This document shows positions 1 through 64,000 of a stretch of 64,000 nucleotides of DNA, piece by piece; the first letter of the stretch is position 1, and each line of letters starts with the position of its first letter. Where the stretch lies: NCBI GenBank assembly GCA_002238965.1, contig MPNJ01000013.1, positions 1 through 64,000 on the forward strand, given 5' to 3'. Made by a program: the position numbers and the translations under genes. Origin of the DNA: Nitrospinae bacterium bin107 (GTDB lineage Bacteria > UBA8248). The notes beneath the pieces are model-generated. The model did no database searches. It was given only the letters and a program-made list of their open reading frames with translations, and was not told the DNA's origin.

Positions 1-564
1 GAAGCCATCCTGGCTTACGGGAAGGTTTTGGCTATCATCAACAGCCACCCCAGATTCCCCCGCGCTCGGCCTATAGATTACAGGGTCTATGAAAAATATC
101 ATCAAATGGAGTTGAGGGCTTATTATCGTATTCCATTGTTGTATAGAAGTAGGTTTTATTATGGTTTTTCTGGCCTGCATAATCAGCATCTGCTTACCTC
201 TCCCGGCTACAAGGGAAAGAGAGATTTACCCTCCTATTATAAATACAGCCCCTACACCCAGGACAGCCTGCTCAAAACGATTCAATCGGCCGACCGATAC
301 CTCGCTCTCCCCAAAAGGTGGTATCACAATACGAAGCGTTACGAGTACAACCGAAAAGTCTGTCAGGTTTTGAAAGAAGAGGCTATGACCCTCCGACCCT
401 TGGAAGAGAAGCGGCTGGTCTTGCTGGCCACGGAATCCTGCAAGAGGGACCTGCTCAACTGTAAGGAATACAATAAAATTCATCAGCAAATGAGAAACAT
501 TATGAAAGAAAAAACCTCTGAAGTAATCGAGGCATCTGAATTCTATAAAATCAGTATCTTTTAG
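1..564 (+). CDS. Tyr-rich hypothetical protein, possibly 5'-truncated by the window edge
   Basis: I do not recognise this protein. The frame is open from base 1, so the true start may lie outside the window; inside it, TTG at 28 gives 178 residues. The product is basic and unusually rich in Tyr (about 19 of 178 residues), Arg and Lys, with no signal peptide or membrane segment. The DNA is visibly richer in A+T than the genes that follow, which suggests recent acquisition. It is followed by about 700 bases without a supported gene. The uninterrupted frame and ordinary TAG stop support a real gene; the lack of homology I can recall and the weak start keep confidence moderate. Confidence 0.5.
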   Translation, partial: EAILAYGKVLAIINSHPRFPRARPIDYRVYEKYHQMELRAYYRIPLLYRSRFYYGFSGLHNQHLLTSPGYKGKRDLPSYYKYSPYTQDSLLKTIQSADRYLALPKRWYHNTKRYEYNRKVCQVLKEEAMTLRPLEEKRLVLLATESCKRDLLNCKEYNKIHQQMRNIMKEKTSEVIEASEFYKISIF

Positions 565-1254
565 CTGATTCCTGAATCAAACACCGCGCCTGCCCGTGGG
601 ATAATTTACCGACGCTGGAAACGAGCCTGCCCGCACGTGCCTTCGAGGGTGCCACGGGTGGTTACAGCCTTCTCCACGCCAGTCACGGTATTCCTTCCGG
701 GGGCGCCCGGAGATCGCAGTTAGTACGCTGATCGGTTTCGCCCCCCTCGCTGCCGGAAGGGAAATCCTCACGAAAGGCAAATGGCGTAAGATGGATTCCG
801 GCGAACCCTCCCGCATCGGTCGGCTCCGACACCGGAATGACGAACAAAGCCTAGAGAGTTGTAGTGGGCCGATTTTGTGAACGGCCCAAGGCCCCCGTGC
901 CTGTACAAAGTCCTGTTCTGCAAGGGACAACCACAGGGGTCGGCTGCACGAGGGGAAACTCCATAAACGACCCCCCCCTACCTCCCCTTATCAGGGTTGT
1001 TGAAAAACCCCGAGAAGGGAGTTCGCGGTTATTGTAGGTAGCGATCCCTTATTGGGAGCGCTACAGATATGCGGCCCTTTTGGTGGGAAATAGGTGCGGG
1101 GCGCATATATGTCAGACAGATATGTCTGACCTACACATTCACATATGTCGAACCGAACTGCAGAGTCGGGGCTTTTTCAACAACTCCAAGGGGGGAGTGC
1201 TTCTTACTCCTTCATAAGTCGCGTCAAACACTCATCCATCAATCGTGTTTGCCC
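565..1254. other. Intergenic stretch filled with repeat sequence
   Basis: No supported gene. A minus-strand 117-codon frame (577-930) has low-complexity Arg/Pro/Gly composition and runs through repeat DNA. Bases 759-842 are a degenerate relative of the 60268-60323 part of the element near 60.2 kb: both read gggaa-cct-acgaaaggcaaa-ggcgta, then ATGGATTCCGGC and finally CCGGAATGACG. Bases 996-1184 are a small inverted-repeat element listed separately. Confidence 0.6.
996..1184. mobile_element. MITE-like element, copy A
   Basis: A 189-bp segment bounded by near-perfect inverted ends: GTTGTTGAAAAACCCCGA at 996-1013 and its complement at 1166-1184, with one extra base. It encodes nothing. Inside is a 20-bp palindrome at 1111-1130 (GTCAGACA arms around GATA). 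The same terminal motif recurs near 21.6, 24.2 and 60.1 kb, so this is a dispersed family of small non-autonomous elements. No transposase of the family is in the window. Confidence 0.6.
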
Positions 1255-3603
1255 CTACTCCCCCACTCCCTCTCCCCTCACCCGCTTCCCCTTCATCAAA
1301 AACGCGCCCAGGGCGGGCAGCAGCGCGATGGCGCCCACCATGTTCACCAGGAACATGAACGAGAGCACCGTGCCCATGTCGGCCTGGAGCTTGAGCGCGG
1401 CGAGAATCCAGGTCGCCACCCCCACGGCCAGCGTGAGGCCGGTGAGCACCACGCCCGCCCCGGTGGTGGCGAGCGTCCGCTCATAGGCGGCGGCGAAATC
1501 GAGCCCCTCTCTCATATAGGCGAGCAGCCGCCCGCAGATGTATATCCCGTAATCCACGCCGATGCCGACCCCTAAGGCCACCACCGGCAGTGTGGAGACC
1601 TTTAAGCCGATCTCCAGGAACGCCATCAGCGCGTAGGCGAGCAGCGAAACCAGCGCCAGGGGCGCGACGATGCAGGCGGTCGCCGCCACCGAGCGGAAAG
1701 AGATCAGGCAGAGCAGGATGACCGCGGCGTACACGTAGCCCAGGATCGGGAACTGCGACGCCTCTATCTCCTCGTTCGTCGCCGCCATCACCCCGACGTT
1801 TCCCGCGGCCAGGCGGAAGGCGACTCGATCGTCTCGCTCTGTTTCGTTGAACGCCTTCACGGCTGCGACGACCCGGCGGATGGTCTGCGCCTTGTGGTCG
1901 GCGGTGTAGATGAGCACCGGCATCGCCGAACAGTCTCCGTTCAGCAGGCCCGTGCTCGTCGGCACGAGAGAGACCGATTCGGCCAGCGCGTGTCGGTTGC
2001 GCGGCAGCGCGCGCCACTTGAGGTTCCCCTCGTTCCAGCCCGCGTTCAGCTTGCGGACGATTCCGGGGAGCGCGACCACCGAGCGCACGCCTTCCACGTT
2101 GCGCATGCGCCACTCGAACTCGTCGATCAGGCGCATCACGCGGTAATCGACGCATCCTTGCGGTATGGTCTCCACGATCACCGTCAGCACGTCCACGCCG
2201 ATGTTGAAGCGCTTCACGATGGCGGCGGTATCGCGGTTGTAGGTGGAGCTTGCGCGCAACTCCGGCACGCCCTGGTGCTGGTCGCCCACGCGGACCTCCG
2301 GCGCATAGCGCGCTCCGAGAGCCAGCAGCGCAGCGGCGACGGCTATCGTCACCATCGCGGGACGCGGCCGGGCCGCCCGCGCGGCGCGCTTCCAGAGACC
2401 TTCCAGGAATCCGGGCGAAGCCTTGCGCTCTTTTTCCCCTTCCGGCTTGAGATAGGAGAGCGCCACCGGCAGCAATCCCAGGTTCGTCAAGATGATCGCC
2501 GCCACCCCCAGGCTGGCCGTGACGGCTATCTCCTGGATAACGCGCACGGGTATGAGCGCGATGGCCACGAAACCGATGGCGTCAGACGCGAGCGCCACCG
2601 CGCCCGGCAGCAGCAGGCGGCGGAAGCTCGCCCGCGCGGCGGGAACGCCGCCGCCCCCTTCGGCCTGCACGGCGTTCACCATCTGCACCCCGTGGCTCAC
2701 CCCGATGGCGAAGACCAGAAACGGCACCAGGATCGACATCGGGTCGACGCCGAAGCCCAGGCCCGTGAGCGCACCGAGCTGCCAGACGACCGCGACGAGG
2801 GAGCACGCGAGCGGCATCGCCGTGAGGCGAACCGAGCGGGTGTAGGCGTAGACGAAAAGGGCGGTGATCAAGACGGCCAGGCCGAAGAAGAGCAGCACCT
2901 GGGCTGCGCCGTCCGCAATCTCGCCCACGACTTTCGCGAACCCGATGATGTGGACTTTCGCCACGCCGCCCGCTTCGGCATCTTTTCGGATGACTTCGAG
3001 CGCCCGCGCGACTTCCAGGTAATCGAGCCGCTCGCCCGTGTCGGGGTGAAACTCCTGGAGTCTCGCGCTCACGAGCGCGCCCGAGAAATCGTTCGCCACC
3101 AGCCGGCCCACGATGCCCGCCTTGATGATGTTCTCGCGCACCCGCGCGAAACCGGCCCGTGTCGGCTTGAAATCAGGCGGCAGCACGTTGCCGGCGACGA
3201 TGCCGTCTTCCACCACCTCGTTGTAGCGCACGTTCGGCGTCACCACGGAATAGACCTGGGTGCGGTCGACCCCCGGCACGAAGAACACGGCGTCGTTCAC
3301 CTTCTGTAGCAGCGCGAAGAACTCCGGGCTGAAGATGTCTCCCTCACGCGCCACGAGCGCCACCGCCACGCGGTCGGCGCCCCCGAACGCGGCGCGGTGC
3401 TTGACGAAGGTGCGCATGTAGGCGTGTTCGAGCGGGACCAGCTTGGTGAAGCCCGCATCTACGCGCAGACCCGTCGCCATCCAGGCCATCGCCAGCGTGA
3501 TGAAGGCGAACGCGGCGATCACCCAAATGCGGCGCGAGAACAGCGCGCGCTCGAGCAGGGCCGTAACCGGGGATGTTTTGTGAGAAGAGGAGGCGTCCTG
3601 CAT
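1255..3603 (-). CDS. RND/MMPL-family transporter permease
   Basis: An inner-membrane permease of 782 residues with the duplicated RND layout: a first transmembrane helix near residues 27-48, a large periplasmic domain, a helix bundle from about 235 to 390, then a second helix, second periplasmic domain and C-terminal bundle. The second half carries the GVDYG motif near residue 680 typical of the MMPL/HAE3 group; the matching place in the first half reads GVSHG. It is the last gene of a four-gene minus-strand operon and begins 10 bases after the YCF48 gene. Permeases of this kind recur beside DUF1329, DUF1302 and YCF48 genes in many proteobacteria and are thought to move hydrophobic compounds. 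The substrate is unknown. Confidence 0.85.
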   Translation of the reverse strand: MQDASSSHKTSPVTALLERALFSRRIWVIAAFAFITLAMAWMATGLRVDAGFTKLVPLEHAYMRTFVKHRAAFGGADRVAVALVAREGDIFSPEFFALLQKVNDAVFFVPGVDRTQVYSVVTPNVRYNEVVEDGIVAGNVLPPDFKPTRAGFARVRENIIKAGIVGRLVANDFSGALVSARLQEFHPDTGERLDYLEVARALEVIRKDAEAGGVAKVHIIGFAKVVGEIADGAAQVLLFFGLAVLITALFVYAYTRSVRLTAMPLACSLVAVVWQLGALTGLGFGVDPMSILVPFLVFAIGVSHGVQMVNAVQAEGGGGVPAARASFRRLLLPGAVALASDAIGFVAIALIPVRVIQEIAVTASLGVAAIILTNLGLLPVALSYLKPEGEKERKASPGFLEGLWKRAARAARPRPAMVTIAVAAALLALGARYAPEVRVGDQHQGVPELRASSTYNRDTAAIVKRFNIGVDVLTVIVETIPQGCVDYRVMRLIDEFEWRMRNVEGVRSVVALPGIVRKLNAGWNEGNLKWRALPRNRHALAESVSLVPTSTGLLNGDCSAMPVLIYTADHKAQTIRRVVAAVKAFNETERDDRVAFRLAAGNVGVMAATNEEIEASQFPILGYVYAAVILLCLISFRSVAATACIVAPLALVSLLAYALMAFLEIGLKVSTLPVVALGVGIGVDYGIYICGRLLAYMREGLDFAAAYERTLATTGAGVVLTGLTLAVGVATWILAALKLQADMGTVLSFMFLVNMVGAIALLPALGAFLMKGKRVRGEGVGE

Positions 3604-3613
3604 GGTGAAAAGT

Positions 3614-4588
3614 CTATTCGGCCCGGGGCAGGCGTCTGGCCCCGAACTCTCCGAGCAGCAGCACCCGCCCGTCAGGGAGTGCGAGCGCTTTGGAGACTCC
3701 CAGGCGCGAGGTCAGGGGCTTGAAGGCGGCGTCGGTCGATACGCTGCGTCCGCCGTCGCGGCTCACGAGCAGGGCGCCTTCGAGGCCGGTGACGAGCAGT
3801 AGACCGGGCTTCACCCGGACCGCTCCCGTCAGGGTCGCCTTCGTCCGCGTGCGAACCTGCGTCCAGCTCTCGCCCCCGTTCTCGGAGCGGTACATGCTGC
3901 CCCGGAGGCCCAGCAGCAGCAACTCGTTCGCGTCGAGCGCGAGTGCGGAGAACCACGAACCGGCGTAGGGCGAGGCGAGCTTGCGCCAGGCGCCGCCGCC
4001 GTCGTCGCTGCGGTAGATCGCGCCCGCCTCACCGGCGATGAACAGCCGCCCGGTCCCTGCGGGAACGATTGCGTTCAGGTGGAAATCATCCTTGTCGATG
4101 GTTCGCGGCTTCCAGGTACGGCCGCCGTCGGTGGTGCTGAGAAAATAGCCATACGCCCCCACCGCGAAGCCATTCCGTTCGTCGCGGAACCAGACGTCGA
4201 GCAGGGGGCGTTCTTCTTTCGGCGCGAAATGGACCACCCGCCATGTCGCGCCGCCGTCTTCGGTGCGGAGGATGACGGCGTCGTGCCCGACCGCCCAGCC
4301 GATGCGCTCATCGTGCATGTGCACCGCCGTCAGGAGGGCGCGGACGGGCACGCTGGCCTGTTTCCAGCTTTCGCCGCCATCGTCCGATACCAGCACGTGG
4401 CCGCGTTCGCCCACGACCACCAGGCGCGAGCCCGCGAATGCGCCATCGATCAGCAGGGATTTCTCTGCGAGCCGCGCTTGAACCGCCGGTTGGGCATTCG
4501 CCGCGCCAAAGGCCAGCAGACAGAAGATGAGGCCGGGCAGGATACGCAGGCTCAATCTTCCAGGAAATTCGAAGGTCGGCGCAATCAT
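3614..4588 (-). CDS. YCF48/BNR-repeat beta-propeller, exported
   Basis: A 324-residue protein with a signal peptide (about 1-32, ending AANA) and six Asp-box repeats of the form S/T-x-D-G-G-x-x-W, as in the photosystem II stability factor YCF48 (HCF136) family. It is probably a periplasmic propeller that scaffolds partner proteins. I chose the ATG at 4588 because it overlaps the DUF1329 stop as ATGA and has an AGGAG ribosome site just upstream; the open frame runs 81 codons further but that part is DUF1329 coding DNA. Third gene of the operon. YCF48 proteins commonly accompany RND permeases of the downstream type. Confidence 0.85.
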   Translation of the reverse strand: MIAPTFEFPGRLSLRILPGLIFCLLAFGAANAQPAVQARLAEKSLLIDGAFAGSRLVVVGERGHVLVSDDGGESWKQASVPVRALLTAVHMHDERIGWAVGHDAVILRTEDGGATWRVVHFAPKEERPLLDVWFRDERNGFAVGAYGYFLSTTDGGRTWKPRTIDKDDFHLNAIVPAGTGRLFIAGEAGAIYRSDDGGGAWRKLASPYAGSWFSALALDANELLLLGLRGSMYRSENGGESWTQVRTRTKATLTGAVRVKPGLLLVTGLEGALLVSRDGGRSVSTDAAFKPLTSRLGVSKALALPDGRVLLLGEFGARRLPRAE

Positions 4589-5943
4589 CTCCTGCCCATT
4601 CGGCGCAACGCCGAGGGCGTGAAACCCCTGGAGGAGTAGTTCGAGCCGAAGACGTTCATGGGATACTCGTTGTTGAGCCCCAGCGCGAGGTAGCGTCCCG
4701 CCTGAATATCGGTGTGCACCTCGAGGGTAAAGCCCAACAGGGGTTTTTCGTAATAGTTGACGGTGTGCCCTTCCGACACGCGCCAGAGCTGATCCCGGTT
4801 GTCGTAAATGTCCGCCAGCAGGATCATCCACGAATCCTCATCCACGTAGAAGCGCCGTTTCTTGTAGATGTGGCGCGCCCCTTCCTTGAGCGTCGCCTCG
4901 ACCACCCAGACCCGGTGCAGTTCATAGCGAAGGTACTTCGGGTTGACGTGCAGGGGCTTCAAGACGTCGGCGAAGGTAATCTTGTCGCTGTGCAGCTTGT
5001 AGCTGTTGTAGGGCACGTACATCTCTTGTTTGCCCACGAGCTTCCAGTCGTAGCGGTCGAGCGCCCCGTTGAACATGTCGAACTGATCGCTCGTCCTGAG
5101 CCCGTCCGCGGCGGTGCCGGGGTTGTCGTAGGCGATGTTCGGCGCGCGCCGCACCCGTCGCTGGCCCGGATTGTACACCCAGGCGTGGCGCGGCTCGGCG
5201 ACCTGGTTGAGCGTCTCGTAGGCCAGCAGAATACGGCCCGCCAGCCGCGCGGGCGCAGCCACCTTCTGGCGGAAGAGAATCATCCGGTTATTGAGTTTCG
5301 CCTCCGTCATGCCCGGCAGGGAATAGCGTGCGAGGTAGGCGTCCTCGAGCCGGACGAGCGTGTAGTCGCCGCTCCGGGTGACGGCGGCCTGGCCAATGAC
5401 GCGCGAGGCGGCTTCGCCCCGGAAGCGCAGCAGGTGGTTCCAGATCACCTCTGCCCCGTGTTTGGGAACCGGGAACGGAACCCCGATCACCGCGCCTGTC
5501 ACGCCGTTGCCCCCGGCGACGAGTTTCGCGGTGGCGGCGACGCGCCGGGTGGCGTCGTAGATGCGCTTCGGGAAAGCGGCGCTGCGCCGGGTCGGATAGA
5601 CCGGAAGGCGCAGCGTCGGGTAAAGCTCCAGCATCTTCTGCAGCCCGGCCGAGAGTTTTCCCCGGTGTTTGTCGAGGTTCGCGCGGGTGATGGTGAAAAG
5701 CGGCTTGTCGCCCGGATAGGGGTCGGGGTGGTGGTCACCGACCTTGTAGCCTGCCGGCGGCGTCGTGATGCCCCCCTTCCACTCCGGAATGGAGCCTGCG
5801 GCGTTGCCCGCCCGCTCCGCGCCGAGCGGGGTCAGGTCCTTGCCCAATCGGGCGATTTCATCAGCCGAAACCGCGGCGGAGGCGCTGGTTGCCAAGAGGA
5901 CGCAGCTTATCGCGACGATGGCTCTCAATATAATGGTTTTCAT
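4585..5943 (-). CDS. DUF1329 family protein, exported
   Basis: A 452-residue protein with a clear signal peptide (1-23, ending SASA) followed by the family hallmark LTPLGAERAGNAAGSIPEW. DUF1329 proteins are predicted to have a LolA/LolB-like fold and to handle lipid or hydrophobic ligands in the periplasm; no biochemical role is firmly set. It lies 29 bases after the DUF1302 gene and overlaps the YCF48 gene by four bases, so it is co-transcribed with both. Length is usual for the family. The assignment rests on the N-terminal motif and on gene order. Confidence 0.85.
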   Translation of the reverse strand: MKTIILRAIVAISCVLLATSASAAVSADEIARLGKDLTPLGAERAGNAAGSIPEWKGGITTPPAGYKVGDHHPDPYPGDKPLFTITRANLDKHRGKLSAGLQKMLELYPTLRLPVYPTRRSAAFPKRIYDATRRVAATAKLVAGGNGVTGAVIGVPFPVPKHGAEVIWNHLLRFRGEAASRVIGQAAVTRSGDYTLVRLEDAYLARYSLPGMTEAKLNNRMILFRQKVAAPARLAGRILLAYETLNQVAEPRHAWVYNPGQRRVRRAPNIAYDNPGTAADGLRTSDQFDMFNGALDRYDWKLVGKQEMYVPYNSYKLHSDKITFADVLKPLHVNPKYLRYELHRVWVVEATLKEGARHIYKKRRFYVDEDSWMILLADIYDNRDQLWRVSEGHTVNYYEKPLLGFTLEVHTDIQAGRYLALGLNNEYPMNVFGSNYSSRGFTPSALRRMGRR

Positions 5944-5972
5944 GGCGGTTACCCCATTTTCATCGCTGTTGG

Positions 5973-8222
5973 TTAGAACAGGTATTTGATTGTGGCGGAG
6001 ACGAAGTCGCGGTCATTCACCTGGTTGTGCCTGCCGGCGCCGCCGAACATGGTGAAGCTCATGTCGAAATGCCAGCGGTTGAGATAGCTCGCGCCCAGCC
6101 CGAGGGTCACCGCGTACCTATCCTCGATGAACGGCCCGCCCGGTCCCGGGCTGGTTCCCTTCACGTCGTGCTGGAACGACACGCGCGGCGAGACATTCAC
6201 CGCGCCGATGGCGTTCAGGTACGACAGACGCGCCGCCATGCGGTAGCCGTAGGAGGTGGCGCTCGCGAATCGATCCTGCGGGTCCGTCGGGAGGCCGGGG
6301 TGCGCGCCCGCCGCCGTGGAATGGAAGGGATTACCGCTGGTCTGCGTGCCCGGCCCCTCGAGGCGGAGTACGCTTCTGTCCGGCATGTCGTGCACGTACA
6401 TGAGCGCCGCTTCCGCGATGAACGCCAGGCTGTCCGCCCCGAGCGTCGGGCCGAAGACCTTGGTGGCCGTGGCCTGAATCTGGCTCACGTCGCGTTCGAT
6501 GTAGCCCTGGATGTAGGATTCCGGGAGGAAAACGCCGACCTGGTTCTCGCAGTAGCTGAAGGAATTCGCGCAAAACCTTTGGGTCGCGGGGTCGAGAGTG
6601 AGCGGCGTCAGGGCGGCGAAGAAAAGTTCGGCGTCGTCTATCTGCAGGGGCGCGTCCAGGCGGCGGGAATATTCGCCCTGAAGCGCCCAGCCCGAGGTGC
6701 CGAGTGTGGTGTTGAAGCTCACGCCCAGGAGATTGATGTCTTCGGGGTATTCGGCGAAGTAGCCCGCCGTCTTCGTGTAGCGATCGATGGCCAGGAGGCC
6801 GGCCATCCTGCTCACATTGCTGGTCACCTGCCTTGCGACCTCGCCGGGGACGATGCTGGCAACCTGCTGTTGGATGGCCGCCTGAATGGCCGCGGGCGGT
6901 GTACCGGGCGGGACTTGCGCCGTGACCGCAGCTGTAACCTGCTGAGTGACCGCCTGCGTAACCAGCGGGGTGACAGCCTGCGTCACCGCCCGTGTGGTCA
7001 CGGAAGTGGGCGAGCCGACCGCCGCCGCCGCGAAGAGGCCGTCCGTCACCCCCTGCACCGTGCCGGTGCGCCCGCTCAGGACGGGCAGGCGGCTATGGAA
7101 GTTCACGAAATAGAAGCCGAACTCGGAGTTGTTCAAGCCATCGGCGAGGTAGCGCAGCGCGAGGCCCCACTGGCCCGAGTCTTCGGGTTCGCCGTCTCCT
7201 CCGCGGTATACATTCAGAAAGTGGGGGTCGAAGACCGGCTGCGCTCTCTGGGGCAGGGATACCAGGGTGCCCGGCGCCGCAGGACTGGGAATCCGGAAAC
7301 TCTGGAGGTCGGCGTTGACCGCCTGTGTCAGGCCGGGGCCCAGCGCCTCGTAGCTGAATCCCGTGTCGGGGATGGCCCCCCAGCCGAGCACGACCCTGTT
7401 CCCGCCCGCGCCGACGAAGTCGCTCGTCGAGAAGAAGCTGCCCGGCGGGTCGATCTCCGTCTTGTCCCACTTCACCTGGTAGAAACCCTCTACGGAGACG
7501 TTCTCGTTCAGCGAGGCCGAGACGGAGACCATCGGAACCGGCACGAGCCCGTCGCGCAGTTCCGCGCCCGGCGTTCTGAGCTTGGTCACGTCGAAGGGGT
7601 TGATGACGTTGATGCTGTTCTGGATGAACGTGCTCTCGCCCCAGCTGATGACGTGATTGCCGAGCCTGAGATCCACCGCCGCGCCACCCAGGTCGAACGA
7701 ACCGGTGAGGTAGAGGTCGAGGACTTCGAAATCTTTTCCGACCAGGTCCTTTGCTTCCGGCGAGAGCTCGTTGCGCGCTCTGTCGCCGTTTTGGTTCTCG
7801 AAGTCGAAAAAGCCGTTTACACGGGCGAAGGCGCCGAAGTTTCGGAAATTGAGGTCAAGTTCGCCGATGAACTTCGAAGCGTTGCTCACGATGCCGCTGT
7901 CGTAGTTGAGGTTCCCGTCGTCCGCGTTGACGGAGTTCGCCCTACCGCCGTTCGAGCTGCCAATCAGGCTTTCGTTGCGGCTCCCGCCTCGGAAGGTGAA
8001 GCCGTGCGATACCGTGATGTCGAGGCTTCCCTCGAGTTCACCCTGCCTGAAATCCTCCGCACCCGCGGGCGTGGCGCACAGGGCGAAGAGCAGGACGAGC
8101 GCGCATGCCGAAAGGCGAAACAAGCCGGAGATGGATATGAAAACGCCCCTATGGGAAAGGCGGTTCGTTGGCCGCCCGACGCTGGTGCGACAGGCGAAGT
8201 GGCTTGAGTAATCTGGATGCAT
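5973..8222 (-). CDS. DUF1302 outer-membrane protein
   Basis: A 749-residue outer-membrane protein of the DUF1302 family, with a hydrophobic export signal ending near residue 54 (ATPAGA) and a C-terminal Phe after a beta-strand (ATIKYLF), the usual BAM signal. Residues about 395-460 carry an unusual run of short Val-Thr repeats (TQAVT, TPLVT, TQQVT, TAAVT). The ATG at 8222 has a GGGGGAG ribosome site; a TTG at 8123 would give a more ordinary signal peptide, so the N-terminus is uncertain. First gene of the operon, behind a promoter candidate at 8302-8329. DUF1302 and DUF1329 proteins nearly always travel together and may form an outer-membrane route for hydrophobic molecules. Confidence 0.85.
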   Translation of the reverse strand: MHPDYSSHFACRTSVGRPTNRLSHRGVFISISGLFRLSACALVLLFALCATPAGAEDFRQGELEGSLDITVSHGFTFRGGSRNESLIGSSNGGRANSVNADDGNLNYDSGIVSNASKFIGELDLNFRNFGAFARVNGFFDFENQNGDRARNELSPEAKDLVGKDFEVLDLYLTGSFDLGGAAVDLRLGNHVISWGESTFIQNSINVINPFDVTKLRTPGAELRDGLVPVPMVSVSASLNENVSVEGFYQVKWDKTEIDPPGSFFSTSDFVGAGGNRVVLGWGAIPDTGFSYEALGPGLTQAVNADLQSFRIPSPAAPGTLVSLPQRAQPVFDPHFLNVYRGGDGEPEDSGQWGLALRYLADGLNNSEFGFYFVNFHSRLPVLSGRTGTVQGVTDGLFAAAAVGSPTSVTTRAVTQAVTPLVTQAVTQQVTAAVTAQVPPGTPPAAIQAAIQQQVASIVPGEVARQVTSNVSRMAGLLAIDRYTKTAGYFAEYPEDINLLGVSFNTTLGTSGWALQGEYSRRLDAPLQIDDAELFFAALTPLTLDPATQRFCANSFSYCENQVGVFLPESYIQGYIERDVSQIQATATKVFGPTLGADSLAFIAEAALMYVHDMPDRSVLRLEGPGTQTSGNPFHSTAAGAHPGLPTDPQDRFASATSYGYRMAARLSYLNAIGAVNVSPRVSFQHDVKGTSPGPGGPFIEDRYAVTLGLGASYLNRWHFDMSFTMFGGAGRHNQVNDRDFVSATIKYLF

Positions 8223-8301
8223 GCCGAAGGTCTCCCCCTCTTTCGGTCAGTTTTTCTTTCCAGGTTGTTCACTTGTTCTTATTTAGATTTGCGCTCTGCA
8301 A

Positions 8302-8329
8302 GATATATGCAATGTCTCGGGCGAGTCAA
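8302..8329 (-). promoter_or_regulatory. Sigma-70-like promoter for the DUF1302 operon
   Basis: Read on the minus strand: TTGACT at 8329-8324, a 16-base spacer, then TATATC at 8307-8302. It would start transcription near 8295, about 70 bases ahead of the ATG at 8222. Confidence 0.45.
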
Positions 8330-8480
8330 GGAATAATTAGCACACCGTTGCTGAAAATAACGCCTCGCGAACAGATTTACGGGTAAAGAATCGAACGCAG
8401 GGGCGGCTACATTGGCGCGCATCCACACCGGCGCGAGAGACGCCGGACTTCCTGTCCGGATGCCTGCAGAGAAAGCGTCG

Positions 8481-9554
8481 CTACCGGACGCGTTTACCGT
8501 CTGGTTCGAAGAGATAGACGCGCGCCGGGTCAAACGTGATGTTGAGCTGCTCGCCTTCCTTGAAGCGATCGCTCGCCTCGACGACCGCGATGGTCGGGCG
8601 CTCGGCGCCGTGCTCGAAGTAGAGCAGCGTGTCCTTGCCGAGCGGTTCGACAAGCTGGATGTCGCACGTGAAGGCGGCATCCTGGCTTCCCACCACGATG
8701 TGCTCGGGCCGCACGCCCAGGGTGTAGTCCCCGGAAGCTACGCCCGCGTAGGCGTCGGGGAGCGTGTATTCGATGCCGAAGCCGCTGAAGGCGGGAGCGC
8801 CGTTCGAGTTATCCACCTTCCCCGAGATGAGGTTCATGGACGGGCTGCCGAAGAAATCGGCCACGAAGTAGCTGACCGGGTCGTTGTAGATTTCAAGCGG
8901 CGTTCCCACCTGCTCGATGACGCCCAGGCGCATCACCACGATGCGGTCGGCCAGCGTCATGGCCTCTTCCTGATCGTGGGTGACGTAGACGAAGGTTTTC
9001 TTGAGCTCCTCGTGGAGCCTGTCGATCTCGGCGCGCATCTCGCGGCGGAGCTTGGCGTCCAGGCTCGAGAGCGGCTCGTCCAGCAGGAAGGCGGCCGGGT
9101 CGGTGATGAGGGTGCGGGCCAGTGCGGCGCGCTGCGCCTCGCCGCCCGAGCATTCGACTGGCAGCTTGTGTAGGAGGTGCGTGATGCGCACCATGTCGGC
9201 CACCTCGCGCACTTTCTGCTTGCGCGTCTCGGGCGGCACCTTCTTCATGCGCGGGCCGAACTCGATGTTCTCGGCTATCGTCTTGTGCGGGAACAGGGCG
9301 TGCGTCTGGAAGACCATGCCGACGCCGCGGTCCCCGGGGTCGACGTCGTTCACGAGGCGTCCGTCGATGGAAATCTCGCCCGCCGTGGGCTCCTCGAAAC
9401 CCGCGACCATGCGCAGCGTGGTCGTCTTCCCGCATCCCGAGGGTCCGACGATGACGACGAACTCGCCTTCCTCGATGGTGAAGTCGAGGTTCTTCACGGC
9501 CTCGATGTTCCTGCCGAATACCTTGCGTAAACCCTTGAGTTCGATTCTCGCCAT
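8481..9554 (-). CDS. ABC transporter ATP-binding protein (CUT1/MalK type)
   Basis: A cytoplasmic ATPase of 357 residues that powers the importer encoded just upstream. It shows Walker A GPSGCGKT (37-44), the Q-loop FQ (82-83), a signature motif reading CSGGEAQR (135-142) instead of LSGGQ, Walker B FLLDE (156-160) and the switch His in VTHDQ. Residues about 240-357 form the C-terminal OB/TOBE-like regulatory domain of MalK/UgpC proteins. It starts 7 bases after the second permease and is the last gene of the operon. Such ATPases serve carbohydrate or polyol importers; the substrate here is not evident. Confidence 0.9.
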   Translation of the reverse strand: MARIELKGLRKVFGRNIEAVKNLDFTIEEGEFVVIVGPSGCGKTTTLRMVAGFEEPTAGEISIDGRLVNDVDPGDRGVGMVFQTHALFPHKTIAENIEFGPRMKKVPPETRKQKVREVADMVRITHLLHKLPVECSGGEAQRAALARTLITDPAAFLLDEPLSSLDAKLRREMRAEIDRLHEELKKTFVYVTHDQEEAMTLADRIVVMRLGVIEQVGTPLEIYNDPVSYFVADFFGSPSMNLISGKVDNSNGAPAFSGFGIEYTLPDAYAGVASGDYTLGVRPEHIVVGSQDAAFTCDIQLVEPLGKDTLLYFEHGAERPTIAVVEASDRFKEGEQLNITFDPARVYLFEPDGKRVR

Positions 9555-9561
9555 TGTCCTA

Positions 9562-10464
9562 TTACCTCTTCACCATTCCGAATGTGAAACCTCGCACCAG
9601 GTGTTTTCGAATGAAAATGCCGATGACCATGAGCGGCAGCGTGATGCCCACCGCCAGAGCGGCCTGATGGCCGTAGACGCGGCCCTCGTCGGAGCCTTCG
9701 TATTTCGCCAGTTGAACGGGCAGCGTCACCACGTCCACCTTCGACAGCATGAGAGATAGCAGATATTCGCTCCACGTCAGGATGAGGATGAACAGGAACG
9801 TCGCCACGATGCCTGATCGTATGAGCGGGAATATGACCTCGCGGATCGCCTGCCACTTGGTCGCGCCCAGAATCTCGGCGGCCTGTTCGATCTCGACGGG
9901 CACCTCGTCCACGAAGCTCTTCGTCATCCAGACGGAATAGGGCAGCGTCGTGATGAAGTAGACGATAATCAGCCCCAGCGCCGTGTCCATCAAGTGAATG
10001 GCCGAGTAGTAGAGCGTCAGCGGCGCCGCCACCACGATGGGCGGAATCATCCTGAGCACAAGGAGCTGGAACATCCGTATCTCGGATAATATCCGGTATC
10101 GCGAGACCCCGTAGGCCAGGATTGCGCCGAAAGCGACCGAAAGCGCGGTGGCGGTAATGGCGATGTAGAGGCTGTTCCAGAGCGCCTGCCAGGGCTTGTT
10201 GGCCGAGTGCGACTCGTAGCGGGCGGTCTTTGTTTCCGCCTCCGTTGAGGTTCGGGGGCTCTCCTCACGTCCCCACACCGCCCGGTAATTGGCCCAGGAG
10301 GCCTCCTGCGACCAGTAGACCGGCGGCCAGGCGTGCCACTCCCAGTCGGGCTTGAACGAGGTGGATACGATCCAGAATATCGGGAACGCCACGATCACCG
10401 ACCATATCAAGAGCATGGCGTAGCGGAATATCTTGAACAAGCGCGCCTTCATGACTCGGTTCAT
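9562..10464 (-). CDS. ABC transporter permease (MalG-like)
   Basis: An inner-membrane permease of 300 residues with six predicted membrane helices and the EAA coupling loop (EQAAEILGATKWQAIREV) that contacts the ATPase. The first periplasmic loop is long (about residues 40-95) and polar, as in MalG-type partners. GGAGG stands seven bases before the ATG. It starts two bases after the first permease gene, so the two are translated together and should form the heterodimeric channel. Confidence 0.9.
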   Translation of the reverse strand: MNRVMKARLFKIFRYAMLLIWSVIVAFPIFWIVSTSFKPDWEWHAWPPVYWSQEASWANYRAVWGREESPRTSTEAETKTARYESHSANKPWQALWNSLYIAITATALSVAFGAILAYGVSRYRILSEIRMFQLLVLRMIPPIVVAAPLTLYYSAIHLMDTALGLIIVYFITTLPYSVWMTKSFVDEVPVEIEQAAEILGATKWQAIREVIFPLIRSGIVATFLFILILTWSEYLLSLMLSKVDVVTLPVQLAKYEGSDEGRVYGHQAALAVGITLPLMVIGIFIRKHLVRGFTFGMVKR

Positions 10465-10466
10465 GC

Positions 10467-11429
10467 CTATGCCTCCGTGCGCGACGTTTCATGCAGGGCG
10501 TCGATCGCCCGCTTCTCGCGGCGCAGCACGTAGATAGCCGTGAGAACGATGAATATCATGATGACCATGACGACGTAGGACATCGCCGCGCCCTTCGATA
10601 TGTCGAACGACACCCAGGTCGTGAAATAAAGATAGATGGGTATGGTTTCGGTGGCGGTGCCCGGCCCTCCCTGGATGAGACCCCACGTTTTTGGAAACTC
10701 CGCCATGGCTTCGAGGAAACGCAGGATGAGCGCCAGGAATATCACGGGGCGCAGGAGAGGGAGCTGTATCTCGCGGAATATTTGTAATCGATTCGCCCCC
10801 AGGATGCGGGCGGCTTCCACCGGTTCGCTCGGCAGCGATGAGAGCCCCGCCAGCATGATGATGAAGACGAATGGCGTCCAGTTCCATACTTCCAGCAGTA
10901 TAATCGTAAAGATGGCGATATCGGGGTTCGCCAGCCAGGTGAACTTCGAGAGGTCTCCCGGCAGGAAATAGCTCAGGAACCCGTTGATGGGCCCTTTCTC
11001 GTACAGGAGCATGTCGGCGGTATAGGCGATCACCACGGGCACCGTCAGCATCGGGAGGATGAAGAGAATGTAGAAGAACGCCTGCCCCCGGAAGGGCTTG
11101 TACATCAACAGCGCCAGAATGAAGCCGCTTATGAAGCAACCCAGCGTCGAGAGGCCCGCGAACAGGAGCGAGCGCCCCATGGCCCTCCAGAAACGCCCTT
11201 CGGTCAACACCTCCTGGAACAACTCCAGCCCCACGAACTCCGCGTCGAACCAGGTGGAGAGATAGACCGTCCAGGAATGGAGCGAAAAGTATATCTGCAG
11301 GAGAAAAACGGGCATCAGGAACAGGAACAGGAGAATCAGCGGTGAGAGCGCGCTCCATTTGAATATGCGCACGCCCCGGGCGCGGGTGGAGCGTCTACCC
11401 TTGGGCTGCGCAATTGTGGCTGTTGCCAT
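10467..11429 (-). CDS. ABC transporter permease (MalF-like)
   Basis: An inner-membrane permease of 320 residues with about six membrane helices after a basic cytoplasmic N-terminus, and the coupling loop VEAARILGANRLQIFREI. GGAG lies nine bases before the ATG. It is separated from the binding-protein gene by 164 bases containing a strong hairpin, the usual arrangement by which binding protein is made in excess over the membrane parts. It pairs with the permease immediately downstream. Confidence 0.9.
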   Translation of the reverse strand: MATATIAQPKGRRSTRARGVRIFKWSALSPLILLFLFLMPVFLLQIYFSLHSWTVYLSTWFDAEFVGLELFQEVLTEGRFWRAMGRSLLFAGLSTLGCFISGFILALLMYKPFRGQAFFYILFILPMLTVPVVIAYTADMLLYEKGPINGFLSYFLPGDLSKFTWLANPDIAIFTIILLEVWNWTPFVFIIMLAGLSSLPSEPVEAARILGANRLQIFREIQLPLLRPVIFLALILRFLEAMAEFPKTWGLIQGGPGTATETIPIYLYFTTWVSFDISKGAAMSYVVMVIMIFIVLTAIYVLRREKRAIDALHETSRTEA

Positions 11430-11506
11430 TCAAAAATACTCCTGCGGTATCGAATGAATCGGAGCGTACGCCGGGAACCATTCGGAAGCGGTCATCGCGT
11501 CGGCGA

Positions 11507-11536
11507 CCGGGGCCGGCGATTCCCCGCCGGCCCCGG
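11507..11536 (-). terminator. GC-rich hairpin between binding-protein and permease genes
   Basis: A 12-bp perfect stem (CCGGGGCCGGCG at 11507-11518 with its complement at 11525-11536) and a six-base loop, without a U-tract. It sits after the binding-protein stop and ahead of the permeases, where such hairpins protect the upstream message or partly block transcription. Confidence 0.55.
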
Positions 11537-11593
11537 CGGTCGAAACATGAAACCCCTCCCCGGAGCCGCGCCCCGAGGAGAGGAGTTTACATT

Positions 11594-13045
11594 CTACGAA
11601 GGAACGTCCACTTTCGGCATCATGGCCTTGTAGAAGGGAATCTCCCTCTTGAGCTTGCGCTTGCCGACCTTTCGGATAATCTTGGCCCACTCGTTCTGGA
11701 TGTCGCCCATCACCTTCTTGGCGCCCTTCTTGCGGCCCGCATAGGCCTCGGAGAGGTTCCGGTCGACGACTTCCTTGAACTCCTGGTAGCCGGTCACATA
11801 AGGCGGCGGGCAGGTGACGAGGAGGTTGTCCTCAACGGATTTGATTCCCGGCTTGGTGTAGACCTTGGTCACCTGCGGGTCGGTCATGTGCTTGGGATGC
11901 CAGGGGTCGTGGAAGGTGAACTTCGGATGGCCCACGACCTCTGCGCTGTTCTTGTAGGTGCTCATGTACATCGCCCATGCGACGGCCTGTTTCTTGCGCG
12001 GGCTGTGCTTGTTCACGACCATGGCCATCACCGGAGCGGAGAAGGCGCGGTGGATGAGCTTGCCGGAGAACTTCGAGCCCGGCACGAGGCCGTAATGCCA
12101 CATGCCCCTGGTCTTGGTCTTCGCCGTCGGGCTTTCGATGAGCGCGATAATCCCGTCCCAGTACTGGCAGGAGAAAATCTTGCCGTTGCGGATCCGGGGG
12201 ATCATCTGCGGCGAACCCCAGGCGCTCGCCTCGGGGTGGGAAACCTGCTTGCGAGCGAGCCAGGTGTCAAAGGCGTACTCGGCCGCAGGCGTGTTCAGCG
12301 TGGGGTTGGCGTCATCGTCGAACGGGAAACCGCCCGCGCTGTAGAGATACATCCAGTACCAGAAGCTGCTGTTCGCCTTGTCGCGCAGCCCGCCGAAGCC
12401 GTAGAGTTCCTTGTCGGGCCTGTGGAAGAACTTCATCACCTCGAGTTCGTCTTCCCATGTGACCGGCCACTTTAAGGGCTTGCCGTGCTTGTCGGCGAAG
12501 GCCTTGCGCTCGTCTGGATTGTCAAAGAGATCCTTGCGGATGAACTGCGGGCAGACGTTTCCGTCCGTGGGCATGGCGTAGGTCTTGCCCTGATACTGCA
12601 TGAAGGTCTCGAAGTTGCCCACCATCTTGAGGTCGAAGCCGGCGGACTTCATGTAGCTGTCGAGAGGCTCGAGCATACCCGCCGCAGCGAGGGAGGGAAT
12701 CATCATGGATTCCACGTGAAAGATGTCGAACTTGCCCGAGCGCGTGATGGCCTCGGCCATGGCCCGCTGGGGAATCTGCAGGTTGGGAACGTCACTGACC
12801 TTGTCCATGGAGATGCCTGTGGCCTTGTTGAACTCACGGTTGAGGTCGGGGTAGTTGCGCCAGTAGAGGCCCCACATCATTCCGTTCAGCTTGGCGCCGC
12901 CCAGCTTCTTGCCTGCCTTGATGACGGCGTCCTCCTCGGGCCCGGCATAGGCTTTGCCTGCGCCGCCGAGAACGGCGGGACCCGCAACGGCGGTTGCCAG
13001 ACCGGCCTTCAGGAGGCTTCTTCTTTTGATTTGCTTCTCGCTCAT
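11594..13045 (-). CDS. ABC transporter substrate-binding protein, Tat-exported
   Basis: A periplasmic solute-binding protein of 483 residues, family 1 (extracellular sugar-binding type). The N-terminus has a twin-arginine signal (KRRSLLKAG) and a likely cleavage after KAYA near residue 33. Start is the ATG preceded by AAGGAGGAG. It is the first gene of the importer operon, followed by two permeases and an ATPase. Aromatic residues in the mature domain (WGLYW, FWYWMYLY) would suit a carbohydrate or polyol ligand, but the ligand cannot be named. A near-consensus promoter lies about 150 bases upstream. Confidence 0.88.
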   Translation of the reverse strand: MSEKQIKRRSLLKAGLATAVAGPAVLGGAGKAYAGPEEDAVIKAGKKLGGAKLNGMMWGLYWRNYPDLNREFNKATGISMDKVSDVPNLQIPQRAMAEAITRSGKFDIFHVESMMIPSLAAAGMLEPLDSYMKSAGFDLKMVGNFETFMQYQGKTYAMPTDGNVCPQFIRKDLFDNPDERKAFADKHGKPLKWPVTWEDELEVMKFFHRPDKELYGFGGLRDKANSSFWYWMYLYSAGGFPFDDDANPTLNTPAAEYAFDTWLARKQVSHPEASAWGSPQMIPRIRNGKIFSCQYWDGIIALIESPTAKTKTRGMWHYGLVPGSKFSGKLIHRAFSAPVMAMVVNKHSPRKKQAVAWAMYMSTYKNSAEVVGHPKFTFHDPWHPKHMTDPQVTKVYTKPGIKSVEDNLLVTCPPPYVTGYQEFKEVVDRNLSEAYAGRKKGAKKVMGDIQNEWAKIIRKVGKRKLKREIPFYKAMMPKVDVPS

Positions 13046-13198
13046 CTGGTGCTCCTCCTTATTTCATGGGTGTTGACCGAGAGCGCAAAATAAAATCCAC
13101 GTCGTACGCTCATCAACATGATGAAGCGCCGGCCAGCGGAAAGAGTAAACCCGCCCCTCGGTCCGTATATGCAACTCATAATGCCTTAGTAGCAACGC

Positions 13199-13226
13199 AT
13201 TCTATTAAAGCGTCGATATTTGTCAA
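13199..13226 (-). promoter_or_regulatory. Near-consensus sigma-70 promoter for the ABC importer
   Basis: On the minus strand a perfect TTGACA (13226-13221), a 16-base spacer and TAGAAT (13204-13199). Transcription would begin near 13192, giving a leader of about 145 bases before the binding-protein ATG at 13045. This is the best-matching promoter I found in the window. Confidence 0.65.
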
Positions 13227-13307
13227 CAGGGGAGAGAAGGCAATCAATAGATATGCAAGAACCGTAAATGGCAGGGGGTTCAAAATGCGGCGGCGGCGGG
13301 AAGAAGA

Positions 13308-13355
13308 CAAAAAAATCGCCCTCCCCGGCACGGTTCCGGAGCCGGAGAGGGCGAT
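13308..13355 (-). terminator. Rho-independent terminator of the UspA gene
   Basis: On the minus strand a 15-bp stem with one mismatch (13355-13341 with 13329-13315), an 11-base loop and seven T residues. It begins 17 bases after the UspA stop codon and separates that gene from the ABC promoter downstream. Confidence 0.85.
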
Positions 13356-13371
13356 GCGATGCAGCTTGATT

Positions 13372-13884
13372 CTAGCCTTCGACTGATTCCGCTTCCATTT
13401 CCGCCAGCTTCTGCAGCGCCACCTTGTCCCTCAGCAGGAACACCGGGCATGGCGCGCGCCTCAGGACCTGCTCGGAGACGCTGCCGATCAGGAAGCGGCT
13501 CACCATGTTGTGGCCGTGCGTGCCCATGACGAGGAGGTCGAAATCCCCCGTGTCGGCGAACTGCACGATCTCCTTCACAGGCTCGCCGAAGACGACGAGG
13601 GTCTCGATGGGCACGGCCGATTCAATCTGTTTCGTCATCACATCGAGATTGCTCAGCAATTCGACGCGCGTATCCTCGAGCAGGCGGCTCGGAGAGATGG
13701 TGCCCACGAGTTCCGCGCCATAGCCGCCGTATTTGGCCGCGTAGTCGGGGTTTCTGGCCACGTGGATGGCCATGACTTCCGCGTTGCGGTTCTCCCCGAT
13801 CTCCGCCGCGACCTTGAGGACACCCCTGCTGAGGTCCGAGAAATCGACGGCTGCCAGTACTTTCTTGGGATCGTATATTCGCAT
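13372..13884 (-). CDS. Universal stress protein, UspA family
   Basis: A cytoplasmic protein of 170 residues with the Usp Rossmann-like fold. The ATP-binding signature G-x2-G-x9-G-S is present near the C-terminus (GTHGH, then LIGS), so it belongs to the nucleotide-binding class. I chose the ATG at 13884 because GGAGGG stands at the right distance before it; 32 further codons upstream are open but lack a ribosome site. It is monocistronic, ended by a strong terminator. The family helps cells endure starvation and stress; no specific partner is visible here. Confidence 0.88.
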   Translation of the reverse strand: MRIYDPKKVLAAVDFSDLSRGVLKVAAEIGENRNAEVMAIHVARNPDYAAKYGGYGAELVGTISPSRLLEDTRVELLSNLDVMTKQIESAVPIETLVVFGEPVKEIVQFADTGDFDLLVMGTHGHNMVSRFLIGSVSEQVLRRAPCPVFLLRDKVALQKLAEMEAESVEG

Positions 13885-14116
13885 GGCGTTTCCCTCCGAT
13901 ATGAAAAATGCACGATGTTGCATGCACAACCAACAAAAAGCGGAACCTCTGGAGGATCTGCGCCGGCTATCTTTTGTCATCCCCCGAGAGGCCGGCGCGC
14001 TGCTTCAGGGGACTAGACTTCATCACGCCATCAACCCCCTATGATCTACTTCAAATATAGGCCCTCGCGGGCCATCTTTCAAGGGAAAATTAAGCGCCCG
14101 GGCGGCCCCGCCCGCT

Positions 14117-15100
14117 TCAATCGATTTCCACCACCACGTTCCCGACGTTCGTGAAACTTTCCATGATCTCATGCGCGGCGGCGGTGTCTTCCAGCGAGAA
14201 CCTCGCGCCGATGTGGTGGGTGAGCGCGCCCGCCCCGCACGCGGCGTTGATGTCCGCGCATGCCTGGGCGATGGCCGAATCCGGCATCGTGTAGACGAAC
14301 ACCATGCGGATGGCCGTGTTCTCGGGCATCATCTGGTACCAGGGCAGCGCCGGCTCGGGCGCGCGCGTGGAGCCGTAGGCCGCGACGGTTCCGTTTCCCT
14401 TGAGCACCTTGCGGGTGACGTCCAGGTTATCGCCGAAATCCACCTCGCAAATCCTGTCCACGCCCGCCCCGCCGGTAATTTCCATGATGCGCTCCGCCGC
14501 GTCTTCATCGCGGTAGTTCACCACGTGGTCCGCGCCCGCATCGCGCGCGATCTCCGCTTTTTCATCGTTGCTGACCGTGGCGATGACCTCGGCGCCCCCC
14601 CACTTGCCGAGCTGCACGCCGTAGCGCCCCACGGCGCCCGCCCCGCCGGTGACGAGCGCGGTCTGCCCCGTGATCGGCCCGTCGAGGAACAGCGCCCTGT
14701 GGGCCGTCATCGCTGGAATCGCCAGGCACGCCCCCTGGGCGAAATCCACCGAATCCGCAAGGGGCACAGCCTGACGCTCGGGCACGACGATAAACTCGGC
14801 CGCCGTGCCGTAGGCTCTTTGCCACTGGCCGTTGAATATCCAGACGCGCTCGCCCACGCGGGAGGCGTCCACCCCATCGCCCACGCTCTCGACCACGCCC
14901 GCGCCGTCTGATTGGGGAATAACTCTCGGCCAGCTCATCTCGCCGCGGGAACCCAGGCGCGCCTTGTAATCGGAGGGATTCGCGCCAGAGGCGTAGAGCC
15001 TCACCCGCACTTCGCCTGAGCCCGGTTCCGGCGTATCTAGTTCACCGAATTTCAGCACTTCCCTGGCCGGGCCATACGCTTCATACCAGACGGCTTTCAT
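14117..15100 (-). CDS. NADPH:quinone reductase, zinc-free MDR family
   Basis: A 327-residue medium-chain dehydrogenase/reductase of the quinone oxidoreductase (zeta-crystallin) branch. It has the GroES-like N-terminal domain, no zinc-binding Cys cluster, and a Rossmann domain with TGGAGAVGRYG near residue 150 that binds NADPH. Such enzymes reduce quinones or the double bond of enones. AGGAGAGATC precedes the ATG. It stands alone between UspA and the SsuD-like gene, all on the minus strand but with gaps over 190 bases, so joint transcription is not evident. The exact substrate is unknown. Confidence 0.88.
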   Translation of the reverse strand: MKAVWYEAYGPAREVLKFGELDTPEPGSGEVRVRLYASGANPSDYKARLGSRGEMSWPRVIPQSDGAGVVESVGDGVDASRVGERVWIFNGQWQRAYGTAAEFIVVPERQAVPLADSVDFAQGACLAIPAMTAHRALFLDGPITGQTALVTGGAGAVGRYGVQLGKWGGAEVIATVSNDEKAEIARDAGADHVVNYRDEDAAERIMEITGGAGVDRICEVDFGDNLDVTRKVLKGNGTVAAYGSTRAPEPALPWYQMMPENTAIRMVFVYTMPDSAIAQACADINAACGAGALTHHIGARFSLEDTAAAHEIMESFTNVGNVVVEID

Positions 15101-15151
15101 GATCTCTCCTTAAAGTGGCTCTATCGTTAGGAATCACAAACTTCATAACCC

Positions 15152-15225
15152 GTAGGGGACGCATATATGCGTCCCGGATTCAACAGCCAACCAGCAAGAA
15201 GGGACGCAGGTCTGCGTCCCCTACA
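15152..15225. repeat. Paired palindromes with inverted outer ends
   Basis: A 74-bp unit with inverted ends GTAGGGGACGCA and TGCGTCCCCTAC. Each end is also a palindrome: GGGACGCATATATGCGTCCC (15156-15175) is perfect, and 15201-15220 repeats the arms around GGTC. It lies between two minus-strand genes and encodes nothing. Confidence 0.7.
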
Positions 15226-15300
15226 AAACCATTCAAATATTCCTCTTGCAGTGAACGTATTTTCATTTCACACGAAACGAATCCGCCGCCAGGAAAGTCC

Positions 15301-16419
15301 TTACGCCGCGGCCCGTTCGCGCTCTATCATCTCCTTGATGCGGGGGATCAGGTCGCGCGCGGCGCGGTGGCATTCCTCCACGTGGGGGTAGCCAGAGAGA
15401 ATGAATTCGTCGATGCCCAGCCGCCAGTAGCCGAGAAGCTCTTCCGCGATCTGCGCGGGCGTTCCCACGAGCGCCGAGCCGCAGTTCACCCGAACCTGGG
15501 AGATGCCGTTCCACAGGTGAGGCCCGACCCGGAAATCATCGAACGCGCGCGCCTGGGCGGCGGCGCCCACCATGCTCGTGCCGGCCACCAGCGCGCCGCG
15601 CTGGGCTTTTACGGAATCATCCGCCCGGCTGAGGAGTTCATGCGTCTCCTCCCATGCTTCGTCCTCGGTGTCTCGCATCACGAGATGGGAACGCACACCG
15701 AAAACGGGCGTTCGCCCCGCCTCGGCGAAAGAAGCCCGGGCGCGCTCCAGGTGCTTTCGAGTCTCCTCCACCGGCCCTATCCAGCCCAGATATACGTCCG
15801 ACTGCGTTCCCGCAAGCTTGAGCGCGGCGGGCGATGCGCCGCCGAGATAGAACTTTGGCGTCTCTCCCGCCGGGCCGGGCGAGCAGTGCACGCCGTTTAG
15901 CTTCACGAAATCCCCGTCGAAGCTGACAGGCTCAGGCCGCTCCCAGAGTTTTCGGATAGCGGCGATAAATTCTTCTGCGCGCTCGTAGCGCGTATCGTGG
16001 TCTATCCTCTCCCCCATTTTTTCGAACTCGCCCTTGATGCCGCCGGGCACGACGTTCAGATCCACGCGCCCGCCCGTAATCTGGCTGAGCGTGGCCGCCA
16101 TCTGGGCGAAGAGGCCCGGGTTCACGAACCCCGGACGCACGGCGATCAGGAAGCGGATTTTTTCGCTTCGCGCCGCCAGGGCCGTCACCATCGTCCAGGT
16201 CTCCGCCAGCGGCGCTCCCTGGTCGAAAAGCCCGTTGGCGAAGCGCGTGGGAATGAGCATGGAATAGAAATCGTTCTCCTCCGCCGCCTTCACCACTTGG
16301 CTCAGGTATTCATACGTGGGCGGACGCTCGGCCCGCGTCGTGCCGATGTGCGCGCCGTCGCCGTCAATCGGGATGAACCAGTCGAAGCGCGGCTCCGGGC
16401 GTTCGTGATTTGGCGTCAT
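15301..16419 (-). CDS. LLM-class monooxygenase, SsuD-like
   Basis: A 372-residue TIM-barrel protein of the bacterial luciferase family. The order of segments (FDWFIPIDGDG, LIPTRFANG, IRFLIAVRPGF, ITGGRVDLNVVPGG, YLGGASPAA) matches FMNH2-dependent alkanesulfonate monooxygenase SsuD and its relatives. Such enzymes split a C-S bond with O2 and reduced flavin supplied by a separate reductase. GGGGAG stands eight bases before the ATG. No sulfonate importer or SsuE reductase is adjacent, so desulfonation is only one possibility. Unlike the other LLM proteins here, it belongs to the FMNH2 branch rather than the F420 branch. Confidence 0.85.
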   Translation of the reverse strand: MTPNHERPEPRFDWFIPIDGDGAHIGTTRAERPPTYEYLSQVVKAAEENDFYSMLIPTRFANGLFDQGAPLAETWTMVTALAARSEKIRFLIAVRPGFVNPGLFAQMAATLSQITGGRVDLNVVPGGIKGEFEKMGERIDHDTRYERAEEFIAAIRKLWERPEPVSFDGDFVKLNGVHCSPGPAGETPKFYLGGASPAALKLAGTQSDVYLGWIGPVEETRKHLERARASFAEAGRTPVFGVRSHLVMRDTEDEAWEETHELLSRADDSVKAQRGALVAGTSMVGAAAQARAFDDFRVGPHLWNGISQVRVNCGSALVGTPAQIAEELLGYWRLGIDEFILSGYPHVEECHRAARDLIPRIKEMIERERAAA

Positions 16420-16548
16420 ACGGAAAGCTCCCCTAAAGTTCGGGTTGATGTTCCGGCGATTCTATTACAGGTGCCCGGCGGCGCGAAAGGCGGGGGTGCG
16501 CAGCGCGGCCCAGGGTTCCCTGATGCTTTGGCGCCTTCACACGGATGC

Positions 16549-16588
16549 CGAGGCTTTAAGCCTCGCAGGGGCGGTTTGCGAACCGCCC
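16549..16588. repeat. Tandem palindromes
   Basis: Two adjacent hairpins: CGAGGCTTTAAGCCTCG at 16549-16565 and GGCGGTTTGCGAACCGCC at about 16570-16587. They resemble the paired palindromes at 15.15 kb in layout though not in sequence. The rest of the 307-base gap holds only the promoter of the next gene. Confidence 0.6.
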
Positions 16589-16647
16589 TCTATTACGGGA
16601 AATCCCTGGCAACGGGGAGCAGGCGATAGAAGATTACTTGTGCTTTT

Positions 16648-16676
16648 TTGACTTTTCAGTCCAAAAACGCTATTTT
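16648..16676 (+). promoter_or_regulatory. Sigma-70-like promoter for the coiled-coil protein
   Basis: TTGACT at 16648-16653, a 17-base spacer and TATTTT at 16671-16676. Start near 16683 leaves a leader of about 45 bases before the ATG at 16727. Confidence 0.5.
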
Positions 16677-16726
16677 CCTCGCAGAGGACCCGCACTCTTT
16701 CTCACTCACCGGAGGCGGGGGGAACC

Positions 16727-17221
16727 ATGCAAAAAATCTTCGACCATTTCAAAACCAACGCCGGCGTATGGACGTTCGGGCTGTTCATGGCCGCGGTGGC
16801 GGGCGGTATCTATCAATTCACGGTATTCATGGTCAGCGCACAGGTCACGCCCGTCAAGGAGCGCGTCGACGCGGAAGTCAAGAGGCTCGACGCGGCGGAC
16901 GGGAACACGAACGGCTCCATCGCCCGCTTCGAGAAGTACATGATCAAGCGTTTCAACCTATTGCAGGAAGGCATCGGTCAGAACAGGGATAGAATCGTTC
17001 TTCTGGATCGGAAATTCGAGAAGAAAATAGAACTGCTGGACCAAAAAATCGAGAAGAAATTCGACCAGTTGAACGAAAAGTTCGATAGCAAGATAACGAT
17101 GCTGGATCGGAAGATAGAGAAGAAATTCGACCAGTTGGATCAGAAAATAAGCCGCCTGGATGAGAAAATGGACAAGAAATTCGAACTCATCCTGCTGAGG
17201 CTCCCGCCGCTCAAGAAATAA
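16727..17221 (+). CDS. Membrane-anchored hendecad coiled-coil protein
   Basis: I do not recognise a family. The 164-residue product has one membrane segment near residues 15-37, then a highly charged helix. From residue 92 to about 146 it follows an 11-residue repeat (LLDRKFEKKIE, LLDQKIEKKFD, QLNEKFDSKIT, MLDRKIEKKFD and one decayed unit), the hallmark of a right-handed or straight hendecad coiled coil. The repeat is also visible as a 33-base period in the DNA. A double ribosome site (GGAGG, GGGGG) precedes the ATG and a promoter lies just upstream, so it is probably expressed alone. It may self-assemble at the inner membrane. Confidence 0.75.
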   Translation: MQKIFDHFKTNAGVWTFGLFMAAVAGGIYQFTVFMVSAQVTPVKERVDAEVKRLDAADGNTNGSIARFEKYMIKRFNLLQEGIGQNRDRIVLLDRKFEKKIELLDQKIEKKFDQLNEKFDSKITMLDRKIEKKFDQLDQKISRLDEKMDKKFELILLRLPPLKK

Positions 17222-17288
17222 TTTTGAAACTCGGTCGATGGGTGCGCCGGGCTCGCGCGTTCTTGCCCGAATATCCGACGCAAAACCC

Positions 17289-17897
17289 TCACCCCAGCGT
17301 TTCGCTGAGCGACACGAGTTCATCGAGCGCCTCTTTGGCGAATCGGCTCTGGAATACGGCCTCGGCACCCGGTCCCAGATAGACAGCGCACAAAGCGCCC
17401 CGCTCGCAAATCATGATGGTGGTGAGAGGCCGCAAAACAATCGAGCCAACAGTTTCGTGCACGTCAGGCCGGTTGATCCAGCTCTTGAACGAGGCTTCTG
17501 AGTCCGCCGCCAGAGTGAGTTCCGAATCCCAGAGCGGATCGCCCGAGTAGAAGGACTGATGATTCGGACTGGCGATTTCATTTTCCAGATAAGCGCGCTC
17601 AGGCGGCTGGAGGTTTTCCGCTTTCTTGTGGATTCTGAACGAATGGGAAGCCGCGCAGGCGACGCTGATCCGCATCATGGCGGGGTTCCCGCGGCTTTGC
17701 GCTCGATACTCGAACCAGGCGCGCTTACCCGAATATCCGCCGCTCAGTCGTCCGCCTTCAAAATGGCTCCCCTCATCCAGAATCTCGACCAGCGGCTTCA
17801 TGCGGCGGGTCAGCCAGACGTCGCGAAAGAAAACGCAGTAGACGACCACGCCGAGAACCACCGCCAGAGCGAGCAGGCTCACGCCGTCGATCAGCAT
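17289..17897 (-). CDS. Hypothetical membrane-anchored protein
   Basis: A 202-residue protein I cannot assign. One hydrophobic helix at residues 6-25 anchors it; the rest is a soluble domain of mixed alpha/beta character. The ATG at 17897 overlaps the last bases of the VOC gene upstream, so the two are translationally coupled and may act together. Length and codon use look normal for the region. Confidence 0.65.
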   Translation of the reverse strand: MLIDGVSLLALAVVLGVVVYCVFFRDVWLTRRMKPLVEILDEGSHFEGGRLSGGYSGKRAWFEYRAQSRGNPAMMRISVACAASHSFRIHKKAENLQPPERAYLENEIASPNHQSFYSGDPLWDSELTLAADSEASFKSWINRPDVHETVGSIVLRPLTTIMICERGALCAVYLGPGAEAVFQSRFAKEALDELVSLSETLG

Positions 17898-18394
17898 TCA
17901 CTTTTCCCAGCATCCCGCCAGGCGGGGCGGCTGCCGGGGAACATGTCCGAATCGTGAAACACCTCGATGCGGTTGCCGTCGGGGTCCAGGAAATATATGC
18001 CCTCATGCCCGCCCCAGAGGCCGTTGCTCTCATCCAAGCGCAAAGGACCCCAGACGACCTCGATGTCGGGGCGCGAGCGGATGTAGGCCACCGCGTCGTC
18101 GAACGCTTGCTGATCCGCCACCTCGAACGCCAGGTGGTGCAATCCTGTGTCGCGGCGCGGCACGGTGTCCGCGCCCTCCTCGTCCACCCAGTCCTCGGGC
18201 ACGCTGAATATCGCCAGTTGGTGGTGGTAGTCGTCCAGATACATGAACGCGGAGCCGAACGGGGCCGCCGGGTGGCTGCCCGCCTCGTGGCGCGAGCGCA
18301 GCTTGAAGCCCAGGACTTCGGAATAGAACTTGATGGCGCGCTCCAGGTCGCGCACCTTGATGCCCATATGCTGCAGGCGGATGGAGCGAATCAT
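17891..18394 (-). CDS. VOC-family (glyoxalase/dioxygenase-like) protein
   Basis: A 167-residue vicinal-oxygen-chelate protein made of two beta-alpha-beta-beta-beta modules. Likely metal ligands are the His of QHMGIKV near the N-terminus, the His of GLHHLAFEV and the Glu of NRIEVFHD. Proteins like this bind a divalent metal and act as extradiol dioxygenases, glyoxalases or epimerases; the reaction cannot be fixed from sequence. The ATG at 18394 has GGAGG six bases upstream and is preferred over the TTG one codon earlier. It overlaps the unknown membrane-protein gene downstream. Confidence 0.82.
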   Translation of the reverse strand: MIRSIRLQHMGIKVRDLERAIKFYSEVLGFKLRSRHEAGSHPAAPFGSAFMYLDDYHHQLAIFSVPEDWVDEEGADTVPRRDTGLHHLAFEVADQQAFDDAVAYIRSRPDIEVVWGPLRLDESNGLWGGHEGIYFLDPDGNRIEVFHDSDMFPGSRPAWRDAGKSEC

Positions 18395-18448
18395 CAAAAG
18401 CCTCCCGAGAGAATGACCCGATAAACGATAGCGGCGCAGAATTCGGTT

Positions 18449-18485
18449 CGAGAATACGCCGTTTGCCCCTGAAAGTCATGGCTTT
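18449..18485 (+). repeat. 37-bp direct repeat, left copy
   Basis: Starts CGAGAATACGCC and ends GTCATGGCTTT. It matches 19733-19769 with a single A/G difference. The two copies bracket the interrupted LLM gene, 1284 bases apart. Confidence 0.85.
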
Positions 18486-18635
18486 GGGCGCGTCGTGCAG
18501 GGCAGGTTCGTCACCGGAGCGCTTCAACACCCGCCATCGACTTGACGGAGCATGACGAGGCAGGATAAGGCTCGGGAACATCAACGCGCCAACCTCACCC
18601 TTTTACCGGACTCAAGCCGTGAGGAGATACTACTT

Positions 18636-19658
18636 ATGCAGATCGGCCTCCGTATCGGACCCCAGAACGAATTCACGCCGATCCCGGAATATCTGAAATT
18701 CGTGCAGCGCGCAGAAGCGCTCGGCTTCGATCCGCTGCTGTTCTCCGACACGGTTTCCCTGTCGCACTTCCACCTGCGTGATCCCTTCGTCGTCATGGCG
18801 CTTGCCGCCGGGGCTACCGAGCGCGCCGGGATTGGAACCGGTGTGACCGTCCCCTTCATCCGGCATCCGGCGGTCGTCGCAAATGCGTTCGGGTCGATCG
18901 ATGACGCGATAGCCCCGCGGCGTACTTTTCTCGGGATCGGCTCCGGCGATACGGCGGTATACCTCCTCGGCAAGCGCGCCGCTCGTCTGGCGGAAATGCG
19001 GGAATACCTCTCCGTAATTCGGGGGTTGCTGGGCGGCGAGACCGTAACCTACGAGGGTGCGCGAATGCGGTCCAACTGGCGGAAGCCGCATGTGCCGATC
19101 TGCCTCGCCGCCGACGGTCCGAAGATGCTGTCCATCGCCGGCGAATTGGCCGATGCGGTCATTCTCGGCGCGGGCGCGACGCCTGAGGTAATCGAGTGGG
19201 CGCGGGGCTGCATTGCGGAGGGTGAGGCGCGCGCCGGCCGCGAACCCGGTCACCTGCCGATCTGATTCGATTTCATCGTCAGCGTCGGCGAAGACCGCGA
19301 CGCGGTTCGCCGGTCGATTCGGGCGCGCCTGTGCAACCGTGCCAATCATAATTTTCGCATGGGCATTCATGCGGTACCGGAAGAGCACCTGCCGGACGTA
19401 CAGGCCTTTCGTGAGAAGTATGACGAGAGCGATGTAGGCCACAAGACAAAAAACGCAAGCCTGATTACCGATTACATGGTGGACCGTTTCGCTGTCGTCG
19501 GCACGCCGGATGACGTCGTCGCCCGCTTCGAAACGCTACAGGAGATAGGTGTGGAGAAGGTCATCGTGGCCATGCCTTTCCGGCTGGAAGAACGCTACGA
19601 AATTATCGAAACCCTGGCTCGTGAAGTCATGCCCCGCTTCGCGAAAACAGGCGCATAA
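18636..19658 (+). pseudogene. LLM-class F420-type oxidoreductase interrupted by TGA
   Basis: Reading through the TGA at 19263-19265 gives one 340-codon protein in a single frame with the length and motifs of the LLM family (RIGPQ start, GIGSGDTAV, CLAADGPK, DYMVDRFAVVGTPDDV). The ATG at 18636 follows GAGGAG. The two intact relatives at 62033 and 63055 have Trp-Trp where this gene has TGA-Phe, so TGA most likely arose from a TGG codon. Termination there removes the last 130 or so residues. Selenocysteine is unlikely because the position is not Cys and I see no SECIS hairpin. A sequencing error or a recent nonsense mutation fits best. Direct repeats flank the gene. Confidence 0.75.
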
Positions 19659-19732
19659 GACCGCAGCGCAAGAAAAAGAAAACAGAACATATTAACCGGC
19701 GTCAAACTCCCTGCAAGACCGCGTCGCCCGAA

Positions 19733-19769
19733 CGAGAATACGCCGTTTGCCCCTGAGAGTCATGGCTTT
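19733..19769 (+). repeat. 37-bp direct repeat, right copy
   Basis: Second copy of the repeat at 18449-18485, 36 of 37 bases identical, lying 75 bases after the end of the interrupted LLM frame. Confidence 0.85.
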
Positions 19770-19906
19770 TGGCGGCCATCTCCACGTCCGATCCCCCGCC
19801 GCTCTTGCCGATATCCGCCAAGTGGAGTATTCCATGAGGGCACAAGAAACCATATCGGCCGATTCCTGAAAAATCGTCTGTTTTTCCTCGAATGGAGGTC
19901 ATCGCC

Positions 19907-20692
19907 TTGGGCATCATCACGAACGAGACGAAAAGAAAATCCTACGCCGGAGAGGTCACCCTGGGCGCGGGCGTGCGCATGGCGCGAACGGTGGAGGTCG
20001 GCCTCGCCATGAAGGCGGCCGGCTTCGACTGGCTGTTCATCGACCTCGAGCACGGACCCTTCGACCTCGAAACCGCGCAGCAGATATCCATCGCCGCCCT
20101 GACTCAAGGGGTCACGCCGCTCGTGCGCGTGGCCTCGCTCGACGGACACCTGAGCACGCGCATTCTCGACAGCGGGGCGCAAGGCATCGTCCTGCCGCAT
20201 GTGAACAACGCGCAGGAAGCCGAGGAATTCGTGAAAATCTGCAAATTCCCGCCCGAGGGCGGACGCAGCGCGGGCGGGGGGCTGGCCCACGGCCGCTTCG
20301 AGGCTATCGGCGCAGCCGAGATGCTGAGCGGCATCAATGACGAGACGTTGCTGGTCGCCATGATCGAGACGCCCGAAGCAGGCGATGAGGCGGACGCCAT
20401 CGCCGCAGTGGATGGCATCGACGTGCTGCTCATCGGCACGAACGATTTGAGCACGGGGATGGGCATCGTCGGCCAGCACGACCACCCCCGCGTCAACAAG
20501 GTATATGACCAGGTGAACGCGGCATGTAAAAAGCACGGCAAGATAGCCGGCATGGGTGGGTCCTACGATCCCCAGATGATAGAGCGCAGGATCAAGGAGG
20601 GGATGCGCTTCATCCTCTCGGGCAGCGACCTCAACTTCATGATCGCAGGCGCCAAGACCCAGGCGGGCATGATTCGCGAACTCGCAGGCTGA
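19907..20692 (+). CDS. HpcH/HpaI-family class II aldolase
   Basis: A 261-residue metal-dependent aldolase of the family that includes 4-hydroxy-2-oxoheptanedioate aldolase and 2-keto-3-deoxy-L-rhamnonate aldolase. Signature segments are FIDLEHGPFD (substrate and metal region), GIVLPHVN, the metal ligand Glu in MIETPEA and GTNDLS. It would split a 2-oxo-4-hydroxy acid into pyruvate and an aldehyde. I chose the TTG at 19907 because a strong GGAGGT lies seven bases upstream; the ATG at 19892 is part of that ribosome site and has none of its own. The FAH-family gene follows 63 bases later, suggesting a shared catabolic role. Confidence 0.85.
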   Translation: MGIITNETKRKSYAGEVTLGAGVRMARTVEVGLAMKAAGFDWLFIDLEHGPFDLETAQQISIAALTQGVTPLVRVASLDGHLSTRILDSGAQGIVLPHVNNAQEAEEFVKICKFPPEGGRSAGGGLAHGRFEAIGAAEMLSGINDETLLVAMIETPEAGDEADAIAAVDGIDVLLIGTNDLSTGMGIVGQHDHPRVNKVYDQVNAACKKHGKIAGMGGSYDPQMIERRIKEGMRFILSGSDLNFMIAGAKTQAGMIRELAG

Positions 20693-20755
20693 GGTTTTTC
20701 TCTAAAAATCGGATTCAATTTTCCATCTATGCTTACGTGAAACTTAGGAGAGAAA

Positions 20756-21598
20756 ATGAAACTTCTGACCTATGAATCAGACACTGGCCCCCGCGTGGCC
20801 ATATTGACGGAAAACGGCGTGGAAGACGTCGTCCCCCATACGGGCGACGCGGCGGAAGTCATCGCCCGGGGCGGAACGCCCGAGACCAACGGGCAGCCGG
20901 TGGCGCTCGAATCCATTACGATGCTTCCGCCGATAGCGAAACTCGCGCGGCCCGTCCTCGCCGTGGGCCTCAACTACAAGAAACACGCCGATGAAGGCGC
21001 GCGCAAATATGGACGCCCGGTGGGCGTCTACCCCGAGATTCCGGTGTTCTTCTGCAAGTGGTCTGGTTCGCACAACGGGCCGGACGGGGAAATCATCCTC
21101 CACGATAACGTGAACGAACTCGATTATGAGTGCGAACTCGTCATCGTGATCGGCAAGGAGGGGATCAACATCCCGCTCAATGAGGCGATGGATCACGTAT
21201 ACGGCTACACCATCATGAACGAGGTCTCGGCCCGCGACGTGCAGCGCGCCCATAACCAGTGGTTCAAGGGGAAGGCGCTCGACAGCTTCGGCCCGCTGGG
21301 CCCCTGGATCGTCACCAAGGACGAGGCGGGCGACGGAAACAACCTGGCCGTAATCTCGCGCGTGAACGGCGGGATAAGGCAGAACTCGAACACGAACGAC
21401 ATGATCTTCGATATCGCCACCGTCGTCTCGGTGCTGTCTGAGAGCATGACGCTCGTGCCCGGCGACATGATCGCCACCGGCACGCCCGAGGGCGTGGGCT
21501 TCGCCATGGACCCGCCGGGACTTCTGAACGTGGGCGACGTGGTGGAGTGCGAGGTCGAGAACATCGGCGTGCTCAGGAGCACCGTCGTCGCGCCGTAA
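20756..21598 (+). CDS. Fumarylacetoacetate hydrolase family protein
   Basis: A 280-residue protein with the FAH catalytic domain after a short N-terminal domain. It shows the family core AVGLNYKKHA, the acidic metal ligands in ELDYECELVIVIG, and NEVSARD, FGPLGPWIV, and GTPEGVGFA. Members hydrolyse or hydrate C-C bonds of acylpyruvates or act on 2-oxo-pent-4-enoate analogues. AGGAG precedes the ATG. The aldolase upstream makes a 2-oxo-acid breakdown route plausible. A terminator follows directly at 21613. Confidence 0.87.
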   Translation: MKLLTYESDTGPRVAILTENGVEDVVPHTGDAAEVIARGGTPETNGQPVALESITMLPPIAKLARPVLAVGLNYKKHADEGARKYGRPVGVYPEIPVFFCKWSGSHNGPDGEIILHDNVNELDYECELVIVIGKEGINIPLNEAMDHVYGYTIMNEVSARDVQRAHNQWFKGKALDSFGPLGPWIVTKDEAGDGNNLAVISRVNGGIRQNSNTNDMIFDIATVVSVLSESMTLVPGDMIATGTPEGVGFAMDPPGLLNVGDVVECEVENIGVLRSTVVAP

Positions 21599-21601
21599 GG
21601 G

Positions 21602-21650
21602 GGTTATTGAATAAGTCCCCTTTTCTGGGGGGCTTTTTTCAACAGGCCCC
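21602..21650 (+). terminator. Terminator built from a collapsed inverted-repeat element (copy D)
   Basis: Stem AAGTCCCC with GGGGGCTT-type pairing (21613-21620 with 21628-21635), a loop of TTTTCTG, then a run of T to 21639, ending the FAH-family gene. The flanks (GGTTATTGAATAAG on the left, CTTTTTTCAACAGG on the right) resemble the ends of the elements at 1.0, 24.2 and 60.1 kb brought together. Confidence 0.75.
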
Positions 21651-21663
21651 GGCGGATAGGGCC

Positions 21664-22164
21664 TTACGTCAGCGTCTGCTTGAGGTAGGGTACGAGGCCG
21701 CCCGCCTTCACCATGTCCATGATGTGGTCGGGCAGGGGTTCGGCTTGCAGCGTCTCGCCCTTGGTGAGGTTCTCGACCCTTCCCGCAATCGGGTCGACGC
21801 GGACGCGGTCGCCCTGTTCTATCGATTCCGCATCGGCGCAGATGAGCACGGGCAGTCCGATGCACAGCGAGTTTCTGAAAAAATTCCGCGCGAACGTCCG
21901 CGCGATCACGGCGCCCACACCCGCCTGTTTGATGCCTCGGGGGGCCGTTTCGCGGCTCGAGCCGCAGCCGAAATTCCCACCGCCGATTATCACGTCGCCC
22001 GCCTGCACGTTTTTCGGGAAATCGGGGTCGATCCCCTCCATGGCGTGAGCGGCCAGTTCCTCATCCGGCAGGCTCGCGTATTTCGACGGCATGATGTAGC
22101 CCGTATCCACGTTGTCGCCGAACACCCAGGCGCCGCCCTCTATCGTTTGCGTCTCGTTGCTCAT
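21664..22164 (-). CDS. leuD: Isopropylmalate isomerase-type hydro-lyase, small subunit
   Basis: A 166-residue swivel-domain subunit of the aconitase superfamily, with the family segments FGDNVDTGYIMPSKY, GDVIIGGGNFGCGSSRE and AVIARTFARNFFRN. It joins the large subunit encoded just upstream to form the active site. The ATG at 22164 overlaps the large-subunit stop as ATGA, proving the pairing and fixing the start; the longer open frame is large-subunit DNA. Length matches the archaeal-type LeuD. No other leucine genes are nearby, so the pair may instead isomerise or hydrate another organic acid (homoaconitate, citraconate or dimethylmaleate type). Confidence 0.85.
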   Translation of the reverse strand: MSNETQTIEGGAWVFGDNVDTGYIMPSKYASLPDEELAAHAMEGIDPDFPKNVQAGDVIIGGGNFGCGSSRETAPRGIKQAGVGAVIARTFARNFFRNSLCIGLPVLICADAESIEQGDRVRVDPIAGRVENLTKGETLQAEPLPDHIMDMVKAGGLVPYLKQTLT

Positions 22165-23426
22165 CGGATGAACTCCCTCGGGTCGGCCACGCTGCCCTTG
22201 ATTGCGCTCGCCGCCACCGTGGCGGCGGAGGCCAGGTATATCGACGCCTCGAGGCTTCCCATGCGTCCCTTGTAGTTGCGGTTGGCCGAGGAGATGCACA
22301 CCTCCCCGTCTCCGAGTTGTCCCGGTCCCCTGCCCGCGCAGACGCCGCACGTGGTGGGCAGGAGCACGCCGCCCGCGTCGATGAGCGCGCCGAGCGTCCC
22401 GTCCGCCATGGCCTTGCTCATGATGTCCTTGCTCGCAGGCGCGATGAGAAGCTGAACCCCGTGGGCGACCCGCCTGCCCTTGAGCACCGCCGCCGCCGCC
22501 TGCAGGTCGAGGAGCTTCGCCCCCGTGCACGAGCCGATGTGCGCACGATTGAGCGGAGGCGAGTCCACCTCCTCCACCGGGTATACGTTGTCCATCCTGT
22601 GGGGACACGCCACCTGGGGCGACAAATCGGTCACGTCGTATTCATAGGATTCGGCGTAGGTCGCATCGGAGTCTGAGCGCACGGCCTCCCAGCCGTCCTC
22701 CACGCCTGCGTTTTTCAGGTATTCCGCCGTCGCCTCATCCACGTCGATAATGGAGCTCTTCGCGCTGAACTCCGCCGCCATGTTCGAGAGCGTCATGCGG
22801 TCCTCGACGGGCAGCGCCATGAGCGCCTCCCCCTCGAACTGGAGTACTTTATACTCCGCCCCGTCGACCTTGAGGTCCTTGAGCGCGAGCAGCGCCATGT
22901 CCTTCCCGTAAATCCCGGCGGGAACCCGGCCCTTGAAGTGTACGCGTATCGTCTCGGGCACGCGGAGCCAGACCTCTCCCTTGGCGAGCACGCCGATGCT
23001 CTCCGTCGGTCCGATGGCCACGCCCAGCGCCCCCAGCGCGCCGGTGTTGGTGGTGTGGCTGTCCGTGCCGGTGACGAGAACGCCCGGGCGCACGAAGCCT
23101 TTTTCCGCCATCAGGATGTGGCAGATGCCCTCCGCGTCATAGAAATGGGAGAGTTCCTGCTCGGCCGCCCAGGCTCTGGTGACGTTCAGCACCCTGGACT
23201 GTGAATCGCCGGTGGGCGGGTTGTGGTGGTCGGCCGTGAGCATGAAGCGATCCTTGTTCCAGATGGGAAGGCCCAGATCGGCGAAATCCTTCCCCATGCG
23301 GAACGGCCCCTGGTTGTCGTGCATGACGTGGGCGTCGACCTTGGCCCAGACGATGTCGCCCACGTCCACGCGCTCACGCCCGCTGGCGCGGGCCAGGATT
23401 TTCTGTGTGGCGGTATCCCCGGACAA
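22161..23426 (-). CDS. leuC: Isopropylmalate isomerase-type hydro-lyase, large subunit
   Basis: A 421-residue [4Fe-4S] hydro-lyase of the aconitase/LeuC family. It has HVMHDNQGP, GTDSHTTNTGALGALGVAIGP in two segments, and the cluster cysteines in GSCTGAK and TTCGVC. I chose TTG at 23426 because AAGGAG lies six bases upstream and it gives the normal length; the frame runs 300 codons further through promoter, ferredoxin-gene and repeat DNA, which cannot be coding here. A promoter with TTGATA and TATACA lies 40-70 bases upstream. Overlaps the small subunit. The substrate is not determined. Confidence 0.85.
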   Translation of the reverse strand: MSGDTATQKILARASGRERVDVGDIVWAKVDAHVMHDNQGPFRMGKDFADLGLPIWNKDRFMLTADHHNPPTGDSQSRVLNVTRAWAAEQELSHFYDAEGICHILMAEKGFVRPGVLVTGTDSHTTNTGALGALGVAIGPTESIGVLAKGEVWLRVPETIRVHFKGRVPAGIYGKDMALLALKDLKVDGAEYKVLQFEGEALMALPVEDRMTLSNMAAEFSAKSSIIDVDEATAEYLKNAGVEDGWEAVRSDSDATYAESYEYDVTDLSPQVACPHRMDNVYPVEEVDSPPLNRAHIGSCTGAKLLDLQAAAAVLKGRRVAHGVQLLIAPASKDIMSKAMADGTLGALIDAGGVLLPTTCGVCAGRGPGQLGDGEVCISSANRNYKGRMGSLEASIYLASAATVAASAIKGSVADPREFIR

Positions 23427-23468
23427 GAGGTTCTCCTTCAATATGGGGGTGCGAAAAAACGATAGTCT

Positions 23469-23497
23469 TGTATACTCGACTTGTCGCACACTATCAA
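23469..23497 (-). promoter_or_regulatory. Sigma-70 promoter for leuC-leuD
   Basis: Minus strand: TTGATA (23497-23492), a 17-base spacer, TATACA (23474-23469). Start near 23462 gives a 36-base leader to the TTG at 23426. It lies between two divergent genes. Confidence 0.6.
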
Positions 23498-23528
23498 ACG
23501 AGAAACAAGATTTGAGGATGCAAGTTAA

Positions 23529-24134
23529 ATGGCTGAAGACAAGCAGATCGACCGCAAGGCGTTCTTCACCGAAGGCCCCCTCTCCTTCATGCGCTCCTTT
23601 ATGCAGGGAATGCACCAGGGAGAAACGCAGGTACAGCGCTCGAACCTCGAAGGGCCCGTCTTGCGCCCGCCGGGCGCAGCGGCGGAAGCCGATTTCCTGG
23701 ACCTCTGCACGGGCAGCGCGCAATGCGCGCTCGCATGTCCGGCAGACGCCATCCTCATGCTCCCCCGCGAAGACGGCTCGGGACTCGAAGCGCCCCGCAT
23801 CATCCCCGTCGACGGCGCCTGCGTGGTCTGCGACGACCTCTCCTGCATGAAGGTCTGCCCCACCGGGGCGCTCACTCTCGTGCCCCGCGAGGAGATTCGC
23901 GTCGGTCTTGCGGAAGTGAACCTCGAGACCTGTTACGCCTGGAACGGGACGGATGAGGAGTGCAACTTCTGCGTGACGCGCTGCCCCATCGGCGAGAGCG
24001 CGATACGTATCGAGGAGAAAGAGGACGGAAAAGGCCCCGTCATCGGCGAGACCTGCGTGGGCTGCGGCGTCTGCGAGCAGCACTGCCCCGAATACCCGGG
24101 CGCCGTGCGTGTGTTTCCCATCAAACCTTCCTAG
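23529..24134 (+). CDS. Ferredoxin-type protein with four Cys clusters
   Basis: A 201-residue soluble iron-sulfur protein. Four Cys-rich motifs are visible: CTGSAQCALACP, CVVCDDLSCMKVCP, CYAWNGTDEECNFCVTRCP and CVGCGVCEQHCP, the layout of NapF/NapG and MauM-type ferredoxins with up to four [4Fe-4S] centres. There is no Tat signal, so it acts in the cytoplasm. It is transcribed away from the leuCD-type genes. No reductase partner lies beside it; it may deliver electrons to a distant complex. Its exact role is unassigned. Confidence 0.82.
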   Translation: MAEDKQIDRKAFFTEGPLSFMRSFMQGMHQGETQVQRSNLEGPVLRPPGAAAEADFLDLCTGSAQCALACPADAILMLPREDGSGLEAPRIIPVDGACVVCDDLSCMKVCPTGALTLVPREEIRVGLAEVNLETCYAWNGTDEECNFCVTRCPIGESAIRIEEKEDGKGPVIGETCVGCGVCEQHCPEYPGAVRVFPIKPS

Positions 24135-24186
24135 AACGGGAAAAACGAGAACGCCGACATCCCGCCCCGATATGGGGATGCGGATC

Positions 24187-24416
24187 GGGGTTGTTGAAAA
24201 ACCCCTGATAGAGTGATTCAGTGTATGAAACCGACCGGGGAGGGAGGAGGCTTCACTTCCCCGTTGAAGAGAACCAAACAACCATTCCTCCCTTGAGGGG
24301 TCGGGCATCCCGAGGGGAATGCCCGATGAAAAAACCCTTGAGTGGGTAAAGGCAACGAACTCTCCCCGCTTGGCTCTAAACGTCGAATCACGCAAACAGG
24401 CTTTTTCAACAACCCC
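24187..24416. mobile_element. MITE-like element, copy B
   Basis: A 230-bp segment with perfect 15-bp inverted ends GGGGTTGTTGAAAAA (24187-24201) and the complement (24402-24416). No coding capacity. It fills most of the 320-base gap between the ferredoxin gene and the next minus-strand gene. Same terminal motif as copies A and C, unrelated interior. Confidence 0.7.
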
Positions 24417-24457
24417 ATCCCATCATGGATGGGACATGGCGGCTCAAACCGCGCGGA

Positions 24458-24958
24458 TCAGGAAAATTCCTCTTTCAGAATCTCGTGGATGAACCGCTGA
24501 ACGGCCAGGGGGTAGAACCGGATGTCCGGCGTGCGGACGACGGCGGTGTCCGTTGTCTCCAGGCGCGCGAGTTCGTTCAGCACCTTTTCCGCCAGAACCT
24601 CCGGGCTCCACTCGTGGTGGGTGATTTTCAGGTGTTCGTTCTCGATGTTGAAATTGCCCGCCGCCACGGCGGGAAACGCGAACACGCGGCCGATGAGGTC
24701 GGAATCCATCATCTCGGAATCCTTGAATATCTCGCCGAACGTCTTCTGCGCCTCGGCCGGCGTCCACACCAGCTTGGGAGACACCAGGAGCTTGCCGGAT
24801 ATCTGGACCGAGCCCGCCTGCTCTTCCATCTCCGGCCCCAGCACCCGGTAGCCGAGTTCATGATAGCCCGACACGATGCCCACGTAGGGCCTCTGGATGA
24901 TGCGGATCTCCTCGCTCACCTGCCTGTGGAAATCGCGCTGCATGTCGTCGTCGAACAT
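24458..24958 (-). CDS. Hypothetical protein
   Basis: I do not recognise this 166-residue protein. It is acidic and soluble, with no membrane segment or signal; recognisable stretches are YVGIVSGYHELGYRV and DIRFYPLAVQRFIHEIL. The ATG at 24958 follows GGCGGAG at eight bases; a longer frame to 25015 lacks a ribosome site. It lies 125 bases after hemG on the same strand and could be read from the haem operon. Element B sits just past its stop. Confidence 0.6.
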   Translation of the reverse strand: MFDDDMQRDFHRQVSEEIRIIQRPYVGIVSGYHELGYRVLGPEMEEQAGSVQISGKLLVSPKLVWTPAEAQKTFGEIFKDSEMMDSDLIGRVFAFPAVAAGNFNIENEHLKITHHEWSPEVLAEKVLNELARLETTDTAVVRTPDIRFYPLAVQRFIHEILKEEFS

Positions 24959-25083
24959 CGAAACGTCTCCGCCAAGGCTGAAAATCCAAAAAAAACAGGC
25001 AGACGTTGATACCAAATGCTATTGCGCCAGGTCAAACAAAGCGCGAACACGGACGCGCCTCTTCTCTATTCTCTTCTTTTTCC

Positions 25084-26520
25084 TCAGGAATTGATAGCCC
25101 GCAAATCGCCGAGAATTTTATCCGCCGCCTCGTTCGCCGATTTCACGCAATCGGGAATCCCAACGCCTCGGTAGGCGTTGCCCGCGAGGGCGAGACCCGG
25201 CGTAGCCAATAGTCCGTCTTCGATTCTTCGCACCTTGTCCAGGTGGCCCACCAGGTAATGCGGCAGGGATTCCTCATAGCGGTAAAAGACCTTTCCTTCG
25301 GGTTCTCCCGAAATCCTCAGAATCGGCCGAAGCTCATCGGTGAGCTTGCGGGTGAGATCCTCATCCGTGAGCCCCGCACGGGAGGCGGCCTCGCCTCCCG
25401 CGAAGGCGCGGATGAGCACTTTTCCCTCGGGCGCTCTGCCCTGGAACTTGGTGCTCGAAAACGAACACGCAAGCAGCGTCTTGTTCTCTATCGCAGGGAC
25501 GACGAAACCCATGGCGTGGAGCGGATTCGCTACCTGCTCGGCCCGGTACACCAGGTTGAGCGTCGCCAAAGAACCGCTCGGGGTGCTCATCAACTCTGCC
25601 GAAATACCGGGTATGGCTTTCTCCAACAGCTTTCCCGACGCGTGAGGCGGCAGGGTGACGCAAACAGCGTCTGCGTCCATCACCTCCCCGTCCTGAAGAT
25701 GAACGCGCCAGCCCCGCTCAAATCTTTCGAGTGATTCCGCCCGGTATGCCGTCCGAACCGATGCGCCGGAAATCTTCTCCGCCAGGGCGTCAACCAACGC
25801 TCCCATCCCTCGCGCGAAACTCACGAACAGGCCGTACCTCGGCCCGCTCGCCGATACGCCCTCGCCCGGACCCCGCCTTTGCATCCGCTTCCTGAGACCC
25901 AGGATGAGGCTCCTGTGCTCGCGCTCTATCTCGTGGAACTGCGGCATGGTGGCTCTCAAGCTCAGTTTTTCCGGGTCTGCCGAATAGATGCCCGCCACCA
26001 TGGGCTGGGCCATCCGCTCTAACGCCTCGCGCCCGAATCGCCTGCGTACGAAATCGGCCAGGGATTCATCCGCATCATCCTTCTTGCGCGGAAGAAGAAC
26101 GTCCATCGCCATCCTGAGCTTGCCGAGCGCGCTGAATATGGGCGAGGTGAGAAATGGGCCGACCTGGTACGGCGCTAAAAGATAATAGCCTTGGGGCACG
26201 GGGAGCAGGTCGTCGCCCCGCAGGACGAAGCTTCGCCGGTAGCGCTCGTTCGTTCCGATGAGTTGCTCCCCGAGACCCAGTTCTTCGCAGAGCTCGACGC
26301 CCTCGGGCTTCGAGGTGAGAAAACAATCGGGGCCTTTCTCCATCAGGACGCCACCGGCGAACTCGGTCTCGATAACGCCGCCGAGCCTGGGAGACGCCTC
26401 AATGAGATGGACTTGCAGTGAGAGATTCTGCTCCTCGGAAGCCCGGAGGAGCCGGTAGCAGGCGGTTAGACCCGTCACCCCACCGCCAAGCACGACCACC
26501 CGCCCGGCGTCCCGAGTCAA
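25084..26520 (-). CDS. hemY: Protoporphyrinogen oxidase, oxygen-dependent HemY type
   Basis: A 478-residue FAD enzyme that oxidises (copro)protoporphyrinogen IX in late haem synthesis. The N-terminal dinucleotide fold VVVLGGGVTGL, the following RLGG, KGPDCFLTSKPE, and the C-terminal GLALAGNAYRGVGIPDCV are family hallmarks. The start is a TTG overlapping the hemH stop (TTGA), with GGGGAG just ahead, so it is coupled to hemH. Third gene of hemE-hemH-hemY. The protein belongs to the family of eukaryotic-type and Gram-positive enzymes, not to HemG of E. coli. Confidence 0.92.
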   Translation of the reverse strand: MTRDAGRVVVLGGGVTGLTACYRLLRASEEQNLSLQVHLIEASPRLGGVIETEFAGGVLMEKGPDCFLTSKPEGVELCEELGLGEQLIGTNERYRRSFVLRGDDLLPVPQGYYLLAPYQVGPFLTSPIFSALGKLRMAMDVLLPRKKDDADESLADFVRRRFGREALERMAQPMVAGIYSADPEKLSLRATMPQFHEIEREHRSLILGLRKRMQRRGPGEGVSASGPRYGLFVSFARGMGALVDALAEKISGASVRTAYRAESLERFERGWRVHLQDGEVMDADAVCVTLPPHASGKLLEKAIPGISAELMSTPSGSLATLNLVYRAEQVANPLHAMGFVVPAIENKTLLACSFSSTKFQGRAPEGKVLIRAFAGGEAASRAGLTDEDLTRKLTDELRPILRISGEPEGKVFYRYEESLPHYLVGHLDKVRRIEDGLLATPGLALAGNAYRGVGIPDCVKSANEAADKILGDLRAINS

Positions 26521-27482
26521 TTTCCACTCCCCTTCATCTTCGCGCGCACCAGGTCCGAGAGCATCTCGATGAAGGCGGGGTGCGTACCCACCGTGGGCGC
26601 GCGGTAGAAGCGGAGTCCCGCCCCCTCGGACGCTTCCCGCGCCTCGATGTCCAGGTCGAAGAGCACCTCCACGTGATCGCAGATGAAGCCGACCGGCACC
26701 ACGAGAACGGCCTTTGCGCCGCCTGAGGCGACGCTTCCGATTACCTCCGTCACGTCCGGGCCGAGCCAGGTGCCGGGAGGAACGTCCGGGCTGCTCTGGA
26801 AGCCGACTTCGTAGCCGCTCAAACCCAGCTTTTGCGCCACGAGAGCCGCCGTTTGGCGGAATTCCTCCTCATATGAAGATGCCCTGGCCATGGAAACGGG
26901 GATGGAATGGGCCGTAAAGACGACTTTGGCGTTGCGCATGCCGCCCCCCGCCACCGGGACAGCCTGGTTCATCCTGTCGACGATGGCGTCGATGAAGCCC
27001 GGATGCGTATGCCAGGGCGTTTCCAGAAATTCGACCTCGGGCGCAACGCCGCCCAGCTCATCTCGCGCCGACGCTACGGCGCCCCGGTAGGCCTCCCAGC
27101 TAATTTTCGTGCGATGAGGGGCCAGTATGACGCCCAGGGCGCGCCTGAGCCCGCGCCTGCCCATCTCGGCCAGCGTCTCCTCCACGTAAGGCGTCCAGAA
27201 CCGGTAGCCCGTATAGACGGGAACGCCCTCGCCCGCTCTTTCGAGCGCCATCTCCAGCGCGCCCGCCTGTTTCTGGGAGAAATACGTGAAAGGGGAGACG
27301 CCGCCGAAGTGTTCATAGTGCGCGGCCACCTCTCTAATGCGCTCGGGGCCGCCCGATCTCTGGCCGACGATGCCCTCCACGTAGCAATACGCCTCGCCCG
27401 GGCATTCCTCGTAGCGGCGGCAGCAACCCCGTGTAGGGCCGCCGAAGCCGATCATGATGATGGAATCGAACCCGTCCTTCAT
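26517..27482 (-). CDS. hemH: Ferrochelatase with a Cys-rich N-terminal insertion
   Basis: A 321-residue ferrochelatase that inserts Fe2+ into the porphyrin. The catalytic His lies in VVFTAHSIP and the conserved acidic stretch in CDHVEVLFDLDIE. The N-terminus reads IGFGGP as usual but is followed at once by four cysteines (C20, C21, C27, C33) in a short insertion, an arrangement I do not know from standard ferrochelatases; it could bind a metal or Fe-S cluster. The ATG at 27482 overlaps the hemE stop as ATGA. Second gene of the haem operon. Confidence 0.9.
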   Translation of the reverse strand: MKDGFDSIIMIGFGGPTRGCCRRYEECPGEAYCYVEGIVGQRSGGPERIREVAAHYEHFGGVSPFTYFSQKQAGALEMALERAGEGVPVYTGYRFWTPYVEETLAEMGRRGLRRALGVILAPHRTKISWEAYRGAVASARDELGGVAPEVEFLETPWHTHPGFIDAIVDRMNQAVPVAGGGMRNAKVVFTAHSIPVSMARASSYEEEFRQTAALVAQKLGLSGYEVGFQSSPDVPPGTWLGPDVTEVIGSVASGGAKAVLVVPVGFICDHVEVLFDLDIEAREASEGAGLRFYRAPTVGTHPAFIEMLSDLVRAKMKGSGN

Positions 27483-28543
27483 TCGACCCCCGCTTCCCAT
27501 TCGTGAACGAACTCGATGAGTCTTTTCACGTTGTCGACCGGCGTACCCGGCAGAATCCCGTGCCCCAGGTTGAAGATGTGGCCCGGACGCCCGGACCCCT
27601 GACGCAGGATGTCCTCAACTCGCGCGAAGATATATTCAGGCGCCGCGAACAGGACGCACGGGTCGAGGTTTCCCTGAACCGCCTTATCGCCCAGACGCTC
27701 CCGGGCGTCGGCCAGCTGCACGCGGAAATCCACCCCCACCACGTCCCCGCCCGCTCCGGCGAACGCTTCGAGATAGGGCGCTGTTCCCGTGCCGAAGTGG
27801 ATGACGGGCGCGCCCTCTTCGATACCCCCAATCAGCGCGCGGCTGTGCGGCAGGACGAATTCCCTGAAATCCCCGGGTGAGAGGCAACCCACCCAGCTGT
27901 CGAAAATCTGCACCGCCTGCGCGCCCGCGCGAATCTGTTCGTTCAGGTATACGATTAGCCCTCTCACCAGCTTTCCCATCAGCGCGTGCCACGCGCCCGG
28001 ATCGGCGTACATGAACTTTTTCGTGTTCTCGAAATTCCGCGAGCCGCCGCCTTCGATCATGTAGGACGCCAGCGTGAAGGGCGCACCGCAAAAGCCGATG
28101 AGCGGAAGGGTGGGGTTCATCTGCTCCCTGGTCTTCCGAACCGCCTCGTACACGAAGGCTAAGCTCTCGCGCGGCTCCGCCTCCTTGAGCCGCTCCACGT
28201 CCGCAGCTTCCCGAACCGGGTTATGGAGAACGGGGCCTCCTTCCAGGTATGCCAGGTCCATGCCCATCGGCTGGAGGATGAGCAGAATGTCCGAGAACAG
28301 GATGGCGGCGTCAGCACCTATGGCGTCGAGCGCCGTGACGGCGACCTCGGCGGCCAGATCGGGCGTGCGGCAAAGCTCGATGAAGGAGACTTTCTCGCGG
28401 ACGGCGCGGTACTCGCGCATGTACCTGCCCGCCTGACGCATGAGCCAGACGGGCGTCCTTGCGTTGGGCAGCCCCCGGCAGGCGCGCACGAAGGCGGAGT
28501 CCGCATACGCGGGCGCGTTTTCCACTGCTGGATGCGCCGACAT
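27479..28543 (-). CDS. hemE: Uroporphyrinogen decarboxylase
   Basis: A 354-residue TIM-barrel enzyme that removes four acetate carboxyls from uroporphyrinogen III to give coproporphyrinogen III. The signature PVWLMRQAGRYMREY lies near residue 35, with ILFSDIL, GFCGAPFTLASY and NLGHGILPGTPVDNV downstream. I chose the ATG at 28543, five bases after GGAGG; the TTG 15 bases earlier overlaps that ribosome site. Length equals that of typical HemE. First gene of the operon; a small perfect hairpin at 28571-28588 lies in its leader. Confidence 0.95.
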   Translation of the reverse strand: MSAHPAVENAPAYADSAFVRACRGLPNARTPVWLMRQAGRYMREYRAVREKVSFIELCRTPDLAAEVAVTALDAIGADAAILFSDILLILQPMGMDLAYLEGGPVLHNPVREAADVERLKEAEPRESLAFVYEAVRKTREQMNPTLPLIGFCGAPFTLASYMIEGGGSRNFENTKKFMYADPGAWHALMGKLVRGLIVYLNEQIRAGAQAVQIFDSWVGCLSPGDFREFVLPHSRALIGGIEEGAPVIHFGTGTAPYLEAFAGAGGDVVGVDFRVQLADARERLGDKAVQGNLDPCVLFAAPEYIFARVEDILRQGSGRPGHIFNLGHGILPGTPVDNVKRLIEFVHEWEAGVE

Positions 28544-28570
28544 CAACTCCTCCTTCAAAACGTGTGAGAA

Positions 28571-28588
28571 CCCGTCCTGCCGGACGGG
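28571..28588 (-). promoter_or_regulatory. Hairpin in the hemE leader
   Basis: Perfect 7-bp stem (CCCGTCC with GGACGGG) and a four-base loop, 28-45 bases ahead of the hemE ATG. No U-tract. It may stabilise or tune the haem operon message; function inferred only from position. Confidence 0.35.
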
Positions 28589-28672
28589 GCTTCGAGGTCA
28601 GTCTAATCCAAAAACGGCGCGCTCGCCTATCGGGAGAGCGGTATGAGCATCAATGAAAAAACCGCTGCTCGC

Positions 28673-28700
28673 TGGACAACGCCGGTTCAGGTAGGATAAT
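28673..28700 (+). promoter_or_regulatory. Promoter for tRNA-Cys
   Basis: TGGACA at 28673-28678, a 16-base spacer and GATAAT at 28695-28700, ending 38 bases before the mature tRNA. Confidence 0.45.
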
Positions 28701-28738
28701 AAAGATTCTTGATTTCGGGCGTCACGCCCCGACACCCC

Positions 28739-28813
28739 GGCGCCATAGCCAAGTGGTAAGGCAGAGGACTGCAAATCCTTTATTCCCCGGTTCGAATCCG
28801 GGTGGCGCCTCCA
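28739..28813 (+). tRNA. tRNA-Cys (GCA anticodon)
   Basis: A full cloverleaf can be drawn: acceptor stem GGCGCCA paired with TGGCGCC, anticodon GCA in GGACTGCAAATCC, T-loop in the GGTTCGAATCC segment. The discriminator base is U (28810), as expected for Cys, and CCA is encoded at 28811-28813. Confidence 0.95.
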
Positions 28814-28838
28814 ATACCCCTCGGAGGGAGGCGAATCG

Positions 28839-29474
28839 ATGGAGCAAACGACGACAGCGCCGCAGATTGAAACCAAAGAAGAACTTCGCGAGCACTACGG
28901 CCCGGCCAACGAGCGCAGCGTCAAGAAGCAGATGGCGAAACTCGACGAGCACGCGAAGAGCTTTATCGCGCTCTCTCCGTTCATGGTTATTTCCTCCGCC
29001 ACGGCAGAAGGCGCCGACGCATCCCCCAAGGGGGACCCGCCCGGATTCGTCAAGGTTATCGACGACAACACCCTGATCATTCCCGACAGGCCGGGCAACA
29101 ACCGCGTCGACACCATGAGCAACATCGTGGAGAACAACCACGTCGGCCTCCTCTTCCTGGTGCCCGGCATGTGCGAGACGCTGCGCGTGAACGGGCGGGC
29201 GCGCATCACCACGGACCCCGAAGTCCTCGAACCACACTCGGTCAAGGGCAGGCTCCCCCGGTCGGCGATGATCATCGACGTGGACGACGTGTATCTCCAC
29301 TGCGGCAAGGCCCTCATCCGCGCGGACCTCTGGAACGCGGAGAAAAATATCGAAAGAAAGTCGTTCCCCTCGATGGGGCAGATGCTCTCCGATCAGATAG
29401 CCGAAGACGGCTACGGAGACGGAGAGGAACTCAACAAGGGCATTCAGGAGAGATACAAGACGGACCTGTATTAA
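28839..29474 (+). CDS. PPOX-class flavoprotein (MSMEG_1061-like)
   Basis: A 211-residue split-beta-barrel protein of the pyridoxamine-phosphate oxidase superfamily. The run FMVISSATAEGADASPKGDPPGFVKVID, the ligand-contact stretch IPDRPGNNR and VGLLFLVPG match the FMN-binding MSMEG_1061 family. Superfamily members use FMN or F420; with F420 synthesis encoded nearby, an F420 role is possible but unproved. GGAGG precedes the ATG. It starts 25 bases after the tRNA-Cys CCA end, so both could share a transcript. Confidence 0.85.
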   Translation: MEQTTTAPQIETKEELREHYGPANERSVKKQMAKLDEHAKSFIALSPFMVISSATAEGADASPKGDPPGFVKVIDDNTLIIPDRPGNNRVDTMSNIVENNHVGLLFLVPGMCETLRVNGRARITTDPEVLEPHSVKGRLPRSAMIIDVDDVYLHCGKALIRADLWNAEKNIERKSFPSMGQMLSDQIAEDGYGDGEELNKGIQERYKTDLY

Positions 29475-29496
29475 CCCACAGAAGGAGAAGTTGGTT

Positions 29497-29648
29497 CGTC
29501 ATTCCGGCGCATGCCGGAATCCAGACGGAGGAAAGAGGAGATATTGCGGACTTCTATTCATTCCCTTCTTCTGATGGGCTCGGCATAACCGCGAAAAACA
29601 AAAAACGAAAAGGCAAATTCCTGGATTCCGGCATGCGCCGGAATGACG
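29497..29648. mobile_element. Small element with perfect 28-bp inverted ends
   Basis: A 152-bp unit whose ends (29497-29524 and 29621-29648) are exact reverse complements; each end is itself a hairpin (ATTCCGGC with GCCGGAAT). It lies between the convergent PPOX and glgB genes, where transcripts could fold it into a strong structure. The same end sequence recurs at 60185-60324, and degenerately near 790-842. Confidence 0.75.
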
Positions 29649-29695
29649 ATTACCACAAAGGCGGGCGATGGGGTGGACTCATGGGTTCGCCCCGC

Positions 29696-31612
29696 CTAAT
29701 GCGTCTCTCTTAGATAAACCACCGCGAGGGGCGGCAGCGTGACCTCTATCGAATAGGGCTGACCGTTCAGGGGCGCCGCAACCGCGTGGCAGCCATCGGG
29801 ATTCCCCACGCCGCTGCCTCCGTAATTTTCCGCATCGCTGTTCAGCACCTCAATCCAATCGCCGTCGGCGGGAACGCCCATCCTGTAGTCCACCCTGGGC
29901 ACGGGCGTCAGGTTCGCCGCCACGAGCAGCATGGGTTCATCCTCCGTGGCGACCCGCACGAAGCCCAGGACGCTGTCATCGGCCGCATCCGCCGCCACCC
30001 ACTTGAAGCCGCGCGGGTCGTAATCACTCCGGAACAAGGCGCGCTCCTGATGGTACAAGGCGTTCAGGTCGCTCACCCACTTCATCAGCCCGGCTCTTAA
30101 CGGCTCCTGCACCAGGTCCCAGTCGAGCGCGCCGTCGTGGTTCCACTCGCGCCACTGGCCGAACTCCCCGCCCATGAAGAGGAGCTTCTTGCCGGTCTGG
30201 GCGAACATCAGCCCGTAGAGTGCGCGCAAATTCGAGAATCTCTGTCCGTTGTCTCCCGGCATCTTCCCGAGAAGTGAGCTTTTGCCGTGCACCACCTCGT
30301 CGTGGGAGAGGGGAAGCACGAAATTCTCGTTATAGGCATAAAGCAAGCGGAACGTGAGCAGATTGTGGTGATACCTGCGGTGAACGGGGTCTTTTTTCAT
30401 ATACGCAAGCGAGTCGTGCATCCAGCCCATGTCCCACTTCATGCCGAAACCCAGCCCGCCCGTATCCACGGGCCTCGAAACCATCGGCCAGGCGGTGGAC
30501 TCTTCCGCAATGGTCTGCACGTCGGGGAACCTGCGATACACCTCGGTATTCAGCCGCCTGAGGAAAGAGATGGCCTCCAGATTCTCGCGGCCCCCTTCTT
30601 CATTGGGAAGCCACTCGCCCTCTTTTCTCGAGTAATCGAGATAGAGCATCGAGGCCACGCCGTCGACGCGAAGCCCGTCGGCGTGGAAATTTTCGAGCCA
30701 GTACAGAGCGTTGCTTATCAGGAAGGAGACGACCTCGTTCCGTCCGTAGTTGAAGATGTGGCTTCGCCAGTCTGGGTGAAACCCCCGCCTGGGGTCGGCG
30801 TGCTCGAAGAGATGGGTTCCGTCGAAAAAGCCCAGCCCGTGACCGTCCGTGGGAAAGTGCGAGGGCACCCAGTCGAGTATCACGCCAATGCCGCGCTGGT
30901 GAAGATAGTCGATGAGGTACATCAAATCCTGCGGTGTCCCGAAGCGGCTCGTGGGCGAGAAGTAGCCCGTTACCTGATACCCCCAGGAACCGTTGAAGGG
31001 GTGCTCCATCACCGGCAGGAACTCGACGTGGGTAAACCCCATGTGGAGCACGTGCTCGGCGAGTTGGGGAGCGAGTTCCCTGTAGGTGAGAGGGCGATTC
31101 TCTCCATCCCCCGTCCGCCGCCAGGAGCCGATGTGAAGCTCGTAAATGGAGATGGGCGCCTCGCGTCCGTTGCATGCGCCCCGGCACTCCATCCAGTCAC
31201 CATCTCCCCATTCGTAATCGAGACTCCAGACGACCGAACCGCTCTTTGGGGGAACCTCGCTGTAAAACCCGAAAGGATCCGCCTTTTCCGCCCGGTAGTC
31301 TCCGAACTGCGAGTGAATCCGGTATTTATATACCTCACCCTTCCCCACGCCCGGGACGAACCCCGCCCAGACTCCTGAGATTTCAATCGGAGCCAGCGGG
31401 TGGGCGTTCTCGTCCCATCCGTTGAAATCCCCGATTACGCTCACAGCATCCGCGTTCGGCGCCCATACGGCGAAGTGAACACCCTCCTCCCCATCCACCG
31501 TAATCAGGTGTGCGCCCATTTTTTCGTACAATGTAAAATGGGAGCCCTGGTTGAACAGATAAATATCGTAATCCGTGATGTAGGAAAGCGCGGGGTAGTG
31601 GACGACGCTCAT
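29696..31612 (-). CDS. glgB: 1,4-alpha-glucan branching enzyme
   Basis: A 638-residue GH13 enzyme that creates alpha-1,6 branches in glycogen. An N-terminal CBM48 domain (FAVWAPNADAVSVIGDFNGW) is followed by the catalytic barrel with the nucleophile Asp in GLRVDGV, the acid Glu in AEEST and the SHDEVVHGK motif, then the C-terminal beta domain. It lacks the extra N1 domain of E. coli GlgB, which explains the shorter length. The ATG at 31612 overlaps the glgX stop as ATGA, so the upstream extension of the open frame is discarded. No glgA or glgC is in the window. Confidence 0.93.
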   Translation of the reverse strand: MSVVHYPALSYITDYDIYLFNQGSHFTLYEKMGAHLITVDGEEGVHFAVWAPNADAVSVIGDFNGWDENAHPLAPIEISGVWAGFVPGVGKGEVYKYRIHSQFGDYRAEKADPFGFYSEVPPKSGSVVWSLDYEWGDGDWMECRGACNGREAPISIYELHIGSWRRTGDGENRPLTYRELAPQLAEHVLHMGFTHVEFLPVMEHPFNGSWGYQVTGYFSPTSRFGTPQDLMYLIDYLHQRGIGVILDWVPSHFPTDGHGLGFFDGTHLFEHADPRRGFHPDWRSHIFNYGRNEVVSFLISNALYWLENFHADGLRVDGVASMLYLDYSRKEGEWLPNEEGGRENLEAISFLRRLNTEVYRRFPDVQTIAEESTAWPMVSRPVDTGGLGFGMKWDMGWMHDSLAYMKKDPVHRRYHHNLLTFRLLYAYNENFVLPLSHDEVVHGKSSLLGKMPGDNGQRFSNLRALYGLMFAQTGKKLLFMGGEFGQWREWNHDGALDWDLVQEPLRAGLMKWVSDLNALYHQERALFRSDYDPRGFKWVAADAADDSVLGFVRVATEDEPMLLVAANLTPVPRVDYRMGVPADGDWIEVLNSDAENYGGSGVGNPDGCHAVAAPLNGQPYSIEVTLPPLAVVYLRETH

Positions 31613-33747
31613 AGGATCGTTTCCCCCCGCGCCACGGGCGGTTCGTTGCGGCCCCTCAGCAGGACCAGCGACTCTCCGGCGAGATGGTAGGATTCGCCCG
31701 AGTGGATCCGCCAGTTCCATCCTTTTTCATCGAATTCAGCCGTATCCATCACCACGGTCCATCTCTTCTTTCTGTCTTCTTCGAGGAAAACGAAGGGTAT
31801 CGCCTCATGGTGCGCGTTCATGAGAACCATGAAAATATCACGATTCCTGGGCCCAAGCCGAGAAAAATGTTCGTCGCCCGGCACCTCTCTCAGCCTGAAG
31901 CCGAAACACTTCATGAAGTGCACATCCCACTCTTCGGCGCTCATTTCATGGCCCAGGTGATGAAGCCAGGCGATCCCGGGTCTGTCCATCCGGTGCAGGC
32001 TTCTTTTCGGGAAAATCTCCATCCGCCGAAACGCCGTCTGAGACCCGGTCCAGCGGATGAGGTTTTTGACGAAAGAAAGCAGATTTCCGTTTTTCTCCGC
32101 CAGACTCCAATCCACCCAGGAGGTCTCGTTGTCCTGGCAATAGGCGTTGTTGTTCCCCGTCTGCGTGCGGCCGAACTCGTCTCCCGCCTGAAGCATCGGC
32201 ACGCCCTGGGAGAGAAACAGGCTCGCGAGCAGATTACGCTTGCGGCGCGCGCGCATGGTCGATACGAAAACGTCGTCCGTCGGACCTTCCACCCCGCCGT
32301 TCCAGCTATGGTTCTCATCCGCGCCGTCTTTGTTGTCCTCCCCATTCGCTTCGTTGTGCTTGTGCTGAAAGCTTACCAGATCCGCGAGCGTGAGCCCGTC
32401 GTGGCAGGCGACGTAGTTCAGACTCGCCTGGGGCGAACGCCCGCCGGCCTCGAAAACGTCGCTGCTCCCCGTCAGGCGCGTGGCGAACTCCGCCGCCTGG
32501 TTGAAATCCGCACGCCAGAAACGGCGCGCCGCGTCCCGGAATTCACCGTTCCACTCCGTCCAGCCCTCCGGGAAATTCCCCAGTTGATAACCCTCTTCGC
32601 CCAAATCCCAGGGTTCGGCGACGAGCTTGCGCTCCGAGAGGACCGGGTCGTCCGCGACCGCCCTGAAAAACGCGGATTCGGGGTCGAAACCCCTCTCCGT
32701 TCGCGCCAGAGTGGGAGCGAGGTCGAACCGGAAACCGTCGACGTGAAACTCTTCCGCCCAGTAGCGCAGGCTGTCCACGATGAGGCGCAGGACAGCCGGA
32801 TGCGATACGTTCAGGGAGTGGCCGCAGCCCGTTGTGTCGGCGTAGCGGCTTTCATCCTTGGGGTCCACGCGGTAATAGACCCGGTTGTCGAGCCCGCGAA
32901 ATGAGAGATGCGGCCCCCTGAAATCCCCCTCCCCAGTGTGGTTGTAGGCCACGTCGAGAATCACCTCGATTCCCGCAAGATGATATGTCTTGACCATCGC
33001 CTTGAACTCATCGACCTGCCCGCCCCCCTCGCCGCGGCTGGAAAAGCGCGCATCGGGCGCGAAAAATCCGAGCGTCGCGTACCCCCAATAATTGGAAAGC
33101 CCCAGCATTTGGAGACGCTGCTCCGAGACTCGGTGATGAATGGGCAAGAGTTCGATGGCCGTTACGCCCAGATCTTTCAGGTATTCGATCACGGCCGGAT
33201 GGGCAAGGCCCGAATACGTGCCCCGAAGTTCTTCGGGGACTTCGGGATGCCGCATGGTGAAGCCTTTTACGTGCAGTTCGTAGATAACGGTCTCGGACCA
33301 GGGCGTGCCGGGCGGGGAGACATCCTCCCAGTCGAAGGAAGAATCCACGAGCACGCTCTTGGGCGCCGCGTGTGCGTTGTCCCTTGCATCGAAATGGTGG
33401 ATGTCGCCATCCCGGTAGCCGTACATCTCATCGCACCAGTGAACCTCGCCCGCAATCGCCCGCGCATACGGGTCAAGCAGCACCTTGTAACCGTTGAAGC
33501 GATGCCCCTGTGCGGGCGCGTAAGGGCCGTGGACGCGGAATCCATAGAGTTGCCCCGCGCCCAGGCCTTCCACCTCCGCGCGCCAGATGTCGTCATGCCT
33601 TTCGAGAGGAACCCGCGCCGTCTCCCTGCCGTGGTCATCCGCCTCGAACAGGCAAAGCTCGACCCCCTCCGCATTCTCGGAGAAAAGAGAGAAACGCACG
33701 CCCCCATCTATCCATTCGGCGCCCAGGCGCCCATCCGGCTGATTCAT
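31609..33747 (-). CDS. glgX: Glycogen debranching enzyme
   Basis: A 712-residue GH13 isoamylase-type enzyme that cleaves alpha-1,6 branches of glycogen. It has an N-terminal CBM48 domain (VRFSLFSENAEGVELCLF), VILDVAYNHTGEG, the catalytic Asp in GFRFDLAPTL, the Glu in VAEPWD and CHDGLTLADLVS. The ATG at 33747 is preceded closely by GGGAGG. The gene overlaps glgB by four bases, so breakdown and branching enzymes are made together, pointing to storage glycogen or maltodextrin turnover. Confidence 0.93.
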   Translation of the reverse strand: MNQPDGRLGAEWIDGGVRFSLFSENAEGVELCLFEADDHGRETARVPLERHDDIWRAEVEGLGAGQLYGFRVHGPYAPAQGHRFNGYKVLLDPYARAIAGEVHWCDEMYGYRDGDIHHFDARDNAHAAPKSVLVDSSFDWEDVSPPGTPWSETVIYELHVKGFTMRHPEVPEELRGTYSGLAHPAVIEYLKDLGVTAIELLPIHHRVSEQRLQMLGLSNYWGYATLGFFAPDARFSSRGEGGGQVDEFKAMVKTYHLAGIEVILDVAYNHTGEGDFRGPHLSFRGLDNRVYYRVDPKDESRYADTTGCGHSLNVSHPAVLRLIVDSLRYWAEEFHVDGFRFDLAPTLARTERGFDPESAFFRAVADDPVLSERKLVAEPWDLGEEGYQLGNFPEGWTEWNGEFRDAARRFWRADFNQAAEFATRLTGSSDVFEAGGRSPQASLNYVACHDGLTLADLVSFQHKHNEANGEDNKDGADENHSWNGGVEGPTDDVFVSTMRARRKRNLLASLFLSQGVPMLQAGDEFGRTQTGNNNAYCQDNETSWVDWSLAEKNGNLLSFVKNLIRWTGSQTAFRRMEIFPKRSLHRMDRPGIAWLHHLGHEMSAEEWDVHFMKCFGFRLREVPGDEHFSRLGPRNRDIFMVLMNAHHEAIPFVFLEEDRKKRWTVVMDTAEFDEKGWNWRIHSGESYHLAGESLVLLRGRNEPPVARGETIL

Positions 33748-33894
33748 CTTCCTCCCGCCTGTAAAATCACATCGCCCCGGCAACCGAAATTGCGGGCACC
33801 ACAATACACCCGCTCAAAACATCCGCCATGAATTAAACCATCATACCCGATTTTTGTTGTGATTTTGTTACAAAGATTTGCCATGTAAGTGGAC

Positions 33895-33909
33895 TTGCCG
33901 ATTCGGCAA
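33895..33909. promoter_or_regulatory. Perfect palindrome upstream of the tartrate dehydratase gene
   Basis: TTGCCGA-T-TCGGCAA, a 7+1+7 inverted repeat about 110 bases ahead of the tarD start and near position -50 of a possible promoter (TTCACC at 33920, TAGAAT at 33944). Size and symmetry suit a dimeric regulator. No regulator gene is adjacent. Confidence 0.35.
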
Positions 33910-34004
33910 AAGGTCTCATTTCACCTTTTTCCGGAAAAGACTGTAGAATCGCCGCGTCCATCGCAAGGCCGAAACATCGAATTCACCCCCAAATGGAGAG
34001 CGCT

Positions 34005-35174
34005 TTGAAGATCATCGACATCCGCGAGACGGTGGTTCCCATTCAATCGGACTTGAGAAACGCGTTCATCGATTTCTCCCTGATGACGGTGAGCGTCGCC
34101 GCGCTGGTCACGGACGTCGTGCGCGACGGGGGGCGCGTCGTCGGTTTCGGCTTCAACTCGAACGGACGCTACGCCCAGCAGGGGCTATTGCGCGAGCGCA
34201 TCATCCCCAGGCTCAAGGAAGCGGAACCCGAGTCGCTGCTCAACGAGGCGGGGACGAACTTCGACCCTTCCAAAATCTGGGACTGCATGATGAAAAACGA
34301 AAAGCCCGGCGGGCACGGCGACCGCTCCGTCGCCGTGGGCATCATCGACATGGCCGTATGGGACATGGTGGCGAAAATCGAGGAAAAACCGCTCTACCGC
34401 CACCTGGCAGATACCTATCGTGGCGGGGAGTGCGATGAAAAGGTATCCGTCTACGCCGCCGGGGGCTATTACTATCCCGGAAAAGACCTGAAAGCGCTTC
34501 AGAACGAGATGAGGAGCTATCTCGACCGCGGCTACACCACCGTCAAGATGAAGATAGGTGGCGAATCGCTCGATGACGACTTGAAGAGAATCGAGGCGGT
34601 GCTCGAAATCGTGGGCGAGGGGCGGAACCTCGCGGTGGACGCCAACGGAAAATTCGACCTTAAAACCGCCATCGCCTACGCGGAGGCGCTCTCGCCCTAC
34701 AATCTCCACTGGTATGAGGAGGCGGGCGACCCGCTCGATTACGCGCTCCAGGCCGAACTCGCCGCGCATTACGACAATCCCATGGCGACGGGGGAGAACC
34801 TCTTCTCCACCCAGGATGCGCGAAACCTGATCCGCTACGGGGGGATGCGCCCGGGCGTGGACATCCTGCAGTTCGACTGCGCGCTCAGCTACGGCCTGGT
34901 GGAATATCTGAGAACGCTCGAAATGGCGGAGGAGCACGGCTGGTCGGCCCGCTCGTTCATCCCCCACGGCGGACACCAGCTCTCCCTCAACATCGCGGGG
35001 GGACTGGGCCTGGGCGGCAGCGAATCCTACCCAGACGTGTTCAAGCCCTTCAACGGCTTCGCCGACGGCGTGGCGGTGGAAGACGGCTACGTCGGCTTCC
35101 CCGACCTGCCAGGCCTCGGCATCGAGGACAAGGCTGCGCTCAAGGACGTGTTAAGGGAGTTGTCCGCAATCTAG
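34005..35174 (+). CDS. tarD: D(-)-tartrate dehydratase, enolase superfamily
   Basis: A 389-residue enolase-superfamily enzyme. The whole length follows the well studied TarD of Bradyrhizobium as I remember it: AYIDF/AFIDF, GFNSNGRY, NEAGTNFDP, EKPGGHGDRSVAVG, YAAGGYYYPGK, the catalytic Lys in VKMKIGG, metal ligands in AVDANG, WYEEAGDP and ATGENL, and the His of IPHGGHQ. It should turn D-tartrate into oxaloacetate and water with Mg2+. TTG at 34005 has GGAG six bases upstream and matches the family's N-terminus; the ATG at 33993 is embedded in that ribosome site. Converges with the SoxC-like gene. Confidence 0.9.
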   Translation: MKIIDIRETVVPIQSDLRNAFIDFSLMTVSVAALVTDVVRDGGRVVGFGFNSNGRYAQQGLLRERIIPRLKEAEPESLLNEAGTNFDPSKIWDCMMKNEKPGGHGDRSVAVGIIDMAVWDMVAKIEEKPLYRHLADTYRGGECDEKVSVYAAGGYYYPGKDLKALQNEMRSYLDRGYTTVKMKIGGESLDDDLKRIEAVLEIVGEGRNLAVDANGKFDLKTAIAYAEALSPYNLHWYEEAGDPLDYALQAELAAHYDNPMATGENLFSTQDARNLIRYGGMRPGVDILQFDCALSYGLVEYLRTLEMAEEHGWSARSFIPHGGHQLSLNIAGGLGLGGSESYPDVFKPFNGFADGVAVEDGYVGFPDLPGLGIEDKAALKDVLRELSAI

Positions 35175-35228
35175 ACGACTCAGGATTCACCTCTTCGGCG
35201 AAGCACTCAGCTTCTACTCCGCGCCGCC

Positions 35229-36533
35229 TCACGACACCCGTAGCGCAACCCGGTGCATCGTGTTGTTGAGGTATCCCTTCGGGTTCCAGTCGATGGCGTG
35301 GGGCTGCATCACACCTGCGCTGTCGGTCGCCCGCGCCCAAATCTCGTAGTAACCGGCTTCCGGGAATCTGAAATCGGCGCGAAAATTCTGCCAGGCCCCG
35401 TCGTTCACGGGGGCGTCCAGCGCAGCCGGCTTCCATGTCGCGCCGAAGTCATAGGAGATGTCGACAGCGGCGACCGTCCGGTCTCCCGACCAGGCATGAC
35501 CGCGCACCTCCACAGCGCGCGCCGAAACCGCCCCGTTCGCGGGGTGGGTGATCAGCGATTTAACGGGCATCCGCTCGATGATGACGAAATCTTTCTCCTC
35601 CACCTTCTCGCCCGGCTCGATCCTGTATCGCGGCACCCGGTAGGAAGTCCCCGTCATCTTGGGGCCGTCGTGCACGACGTCGCGGAGGTAGATGCGCCGG
35701 AGCCATTTCTGCGAGCAAGACCCCGGCCAGCCGGGAACGACGAGCCGCAGCGGCGCCCCGTTCATCGGATGAATCGGGCCGCCATTCTGGCCAAAGGCGA
35801 TGAGCACGCCCTCCGTCATCGCCTTGGCGATTGGCACGCCGCGCGAGATGAGCAGCTTGCCGGGCTGACCGGAGAGGTCCCCGTCCGCGCCGACATGGGC
35901 GGTGTAGACCACACCGGGCCGTACGCCGGCCGCCGCCAGCACGTCCTTGAGCCGCACCCCTGTCCACTTCGAACAGGCGATCGCCCCGTGGGTCCACTGG
36001 CTGCCCTTTACCGGCGGCTTGAAAAAGGCCCGCCCGTTGCCCCCGCATTCGATGACGAGAGCCATCGTGACGACTTCGAACCTCGAGCGAAGCTCGTCGA
36101 TTGACAAGGTCATGGGGCGTTCTACGAGACCATCGACGGTGAGGGTCCAGGCGTCCGCCGACGCTTCGGTGGGCGGGACGCCGTTGTTGCGAATGAAATG
36201 CCGGGATGTCGGGGTGACCGGGTCATCGAGCAGATGGGGCGGCGTTTCGGCGTTGAGCGGCCGCTTGTTCAGCAGCGTGAGGCCGTCCTTTCCGACAAGC
36301 ACCTTCTCGTCGGCGAAAGCCGCCGGGATGAGCCCCGCCGGCATGCTGCGGTGAAACGGAATCGCCGCGCCCACCATCGCCGTCATGGCGGCAAGCCCGG
36401 CGCCCCGCAGAAAGCCACGCCTGTCGAAATTAGTTTCTCGTCCGAAAAAGGCGCTATCCGCCGCCACCGGGTCCGCGGCGAAAAATTCGTGTATATCCCG
36501 GGCCTCGGAGGATGCGGATTCCTCTTTCGACAT
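35229..36533 (-). CDS. SoxC/SorA-like molybdenum sulfite dehydrogenase, Tat-exported
   Basis: A 434-residue oxidoreductase of the sulfite oxidase family. A twin-arginine signal (DRRGFLRGAG) sits near residue 37, so it is folded with Mo-cofactor and sent to the periplasm. The Mo-ligand Cys lies in VIECGGNGR near residue 162; the C-terminal Ig-like dimerisation domain (VDISYDFGATWKPA) follows. GAGGAG precedes the ATG at 36533. No haem domain or SoxD-like cytochrome gene is adjacent, so its electron acceptor is unknown. Sulfite or an organic sulfoxide are the likely substrates; it could serve sulfite released by sulfonate breakdown. Confidence 0.87.
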   Translation of the reverse strand: MSKEESASSEARDIHEFFAADPVAADSAFFGRETNFDRRGFLRGAGLAAMTAMVGAAIPFHRSMPAGLIPAAFADEKVLVGKDGLTLLNKRPLNAETPPHLLDDPVTPTSRHFIRNNGVPPTEASADAWTLTVDGLVERPMTLSIDELRSRFEVVTMALVIECGGNGRAFFKPPVKGSQWTHGAIACSKWTGVRLKDVLAAAGVRPGVVYTAHVGADGDLSGQPGKLLISRGVPIAKAMTEGVLIAFGQNGGPIHPMNGAPLRLVVPGWPGSCSQKWLRRIYLRDVVHDGPKMTGTSYRVPRYRIEPGEKVEEKDFVIIERMPVKSLITHPANGAVSARAVEVRGHAWSGDRTVAAVDISYDFGATWKPAALDAPVNDGAWQNFRADFRFPEAGYYEIWARATDSAGVMQPHAIDWNPKGYLNNTMHRVALRVS

Positions 36534-36581
36534 GGCGTTCTCCTCTTGCGGACAACCGCCTGGAGAAAATCGCACTGCAGC

Positions 36582-37586
36582 CTAGACGAACTCGGGCATC
36601 ACCTCTTTGGCGAAGCGCTCGAGCGTCCTCAGGACGAGTTCCTGCGGCATTCCTGGCCACTGAACCCGGAACGCCATGTGGTCCACGCCCAGCTCGTCGC
36701 GGTGGCGCCTGATGTCCTCGGCCACGTCTTCCGCCGAGCCGATCAGGAACCTGTCGGAGCGCAACTCGTCTAGCGGCATCCGGAGCGTATCGCTTTCGGG
36801 CAACGCCTCGCTCTGGCCCCACTTTACATAGACGTTGTATTTCACCCCCAGATAATCCGCGCATTCGCGAAAGGCGCTCTCCCTGTCCTCGCCGATGAAC
36901 ATCTCCTTGATGACCGGCGTCGCATCGGGCGCGCCCTTGCCTGCGGCTTCGCGTTCAGCGTGGAACATCTCCATCTGGCGCTTCAAGGTGTCGAAGCGCG
37001 CATGGGGATTCAGGAACCACGCCTCTCCCATCCGCGCCGCGCGCTTCACCGCGCCGTCTCCGTTCGCCGCTATCCAGATGGGAGGTCTCGGCTTCTGGAT
37101 GGGCCGCATGGTGAGATTTACGTCTTCGAGCTTTACGACCTCGCCCTCATAATCGAGCGTCCCCTCTTCGAGCAGGCGGGTGAGGGCTTCGAGTTTCTCC
37201 TCGAAAGCCTTGATGCGATAGGGTTTCGTGAGGCCGAACGCGCGGTATTCGGGCTCGCGGTAGCCCAGCCCCACGCCGAGCACGAAGCGGCCCTTCGTCA
37301 TGGCGTCGAGCGTGGCGACCTGCTCGGCCACGTCCACCGGGTTGTGAAGAGCGAGCAGCAGGATGCCGGTGCCGACGGTCATATCGCCCGCGTGAGCCGC
37401 CACCTGGGCGACGCTCGGCCAGGTCTGCATCATCCAAACACCCTCGGTGAGATAGTGCTGTCCGCACCAAACGCTGTGAAAGCCCAAATCCCGAATCAGG
37501 CGCACCTGTTCGAGATGCTCCTCCCAGCGTTCCGCGGGGTCATCCCCCAGGGAGTGCTGGTTCATGACGAACATGCCGAATTTCAT
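36582..37586 (-). CDS. LLM-class flavin/F420-dependent oxidoreductase
   Basis: A 334-residue luciferase-like TIM-barrel protein (MKFGMFVMNQH start, VWCGQHYL, GTGILLLALHNP, VLGVGLGYREPE, IWIAANGDGAVKRAARMG). It belongs to the branch containing F420- or FMN-dependent monooxygenases and dehydrogenases of unknown substrate. The ATG at 37586 has an AGAGGG site; 15 codons upstream are open but lack one. It begins 22 bases after the CitE-like lyase gene, so both are probably one transcript. Confidence 0.85.
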   Translation of the reverse strand: MKFGMFVMNQHSLGDDPAERWEEHLEQVRLIRDLGFHSVWCGQHYLTEGVWMMQTWPSVAQVAAHAGDMTVGTGILLLALHNPVDVAEQVATLDAMTKGRFVLGVGLGYREPEYRAFGLTKPYRIKAFEEKLEALTRLLEEGTLDYEGEVVKLEDVNLTMRPIQKPRPPIWIAANGDGAVKRAARMGEAWFLNPHARFDTLKRQMEMFHAEREAAGKGAPDATPVIKEMFIGEDRESAFRECADYLGVKYNVYVKWGQSEALPESDTLRMPLDELRSDRFLIGSAEDVAEDIRRHRDELGVDHMAFRVQWPGMPQELVLRTLERFAKEVMPEFV

Positions 37587-37608
37587 ATCACCCTCTCGTT
37601 TTGTCTTG

Positions 37609-38514
37609 TTAGTCCTTCGTTCCGAAATCATCGGCCAGGGCGATGACTTTTTCCGCCGCCTCGACCACCGGATAGTCGATCATGCGCCCGCCGACGGAAA
37701 CGCTCGCCTCCCCCCGCGCCGTCGCCTCCTCGAAGGCGACGACCACCTCGCGCGCCTTTTCGACTTCATCTTTCGTCGGCGTAAACGCGTGGTTCACGAT
37801 TTCCACCTGCCTGGGGTGGATGCAGAACTTGCCGAACATGCCGAGGGCGCGGCACCGCACGGCGCTCGCCGCGAGACCCTCCTGATCGTCCAGGGCTATC
37901 CACACCGTGTCGAGCGGTTTCTCCCGTCCAGCACTTCTTGAAGCGACCGCGATGCGCGAGCGCGGGTAGTCGAAAGTGAACTCATCGCGCGGCCACTCGA
38001 TGTCCAGATCGTTGGTGTAATCCCCCGCCCCGAATGCGAGCTGGAAACGCCGCTCTCCCGTATCGGCGGAGGCTATCGAGAAAGCATCCTCCACGCCCCG
38101 GGCGTTCTCGATGATGGCGAGCAGGTGAATGCCTCCCGCCTCACAGCCCGCTTTTCTTTCCGCATCGCGGATCAACCGGTCGGCCGCCAATATCTGTCCG
38201 GCGTTCTCCGCCTTGGGCAGCACGATTCCCCGCAGCGCGGGCCCCACGACGGCCGCGATGTCCTCAGGGCCGCAAGCGATAGAAAAACCCGTCACGTCAT
38301 CCAAGGGATTCACACGCACGAAAACGTCCGCACCGTCTTCTGCGGCTATCGTCTTGACCGCTGCACCGAGCGCATCGCGCGTGGATGTCTTCTCATCGGC
38401 GGGTACGGCGTCTTCCAGGTCCAGAACGACGGCGTCGGCCCCGGCCTTGCCCACCTTGGCGAGCATTCTCTCCCTGTTTCCGGGGGCGAAGAGAATCGTC
38501 CGGTAGAGTTTCAT
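37609..38514 (-). CDS. CitE-like CoA-ester lyase (malyl/citramalyl-CoA lyase family)
   Basis: A 301-residue HpcH/HpaI-fold enzyme. Core segments are RTILFAPGNRERM, AVVLDLEDAVP, FVRVNP, LPKAENA, the metal-binding Glu in LLAIIENARGV, AFGAGDYTNDLDI and FCIHPRQVEIVN. Such enzymes split or form malyl-, citramalyl- or beta-methylmalyl-CoA. AGGAG stands seven bases ahead of the ATG. It is the first gene of a two-gene unit with the LLM oxidoreductase. The nearby CoA-transferase could supply a CoA ester, though it is 4 kb away. Confidence 0.87.
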   Translation of the reverse strand: MKLYRTILFAPGNRERMLAKVGKAGADAVVLDLEDAVPADEKTSTRDALGAAVKTIAAEDGADVFVRVNPLDDVTGFSIACGPEDIAAVVGPALRGIVLPKAENAGQILAADRLIRDAERKAGCEAGGIHLLAIIENARGVEDAFSIASADTGERRFQLAFGAGDYTNDLDIEWPRDEFTFDYPRSRIAVASRSAGREKPLDTVWIALDDQEGLAASAVRCRALGMFGKFCIHPRQVEIVNHAFTPTKDEVEKAREVVVAFEEATARGEASVSVGGRMIDYPVVEAAEKVIALADDFGTKD

Positions 38515-38689
38515 GGATGGTTCTCCTTTTCTCTCATTATCTAAAGTGATGTGTTTTTACCCTTGATGACGGCGCTTGCCAAGCCGTAGCGGCCTTGCAC
38601 TTCGGGACAAACACCTGCTTTCGTTTCGGCTCGTCGGCGGATGGAATATAATCGCCCGGAAATCAACGAAACCCCTTTGGAGAGTTTTC

Positions 38690-40363
38690 ATGAATCCCGA
38701 CGAACTGCTGCACCGCCCCATCACGGAGTTGTCTGCCCTCATCCAGGCCGACGAAACAAAGCCGAGCGAGGTGATTGAGACCCACATCGCCAGAACCCAG
38801 GGGCTGGACGCCACAATCAACGCCTTCACGAGGACCACTTTCGACCTCGCCAGGGAACAGGCGGAGCGGCTGGATTCAGAACTCGTCGCTGGAAACTACC
38901 GGGGGCCGCTCCACGGGATTCCCGTCGCGCTCAAGGACCTGTTCGACCTCGAAGGCCACCCGACCACGGCGGGCAGCCGGATTCTGGGGAAAAGCGCGGC
39001 GGTCGAGACGGCGGAATGCGTGCGCAGGCTCATCGAGGCGGGAGCGGTCATCATCGGAAAGACGAACTTGCAGGAATTCGCGCGCGGCGGCACCGGGGCG
39101 AACAGCGCTTTCGGCCCGGCGCGAAACCCCTGGAGCCTCGACCACACACCGGGGGGAAGTAGCAGCGGCTCGGCCGCCTGCGTGGCGGCGGGGATGGCGG
39201 CGGCAGCGCTCGGCTCCGACACGGGCGGCTCGGTGCGCCTGCCCGCTTCGTTCTGCAACCTGGTGGGCATCCGCTCCACTTATGGCCGGGTGAGCAGGGC
39301 CGGGGCCGTGCCCTTGGGCTTGAGCTTCGACAACGTGGGTCCCCTCACGCGCACGGTGGAAGACGCCGCTCTCATCCTGCAGGCCATCGCAGGCTCAGAC
39401 CCCAAGGACCCGACGACGGGAACCGGGCCTGCTCCCGATTTCCTGGAAACCGTGAACGAGGGCGTGCGCGGCATGACGCTCGGCGTCGCGACCAACCATT
39501 TCTGGCCGGGGGAGGACCCCGAGGCGGAGGCTATTGTGCGCGAGGGTATCGCCCGGTTCGAGGCGTTGGGCGCGCGTGTCGTGGAAGTGGAAATCCCCTG
39601 GGCGAGGCTCGGCCAGGTCGCCTACGCCGCGACCGTGGGGCCTGAGGGTGCGGAATACCACCGTAAATTCCTCGAAAACCACCGGGACGGGTACGTATCC
39701 CCCGGAGCGGATTTTTTCGAGTACAGCCTCTTCATTCCGGGCTGGCGGTACGTGCAGGCGCAAAAGGCCCGCACATTCTTCATCCGTCAGGCGGCGGAGG
39801 TGTTCAGGAAAGTGGACGCCGTACTCACGCCCACAGTCGCCATTGCGCCCCCCACAATCGCGGATTGTCTCGACGGCATGAAGATGTGGCCGATAGTGAG
39901 CGATAATACCGCCGCCTTCAGCACCATAGGCAACCCCGTGCTCCAGGTGCCTTGCGGGTTCACGAAAGCGCGCCTGCCCGTCGGCCTCCAGATTGCGGGG
40001 AGATGGGGGGATGAGGCGCGCCTGTTCCGAATCGGCAAGGCGCTGGAAGACGACAATCCGCTGTGGCAGTTGAGGCCGCCCGAGGTCGACGAGCAGCCGC
40101 CTCCCGAAGATTTTCCAGAAGCCGCTGCATCGCCGCCGCAAGAAATGACGGAGACAGAAGCCGCCGCCCACATTCTCGCCATGGCGAAAACCATGGGCTA
40201 CCGGATTGATAAGGATAAAATATCGCCGGATGGACTCGCCCAGGGCGTTACGAACATGCTCGCGGGACTGGAAAAACTCGATGACCTCGCCCTCGATGAT
40301 TGCGAACGCGCGGAGACACTCAACCTGCTCGATATGGATTTCGACTCCATCCCAAGCCCGTAA
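38690..40363 (+). CDS. Amidase-signature enzyme with a C-terminal AtzG/GatC-like extension
   Basis: A 557-residue amidase. The Ser-cisSer-Lys triad can be read as K82 (VALKDL), S157 (GGSSSGS) and S181 (SDTGGSVR). After the usual C-terminus, around residue 470, there is an extra acidic alpha-helical stretch of some 85 residues (TETEAAAHILAMAKTMGY through NLLDMDF) resembling the separate AtzG/GatC subunits that stabilise amidases such as AtzE and GatA; this likeness is my inference. The ATG at 38690 follows GGAGAG. It is divergent from the CitE-like gene. The amide substrate is unknown. Confidence 0.85.
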   Translation: MNPDELLHRPITELSALIQADETKPSEVIETHIARTQGLDATINAFTRTTFDLAREQAERLDSELVAGNYRGPLHGIPVALKDLFDLEGHPTTAGSRILGKSAAVETAECVRRLIEAGAVIIGKTNLQEFARGGTGANSAFGPARNPWSLDHTPGGSSSGSAACVAAGMAAAALGSDTGGSVRLPASFCNLVGIRSTYGRVSRAGAVPLGLSFDNVGPLTRTVEDAALILQAIAGSDPKDPTTGTGPAPDFLETVNEGVRGMTLGVATNHFWPGEDPEAEAIVREGIARFEALGARVVEVEIPWARLGQVAYAATVGPEGAEYHRKFLENHRDGYVSPGADFFEYSLFIPGWRYVQAQKARTFFIRQAAEVFRKVDAVLTPTVAIAPPTIADCLDGMKMWPIVSDNTAAFSTIGNPVLQVPCGFTKARLPVGLQIAGRWGDEARLFRIGKALEDDNPLWQLRPPEVDEQPPPEDFPEAAASPPQEMTETEAAAHILAMAKTMGYRIDKDKISPDGLAQGVTNMLAGLEKLDDLALDDCERAETLNLLDMDFDSIPSP

Positions 40364-40370
40364 GAAACGC

Positions 40371-41495
40371 CTAATCCGGCTTCAGGAGAACCTTCAGGCA
40401 CTCCCCCGTGCCCGTGACCTCGATGCCCGCCTGCACCTGGGAGAGCGGCAGGCGGTGCGTGAAGATGTCGTCAATCGGCAGGTCCGTTCTGAGCAGCATG
40501 TCCATCGCCGGTTCGAACTGCACCTGGGGATAGGCCCATGAGCCGCAGATGTCCACGTCCTTGTTGCACACCTGGTGGGGCCTGATCTCCACCCCGCCCG
40601 GGTCGCCGTAATGCCCGACCTCGACGAGCTTCCCGCCGCGGCGGACGATGTCCAGCCCCTCGGCGAAGGCAGCGGGAACACCCGCCGCCTCGATAACCAC
40701 GTCGGGCCCCACGCCGTCCGTCCAGGAGAGGATCTGCTCTTTTCTTTCTTCCTGCGTGAGCGCCGACAGGCTCACCGTCTTCGTGGCGCCGAATTTTCTG
40801 GAGAACGCGAGTCGTTCTTCGCTCATATCCACCGCGATTATCTCGCCCGCCCCCATTGTCTTGAGAGAGGCCACAACGAGCAGACCGATGGGGCCCACGC
40901 CCATGACGGCGCACCGAGCGCCCACGCCGAACCCCTCCCCCGCGTAGGGGATGCCCGGCGAGAGCGAACGTCCCGCCGCTCTCTGGGCCACCGCCAGGGG
41001 TTCGCATAGCGTGGCGCGCTCGAGCGAGAGACCCTCGGGCAGCTTCAGGACGAAAGAATTTCCGGGAATGTACATGTACTCGGAAAACGCCCCGAAAAGG
41101 TGCGGCGCCTCTGCCGAGGTGCGGAAACCGAAAACCGTGCGGTTCGGGCACAACTGGGGCCGGTGCGGCGTGTGAATACAGAACCAGCATTTCCCGCAGG
41201 CCTGGCTGCCCGGCGCCACGGTGATGGCGTCTCCTTCTTCGATGGGGCCGCCCACGATCTTCATGTTCGCATTCGCCAGGGGACCCATCTTCTCGACGAA
41301 CCCGCTGAACTCATGACCCGGAATTACCGGCCACGCCAGGTTCAGGTTGCCCCCGTACATGTGCTTGTCCGAACCGCAGACGCCGACAGCGGACACCTTC
41401 ATCAAAAGGGCGTCGTCCTCAATCTCGGGCATGGGGTATTCACGCAGGGCGATCTCGCCCGGCTGTAGGATCGTGGCGGCCTGAACGGTGGACAT
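40371..41495 (-). CDS. Zinc-dependent alcohol dehydrogenase (MDR family)
   Basis: A 374-residue zinc dehydrogenase. Catalytic zinc ligands are the Cys of VGVCGSDKH and the His-Glu of IPGHEF; the structural zinc site is the C-x2-C cluster CGKCWFC with a later Cys (PQLCPN). The Rossmann motif is GVGPIGLL. Sorbitol/threonine dehydrogenase-type enzymes look alike. GAGGAG precedes the ATG. It converges on the amidase gene with only seven bases between stops. Substrate unassigned. Confidence 0.88.
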   Translation of the reverse strand: MSTVQAATILQPGEIALREYPMPEIEDDALLMKVSAVGVCGSDKHMYGGNLNLAWPVIPGHEFSGFVEKMGPLANANMKIVGGPIEEGDAITVAPGSQACGKCWFCIHTPHRPQLCPNRTVFGFRTSAEAPHLFGAFSEYMYIPGNSFVLKLPEGLSLERATLCEPLAVAQRAAGRSLSPGIPYAGEGFGVGARCAVMGVGPIGLLVVASLKTMGAGEIIAVDMSEERLAFSRKFGATKTVSLSALTQEERKEQILSWTDGVGPDVVIEAAGVPAAFAEGLDIVRRGGKLVEVGHYGDPGGVEIRPHQVCNKDVDICGSWAYPQVQFEPAMDMLLRTDLPIDDIFTHRLPLSQVQAGIEVTGTGECLKVLLKPD

Positions 41496-41646
41496 CGAAT
41501 CCGTCTCCTCGAAGCGATGGTTTTGAGCGCCGGAAATCGGCGCGGAGCGTCTCTGGAAGTTGTTATGAGCGCTACTTTAGCGTATCTCTAATTCCCGCCA
41601 CAATGAACGCAGTGGAAGCGAACCCCGAATCTCCTGAGGAACCACC

Positions 41647-42510
41647 ATGCCGCTCGAGAAGACGCTCGCTATCTTCGGCTACCCACTGGGGCATACGCTC
41701 TCGCCCGTCATGCACAACGCGGCGGCGCAGGCGCTGGGACTGCCCTACCGCTTCACGGCGTATGAGGTGCACCCGGATCAGTACGAAGAAGCGGTACGCG
41801 GCGCGGGCGCGATGGGTTTCGCGGGATTTTGCGTCACCATCCCGCATAAGGTCGCCACGTTCGAACTCGTGGACGACGTGAGTGAAGATGCGAGGCTCAT
41901 GGGCGCGGTGAACATGGTGACCTTCGAGGAGGGCGGCAGGCTCAAGGGCCACAACACCGACGGCGCGGGCTGGCTCCGCTCCCTGGAAGAGGAAACGGGA
42001 GTATCCCCACAAGGAAAAAGATGCCTTCTTCTGGGCGCGGGCGGGGCCGCGCGGGCCATCGCCATCAAGCTCGCGCAAACCGGCGCGGCGCATATCGAGA
42101 TTCGAAACCGCACGGCTGAAAAGGCGGTATCGCTGGCGGAAGAAGTGAAATCCCATTTTCCGAATACTGAAATTCACGGAGGTGGCCTGGATGCGCTTGA
42201 ATCCGCCGCCCGGGAACGGGATATTATCGTCAACACGACGAGCCTGGGGATGAGCGGGGATGAGGCGCGGGAGGCGGCATGCTGTCTTCCCGAGAAGTTC
42301 ATACCGCCGGATAGCATCTGCGCTGATGCGGTCTATAGCCCGCTCGACACCCCGTTTCTGAAGGCCGCCCGAAGAAAAGGCGCGCGCGCCGTCTCCGGTA
42401 TCGGCTGGCTTTTACACCAGGGCGCCCTGGGCTGGGAGCTTTGGACAGGTACGCAGATGCCCATAGAGCACGTGCGTGAAAAGATGCTCGAAGCGCTTCA
42501 GAATCGATAG
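41647..42510 (+). CDS. aroE: Shikimate dehydrogenase
   Basis: A 287-residue NADP-dependent enzyme of aromatic amino-acid synthesis that reduces 3-dehydroshikimate. It shows GYPLGHTLSPVMHN (substrate Ser), the catalytic Lys in TIPHK, AVNMV, GHNTDGAGW, the nucleotide loop LLGAGGAARA and a C-terminal GIGWLLHQGALGWELWTG. GAGGA precedes the ATG. It is followed after 33 bases by the CoA-transferase gene and then the F420 genes on the same strand, an unusual setting for aroE. Confidence 0.93.
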   Translation: MPLEKTLAIFGYPLGHTLSPVMHNAAAQALGLPYRFTAYEVHPDQYEEAVRGAGAMGFAGFCVTIPHKVATFELVDDVSEDARLMGAVNMVTFEEGGRLKGHNTDGAGWLRSLEEETGVSPQGKRCLLLGAGGAARAIAIKLAQTGAAHIEIRNRTAEKAVSLAEEVKSHFPNTEIHGGGLDALESAARERDIIVNTTSLGMSGDEAREAACCLPEKFIPPDSICADAVYSPLDTPFLKAARRKGARAVSGIGWLLHQGALGWELWTGTQMPIEHVREKMLEALQNR

Positions 42511-42543
42511 TATCCACCTGAGACAAGGAGCCTGAGAAATTCC

Positions 42544-43734
42544 ATGAGTATGCCTCTTGAGGGGATTCGCGTCCTCGATCTTTCCAGAATTCTGGCGGGG
42601 CCATTCTGCACCATGATGCTCGGCGACATGGGGGCCGAAGTCATCAAGGTCGAAAACCCCGTCGGCGGAGACGACACACGCGGCTGGCCGCCTTTTTATG
42701 AGGGCGGCGAGAGCAGTTATTTCCAGTCCGTGAACCGCAACAAGAAAAGCCTCACGCTGAACCTGAAAGCCGAGGAAGGAAAATCGATTTTAAGGGGACT
42801 CGTCGAGGAATCGGACATCCTCATCCAGAATTTCCGGCCCGGCGCCATTGAGCGGCTCGGCTTCGACTGGGATACCTGCCACGCGCTCAACCCCCGGCTC
42901 ATCTACGCCAGCGTCTCGGGCTACGGCCAGAGCGGCCCCTCCAAGGAGAGACCCGCCTACGACATCCTCCTGCAAGGCGAAGGGGGCCTCATGAGCATCA
43001 CGGGCGCAGAAGGTGGCGGGGGCTTCAAGACGGGCATCGCCATCGCCGACCTCACCACCGCCATGTTCGCGACCCAGGGGATCCTGCTGGCCATCATCGC
43101 CCGCGAGAGGACGGGGAAGGGCCAGTACGTCGACACGGCGATCCAGGACGGACAAGCCGCGCTCATGAGCCACGCCGCGGGGAACTTCTTCGCAACGGAA
43201 ACGCCTCCCGGACGGTTGGGGAACCGCCACCCGAGCATCGCGCCGTACCGTGATTTTCCCTGCTCGGACGGGGAACTCATCGTCGCGGCGGCCAACGACT
43301 CCTTGTGGCAGCGGTTCGCCCGCGCCATCGGCAGGGCGGATCTGGCGGACGATCCAAAATGGGATACGAACGCGGCGCGCGTATCGGGGCGCGATGAACT
43401 GGAAGCGGAGATCGAGGAGACCATGCGGGTCAGGACCCGCGCGGAGTGGGCCGAAATCGTATCGGACGCCGGGGTGCCCTGCGGGCCGGTGCGGACGATT
43501 GAGGAGTTGTGCGCGGACCCGCAGATACATCACCGCGAGATGGTCGTCGAGATGGAACACGCGAGGACCGGCGTCCTGAAGGTGATGGGGAACCCCATGA
43601 AGCTCTCGGATACCCCTGGTGAAATCCGCATGCCACCTCCCCTGCTGGGAGAGCACACGGATGAAATTCTCACCAGCCTGCTCGGCAAGTCGGGTGAGGA
43701 AATCACCGCGCTGAAAGAAAAGGGCGTTGCCTAG
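42544..43734 (+). CDS. CaiB/BaiF family (class III) CoA-transferase
   Basis: A 396-residue CoA-transferase with the interlocked-dimer fold. Family marks are GIRVLDLSRILAGPF, GAEVIKVENP, NRNKKSLTLNLK, DILIQNFRPGA and the catalytic Asp in RPAYDILLQGEGG. It would move CoA between two carboxylic acids, for example from succinyl-CoA to a catabolic acid. It lies between aroE and cofG on the same strand. The partner lyase might be the CitE-like protein, but that is inference. Substrate unknown. Confidence 0.9.
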   Translation: MSMPLEGIRVLDLSRILAGPFCTMMLGDMGAEVIKVENPVGGDDTRGWPPFYEGGESSYFQSVNRNKKSLTLNLKAEEGKSILRGLVEESDILIQNFRPGAIERLGFDWDTCHALNPRLIYASVSGYGQSGPSKERPAYDILLQGEGGLMSITGAEGGGGFKTGIAIADLTTAMFATQGILLAIIARERTGKGQYVDTAIQDGQAALMSHAAGNFFATETPPGRLGNRHPSIAPYRDFPCSDGELIVAAANDSLWQRFARAIGRADLADDPKWDTNAARVSGRDELEAEIEETMRVRTRAEWAEIVSDAGVPCGPVRTIEELCADPQIHHREMVVEMEHARTGVLKVMGNPMKLSDTPGEIRMPPPLLGEHTDEILTSLLGKSGEEITALKEKGVA

Positions 43735-43828
43735 CGCGCATGGGGAGCCAAGCCTTGTCAGACGCGGCCCTCGCCGATAGGATGCGGGAGAAATCGCGGA
43801 CTTTACTCGACAGAAACGGAGAAACGTC

Positions 43829-44830
43829 CTGAGAACGGTCACGTATTCATTCAACTTCACCTTGCCCATCACGAACTGGTGCGTGAACCACTGCGGCTAT
43901 TGCAGCTTCCGCAGCAGCGTTCCCCTCCTGCTCTCGATGGAGGAGTGCGAACGGCTCGCGAGACAGGCCTACGCGCAGGGCGTGGTCGAGGCGCTCGTCA
44001 TGACGGGCGAAGGTATCGACAGGCACAAGGGCCTCAAGAATCAGCTCAAAGAATGGGGGTATGACTCCTACGCCGCCTACACGGCTGCGGTGTGCAAAAT
44101 GTGCCTCGACGTCGGCCTGCTGCCCCACGCCAATATCGGCACGCTGGAAGAGTGGGAATACGAGATTCTAAAGCCCTACAACGTCTCGATGGGCATGATG
44201 ATGGAGACCGTGAGCCCCGAGGCCACGCGGGTCGCCCACCGGACGGCGCCGACGAAAACGCCTGAGGTCCGGCTCGCCTCCCTGGAGGCGGCGGGCAAGC
44301 TCGGGGTCGCGTTCACGACGGGAATCCTCATCGGCATCGGGGAATCACCCGAAGAGCGCGTGGAGACGCTCGAAGCCATCGCCGAGGTGCACAGTCGCTA
44401 CGGGCACATTCAGGAGATTATTCTGCAGCCATTGAATCCCCAGCCCCTGACGCCCATGGCCAGGTGGACCCGGCCGCCGGATAAGGACATCGCGGCGCTG
44501 ATTCCAGAAGTGCAAAGGCTCATGCCGGGCGTGCACATACAGGTCCCGCCGAATCTGGTGGACGATCTGCTCGGCCTCATTATGGCGGGGGCGGACGACA
44601 TCGGCGGCATCGCGCCGGAGCCGGATCACATCAACCCGAACCGCGGCTGGCCCAAACTGGGGAATCTCGACCAGTCCCTGCATCAGGAAGACATCGCCCT
44701 GCGCCTGCGGATGCCGGTGTATGACGAATTCATCGAGGCGGGCTGGTGTCCGCCCGAAACCATGCCCGCGCTCCGCCGGATGCTGGAGAGGCGCGAAGCG
44801 CAGGAAGCCCTGCCCCTGGAGATCGCATGA
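43829..44830 (+). CDS. cofG: 7,8-didemethyl-8-hydroxy-5-deazariboflavin synthase, CofG subunit
   Basis: A radical-SAM enzyme that with CofH makes the F420 chromophore Fo from tyrosine and the riboflavin precursor 5-amino-6-ribitylaminouracil. The cluster motif C-x3-C-x2-C (CVNHCGYC) is at residues 18-25, and GIGESPEERVETL and PPNLVDDL follow. The start is uncertain: no ATG, GTG or TTG lies upstream of the radical-SAM motif except TTG 43862, which would remove the conserved VTYS strand. CTG at 43829 keeps it and has GGAG seven bases upstream, overlapping the stop of a 30-codon frame beginning at ATG 43740. Overlaps cofH by four bases. Confidence 0.88.
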   Translation: MRTVTYSFNFTLPITNWCVNHCGYCSFRSSVPLLLSMEECERLARQAYAQGVVEALVMTGEGIDRHKGLKNQLKEWGYDSYAAYTAAVCKMCLDVGLLPHANIGTLEEWEYEILKPYNVSMGMMMETVSPEATRVAHRTAPTKTPEVRLASLEAAGKLGVAFTTGILIGIGESPEERVETLEAIAEVHSRYGHIQEIILQPLNPQPLTPMARWTRPPDKDIAALIPEVQRLMPGVHIQVPPNLVDDLLGLIMAGADDIGGIAPEPDHINPNRGWPKLGNLDQSLHQEDIALRLRMPVYDEFIEAGWCPPETMPALRRMLERREAQEALPLEIA

Positions 44831-46080
44831 ACGCCCTTTTCGCCCATAAAATACTCGACGCATTCGAGGCAGGAGAGGAAATCTCGCGCGAGGGCGCTAC
44901 CGCATTGCTCGCCGAGAGTGATGAGGAACTCACCGAGCGCCTCTACCATACAGCGGACGCGGAGAGGAAGAAGACCGTCGGCGATGAGGTGAGCTACGTC
45001 ATCAACGCGAACGTGAATTTCACGAACGTGTGCTACACGGATTGCAAATACTGCGGCTTCTGGCGGCGCCCGAACGCACCGGACGCCTATACGCACGACG
45101 ACGACGTGCTGCGCGAGAAATTCGAGCGTGCCAGGGATTTCGGCGTGCGTGAAATCTGCATGCAGGGGGGGCTGAACCCCCAGATATCGATCGACCGCTA
45201 CGAGGAAGTGCTCAGGCTCGCGCGGGAAGTCATCCCCGGCGTCCACATGCACGCCTATTCACCCGCGGAAGTCGACCACATCCAGCGAAAAACCAGGCTT
45301 CCGCTCGAAGTGGTGCTCACCCGGCTCAAGGAAGCGGGTCTCGGTTCCGTCCCCGGGACGGCGGCAGAGATACTCGTGGAGAGGGTGAAGAAGCTCATCA
45401 GCCCGGGAAGAATCCCCGTCGAGAGATGGTGCGAGATCATCCGGACCGCCCACGCCGTGGGCATCCCGACGACGTCCACCGTCATGTACGGCCACATCGA
45501 GAGCAGCGCCGATCTGGCCGAGCACATGGATATTCTCCGGAAGATGCAAAAAGACTCGCTCAAGACGGACAGTGAGGGCCGGTTCACGGAGTTCGTTCCC
45601 CTGCCCTTCATCCCCTACGACAACAAGATGGGCGAGGAGTTCGGCATCGAGAAAATGGCGGACCTGGAAACCATCTTCAGACTTCACGCCGTGGCCCGGC
45701 TCTTCTTCAGGGGGATGATCGCCAACATTCAGGTGGCGTGGCCCAAGATCGGAATCGACGCCGCGAAGAAGGCGCTCTCCCTCGGGGTGAACGACCTGGG
45801 CGGAACGCTGATCGAGGAGAACATCTCCAGAGAATCGGGTTCCGAATACGGACAAAGCCTGAGCCCCAAACAATTCAACGACGCCATCCTCGGAGCGGGA
45901 CGCATTCCCGTCCAGCGCACAACCACGTACGACATCATTAGAGAAGACGACCCGAGATACCGACCTCCACGTGCGGATGACGAAGCGCTGCTCGGCGCCG
46001 GCTTCTCTGGCGGGCAAAAGACGGGCGACTTCATCCCGGATACCCACCTGGGCGTCTCGAATCCCGAACTCCCCCGCTAA
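44827..46080 (+). CDS. cofH: Fo synthase, CofH subunit
   Basis: A 417-residue radical-SAM protein that creates the tyrosine-derived radical joined to 5-amino-6-ribitylaminouracil before CofG completes Fo. Cluster cysteines C69, C73, C76 (CYTDCKYC) are followed by MQGGLNP, AYSPAEV, GSVPGTAAEIL, TSTVMYGHIE and QVAWPKIG. The ATG at 44827 overlaps the cofG stop as ATGA, which fixes the start. The two halves are separate genes, as in archaea and cyanobacteria, rather than fused as actinobacterial FbiC. Confidence 0.94.
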   Translation: MNALFAHKILDAFEAGEEISREGATALLAESDEELTERLYHTADAERKKTVGDEVSYVINANVNFTNVCYTDCKYCGFWRRPNAPDAYTHDDDVLREKFERARDFGVREICMQGGLNPQISIDRYEEVLRLAREVIPGVHMHAYSPAEVDHIQRKTRLPLEVVLTRLKEAGLGSVPGTAAEILVERVKKLISPGRIPVERWCEIIRTAHAVGIPTTSTVMYGHIESSADLAEHMDILRKMQKDSLKTDSEGRFTEFVPLPFIPYDNKMGEEFGIEKMADLETIFRLHAVARLFFRGMIANIQVAWPKIGIDAAKKALSLGVNDLGGTLIEENISRESGSEYGQSLSPKQFNDAILGAGRIPVQRTTTYDIIREDDPRYRPPRADDEALLGAGFSGGQKTGDFIPDTHLGVSNPELPR

Positions 46081-46099
46081 CAGGCCGGAGAAAGAATCC

Positions 46100-47542
46100 T
46101 TGAACGAACTTCACCATCATTCCTTCAAAGACATGATGAACGACGTGGTGGACGCGGGCAGTTGCTGCGAGTGCGGAAGCTGCGTCCTCGTCTGCCCGCA
46201 CAACGTCATCGAATACATCGATTCCAAGCCCAAGCAGACGGCCAAGGCGAAAGCCGATTTCGATTACTGCGGCATCAGCGAAGGTGTGGGCTGCGACGTG
46301 TGCGCGTCGGTATGCCCGAGGCTCTGGCCGAGGGAGAACCACCTGAAAGACGCCACCTTCCAGGAAACGAGGAGCGAGACGTACGAGGGCATCTTCGGCG
46401 CCTATCAGCACATCTTCATGGCGAGAACCAAGCGGGACGACGTGATGGCGCGCGCCCAGGACGGCGGCATCGTCACCGCGCTTTTGGCATGGGCGCTCGA
46501 GGCGGGCGTGATCGACGGGGCGGTGGTCTCCGCCGTCGGGGAGGACGACCCTCCGTGCGACCCGAGCCCCAAGGTCGCCACGACGTACGAGGAGATTCGA
46601 GCGAGCGCGGGCAGCTGGTACACCTATTGTCCGAACAACCTCGCACTTGAGGAAGTGAAAGAAAGAGACCTGAAAAAGGTCGGCTTCGTGGGCGTACCCT
46701 GTCAGGTCACGCCAATTCGCAAGATGGAGCTCATCGACCCCGCCTTTCTGGTCTCGCACAAGAAAAGACCCCAGCACATCGAGAAGCAGCGCGGCTTTCT
46801 GAGAGGATTCTCGGAGCGCGTGGCGTTCCAAATCGGGCTTTTCTGCACCGAGGTCTTCACCTTCGACCTGATGACGGAGAAAATCGAAAAGGACCTCGGC
46901 ATCCCCCTCACGGATGTGGCGAAGTTCAACGTGAAGGGCGAGGTGCTCGTGCACAAGAAAGACGGGGAACTCGTCACCTTCTCGCTCCAGGAGGCGATGG
47001 AGAACTACCAGCGCCCCGAGTGCCAGCACTGCGCGGATTTCTCCGCCGAACTCGCGGACATCGCCTGCGGCGGCGTGGGCACGCGGGGATGGACCATCGT
47101 GGTACTGAGAACCGAGAAGGGCAAGAAGATCTGGAGCGAATTCGAAAAAGAGGGCCTCGTGGAGATTCAGCCGATGCAGGAGAACCGGCGGGCCTGGAAC
47201 ATCCTGCACATTCTGGCGCGAAGACAGCGCAACCGCGTACCGACCTTGGGACCCAGGAGCGGCACGCCGGAAGGCCTTCCACAATACGACCCGTTCGATG
47301 GCGCCGGTTTCGCCGCTCAAAGCATGGTCGACAGCCCCAAGACGCCCGAGGAACTGGAAGAATGCCTCGACACGGCCTACGGGGATGAGGTGCGCCCCGA
47401 AGGCGTGCGCGGTTTCCTCGCGGGCCAGCCGATTCCGGACACCCCGGCAGACCCGCCCCCCGGGGAGAAGCGCAAACTTCCTCCGCCCCCGAGCCCGGCC
47501 CAGGGCGGCGCGCCGCCGGGCTGGGAGCCACAAGAGTCATAA
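46100..47542 (+). CDS. FrhB-like F420 oxidoreductase with N-terminal ferredoxin domain
   Basis: A 480-residue protein of the F420-hydrogenase beta-subunit (FrhB/FpoF) family. Two [4Fe-4S] motifs open it: C22, C25, C28, C32 and C57, C65, C68, C72. The FrhB core follows (ARAQDGGIVTALLAWALE, VGVPCQVTPIRKM, IGLFCTEVFTFDLM, the Cys pair in ECQHCADFSAELADIACGG). It ends in a Pro-rich tail. It probably passes electrons between F420 and an Fe-S carrier such as ferredoxin. TTG at 46100 follows GGAG by nine bases. Its place inside the cofactor genes suggests that it reduces F420 for the LLM enzymes or reoxidises it. Confidence 0.85.
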   Translation: MNELHHHSFKDMMNDVVDAGSCCECGSCVLVCPHNVIEYIDSKPKQTAKAKADFDYCGISEGVGCDVCASVCPRLWPRENHLKDATFQETRSETYEGIFGAYQHIFMARTKRDDVMARAQDGGIVTALLAWALEAGVIDGAVVSAVGEDDPPCDPSPKVATTYEEIRASAGSWYTYCPNNLALEEVKERDLKKVGFVGVPCQVTPIRKMELIDPAFLVSHKKRPQHIEKQRGFLRGFSERVAFQIGLFCTEVFTFDLMTEKIEKDLGIPLTDVAKFNVKGEVLVHKKDGELVTFSLQEAMENYQRPECQHCADFSAELADIACGGVGTRGWTIVVLRTEKGKKIWSEFEKEGLVEIQPMQENRRAWNILHILARRQRNRVPTLGPRSGTPEGLPQYDPFDGAGFAAQSMVDSPKTPEELEECLDTAYGDEVRPEGVRGFLAGQPIPDTPADPPPGEKRKLPPPPSPAQGGAPPGWEPQES

Positions 47543-47543
47543 G

Positions 47544-48179
47544 TTGGACACTCCCTCCACCAAAGACAAAAAAACGGCGCTCTCCATTTCGCTGGATGAA
47601 GCCTTGCGCAAAAGGCGATCCATCCGGCATTTCACGGCCGAGCCCGTCCCGATGGAGATACTGAAAACAGCCATCTCAGCCGCGTGCCTCGCCCCCAGCC
47701 CGCACGGAACGGGCCCCTGGCGGTTTTGCATCCTCGATTCCAAAGAGGCGAAAGAGACCTTAGCCGCCGAGATGGGCGAGGATTTTCTGCGCGACATGAA
47801 AGCGGAGGGCGTGCCCGAAGAAGAGCGGACGCGCAGGCACCGGGGGAGCATCCGCCTGCTGACCGGCGCACCCGCGCTGATTATGGCGTCCCTCTCCTTC
47901 GCGGACCTGGACGTTTACGAAGAACCCGGAAAACAGGCCAATGAGTGGATGATGGCCGAACACAGCCTGGGCGGCGCTCTTCAAAATTTGATGCTCGCCC
48001 TCGCAGTCCATGGGGTGGGCTCCGTGTGGCGCTGCGCTCCCCTGTTCTGTCCCGAAACGGCCAGAAAGGCCCTGGAGCTGCCCGCAGACTGGGTGCCCAG
48101 GGCCCTCATCGTCGCGGGCTACCCCTCACAGCAGCCCGCACCCAAAGAAACGCCCGAGCCGGTGTTGATAGTCCGATGA
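47544..48179 (+). CDS. Nitroreductase-family protein, candidate dehydro-F420-0 reductase
   Basis: A 211-residue FMN-binding nitroreductase fold (RKRRSIRHFTAEP, ACLAPSPHGTGPWRF, EWMMAEHSLGGALQNLMLALAVHGVGSVW). It resembles the C-terminal domain of actinobacterial FbiB, which reduces dehydro-F420-0. Here that domain is a separate gene between the frhB-like gene and cofD, while the ligase domain is the separate cofE, so FbiB function looks split in two. The start is taken as TTG 47544, directly after the previous stop; no strong ribosome site is visible. Overlaps cofD by four bases. Confidence 0.82.
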   Translation: MDTPSTKDKKTALSISLDEALRKRRSIRHFTAEPVPMEILKTAISAACLAPSPHGTGPWRFCILDSKEAKETLAAEMGEDFLRDMKAEGVPEEERTRRHRGSIRLLTGAPALIMASLSFADLDVYEEPGKQANEWMMAEHSLGGALQNLMLALAVHGVGSVWRCAPLFCPETARKALELPADWVPRALIVAGYPSQQPAPKETPEPVLIVR

Positions 48180-49132
48180 GCTTTTCCGGCCCGGTCGTTG
48201 CGCTCGCAGGAGGGGTGGGAGGCGCCAAGCTCGCCGTCGGCCTGGCCCATGCACTGCCCGAGGGGGCGCTCACCGTCGTCGTGAACACCGCGGACGACCT
48301 GGTGCTTCACGGCCTGCACATCAGCCCCGACATCGACACCGTGATGTACAACCTCGCGGGCATGTCGAACCCCGAGACGGGCTGGGGCATCGACGGCGAC
48401 GGGACGAGCGCGCTCGACCTCCTGGGTCGCTACGGGGGGCCGACCTGGTTCCGGCTCGGCGACAAGGACCTGGCAACCCACATTCGCAGAACCCAGCGCC
48501 TGGCCGAGGGCGCTCGCTTAACAGAAGTGACGCGCGAACTCGCCGCATCCCTGGGCATCAAGGCGAACATACTGCCGATGACGGATTCTTCCATCGCCAC
48601 ACGCGTGAAGACGCCCGAGGGAGAGCTCGAGTTTCAGGATTACTTCGTCGCCAGAGGAACGCGGCCGAGCGTATGCGGTGTGCGCTTCCAGGGGGCGGAT
48701 GAGGCGCGCGCCACGCCCGAGGTCATGCACGCGTTCGATGAAGCGCGCGCGATCGTTTTTTGTCCGTCGAACCCGATTGTGAGCATCGGGCCCATCCTCG
48801 CTCTCTCCGACATTCATGAGTGGCTGCGCAGTGCGTCTACGCCGCGCGTGGGGGTGAGCCCCATCATCGGGGGCGCGGCCCTGAGAGGCCCCGCCGCCGA
48901 GATGCTGAAAAGCCTGGGGCATGAGGTGTCGGCTCTGGGTGTCGCCCGGATCCTCAAAGACGTGCTCGACGGGTTCGTCGTGGACACCGAAGATGAAGCC
49001 CTCGTTCCCGCCATCGAAGATATCGGGCTTAGTAGCATCGCGCTGCCCAGCATCATGTCCGACGTTGAATCGAAGAAAAAACTGGCGCAGGGTGTTTTGG
49101 CGTTCGCCTCATCGGTGCAAAAGATGGCATAA
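48176..49132 (+). CDS. cofD: 2-phospho-L-lactate / PEP transferase CofD
   Basis: A 318-residue enzyme that transfers the phospholactyl (or phosphoenolpyruvyl) group from its GDP-linked form to Fo, giving F420-0 or dehydro-F420-0. The N-terminal nucleotide motif ALAGGVGGAKLAVGLA, NTADDLVLHGLHISPDIDT, WFRLGDKDL and PSNPIVSIGPIL are diagnostic. The ATG at 48176 overlaps the upstream stop as ATGA. An actinobacterial homologue is FbiA. Confidence 0.94.
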   Translation: MSFSGPVVALAGGVGGAKLAVGLAHALPEGALTVVVNTADDLVLHGLHISPDIDTVMYNLAGMSNPETGWGIDGDGTSALDLLGRYGGPTWFRLGDKDLATHIRRTQRLAEGARLTEVTRELAASLGIKANILPMTDSSIATRVKTPEGELEFQDYFVARGTRPSVCGVRFQGADEARATPEVMHAFDEARAIVFCPSNPIVSIGPILALSDIHEWLRSASTPRVGVSPIIGGAALRGPAAEMLKSLGHEVSALGVARILKDVLDGFVVDTEDEALVPAIEDIGLSSIALPSIMSDVESKKKLAQGVLAFASSVQKMA

Positions 49133-49184
49133 GAGGTTTCAGGTATACTCAAAAACACGTTTTCTCTTTATGACCCCGGGATGG

Positions 49185-49841
49185 ATGATGAGTCTTTCTA
49201 GCCATTGCGTCGCCCTGATACCCGTTCGCGATTTCAGAACCGGAAACTCGAGGCTCGCGCAGACCCTGGACGAGAACACGAGAAACCTCCTGGGCCGCTG
49301 GATGCTGGAACGCGTCCTGAAGGCCGTCGGCAATGCTGAGCGCATCGACGAAATCGCGGTGCTGAGCGATTCCGCGGAAGTCCTGACGCTCGCCGGTGAA
49401 TACGGCGCAGTCGGTCTGCTCCAGGAATCAGGCGGCCTCAACAACGATCTGGAAATCGGACGCTCATGGGCAAGAGAGAGAAACGCTTGTTCTTTGTTGA
49501 TCGTCCACGGAGATTTGCCGTTTTTGACGACTGAAGAGGTGAATGAACTTCTCCAAGGACTTGAACCATTAAAAAATCCCGGGCGCGACATACGCATCGC
49601 CCGCTCGAAGGACGGCGGAACGACCGCTCTTTTCACCCGGCCGATCGACGCAATTCCCTTCTTGTTCGGGGAGCAGAGTTTCGAGAAACACATCAACACC
49701 GCGCGGGAAAAAGGCTGTTCGGCGCAATCTTATGAATCTTTCGGCTTCGCGCACGACATCGACTCGCCAGAAGACCTCGAATTCCTGCTCTCCCACGAAA
49801 ATGAAACGCCGGAGTGGCTCGCTTCTGCTCCCATGAGATGA
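49185..49841 (+). CDS. cofC: 2-phospholactate/PEP guanylyltransferase CofC
   Basis: A nucleotidyltransferase of about 218 residues that activates 2-phospholactate or PEP with GTP for CofD (FbiD in actinobacteria). The N-terminus ALIPVRDF, NLLGRWMLERVL, LLIVHGDLPFL and the C-terminal ending DIDSPEDLEFLL are typical. Several ATG codons in one frame (49170, 49185, 49188) could start it; none has a clear ribosome site, and 49185 is a compromise. It follows cofD after about 50 bases and overlaps cofE by four. Confidence 0.87.
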   Translation: MMSLSSHCVALIPVRDFRTGNSRLAQTLDENTRNLLGRWMLERVLKAVGNAERIDEIAVLSDSAEVLTLAGEYGAVGLLQESGGLNNDLEIGRSWARERNACSLLIVHGDLPFLTTEEVNELLQGLEPLKNPGRDIRIARSKDGGTTALFTRPIDAIPFLFGEQSFEKHINTAREKGCSAQSYESFGFAHDIDSPEDLEFLLSHENETPEWLASAPMR

Positions 49842-50599
49842 AAAACGTCGAAATCATCCCCGTAACCGGTTTGCCTGAAATCAAGGCGGGCGACGCGCTC
49901 GCACCCCTGATCCTGGAGGCGATTGAGGCGGACGGCCTGAAAATCCGGGACCGGGACGTCCTCGTCCTCGCGCAGAAGATCGTCAGCAAGGCCGAGGACA
50001 GGCTTTTGGACCTGAAAAGCATTGAGCCATCCAAGGAAGCGCTCGATATCGCGAACCGCGACGGGCGCGACCCGAGGCTGGTGGAGGCGGTGCTCGGAGA
50101 GTCGAAAGAGATCGTCGTCGCCTCGGAACGCGCGCTCATCGTGGAGCACCGCACGGGCGCAGTATGCGCCCATGCAGGCATCGATCGCTCGAACGTCGGG
50201 GGGGATGAAGACCAGGTGCTGCTGTTGCCCCGCGACGCCGACCTCTCCGCCCGGAAACTCCATGAAGAGATCAAGAGCGCGACGAACGCCTTCGTTCCCG
50301 TCCTCATCGCCGACACCCAGGGGCGCGCATTCCGGCGCGGCGTCGTCGGCGTGGCGATAGGCTGCGCAGGCCTGGAGCCCCTGGTGGACTTAAGGGGTGA
50401 GAAAGACAGAACGGGCCGAATGCTCGAGATCACCATTCTCGCGCACGCGGATGAAATCGCGGCGGCGGCGAGCCTGGTGATGGGGCAGGACAAGCAGGGT
50501 GTTCCCGCCGTCTTGATTCGCGGCCTCGAGTACCATGCGGGAGACCGTCCCGCGCAAACGCTCTACCGCACGAAAGAGGAAGACTTGTTTCGCCCATAA
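49838..50599 (+). CDS. cofE: Coenzyme F420-0:L-glutamate ligase CofE
   Basis: A 253-residue GTP-dependent ligase that adds gamma-linked glutamates to F420-0. Family marks are IPVTGLPEIKAGD, VLVLAQKIVSKAE, GAVCAHAGIDRSNV and VLIADTQGRAFRRGVVGVAIGCAG in two parts. It is single-domain, lacking the nitroreductase domain of FbiB, which is present separately upstream. The ATG overlaps the cofC stop as ATGA. It closes the cofactor gene run. Confidence 0.94.
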   Translation: MKNVEIIPVTGLPEIKAGDALAPLILEAIEADGLKIRDRDVLVLAQKIVSKAEDRLLDLKSIEPSKEALDIANRDGRDPRLVEAVLGESKEIVVASERALIVEHRTGAVCAHAGIDRSNVGGDEDQVLLLPRDADLSARKLHEEIKSATNAFVPVLIADTQGRAFRRGVVGVAIGCAGLEPLVDLRGEKDRTGRMLEITILAHADEIAAAASLVMGQDKQGVPAVLIRGLEYHAGDRPAQTLYRTKEEDLFRP

Positions 50600-50629
50600 A
50601 GCCACAACTCTCAATATGAGGATGCGCTC

Positions 50630-50962
50630 ATGGCTATACTTCATTGGAACGACGTCGAGGAAAGACAACTGAACGACATCATCCGGGGCAGGATCGTCAA
50701 AACCGACAACGTGATGGCGTGCCGGATCACGGCGAAGACCGGAAACCCCATCAAAACCCATACCCACGAGTTCGACCAGATAACACACATGATCCGGGGA
50801 AAACTGAAGTTCCACTCGGGAGACGGGGATTACCAGGTCGTTCAGGCGGGAGACGTCATGATCTTTCCGGCGGGAACCCCGCACGGAGGGGAAGTTCTCG
50901 AAGATGCGGAGTACATCGACATGTTCTCGCCGCCGAATCCTGATTTTCAGTGGGACAAATAA
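50630..50962 (+). CDS. Small cupin-domain protein
   Basis: A 110-residue single-domain cupin. Cupin motif 1 reads PIKTHTHEFDQITHMIRGKL with His residues suited to metal binding, and motif 2 is AGDVMIFPAGTPHGG. GAGGA precedes the ATG. It follows cofE by 30 bases and is the last gene before a strong terminator, so it belongs to the F420 transcript. Small cupins may be enzymes, sensors or metal-binding proteins; none can be chosen here. Confidence 0.82.
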   Translation: MAILHWNDVEERQLNDIIRGRIVKTDNVMACRITAKTGNPIKTHTHEFDQITHMIRGKLKFHSGDGDYQVVQAGDVMIFPAGTPHGGEVLEDAEYIDMFSPPNPDFQWDK

Positions 50963-51015
50963 TACCCGGAATGCAATCGCTCTCTTACCGGGAAAACATC
51001 AGGCGCAAAACAAGA

Positions 51016-51051
51016 AGAACCGGCCCTCCCCGAATCGGGAGAGCCGGTTCT
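51016..51051. terminator. Bidirectional terminator between F420 and phage-type genes
   Basis: A 15-bp stem with one mismatch (51016-51030 with 51037-51051) and a six-base loop. It stands between two converging transcription units; the minus-strand side is followed by the T-rich TCTTGTTTTG. Confidence 0.75.
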
Positions 51052-51258
51052 CTAGTTCTTGAATCGTCTGAGATTCGTGCTTTTCCCCGTCTCCCGCCGA
51101 CTCATCCGTTCCAATGCCAGGCCGGCTTCGAGCACCTCCTGGTTGAAGCGGAACTCCTCCCAGGAGCATCTGGCCAGAAGGTGCGGGGGGAGGCCATAGG
51201 TCTTCGCCTGAAAATGAATGACCGCCAGCAGCTCTTTTCTACGCCGCCGGAAACGCAT
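51052..51258 (-). CDS. Small tail-assembly-chaperone-like protein
   Basis: A 68-residue basic protein (RFRRRRKELLAVIHFQAK start, then GLPPHLLARCSWEEF). Its size, place after the tail-tube and chaperone genes and the Leu-Pro-Pro-x-x-Leu segment recall the second chaperone of phage and gene-transfer-agent tail operons. It overlaps the upstream gene by 20 bases in another frame. The ATG at 51258 with GGGAGG is the likely start; alternatively it is reached by ribosomal frameshifting. It is the last gene of the cassette and no tape-measure gene follows. Confidence 0.6.
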   Translation of the reverse strand: MRFRRRRKELLAVIHFQAKTYGLPPHLLARCSWEEFRFNQEVLEAGLALERMSRRETGKSTNLRRFKN

Positions 51259-51631
51259 CGCCTCCCGGCGCGTCCTCCCCGGAGGCAGGAATCGCCGCTT
51301 CGTTTTGAAGCGCCGTGACCGCCGTGAAGATAGCGCCGGCATCCGCCGGGGCGAGTTCATGGATGCTCAGTTCATCGGGCAGGCAACGCCCCGGCTCTTT
51401 TTCCGTCATCGAGCCGCGCTCGGGAACGAAGCAGCGCCTCAGGATGCAGTGCACCCACTCCCCAGTCAGCGCGTATCGCTCCTCCTCGCCCGCAGCGCCG
51501 TTAGCCGCCCCTGCGAACAGCTTGGGATACGCCGCCATGTCCAGGAGATTCGGTGCGCGCACGAAACCCTTGAGCCCCGACGGCAGGGTGATGGGCTTGC
51601 GTCCATGGTTCCTGTATTCTGATATTTCCAC
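51239..51631 (-). CDS. Phage tail assembly chaperone-like protein
   Basis: A 130-residue acidic protein placed directly after the tail-tube gene, as gpG-type chaperones are. The GTG at 51631 follows GGGAGG. Segments ITLPSGLKGFVRAPNLLDMA and WVHCILRRCF fit a small folded domain that binds the tape-measure protein in phages. Assignment rests mainly on order and size. Confidence 0.55.
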   Translation of the reverse strand: MEISEYRNHGRKPITLPSGLKGFVRAPNLLDMAAYPKLFAGAANGAAGEEERYALTGEWVHCILRRCFVPERGSMTEKEPGRCLPDELSIHELAPADAGAIFTAVTALQNEAAIPASGEDAPGGDAFPAA

Positions 51632-51703
51632 GATTCCTCCCGTTCATTTTTTCTGAATCAATAGCTTAACCAAATGAAAAATAAGCCGCTTGTCGAATAA
51701 CGA

Positions 51704-52843
51704 CTAGGTGAAGACGATTGCTATCTCGTCATCGCCTGAATCACGGGCAAGGCGAAAAGGGGCTTCGTAGGTCAGCAGGCCGTCGCGGTCCGTAAAGCCC
51801 ATATCCGCATACTGGCATTTGGGCGCGGTGATGGTGCAGATGTTCCCGGCCCTGTGGCCGACTTGCACTTTCAGAGGGAGCCTCGCGCCATTTTCCCAAT
51901 TATTGAACGCATCATTGGTGGCTAAGAGTACGGCCTCGGGATCGAAAGAGCCCGACGGTGCCCGCCCCGTCACGACGGCGTTGACGTGCCCGCCAGATGC
52001 GTTGGCGCTTTGGCGCAGCACCACTTCGTTGTTCATGGCGAAGCGGATGTTCGTCACGTCGAAATGAAACCCGCCGAACGAAAAACCGCTCATGAGGACG
52101 GGTTCGGGCGTCTGGTCGTCGTAGGACGCGCCCTCCAGGAGCGGCGCGTCGCTCACCTCGAAATCGGCCGCCTCGAATTCCCAATCCACTGTGGGAACGC
52201 CATCCAGAGGGCAGTTGATGGAAAAACTCCCCATGCAGCCCAGATACATGACCCGCAATCCATCGATGAACGCCGTCAGGCAAATTCTCGTATAGCCCGA
52301 TTTATCGGAGGCGGGCGCGTAAGCGACGGAGGTATCCTCGACGATGGTTTCCTTCATCGCGCACGCCTTGAACAGCAATCCATAATCCGGCGCGACGCCC
52401 GCTGCGCCCGAACCGCGCAACTCGGTGGAGAAAGAAATCTGCGCGGAGCGCTTCCCGGGAATCGAGGGAAAAGGCGAGAGGCTCGCATCCTCCACCGCGC
52501 GTTCCAGCTGCTCTACGCTGACCTCATGAGAGAAGTTGCCCGCCCGAAACAATTCCGAGGCAGCCGCCGGTCGATCCAGGAGGCAGGCCGTGCCCGCAGC
52601 GGGGGGGGTGTCCCAGGCGTCGTCCACCGTGAGCGTGTCCGAGGCCGCGTCAAAAATGCTCACCTTTCTTCTTTGCCCGACGCCCACTCCCCGGATCGTG
52701 CGCAGCACCGAGCCATTCCAAAAATCATCATCCTCGGAAAGCGCGGCGTCCACGAGGGTGGAGGCATCTGCGGAATCCGCCACGAGTTCTTTCTCTTCCG
52801 TCGCGCCAATCGTTTGCCGATCCATCATAATCGTATCGCCCAT
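51704..52843 (-). CDS. Phage-type major tail tube protein
   Basis: A 379-residue beta-rich protein. It resembles phage tail-tube proteins in having an N-terminal entry strand region, repeated Ig-like or barrel strands (FSINCPLDGVPTVDWEFEAADFEV, GFSFGGFHFDVTNIRFAMNN) and position after the head-closure genes. The ATG at 52843 has AAAGGAGG about ten bases upstream. I infer tail tube from these features rather than from a signature motif, so it could be another tail or adaptor protein. Confidence 0.6.
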   Translation of the reverse strand: MGDTIMMDRQTIGATEEKELVADSADASTLVDAALSEDDDFWNGSVLRTIRGVGVGQRRKVSIFDAASDTLTVDDAWDTPPAAGTACLLDRPAAASELFRAGNFSHEVSVEQLERAVEDASLSPFPSIPGKRSAQISFSTELRGSGAAGVAPDYGLLFKACAMKETIVEDTSVAYAPASDKSGYTRICLTAFIDGLRVMYLGCMGSFSINCPLDGVPTVDWEFEAADFEVSDAPLLEGASYDDQTPEPVLMSGFSFGGFHFDVTNIRFAMNNEVVLRQSANASGGHVNAVVTGRAPSGSFDPEAVLLATNDAFNNWENGARLPLKVQVGHRAGNICTITAPKCQYADMGFTDRDGLLTYEAPFRLARDSGDDEIAIVFT

Positions 52844-52916
52844 CCCTTGTTTTCCTCCTTTCAGTTTTTTGAGGCGAAGGCGCATCCCTCGCCGGTATTC
52901 ATTCCCCGTTCTCGTA

Positions 52917-53450
52917 TCAATCCCGCCGAATCCGCTCTATCGCCCGGAGCCTGATTTCGGCGTAATGGCAAAGCACGTTTCCAAACGTCCTCAGTTCAAT
53001 CAGGTCCACCTGCGGAGGCTGAAGGCGCTCCAGCGAGCGGACGCGCGGGGAGCCTGATTCATCGAGGAGGCGGAGCGTCCTGTCGTCCCGGAAGCGGTCG
53101 CAAATCTCCTCAAGCAGTTCCTGAAAGACCACCTCGCTGCCCACCGCGTCCTCGGCGCTCATGATGCCGAACAGCAAGAACGTGTGGGTTCGCCTGCTGA
53201 TGCCGGCGGGCGTGAAGCCACCAGCCGCGTTCGAGCCGACCGATGCAGCCTCCTCCCCTGCTCTCTCGCGCGTCAGCACCCAGCCCCTGATCTGGGCGAG
53301 GCCGTCGCCCGTCTGCCACCGGAAATGGTCCAGGTATTTCCCCAGGTCGGCCGACCAGCGCTGATAGCTGTGAACCCGCCCTGCCCCCGCCACATTCGAT
53401 ATTTCCGCCAAAATGGCGTCGCCGATTTCTCTGTATCGTGAATTAGCCAC
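52917..53450 (-). CDS. Phage tail terminator/completion-like protein
   Basis: A 177-residue protein in the slot of the tail terminator (gpU/gp11-like). It starts with GTG overlapping the upstream gene by eight bases, preceded by GAGGAG. The text YREIGDAILAEISNVAGAGRVHSYQRW at the N-terminus resembles tail-completion proteins that begin with a helix and bind the tube end. Assigned by gene order and general likeness. Confidence 0.5.
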   Translation of the reverse strand: MANSRYREIGDAILAEISNVAGAGRVHSYQRWSADLGKYLDHFRWQTGDGLAQIRGWVLTRERAGEEAASVGSNAAGGFTPAGISRRTHTFLLFGIMSAEDAVGSEVVFQELLEEICDRFRDDRTLRLLDESGSPRVRSLERLQPPQVDLIELRTFGNVLCHYAEIRLRAIERIRRD

Positions 53451-53946
53451 TCACTCTCCTCGCAATCTCATCCACAAGTTCACGAATGCGCCTATCGATT
53501 CGGCTCTGGTTCTCCTCGAAGGCGCGCGCGAACATGCGACGCCCCGGTATCCCGTGCCGGGCGATTGATCGGGCAACGAGGAAGGACACCCTCTCGATAG
53601 ACCCATCGGGCGGCCCCAGTTTGTGGGCCACCCAGCGATACAGGGACGTGCCCTCCCTCCAGGGCGGCATTCTGCCGCCCGCCCGACGCCCGAATTCCAC
53701 GTACCTGGCGTATGGGGTGCGAGAGGCGACCACGCCGCGCAACACGCGTGGGTTCTCTCCTTTGATTTCGGTGTAAATACTGCCCCTGAGGTTTCCGCTC
53801 GCGCCGATGGGCGTTCGTGTCATGACCTCGCGCCTGAGCATTCCGGTAATCTCGGCCATCGACTCGTGCGCGAGGAGAAGAACCCCCTCCCACGCGATAG
53901 CCGGCATCTCCGGCAATTCTTCAAGCGTTACATATCGACGAAACAC
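53443..53946 (-). CDS. Phage head-tail joining / gp10-type minor protein
   Basis: A 167-residue basic protein. The stretch RTPIGASGNLRGSIYTEI, followed by RTPYARYVEFGRR, is the hallmark of HK97-gp10/virion-morphogenesis proteins that close the neck of siphophage-like particles. The GTG at 53946 has GGAGAGGCGGA upstream. It overlaps the next gene, showing tight operon packing. Confidence 0.75.
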   Translation of the reverse strand: MFRRYVTLEELPEMPAIAWEGVLLLAHESMAEITGMLRREVMTRTPIGASGNLRGSIYTEIKGENPRVLRGVVASRTPYARYVEFGRRAGGRMPPWREGTSLYRWVAHKLGPPDGSIERVSFLVARSIARHGIPGRRMFARAFEENQSRIDRRIRELVDEIARRVSG

Positions 53947-53964
53947 TCCGCCTCTCCTATCCGC

Positions 53965-54675
53965 CTAGCGATCTTCGGACGCGCCGTGCGTGAAGTACTC
54001 ACCGCGCGCCAGTGAAAGAAGCACGTCCCAATCGAGAGACGCGCCCGCCGGACCCGCCACTTCGCCTTCTTTGCGGCCGAGATGGTTCTGGTATTTGCGC
54101 TCGAGCTCCCGCCCCAGGCGCGTGTATTCCGAGGACTTGCTCTGGTAGTCCACCGAATCCGCCGCGAGGGTCGGGCTCGAGGACTGGGCGAAACGGCGGG
54201 CCAGGAGGTGACAGCCCTCCGCGGCGGCCAGCCACGCCATGGCGGTCCGATCGTTTTCGGGAACGCTTGTCCGCACATCGTCGGCCGTGTGCTTGATCGT
54301 GTAGAACAGGCGAAGCGTGTGGCCCATTTGAGGAGCGAAGTACATGAGCCTGAACCTCGCCGCCGGCGTCCCCTTGGCATAGATGATCCAGGAACTCCTT
54401 CGCAAAAAGGAGGGCTTTCTCTCCCCCTGGGGATATTCCACCTCCCGGATGAAGGAGAGGGAATCGTCCCAGTCCTCGGGGAGGGGAAAATCGAACGTCT
54501 CGCTATCGCCTGAGTAATCGGCGAACGAGACGAGCGGCACGTCTTTGCTGTAGCGCGTGAGCGCCGCGTTCACCAGATCGGCGTAGTCCGCCTCCTCGAC
54601 CCCGAACTCCCGTGGCAGCGCGCCCGCCTTCAACAAGACCTTGACCTCTTTAATGATCGTCTGCCTGCTCGCCAT
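53965..54675 (-). CDS. Phage head-tail connector/adaptor-like protein
   Basis: A 236-residue mainly helical protein beginning ASRQTIIKEVKVLLKAG, with VNAALTRYSKD and MAWLAAAEGCHLLARRFAQ. The composition and position between capsid and neck genes suit a gp6-like connector or adaptor that attaches to the portal. No portal gene is in the window. Ribosome site and ATG are clear. Confidence 0.55.
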   Translation of the reverse strand: MASRQTIIKEVKVLLKAGALPREFGVEEADYADLVNAALTRYSKDVPLVSFADYSGDSETFDFPLPEDWDDSLSFIREVEYPQGERKPSFLRRSSWIIYAKGTPAARFRLMYFAPQMGHTLRLFYTIKHTADDVRTSVPENDRTAMAWLAAAEGCHLLARRFAQSSSPTLAADSVDYQSKSSEYTRLGRELERKYQNHLGRKEGEVAGPAGASLDWDVLLSLARGEYFTHGASEDR

Positions 54676-54718
54676 TTCAGTTTTCTCCTCTCCTCTCGCT
54701 TCCCGGATGCAGTCGGTC

Positions 54719-55060
54719 TCAAGTCTTCAGCGCGAGCCTGGCCTCGAACGTGAACGAAGACCCTTCCCCGCCGACGGACCACGCGAGCCTGAGCCAGGAG
54801 CCGATGTTCACGAGCATTACGAGGGTTTTTCCGGCCGATGTGATTTGCTCAGGCCTGGTATGGACGAAAGCTACTTCATCATCCGCCGGGCCGGTTTGCA
54901 CCTCGAAATCAAGCGTGGGCGAAGCGCCTGAGACCACCTTCACGTCGATGAACAAGAGCGCCTCGGTGAAGCGGCTCACTTCGAACGCCGTGCTGCCTCC
55001 CGCGGCGACGCGGGCCGCGGGAGGAGCGAGGACTATCGTGTGGGTTCGCCTGTCGGACAT
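54719..55060 (-). CDS. Small phage-cassette protein of unknown function
   Basis: A 113-residue, beta-rich, soluble protein immediately after the capsid gene, with AAGGAG before the ATG. The position suits a capsid decoration or cement protein, but I recognise no motif. Segments FEVSRFTEALLFIDVKV and FTFEARLAL suggest a jelly-roll-like sandwich. Confidence 0.5.
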   Translation of the reverse strand: MSDRRTHTIVLAPPAARVAAGGSTAFEVSRFTEALLFIDVKVVSGASPTLDFEVQTGPADDEVAFVHTRPEQITSAGKTLVMLVNIGSWLRLAWSVGGEGSSFTFEARLALKT

Positions 55061-55093
55061 GGCTTCTCCTTGATAAGGGTAATCGCCATGCCA

Positions 55094-57172
55094 CTAGGCG
55101 GGCGCGCCTCGGTAAAAACCGCGAAAGTCCAGGACGGCGCCGCCGTAGACGTGTCTGATCTTGTAGCGAATCTTGTCCGCGCTGAATCCGCTGCCGGCGG
55201 AGGGGTTGTCCTCAACGAACAGCTCGGGCTCGCGCATGTCGTCCATGAAGCCGATTTCGATTGTGTCCATGAGGCCCGGGTCGGCGATCAAGTACCAATC
55301 GTTCGTCTCGGTGAGTTCGGGCACCCACAAGGGTTCGATGCCCAGGCGGTTGATGAAGCTCGGCTGATTGGAGTTCCCGTCCGGGACAACCTTGACGGGC
55401 GACTGGGTGACGTCGAATGCCTCTTCGAGCAACTCCGTGGGGTGGACGAGGTATTTGGGCCGAGCCTGGGCCGCTATTTCAACGCCTTCCTCTCCATAAA
55501 ACGTCTGCTGACCCATCGCCTTGATGGCGGCGACGGCGCCCTCGTACGTGAGCTCGTTCGTGGAGGTGTTGTTGTGGTCGGCGTGGAACAGCGCGTGGCC
55601 GTCGTATATGTTGGCATTGGACATGAGAAAATCGAATACGAAGCCGTTCAGGGTGCGCTGGGCCGCGCGGGCGAGACGCTGGGGAATCATGCGAATCGCG
55701 CCCATGTCGTCGTTCTGGATCATCTCCCAGGTGAGGTCTTCCACGCCGCCGCGCTTGGCTACGGCGTACGTCACTTCCTCATCCGTCGGGGAGGTAAGCG
55801 CCGGATAAGTGGCCTGCTCGGCGACTTTTTGCAGATCGCCGTAGCCGCCCACACGCACCCGGCGGTTCGTACGGAAATCCTTAACGGGCGTCACGGAAGA
55901 GACGATCTTCTTCCACTGGTGAAAGCGCTCGTCCCTGAAATCGCGCAGCATGGCGCGGCGGATGGAATCTCCAAAAGCCTCGCCCCACGTGCTCGTCTGC
56001 AAGGAGGCGGAGAGGCGCCGCACCCCGTTCCAGTCCTCGGCGGCGCGGTGATAGTGGAACGTCTCTGCGAAGAACTGGCGCGGCGTCAGGCGATGTCCCG
56101 TGAAATCCTGAAACGCCTCGCTCATGAAGCGATAGGGGCGTTCGCCGTCTACCACCTCGTCGCGCGAACCCCAGAGCCCGTCGAGAGCCGCCCGCTTGCG
56201 GTCCGCCTCGTCCCGCATCACCTCCGCACGCGCGCCGAAACCACGGAGCGCGCCGCTCGCCGTGAGTTTTTCCAGCGTGGCCGCCTCAACCCGGATCGCC
56301 TCTTCGATCTCATCTTCTGTGAAACTCCCGTCACCGAACTGGGCGAGCATCTTCTCCTGAACGGCTTCCGGCAGCGAGGAGGCCGTCAGTTTCTGAGCGA
56401 GCAACCTGCGAGCCGCAGCCCCGGTTTCGGTTCCATCCTTCATGGTGTCTCCTCCTTTTTCCTTCAAGTCCAGCTCGAGACCAGCGTCTTCACAGGCCGC
56501 GAGGAACTGCTGCGGCGTCCATGCATCGCCGAGCCTCTTGCCCGATTCGGGCGCCACGCTTTTCAGTTTTTTTCCGAGCTTTTCGAACATTTTCACCTCC
56601 GATGTAGTGGAATGATTGGCAGCGAGACCCAGAATCCCGCCCCCGAGCTTGCCTTTGTGCACGACGTCGACGGAATGGACCGCCAGAATCTTTTCGAAAT
56701 GCAAAACGAGCCCATCGGCCTCCTCGCGGAACTCCGCCTGCGCGAGCACGTCGAAGGAAAAGCCGAAAGGCTCCTCGAGGCCCCGGGCCAGCGCATCGTG
56801 CGCCAGCGCCTGAAACCAGGCCGCTGAACGCGAAACCGCAAACGTGCTCAGAAGCCCCTCCTCGCCCATGCGGACCTCGCGGTGCCAGCCGACCAGGTTC
56901 CTGATGTCGGGACCGCTCGACCCAGTGTGATTCGCGAACGCCTGCGCGCCCTCGAACAGGGGAGCGGCCTCGCGCAGAACCTCGCGGGGCAGGAACCACT
57001 CCCCGTCCCTCGAGTAGCCGGCGCGCGCGATCAACACCTCGAAATCCCAGGCTTCATCCGGCGGCTGCGCTTCTTCCGCAACCGCGCGGATGAGGTGGCC
57101 ATGCAGCCTTAAGGTATGAGAATCCTTCTGCGCCTCGGCGCGCGCCCACATACGGTTCAACCATTTTTTCAA
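55094..57172 (-). CDS. Prohead protease-major capsid protein fusion
   Basis: A 692-residue polyprotein. Residues 1-150 look like a phage maturation protease: His82 in FANHTGSS and Ser139 in FGFSFDV stand where S78-like proteases have catalytic residues. Residues about 230-310 are acidic and helical like a scaffold. From about 400 on the sequence follows a Mu-gpT/HK97-type capsid protein (VRVGGYGDLQ, RMIPQRLARAAQRTLNGFVFDFL, GHALFHADHNN, KYLVHPTELLEEAF, RHVYGGAVLDFRGFYRG). Start is TTG after AAGGAG. It heads a seven-gene minus-strand operon. Protease, scaffold and capsid are separate genes in Mu, so the fusion is notable. Confidence 0.78.
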   Translation of the reverse strand: MKKWLNRMWARAEAQKDSHTLRLHGHLIRAVAEEAQPPDEAWDFEVLIARAGYSRDGEWFLPREVLREAAPLFEGAQAFANHTGSSGPDIRNLVGWHREVRMGEEGLLSTFAVSRSAAWFQALAHDALARGLEEPFGFSFDVLAQAEFREEADGLVLHFEKILAVHSVDVVHKGKLGGGILGLAANHSTTSEVKMFEKLGKKLKSVAPESGKRLGDAWTPQQFLAACEDAGLELDLKEKGGDTMKDGTETGAAARRLLAQKLTASSLPEAVQEKMLAQFGDGSFTEDEIEEAIRVEAATLEKLTASGALRGFGARAEVMRDEADRKRAALDGLWGSRDEVVDGERPYRFMSEAFQDFTGHRLTPRQFFAETFHYHRAAEDWNGVRRLSASLQTSTWGEAFGDSIRRAMLRDFRDERFHQWKKIVSSVTPVKDFRTNRRVRVGGYGDLQKVAEQATYPALTSPTDEEVTYAVAKRGGVEDLTWEMIQNDDMGAIRMIPQRLARAAQRTLNGFVFDFLMSNANIYDGHALFHADHNNTSTNELTYEGAVAAIKAMGQQTFYGEEGVEIAAQARPKYLVHPTELLEEAFDVTQSPVKVVPDGNSNQPSFINRLGIEPLWVPELTETNDWYLIADPGLMDTIEIGFMDDMREPELFVEDNPSAGSGFSADKIRYKIRHVYGGAVLDFRGFYRGAPA

Positions 57173-57515
57173 GGGGAACTCCTTTCTCGCTGGTCTTTCA
57201 GAAATTCAACTTCCGGCGATGCGCCGGAGACCGCAGCCTGGTTAAACAAGGAGCGGGTGCAACGGCGATAATTTAGGGCAAGGAGTCTCGAACGCGGGCC
57301 GGGCAAATGCGGGGAAATGCGCATCCGGCGTCTTTTTATGCGGAATTTTGAAATTGCTAATTGAAAATTTTAAGAAAATGCGGTAACATACGGAAAATTC
57401 TGGAGTTGCGGATGATGCGGGTGGTCCCGGCGTCAACCAATTCTGGATACTTCGCCCGCCACTCAGGAATTGCCTGGATTCGCCGAGCAAAAAGACCGCC
57501 CCTTGAACAGGACGT
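57173..57515. other. Divergent intergenic region
   Basis: 343 bases between the capsid operon (minus) and cdaA (plus). There is an A+T-rich core at 57335-57400 with one promoter candidate for cdaA; I see no terminase, portal or repressor coding sequence and no att-like duplication. Confidence 0.6.
57361..57389 (+). promoter_or_regulatory. Sigma-70-like promoter for cdaA
   Basis: TTGAAA at 57361-57366, a 17-base spacer and TAACAT at 57384-57389, in A+T-rich DNA. The leader to the ATG at 57516 would be about 120 bases. Confidence 0.45.
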
Positions 57516-58826
57516 ATGAGGTTTGATCTCATGTGGGGCGTCGCTCAACCGGCCTTGAATTTCATCCAGAAACTCTCCTGGAACCATATGCTCGACATCG
57601 GGATCATGTGGTTCCTGCTTTACCAGGTCTACATACGCTTCAAAGGCACCCAGGCGATGCGCCTCCTCGTGCGCGTGTTCGGAGTGTGGCTCATCTATCT
57701 CGCCTCCCAGGCCGCAGGTCTGCACCTGACCTCGTTTCTCCTTTGGGCCATCTGGATCGCCGTGCTCATCCTGTTTCTCATCAATTTCCACGGCGAGATC
57801 CAGAAGATATTCTTTCAACTCAACCCGGTGCGCAGAATCTCAATCCTGCTGCGCCGGGCGATGCGAATCCGCCTGCCGGACGTAAGCGTCGCCACCATCG
57901 CCCAATCCGCTTTTTCGCTCTCGGAGAAACAGATGGGCGCCATCATCGTTGTGGAGCGCCGGGATTTGACCGACTCCCTGCTGAGAAGTCCGGGAGAGGA
58001 GATCGAGGCGGACATCCAGCCGGCGCTGCTGGAAACCATTTTCTTCAAGGGAGCGCCCTACCACGACGGCGCCGCCGTCGTTCGCGAGAACAAGATCTCG
58101 CGCGTGGGATGCGTATTGCCCCTTTCAGATAACCGCGCCCTCCCGCCGGAGTTCGGCACGCGCCACAGGGCGGCGGTCGGCATCACGGAGCGGTCCGACG
58201 CTCTGGCGATCGTGATATCCGAGGAACGCGGAGAGATTACCTGCGTGGAAGGCAGCCAAACAAAGACGATAGATAATGAGGAAGAACTCGCCTCCTGGCT
58301 CACGGCGCGGCTGCGCGCGGCCCGCGAGACGGGACAGACGATGGGACGCATATCGCTCCGCCACGTTTTCACGAACTGGCGGCCCAAGCTCGCCGCCCTG
58401 GCCGCCGTCATATTCCTCTGGTCGCTCGGCGGGCAGGAAAACCAGAATCCGCAGAATTTCTTCCCGCAACTCGAAAGCAAGGTGGAGGAGGAATTCCGCG
58501 TCCGCGTCCATTATTACAATGTTCCGAGCGGCGTCACCCTGCCGGCCGATGCGGCGAAAGAAGTCAAAATACGCATCAGGGGCAGGCGCGATCTGCTCAA
58601 TTACATCGACGCCACCCGCCTGCGCGTGAACGTGAACCTCGCCAAAATGACGCCCGGCGCGCATTCGCGCACGCTGTCGGGACGCGACATCGACCTGCCA
58701 AACGGTCTCGAATTCCTGAGCGCGGAGCCCAAGGCCCTGGATTTGAATCTCGCCAAGGCGCCGGCGCCTGAGAAAATGACGAAATCGAGCGCCTCCACCG
58801 AGACGCCGGAGTCCTCAAACTTTTAA
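57516..58826 (+). CDS. cdaA: Diadenylate cyclase CdaA fused to a YbbR (CdaR-like) domain
   Basis: A 436-residue membrane enzyme that makes c-di-AMP from two ATP. Three membrane helices (within residues 20-90) precede the DAC domain, whose catalytic motifs are DGA (from D184, in PYHDGAAVV) and RHR (216-218, in GTRHRAAVG). A fourth helix near residues 292-308 is followed by a single YbbR-like domain (RVHYYNVPSGVTLPAD to about 415) that would lie outside the membrane. In Firmicutes the cyclase and its YbbR-domain regulator CdaR are separate neighbours; here they are one chain. ATG 57516 has AGGA upstream; ATG 57531 is an alternative. Confidence 0.9.
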   Translation: MRFDLMWGVAQPALNFIQKLSWNHMLDIGIMWFLLYQVYIRFKGTQAMRLLVRVFGVWLIYLASQAAGLHLTSFLLWAIWIAVLILFLINFHGEIQKIFFQLNPVRRISILLRRAMRIRLPDVSVATIAQSAFSLSEKQMGAIIVVERRDLTDSLLRSPGEEIEADIQPALLETIFFKGAPYHDGAAVVRENKISRVGCVLPLSDNRALPPEFGTRHRAAVGITERSDALAIVISEERGEITCVEGSQTKTIDNEEELASWLTARLRAARETGQTMGRISLRHVFTNWRPKLAALAAVIFLWSLGGQENQNPQNFFPQLESKVEEEFRVRVHYYNVPSGVTLPADAAKEVKIRIRGRRDLLNYIDATRLRVNVNLAKMTPGAHSRTLSGRDIDLPNGLEFLSAEPKALDLNLAKAPAPEKMTKSSASTETPESSNF

Positions 58827-59229
58827 GGCCCTTCTTTTCAGATACTTGAATTTCTACCTTCAGAAAAATTTGCTTTTTTCGCTTAAAATACCGATATTGA
58901 ATGAACCGGGCTACAGTCGCTGAGACGTCCAGGAGCTTTGACGAGCACTAAGGGCGAACCATTTTCGATGGTACTTGGCTGGCCCAAGTGAGGCGGCAAG
59001 GAGCCGACACAGAAAACGGCTCCGGCCCGGGCTCAAGGAACCCTTCAACAGAAGGAGGATGCGATGATATCAACGATAAATCGCTTCAGCCGTGCGGAAA
59101 CGCCACCCTCCCCGGCCCCATCGCGTCAGCCGGGCGGGGAGGAAGACAAAGGCTGATGCACAAATAAAGGCGACAAAACGCCTTTGTAAGGTGAGACGAG
59201 TTCTCACCCTGAAAAAGAGCAAAAAAAGA
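58827..59229. other. About 400 bases without a clear gene; candidate structured RNA
   Basis: No large frame. The segment 58900-59060 is GC-rich and includes a 7-bp hairpin GGAGCCG/CGGCTCC (59000-59006 with 59017-59023). A hairpin AAAGGCG/CGCCTTT lies near 59169-59188. I could not match a known riboswitch; a c-di-AMP (ydaO) aptamer was looked for because cdaA is upstream and was not found. Confidence 0.45.
59064..59156 (+). CDS. Possible 30-residue peptide
   Basis: ATG 59064 is preceded by a strong GAAGGAGG and opens a 30-codon frame ending in TGA. The product begins MISTINRF and has a Pro-rich middle. No family is known to me. The good ribosome site in an otherwise empty region is the only support. 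Confidence 0.3.
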   Translation: MISTINRFSRAETPPSPAPSRQPGGEEDKG

Positions 59230-59260
59230 GAGCGGGGTGCAACGCCCCGCTCTTCTTTTT
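59229..59260. terminator. Bidirectional terminator
   Basis: Stem GAGCGGGG (59230-59237) with CCCCGCTC (59245-59252), loop of seven, T-runs on both sides (TTCTTTTTT on plus, seven T on minus). It ends the small minus-strand gene and isolates the cdaA region. Confidence 0.8.
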
Positions 59261-59262
59261 TC

Positions 59263-59457
59263 CTAGCTCTTGGCCTCGAGTTTCCGCATCTCGATTTCGA
59301 GTTGCTGGAGCCTGTTCTTGATCATGTTGAAGTCGTACTCGAACCCCTCGGCGAGCAGCGTGAGACCATGGTAGAGCTGGTGCTTTTCCGGCTCTTCCTC
59401 CGCGTTCACCGAATCGAGCATCTCGGCGAAAACCTCTCTGGCATGATGAAAGCTCAA
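59263..59457 (-). CDS. Small helical hypothetical protein
   Basis: A 64-residue, acidic, probably coiled-coil protein (ending IKNRLQQLEIEMRKLEAKS). TTG at 59457 follows GGGGGAAGG, and a strong terminator lies right after the stop, which supports expression. No family recognised; size and helix are reminiscent of SlyX-like proteins but motifs are lacking. Confidence 0.55.
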   Translation of the reverse strand: MSFHHAREVFAEMLDSVNAEEEPEKHQLYHGLTLLAEGFEYDFNMIKNRLQQLEIEMRKLEAKS

Positions 59458-59592
59458 AACGCCTTCCCCCTTTTTGAATGAGAACGCACATTACGAAGCC
59501 ATAAATCTTTTGCGGGAAGAATCCCGCTCCTATCTTTGCTAGAATCCACCGCACCGACAAATAAACCACATCGCAAACGAGGAGTCATCTTC

Positions 59593-60090
59593 ATGCCGGA
59601 AAGACCGAACACGCCGCAAGTCATCCTCCGCCACATTCAGGGCACCCAGCTTCAGATGCTCACCACCACGGGCAAACACTCCTACGTGCTCGACGAACCC
59701 GAAACCAGAGGCGGCACGGATCTGGCCGCCACGCCGTTCGAGTTCTTCATCGCAGGGCACGCGGGCTGAGGCCTCTACACGCTGCTGGGAGCGGCGAAGG
59801 CCAAGGGCATCCATATCGACGACGTGGAGGTCCACGCGGAGTTCAAGCGCAACATAACACCTAAATTTCATTCGGATTACCACGCGGACCCGGAGCGGAG
59901 AAAACTCGCCATCGGCGTCATCCGTACGAGTTATTACATCCACGGCGACGTAACCGAAGAGCAAAAGGCGGAACTTCTCGATGAACTTGAGAACTGCCCC
60001 ATCCACAACACGCTGATGACGCCGCCCAGGCTCGAGGAGCGGATCGTCGTTCTGGAGAAGGATGAAACCGCGCCCAAAGAGATTTCGTAA
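59593..60090 (+). CDS. OsmC-like peroxidase selenoprotein (in-frame TGA = Sec59)
   Basis: Reading through TGA at 59767-59769 gives one 165-residue OsmC-family protein. GGTDLAATPFEFFIAGHAG precedes the TGA, exactly where OsmC/Ohr proteins carry the first redox Cys; the second Cys is C135 in ENCPIHNTL. Downstream of TGA, CGCTGC (59780-59785) pairs with GCGGCG (59791-59796) around the loop TGGGA, 16 bases after the stop, with a lower stem GGCCT/AGGCC (59770-59774 with 59798-59802). This fits a bacterial SECIS. OsmC-like selenoproteins are known from marine metagenomes. It would reduce organic hydroperoxides with thiols. ATG follows GAGGAG. Confidence 0.85.
59770..59802 (+). promoter_or_regulatory. 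Candidate bacterial SECIS element
   Basis: Hairpin directly after the in-frame TGA: lower stem of five pairs, asymmetric internal loop, upper stem of six pairs including one G-U, apical loop UGGGA with G in second place, 16 bases from TGA to loop. These values lie inside the published bacterial SECIS range. Confidence 0.7.
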
Positions 60091-60118
60091 GGGCGGGGAA
60101 AGAGCCGCTCGCTAAATT

Positions 60119-60380
60119 TGGGGTTCTTGAAAAAGTTCTCATCGGTCAGTCGATTCCTCCCTCATCGGTCGGAATCGACCACTGCCGTCATTCCGGCGAA
60201 AGCCGGAATCCATTTGCGGATGCGGGTGAATGAACGGCGGCGTTTCATTCCCCACCAATGCGCGGGAACCCTGACGAAAGGCAAAAGGCGTAAAAATGGA
60301 TTCCGGCTTTCGCCGGAATGACGGTGAACACTCTCGATGGAGGGCAACAACCCCTTTGAGGGACTTTTTCAACAACCCCA
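60119..60380. mobile_element. MITE-like element, copy C, carrying a nested repeat
   Basis: Inverted ends at 60119-60136 and 60363-60380 match at 17 of 18 bases (TTCTTGAAAAAGT against ACTTTTTCAACAA). Within it lies a complete copy of the second repeat family at 60185-60324. It fills the gap between the selenoprotein gene and guanine deaminase. Confidence 0.65.
60185..60324. mobile_element. Small element with perfect 29-bp inverted ends, nested
   Basis: Ends at 60185-60213 and 60296-60324 are exact reverse complements, each a hairpin of ATTCCGGCG with CGCCGGAAT arms. Same family as 29497-29648; the interior differs. Confidence 0.75.
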
Positions 60381-60434
60381 ATAATGGGAGCCTTGAACTT
60401 CGGCAGGAAAGGAAGACACACTTGAAAATGAGTC

Positions 60435-60908
60435 TTAGTAGGAAATCTTGTCGTCCATCTGCGCCCACAGATTGAAGGATTCGAGCGCTTCATCTTTCAG
60501 GAGCCGCGTTGCATCCAGCTTTCTTTCAGCGACCGGCAAGGTGATTTCCTTGTAGAGAAATTCATCGGAAAACCCGATGGCGTCGGCTTCCACGATGGTG
60601 TTCCCGTAGAACATCCGCTCTATCCTCGCCCAGTAAATGGCGCTCAAACACATCGGGCAAGGCTCGCAGCTCGTGTATATCTCACAGCCCGATAAATCGA
60701 AATTATTCAGTTTCGCGCAGGCCGCCCGTATGGCGAGCATCTCGGCATGGGCTGTGGGGTCGCAAGAAGACGTCACCCGGTTCGTACCCTCGCTGATGAT
60801 TTCGCCGTCCTTCACGACGACGGACCCGAAAGGTCCGCCAAGCCCCTCCCTCACGTTTTGAGAAGCGAGCGATATCGCCTTTCTCATAAAAGCTTCCCGA
60901 GTCTCCAT
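60435..60908 (-). CDS. guaD: Guanine deaminase
   Basis: A 157-residue cytidine-deaminase-fold enzyme. Zinc ligands and catalytic Glu lie in PTAHAEMLAIR and CEPCPMC. GGPFGSVVVKDG, CEIYTSCEPCPMCLSAIYWARI, the segment FLYKEI and the C-terminal Tyr after a domain-swapped tail agree with the Bacillus-type guanine deaminase rather than with TadA. It converts guanine to xanthine and ammonia. GGGAG precedes the ATG. A promoter with TGTAAA and TATGAT lies about 90 bases upstream. No other purine genes are nearby. Confidence 0.87.
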   Translation of the reverse strand: METREAFMRKAISLASQNVREGLGGPFGSVVVKDGEIISEGTNRVTSSCDPTAHAEMLAIRAACAKLNNFDLSGCEIYTSCEPCPMCLSAIYWARIERMFYGNTIVEADAIGFSDEFLYKEITLPVAERKLDATRLLKDEALESFNLWAQMDDKISY

Positions 60909-60989
60909 TTCCGCATCTCCCGTTGAGTTCCACTTTGCCGCCGCAGTTTTGTTCTGGCCGCGCTATCAGTGATTGGCGGCGTTCGCTTC

Positions 60990-61018
60990 ATCATAACTTG
61001 TTTTTGGCATGGTTTACA
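60990..61018 (-). promoter_or_regulatory. Promoter candidate for guaD
   Basis: Minus strand: TGTAAA (61018-61013), 17-base spacer, TATGAT (60995-60990). Start near 60983, leader of about 75 bases. Confidence 0.4.
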
Positions 61019-61117
61019 TTTATTTTGCAGGTACTCCATTTACAGTCTCCAAAGTTCGGAGCCTGAAACGAGAGAAACCCTGCTGCGCAAAATTCGCAAT
61101 CCAAAAAGGATTTGATT

Positions 61118-62023
61118 ATGAAAATCGGATTCATCGGACTGGGAAACATGGGGGCAGGCATGGCGACCAACCTCCAGAAAGCGGGCTATGAACTCGTCGT
61201 TCACGACATCGTCCGCGATGCCGCGACGGATCACATCGAACGAGGCGCACTCTGGGCGGACTCCCCCGAAGAGGTGGCCCGCGCGAGTGAGATCGTCTTC
61301 ACCTCGCTGCCGGGTCCCAAGGAAGTCGAGAGCGTCGCCACGGGGCCGAACGGGATTCTCGCAGGCATCAGCGCGGGGAAAGTCTACGTCGACTTGAGCA
61401 CGGTATATCCTTCCATCGTCCGCCGCATCCACGAACAGTTCACGGAAGCCGGCGCGCACATGCTCGAAGCACCGGTGAGCGGCTCCACAATCGGCGCGAA
61501 CACGGGGCGACTCGCCATCATGGCGGGAGGTGAGAAGGAGGTATATGAGCGCTGCAAGCCCCTTCTCGACGCCATTGGAGACAGCCCCTCCTACACGGGT
61601 CCCATCGGCACCGGCGCCGTGTGCAAGCTCGCCCACAATTGCCTGAGCTACGGCATTCAAGCCATCGCGGCGGAATGCTTTACCCTGGGCGTCAAGGCGG
61701 GGGCGGACCCCGAGGTATTGGCCGAAGTGATCCGAAACGGCGCGGTGGGCCGGGCCGTGCACTTCAACTTCATCTTCTACGAGACATTCTTCAAGGGAAA
61801 ATTCGATGAGCCTCACTTTCCCATCAAGGGCGCCGTGAAGGACGTAGGGCTCGCGCTCCAACTCGCCAGAGAGCACGACGTACCCATGACGATAGGCAAC
61901 ATCGCCTACGGGGAACTCATCTCGGGCTTGAACCGCGGCTGGGGGGATGATGACGCGAGGCGCGCCATGACGCTCCAGGAAGAACGCGCGGGCGGCGTGC
62001 AGGTAAGAATTCCAGAAAAGTAG
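61118..62023 (+). CDS. Beta-hydroxyacid dehydrogenase (3-hydroxyisobutyrate dehydrogenase family)
   Basis: A 301-residue NAD(P)-dependent dehydrogenase. The N-terminal Rossmann motif IGFIGLGNMGAGMA, the substrate motif LEAPVSGSTIGANTGRLAIMAGG (in two parts) and the catalytic Lys in CKLAHNCLSYG define the family, which includes tartronate semialdehyde reductase and 3-hydroxyisobutyrate dehydrogenase. ATG 61118 follows AAGGA at eight bases. It is nine bases ahead of two tandem LLM genes, forming an operon that continues past the window. Substrate unknown. Confidence 0.9.
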   Translation: MKIGFIGLGNMGAGMATNLQKAGYELVVHDIVRDAATDHIERGALWADSPEEVARASEIVFTSLPGPKEVESVATGPNGILAGISAGKVYVDLSTVYPSIVRRIHEQFTEAGAHMLEAPVSGSTIGANTGRLAIMAGGEKEVYERCKPLLDAIGDSPSYTGPIGTGAVCKLAHNCLSYGIQAIAAECFTLGVKAGADPEVLAEVIRNGAVGRAVHFNFIFYETFFKGKFDEPHFPIKGAVKDVGLALQLAREHDVPMTIGNIAYGELISGLNRGWGDDDARRAMTLQEERAGGVQVRIPEK

Positions 62024-62032
62024 ATTTTACGC

Positions 62033-63037
62033 ATGAAACACGGAATCGCCATGCTGCCTCCCGCGCCCGAGACCTACGCGCACTGGTGCCGGCTCTCGGA
62101 AGAAGCGGGCTTCGACGTCGTCTGGGTGCCGGACTCACAATCACTTTACCGGGAGCTTTACGTCTCGTGCGCCATCTGCGCGGCGAACACCTCGCGCGTC
62201 CTGCTAGGCCCCAATGTCACCAACCCGCTCACGCGGCATCCCGCGACGGCGGCGAGCGCTATCGCCACCGTGGATGAGTATTCGGGTGGTCGCGCGCTGT
62301 TCGGGATCGCCACGGGCGACAGCGCCGTCCTGAACCTGGGCCTGCGCCCCGGCCGCGTGGACGACATGCGCGATTACGTGCTCGCCATGCGCGGGATGTT
62401 AGAGGAGGGTGCGGCGCACTACCGGGGAAAGCCCTGCGCGTTGAACTGGCACAAAAAGCGCATCCCGCTCTACATCGCCGCCGAGGGGCCGCGCACCATC
62501 CGCCTTGCGGGCGAGATAGCCGACGGCGTCACCATCGGCACCGGCCTCACGCCGGAAGTGGTGGCCGATTCCCTCACCTGGTTGGAAGAGGGCGCCAGGA
62601 AATCGGGCCGCAAACTGAGCGACCTGGACATCTGGTGGCTCGCCAAGGTGAACGTGCGCGAAGACGGCGAACAGGCACGCGAAGAAATCCGCATGGCGCT
62701 GGCCGCGAGCGCGCACCATGCTTTTCGCTTCACGCTCGAGGGCAAGCGTATCCCCAAGGAACTCCTCTCCGCCGTCGAAACCCTCAAAAAAGGGTATGCG
62801 TTCCACGAACACGAGATGGTGGACAAGCAGACGAACGCCGAACTCGTTGACAGGCTCGGCCTCCGCGAGTACCTGCTCGATCGCTTCGCCATCGCGGGCT
62901 CGCCTGCCGAATGCAGACAGAAGATAGAGGACATGAATTCGTTCGGCGTGGAGAACTTGAGGATCGCCGCCCACGTGCACGACAAGCCCGCCTTCATACG
63001 GGCATGGGGCCGCGAGATAATCAGCCGGAGCAAGTAA
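62033..63037 (+). CDS. LLM-class F420-type oxidoreductase
   Basis: A 334-residue luciferase-like protein close to N5,N10-methylene-H4MPT-reductase-like (Mer) F420 enzymes: VWVPDSQSLYRELYV, LLGPNVTNPLTRHPATAASA, GIATGDSAVLNLG, YIAAEGPRTIRLAGEIADGV and DRFAIAGSPAEC. It follows the dehydrogenase gene by nine bases and is followed after 17 bases by a near-identical relative. It likely oxidises or reduces a carbonyl or imine with F420; the substrate is unknown. Trp-Trp in DLDIWWLAK marks the place where the 18.6-kb relative has TGA. Confidence 0.87.
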   Translation: MKHGIAMLPPAPETYAHWCRLSEEAGFDVVWVPDSQSLYRELYVSCAICAANTSRVLLGPNVTNPLTRHPATAASAIATVDEYSGGRALFGIATGDSAVLNLGLRPGRVDDMRDYVLAMRGMLEEGAAHYRGKPCALNWHKKRIPLYIAAEGPRTIRLAGEIADGVTIGTGLTPEVVADSLTWLEEGARKSGRKLSDLDIWWLAKVNVREDGEQAREEIRMALAASAHHAFRFTLEGKRIPKELLSAVETLKKGYAFHEHEMVDKQTNAELVDRLGLREYLLDRFAIAGSPAECRQKIEDMNSFGVENLRIAAHVHDKPAFIRAWGREIISRSK

Positions 63038-63054
63038 CCAAAGAGGCCATCATC

Positions 63055-64000
63055 ATGAGACACGGCATTTCCTTCAGACCGCCCGACACGGATTCATTCG
63101 CCCGCTGGTGCAGGTGCGCGGAAGAACTCGGTTTCGACGCGGTATTCATCCCCGATACACAATCCCTCTACCGGGAGGTCTACGTATCGAGCGCGATATG
63201 TGCGATGGAGACGAGTAAGATCATTTTCGGCCCTTGCGTCACGAACCCCGTCACGCGGCACCCGGCGGTTGCCGCGAGCGCAATCGGCACCATCAGCGAG
63301 CTATCGGGTGGACGCGCCTTCTGGGGAATCGCCACGGGCGACAGCGCAGTCCTGAATCTGGGTCTCAGGCCCGCGAAGCTCGCCGAGATGCGCGAGTACA
63401 TCCTCGCCGTGCGGGGCATGCTCGAAGAAGGAAGCGCCCAGTACAAAGGGAACAACGCCCGGCTGAGCTGGCATAAATCCCACGTGCCCATCCACATCGC
63501 TGCAGAAGGCCCCAAGACCTTAAGCCTCGCGGGCGAGGTGGCCGACGGCGTCATCATCGGAACGGGCCTCATTCCCGAGGTCATCGCGGACACGCTCTCC
63601 TTCATCGACGAGGGCGCCAGGAAGTCCGGCCGAAGGGTGGAAGACCTCGACCTCTGGTGGCTTGTGGACGCCCACGTGGACGCGGACGGGGAGCGCGCCC
63701 GCGCGGACATCCGCACCGCCCTGGCCGCGAGCGCGCACCACTCCTTCGCCTTCACGTTGGAGAACAAGCGAATTCCCAAGGAACTCGAATCCGGCATCCG
63801 CGCGCTGAGGGACGGTTACCAGACTTCGGAGCACGGCTTCATGGATAAATCCAACAACGCAGGCTTGGTCGATGAGTACGGACTGAGGGAGTATCTGGCC
63901 GATAGATTCGCCATCGTCGGCACGCCCGCCGAATGCCGGAAAAGGCTGGAAGACCTCGAAAACCTGGGCGTCAGGGGGCTTCGCATCAACAACAACCTGC
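63055..64000 (+). CDS. LLM-class F420-type oxidoreductase, 3'-truncated by window end
   Basis: ATG 63055 after AGAGG starts a frame that is still open at base 64000 (315 codons seen). It parallels the preceding gene along its full length: IPDTQSLYREVYVSS, FGPCVTNPVTRHPAVAASA, GIATGDSAVLNLGLRP, HIAAEGPKTLSLAGEVADGV, DLWWLVDAHV, DRFAIVGTPAECRK. The two are tandem paralogues and perhaps form a heteromer or have diverged in substrate. Confidence 0.87.
   Translation, partial: MRHGISFRPPDTDSFARWCRCAEELGFDAVFIPDTQSLYREVYVSSAICAMETSKIIFGPCVTNPVTRHPAVAASAIGTISELSGGRAFWGIATGDSAVLNLGLRPAKLAEMREYILAVRGMLEEGSAQYKGNNARLSWHKSHVPIHIAAEGPKTLSLAGEVADGVIIGTGLIPEVIADTLSFIDEGARKSGRRVEDLDLWWLVDAHVDADGERARADIRTALAASAHHSFAFTLENKRIPKELESGIRALRDGYQTSEHGFMDKSNNAGLVDEYGLREYLADRFAIVGTPAECRKRLEDLENLGVRGLRINNNL

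Follow-up and report, generated by a model that had tools for sequence, protein, structure and literature searches.

OsmC/Ohr proteins and the window gene

In enzymes of the Ohr/OsmC superfamily, the first of two redox cysteines attacks the peroxide, the second resolves the product by forming a disulfide, and the enzyme is returned to its reduced state by a dithiol. Selenocysteine (Sec)-containing versions of OsmC are also known, namely those with a UxxT motif from the Sargasso Sea (PMC1088965), the GOS data (PMC2398784) and a 2026 list (PMC13188914). The window analyzed here, a 64,000-nucleotide stretch of contig MPNJ01000013.1 of Nitrospinae bacterium bin107, contains a gene that resembles the UxxT versions (NCBIfam OsmC_like_Se, NF041052) in its OsmC fold, in the predicted Sec in place of the first redox Cys, in the retention of the second Cys and in a bacterial-type SECIS element just 3′ of the UGA. 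The two differ in their motifs: UxxT proteins of the same bacterial family have ULLTQ and GCFAE, whereas the window protein displays UGLYT, i.e., UxxxT rather than UxxT, and CPIHNT as its second motif. The features of the gene are:

59593–60090, plus strand: OsmC-family selenoprotein gene, 165 residues with predicted Sec at position 59 and a TAA stop (translation; Pfam OsmC; seven genomes)
59580–59584, plus strand: probable ribosome-binding site AGGAG, 8 nt 5′ of the ATG at 59593 (read from the sequence)
59767–59769, plus strand: TGA predicted to encode Sec59 at the first redox Cys position (alignment with the Cys of OsmC homologs; TGA in 7/7 genomes)
59995–59997, plus strand: codon of Cys135, the predicted second (resolving) redox residue, in the motif CPIHNTL (translation; kept across aligned homologs)

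A first-pass annotation of the window had proposed that two frames in the same register, parted only by this TGA, jointly encode an OsmC-like protein with the TGA at the first redox Cys and C135 as the second. Its coordinates proved exact, in that 59593–60090 runs from ATG to TAA in a single frame with the TGA as the sole interruption, and the read-through protein matches the PF02566 OsmC profile with an E-value of 5e-13 and 49.7 bits against a cut-off of 27.5. The alignment with Cys-containing OsmC proteins agrees with the proposed residues: the TGA column is Cys in every one of them, the second Cys is kept, and both redox positions of the solved relative 9wo1 align with Sec59 and C135. We regard this observation as confirmed, and the predicted product is a small redox enzyme of the OsmC type with an in-frame UGA read as Sec at the catalytic Cys position of its relatives. 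Standard annotation would split such a gene in two or yield only an 88-residue fragment of it.

Relationship to the UxxT OsmC selenoproteins

The same annotation had mentioned reports of OsmC-like selenoproteins from marine metagenomes; the literature bears this out (PMC1088965, PMC2398784), but the proteins in question are of the UxxT type and belong to a different branch. NCBI's own model for OsmC selenoproteins, NF041052, stays under its curated cut-off of 95 bits on the window protein, which it matches with 59.4 bits (E = 4e-16). In a tree of 110 proteins, computed on 143 columns with the Sec letter left out and limited by long branches and the small number of columns, the window clade (support 100/99) lies apart from the other two Sec clades, including that of the NF041052 proteins, and adjoins CPxH-type OsmC proteins with Cys. 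These COG1765-like proteins (the C-terminal domain of 9wo1; L038, L039, L060, L061) constitute its closest clade and align at both redox positions, but have Cys where the window protein has Sec and are about 30% identical to it. Plasmids returned only distant Cys-containing OsmC proteins of about 32% identity, a search of viral contigs found no relatives and one of PHROGs gave no match.

Thus, the window gene apparently represents a separate branch of OsmC selenoproteins, characterized by UGLYT and absent from current lists, within a class that as such was already known, and it would bring a second motif type, UxxxT, to these proteins. The alternative that it is merely a diverged member of the UxxT family, with Sec having arisen once in OsmC, draws on the low E-value of the NF041052 match and on the fact that the three changes of the Sec label needed on the tree could equally be one gain followed by two losses. 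Nevertheless, it appears unlikely, given the score below the curated cut-off, the differing motifs, the Cys-containing sister group and the rejection of a single clade uniting all Sec-OsmC proteins (AU p = 0.003). As far as the tree goes, an early gain of Sec in OsmC with later losses back to Cys could be part of this history. Overall, we interpret the window protein with high confidence as an OsmC/Ohr-fold selenoprotein that would have Sec59 inserted at the UGA, function in a thiol-peroxidase-like manner and belong to a lineage apart from the UxxT proteins.

Further Sec-containing OsmC genes in the bacterial family

A search of 386 genomes with NF041052 recovered members with an in-frame TGA in all 18 genomes of the bacterial family and, beyond the family, in four genomes with a single member apiece. 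Within the family, the UxxT members read GFULLTQ...GC(F/Y)AE. The genome of the window gene has three of them, at G000:C12:93689-94117 (L093), G000:C60:153136-153561 (L094) and G000:C24:105564-105965 (L095), while its relative G015 has eleven, one of which is cut by a contig end, in addition to one gene of a third type. This third Sec clade (GAUMMSN or GSUMMGT...GCRIHNTL) is found at G014:C110:1760-2158 (L052) and G015:C20:960-1361 (L045), with a further TGA-containing copy at G010:C23:3182-3580. Sister genes of this clade, free of internal stops, occur in G001, G003, G011 and G017, and the three of these that were read have Cys at the same site; being 56–62% identical to the Sec genes, they constitute natural Sec/Cys pairs. 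Such close pairs around the UMMGT-type proteins offer a means of measuring the effect of the exchange.

We consider it somewhat more probable than the contrary that at least three OsmC lineages of this one bacterial family exchanged Cys for Sec independently of one another, alongside a large expansion of Sec-OsmC paralogs (at least 12 genes in G015). If so, OsmC would be a main selenium-dependent redox system in these bacteria, with two Sec-OsmC types that are absent from current lists. That single genomes hold so many of these paralogs suggests that thiol redox chemistry in the group depends on selenium to an unusual degree. The literature searched contained no paper on selenoproteins in Tectomicrobia or on Sec in Nitrospinota.

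Separately, a UxxT Sec-OsmC gene at G016:C280:19833-20248 appears as two overlapping frames, perhaps owing to a frameshift or an assembly error.

Selenocysteine decoding in the host

The first-pass annotation had surmised that the host carries selA, selB, selC and selD, and all four were located in the same genome. The selA gene (576 bits) adjoins selB (386 bits) on contig C14; a tRNA-Sec with the anticodon TCA scores 75.9 bits, with ARAGORN in agreement; and selD (334 bits) has a TGA of its own at the usual Sec site (KAGGUGSK, with the UGSK motif). That the selD TGA coincides precisely with this site indicates that the organism decodes UGA as Sec. The window gene thus combines the features expected of a bacterial selenoprotein, i.e., a conserved in-frame UGA aligned to the Cys of its homologs and a host with selA, selB, selC and selD. 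Together, the Cys homologs aligned to the TGA and the Sec genes of the host support the earlier interpretation of the product as an OsmC-family selenoprotein.

Could the UGA instead be an ordinary sense codon, as in a Trp or Gly code, or be read through by a near-cognate tRNA? Nothing direct speaks for this beyond the weakness of the hairpin described below when taken as evidence by itself. We consider it very improbable, as the genome has selA, selB, selD and a tRNA-Sec, with selD itself having a TGA at its established Sec position, and as a Trp or Gly code would leave unexplained why TGA occurs at the catalytic Cys columns of three OsmC clades.

A second, selD-like protein of the AIR-synthase family is encoded at 1741–2781 of L095 (G000:C24) on the minus strand, directly after one of the Sec-OsmC genes and on the same strand. 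It scores 95 bits to selD, which is below the cut-off, and has no TGA.

The predicted SECIS hairpin

Downstream of the UGA, the following candidate SECIS element was delineated:

59780–59796, plus strand: putative SECIS upper stem-loop CGCUGCU/AGCGGCG with loop GGG (fold; 7/7 pairs in every genome)
59770–59802, plus strand: weaker lower stem GGCCU/AGGCC, 59770–59774 with 59798–59802, incompletely conserved (80% of cells paired)

The upper stem pairs 59780–59786 with 59790–59796 (7 bp) around the loop at 59787–59789, and its pairs form in all seven genomes that have the gene, with A-U/G-U or G-C/G-U alternatives at two positions. A hairpin with a loop G had been noted earlier as lying 16 bases downstream and as a fitting SECIS. 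The hairpin and its loop G are indeed present, but its distance needs a small correction: after the TGA the stem begins at 10 nt and the loop at 17 nt. With its GGG loop, 7 bp, 17 nt and −18.1 kcal/mol, it conforms to published bSECIS rules (PMC13188914: loop of 3–9 nt, stem of 4–16 bp, G in the first two loop positions, 16–37 nt from the UGA, MFE ≤ −7.5). However, the fit is weaker evidence than had been implied, since about 30% of control TGAs pass too: the same rules accept 538 of the 1791 TGA triplets in this G+C-rich window and are too loose to serve as a discriminator. Likewise, 843 of 3000 synonymous recodings (28%) pass, though only 15 of the 3000 (0.5%) are equally stable; the dinucleotide-shuffle z-score of the hairpin is −1.5.

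Comparison with the copy that is 70% identical points to constraint at the nucleotide level, with the synonymous codon unchanged in 7/7 cases over codons 60–68 as against 53/103 elsewhere (p = 0.012); within the genus alone the effect is not significant (p = 0.22–0.37). Among the seven genomes no pair has changed on both sides, one side of the stem being invariant, and because that side never varies a shuffle control on pair counting is uninformative. An Rfam search of the window at gathering thresholds recovered no SECIS family, only a tRNA-Cys. Since hairpins of this sort arise frequently by chance in the DNA of the window, we treat this one as supporting evidence only.

Conservation of the TGA

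Of the 18 genomes of the phylum that were searched, all of one family, seven belong to the genus; six of these carry the gene, as does a single genome from another genus. The assembly of the genus member lacking it is only 79% complete. All seven copies are interrupted once, by a TGA at the identical codon, and are 70–97% identical at the protein level, with the lowest value, 70%, being that of the copy from the other genus. Five of the seven were encountered again in public MAG records, three of which bear the label Nitrospinota, and these add no further genomes to the count. After the TGA, dN is 0.014–0.053 and dS 0.42–0.52 within the genus, and they are 0.25 and about 1.2, respectively, against the distant copy. 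Moreover, dN/dS is well under 1 both before and after the TGA. The TGA shared by seven genomes and the low dN beyond it exceed what chance would give and indicate that the codon is maintained and that the protein downstream of it is made.

Termination at the TGA would leave a 58-residue peptide, and the downstream frame of 88 residues, which opens with the GTG at 59824, could then encode a second product. While this frame does exist, such an arrangement is highly improbable because the downstream protein would lack the catalytic helix and the highly conserved residues of codons 59–77, and none of the relatives displays it. A pseudogene or a sequencing or assembly error turning a Cys codon into a stop in one genome, the latter being a hazard raised in the first-pass annotation as a base-calling error, would likewise leave a single TGA in an otherwise open frame, but it is effectively refuted by the recurrence of the TGA in six further genomes that were assembled separately, including one from another genus at 70% protein identity, together with the strong purifying selection on the portion after it.

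Fold and predicted catalysis

Both redox positions of the OsmC/Ohr superfamily are present in the window protein. In an AlphaFold model of moderate quality built with six close sequences (pLDDT 67, pTM 0.66), Sec59 lies within a long helix (48–70) and Cys135, from the late CP motif, between two late helices. The matches listed by Foldseek for this model were OsmC/Ohr structures, which recur throughout the top of the list, or uncharacterized entries of similar length, with high rmsd; high values are expected where a domain-swapped dimer is predicted as a single chain. The organic hydroperoxide reductase Ohr (e.g., 1n2f, 6eb4) is comparable in its fold and in having its two redox residues in corresponding motifs. 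Unlike Ohr proper, the window protein matches the NCBIfam Ohr models weakly, with 14–16 bits, far below their cut-off.

Membership in the OsmC/Ohr family is the basis for proposing a peroxidase role, and our best reading of the window protein is that of a Sec-containing, thiol-peroxidase-like OsmC. In the mechanism we envisage, SelB with Sec-tRNA(Sec) would bind the hairpin directly 3′ of the UGA and insert Sec59. The Sec59 selenolate might then attack a peroxide or, alternatively, some related electrophile or persulfide, and the resulting selenenic acid would be resolved by Cys135 as a selenenylsulfide, which a dithiol would re-reduce.

Genomic neighborhood

In the genus, the gene lies in a syntenic neighborhood with genes for a diadenylate cyclase/YbbR protein, a deaminase, a hydroxyisobutyrate-dehydrogenase-like protein and a luciferase-like protein. 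None of these occur within about 1.5 kb on either side of the copy in G011, and across the neighborhoods in the genus and G011 no conserved neighbor names a substrate. A short frame at about 59266–59484 on the minus strand (FHHAREVFAEMLDSVNAEEEPEKHQLYHGLTLLAEGFEYDFNMIKNRLQQ), divergent from the OsmC gene, is situated in a stretch that has few gaps and is conserved across the genus; the frame is perhaps an unannotated small protein. The window also contains two palindromic elements, at 60190–60319, just 3′ of the OsmC gene, and at 29501–29644, with inverted ATTCCGGCG...GCCGGAAT ends, where none would be expected by chance.
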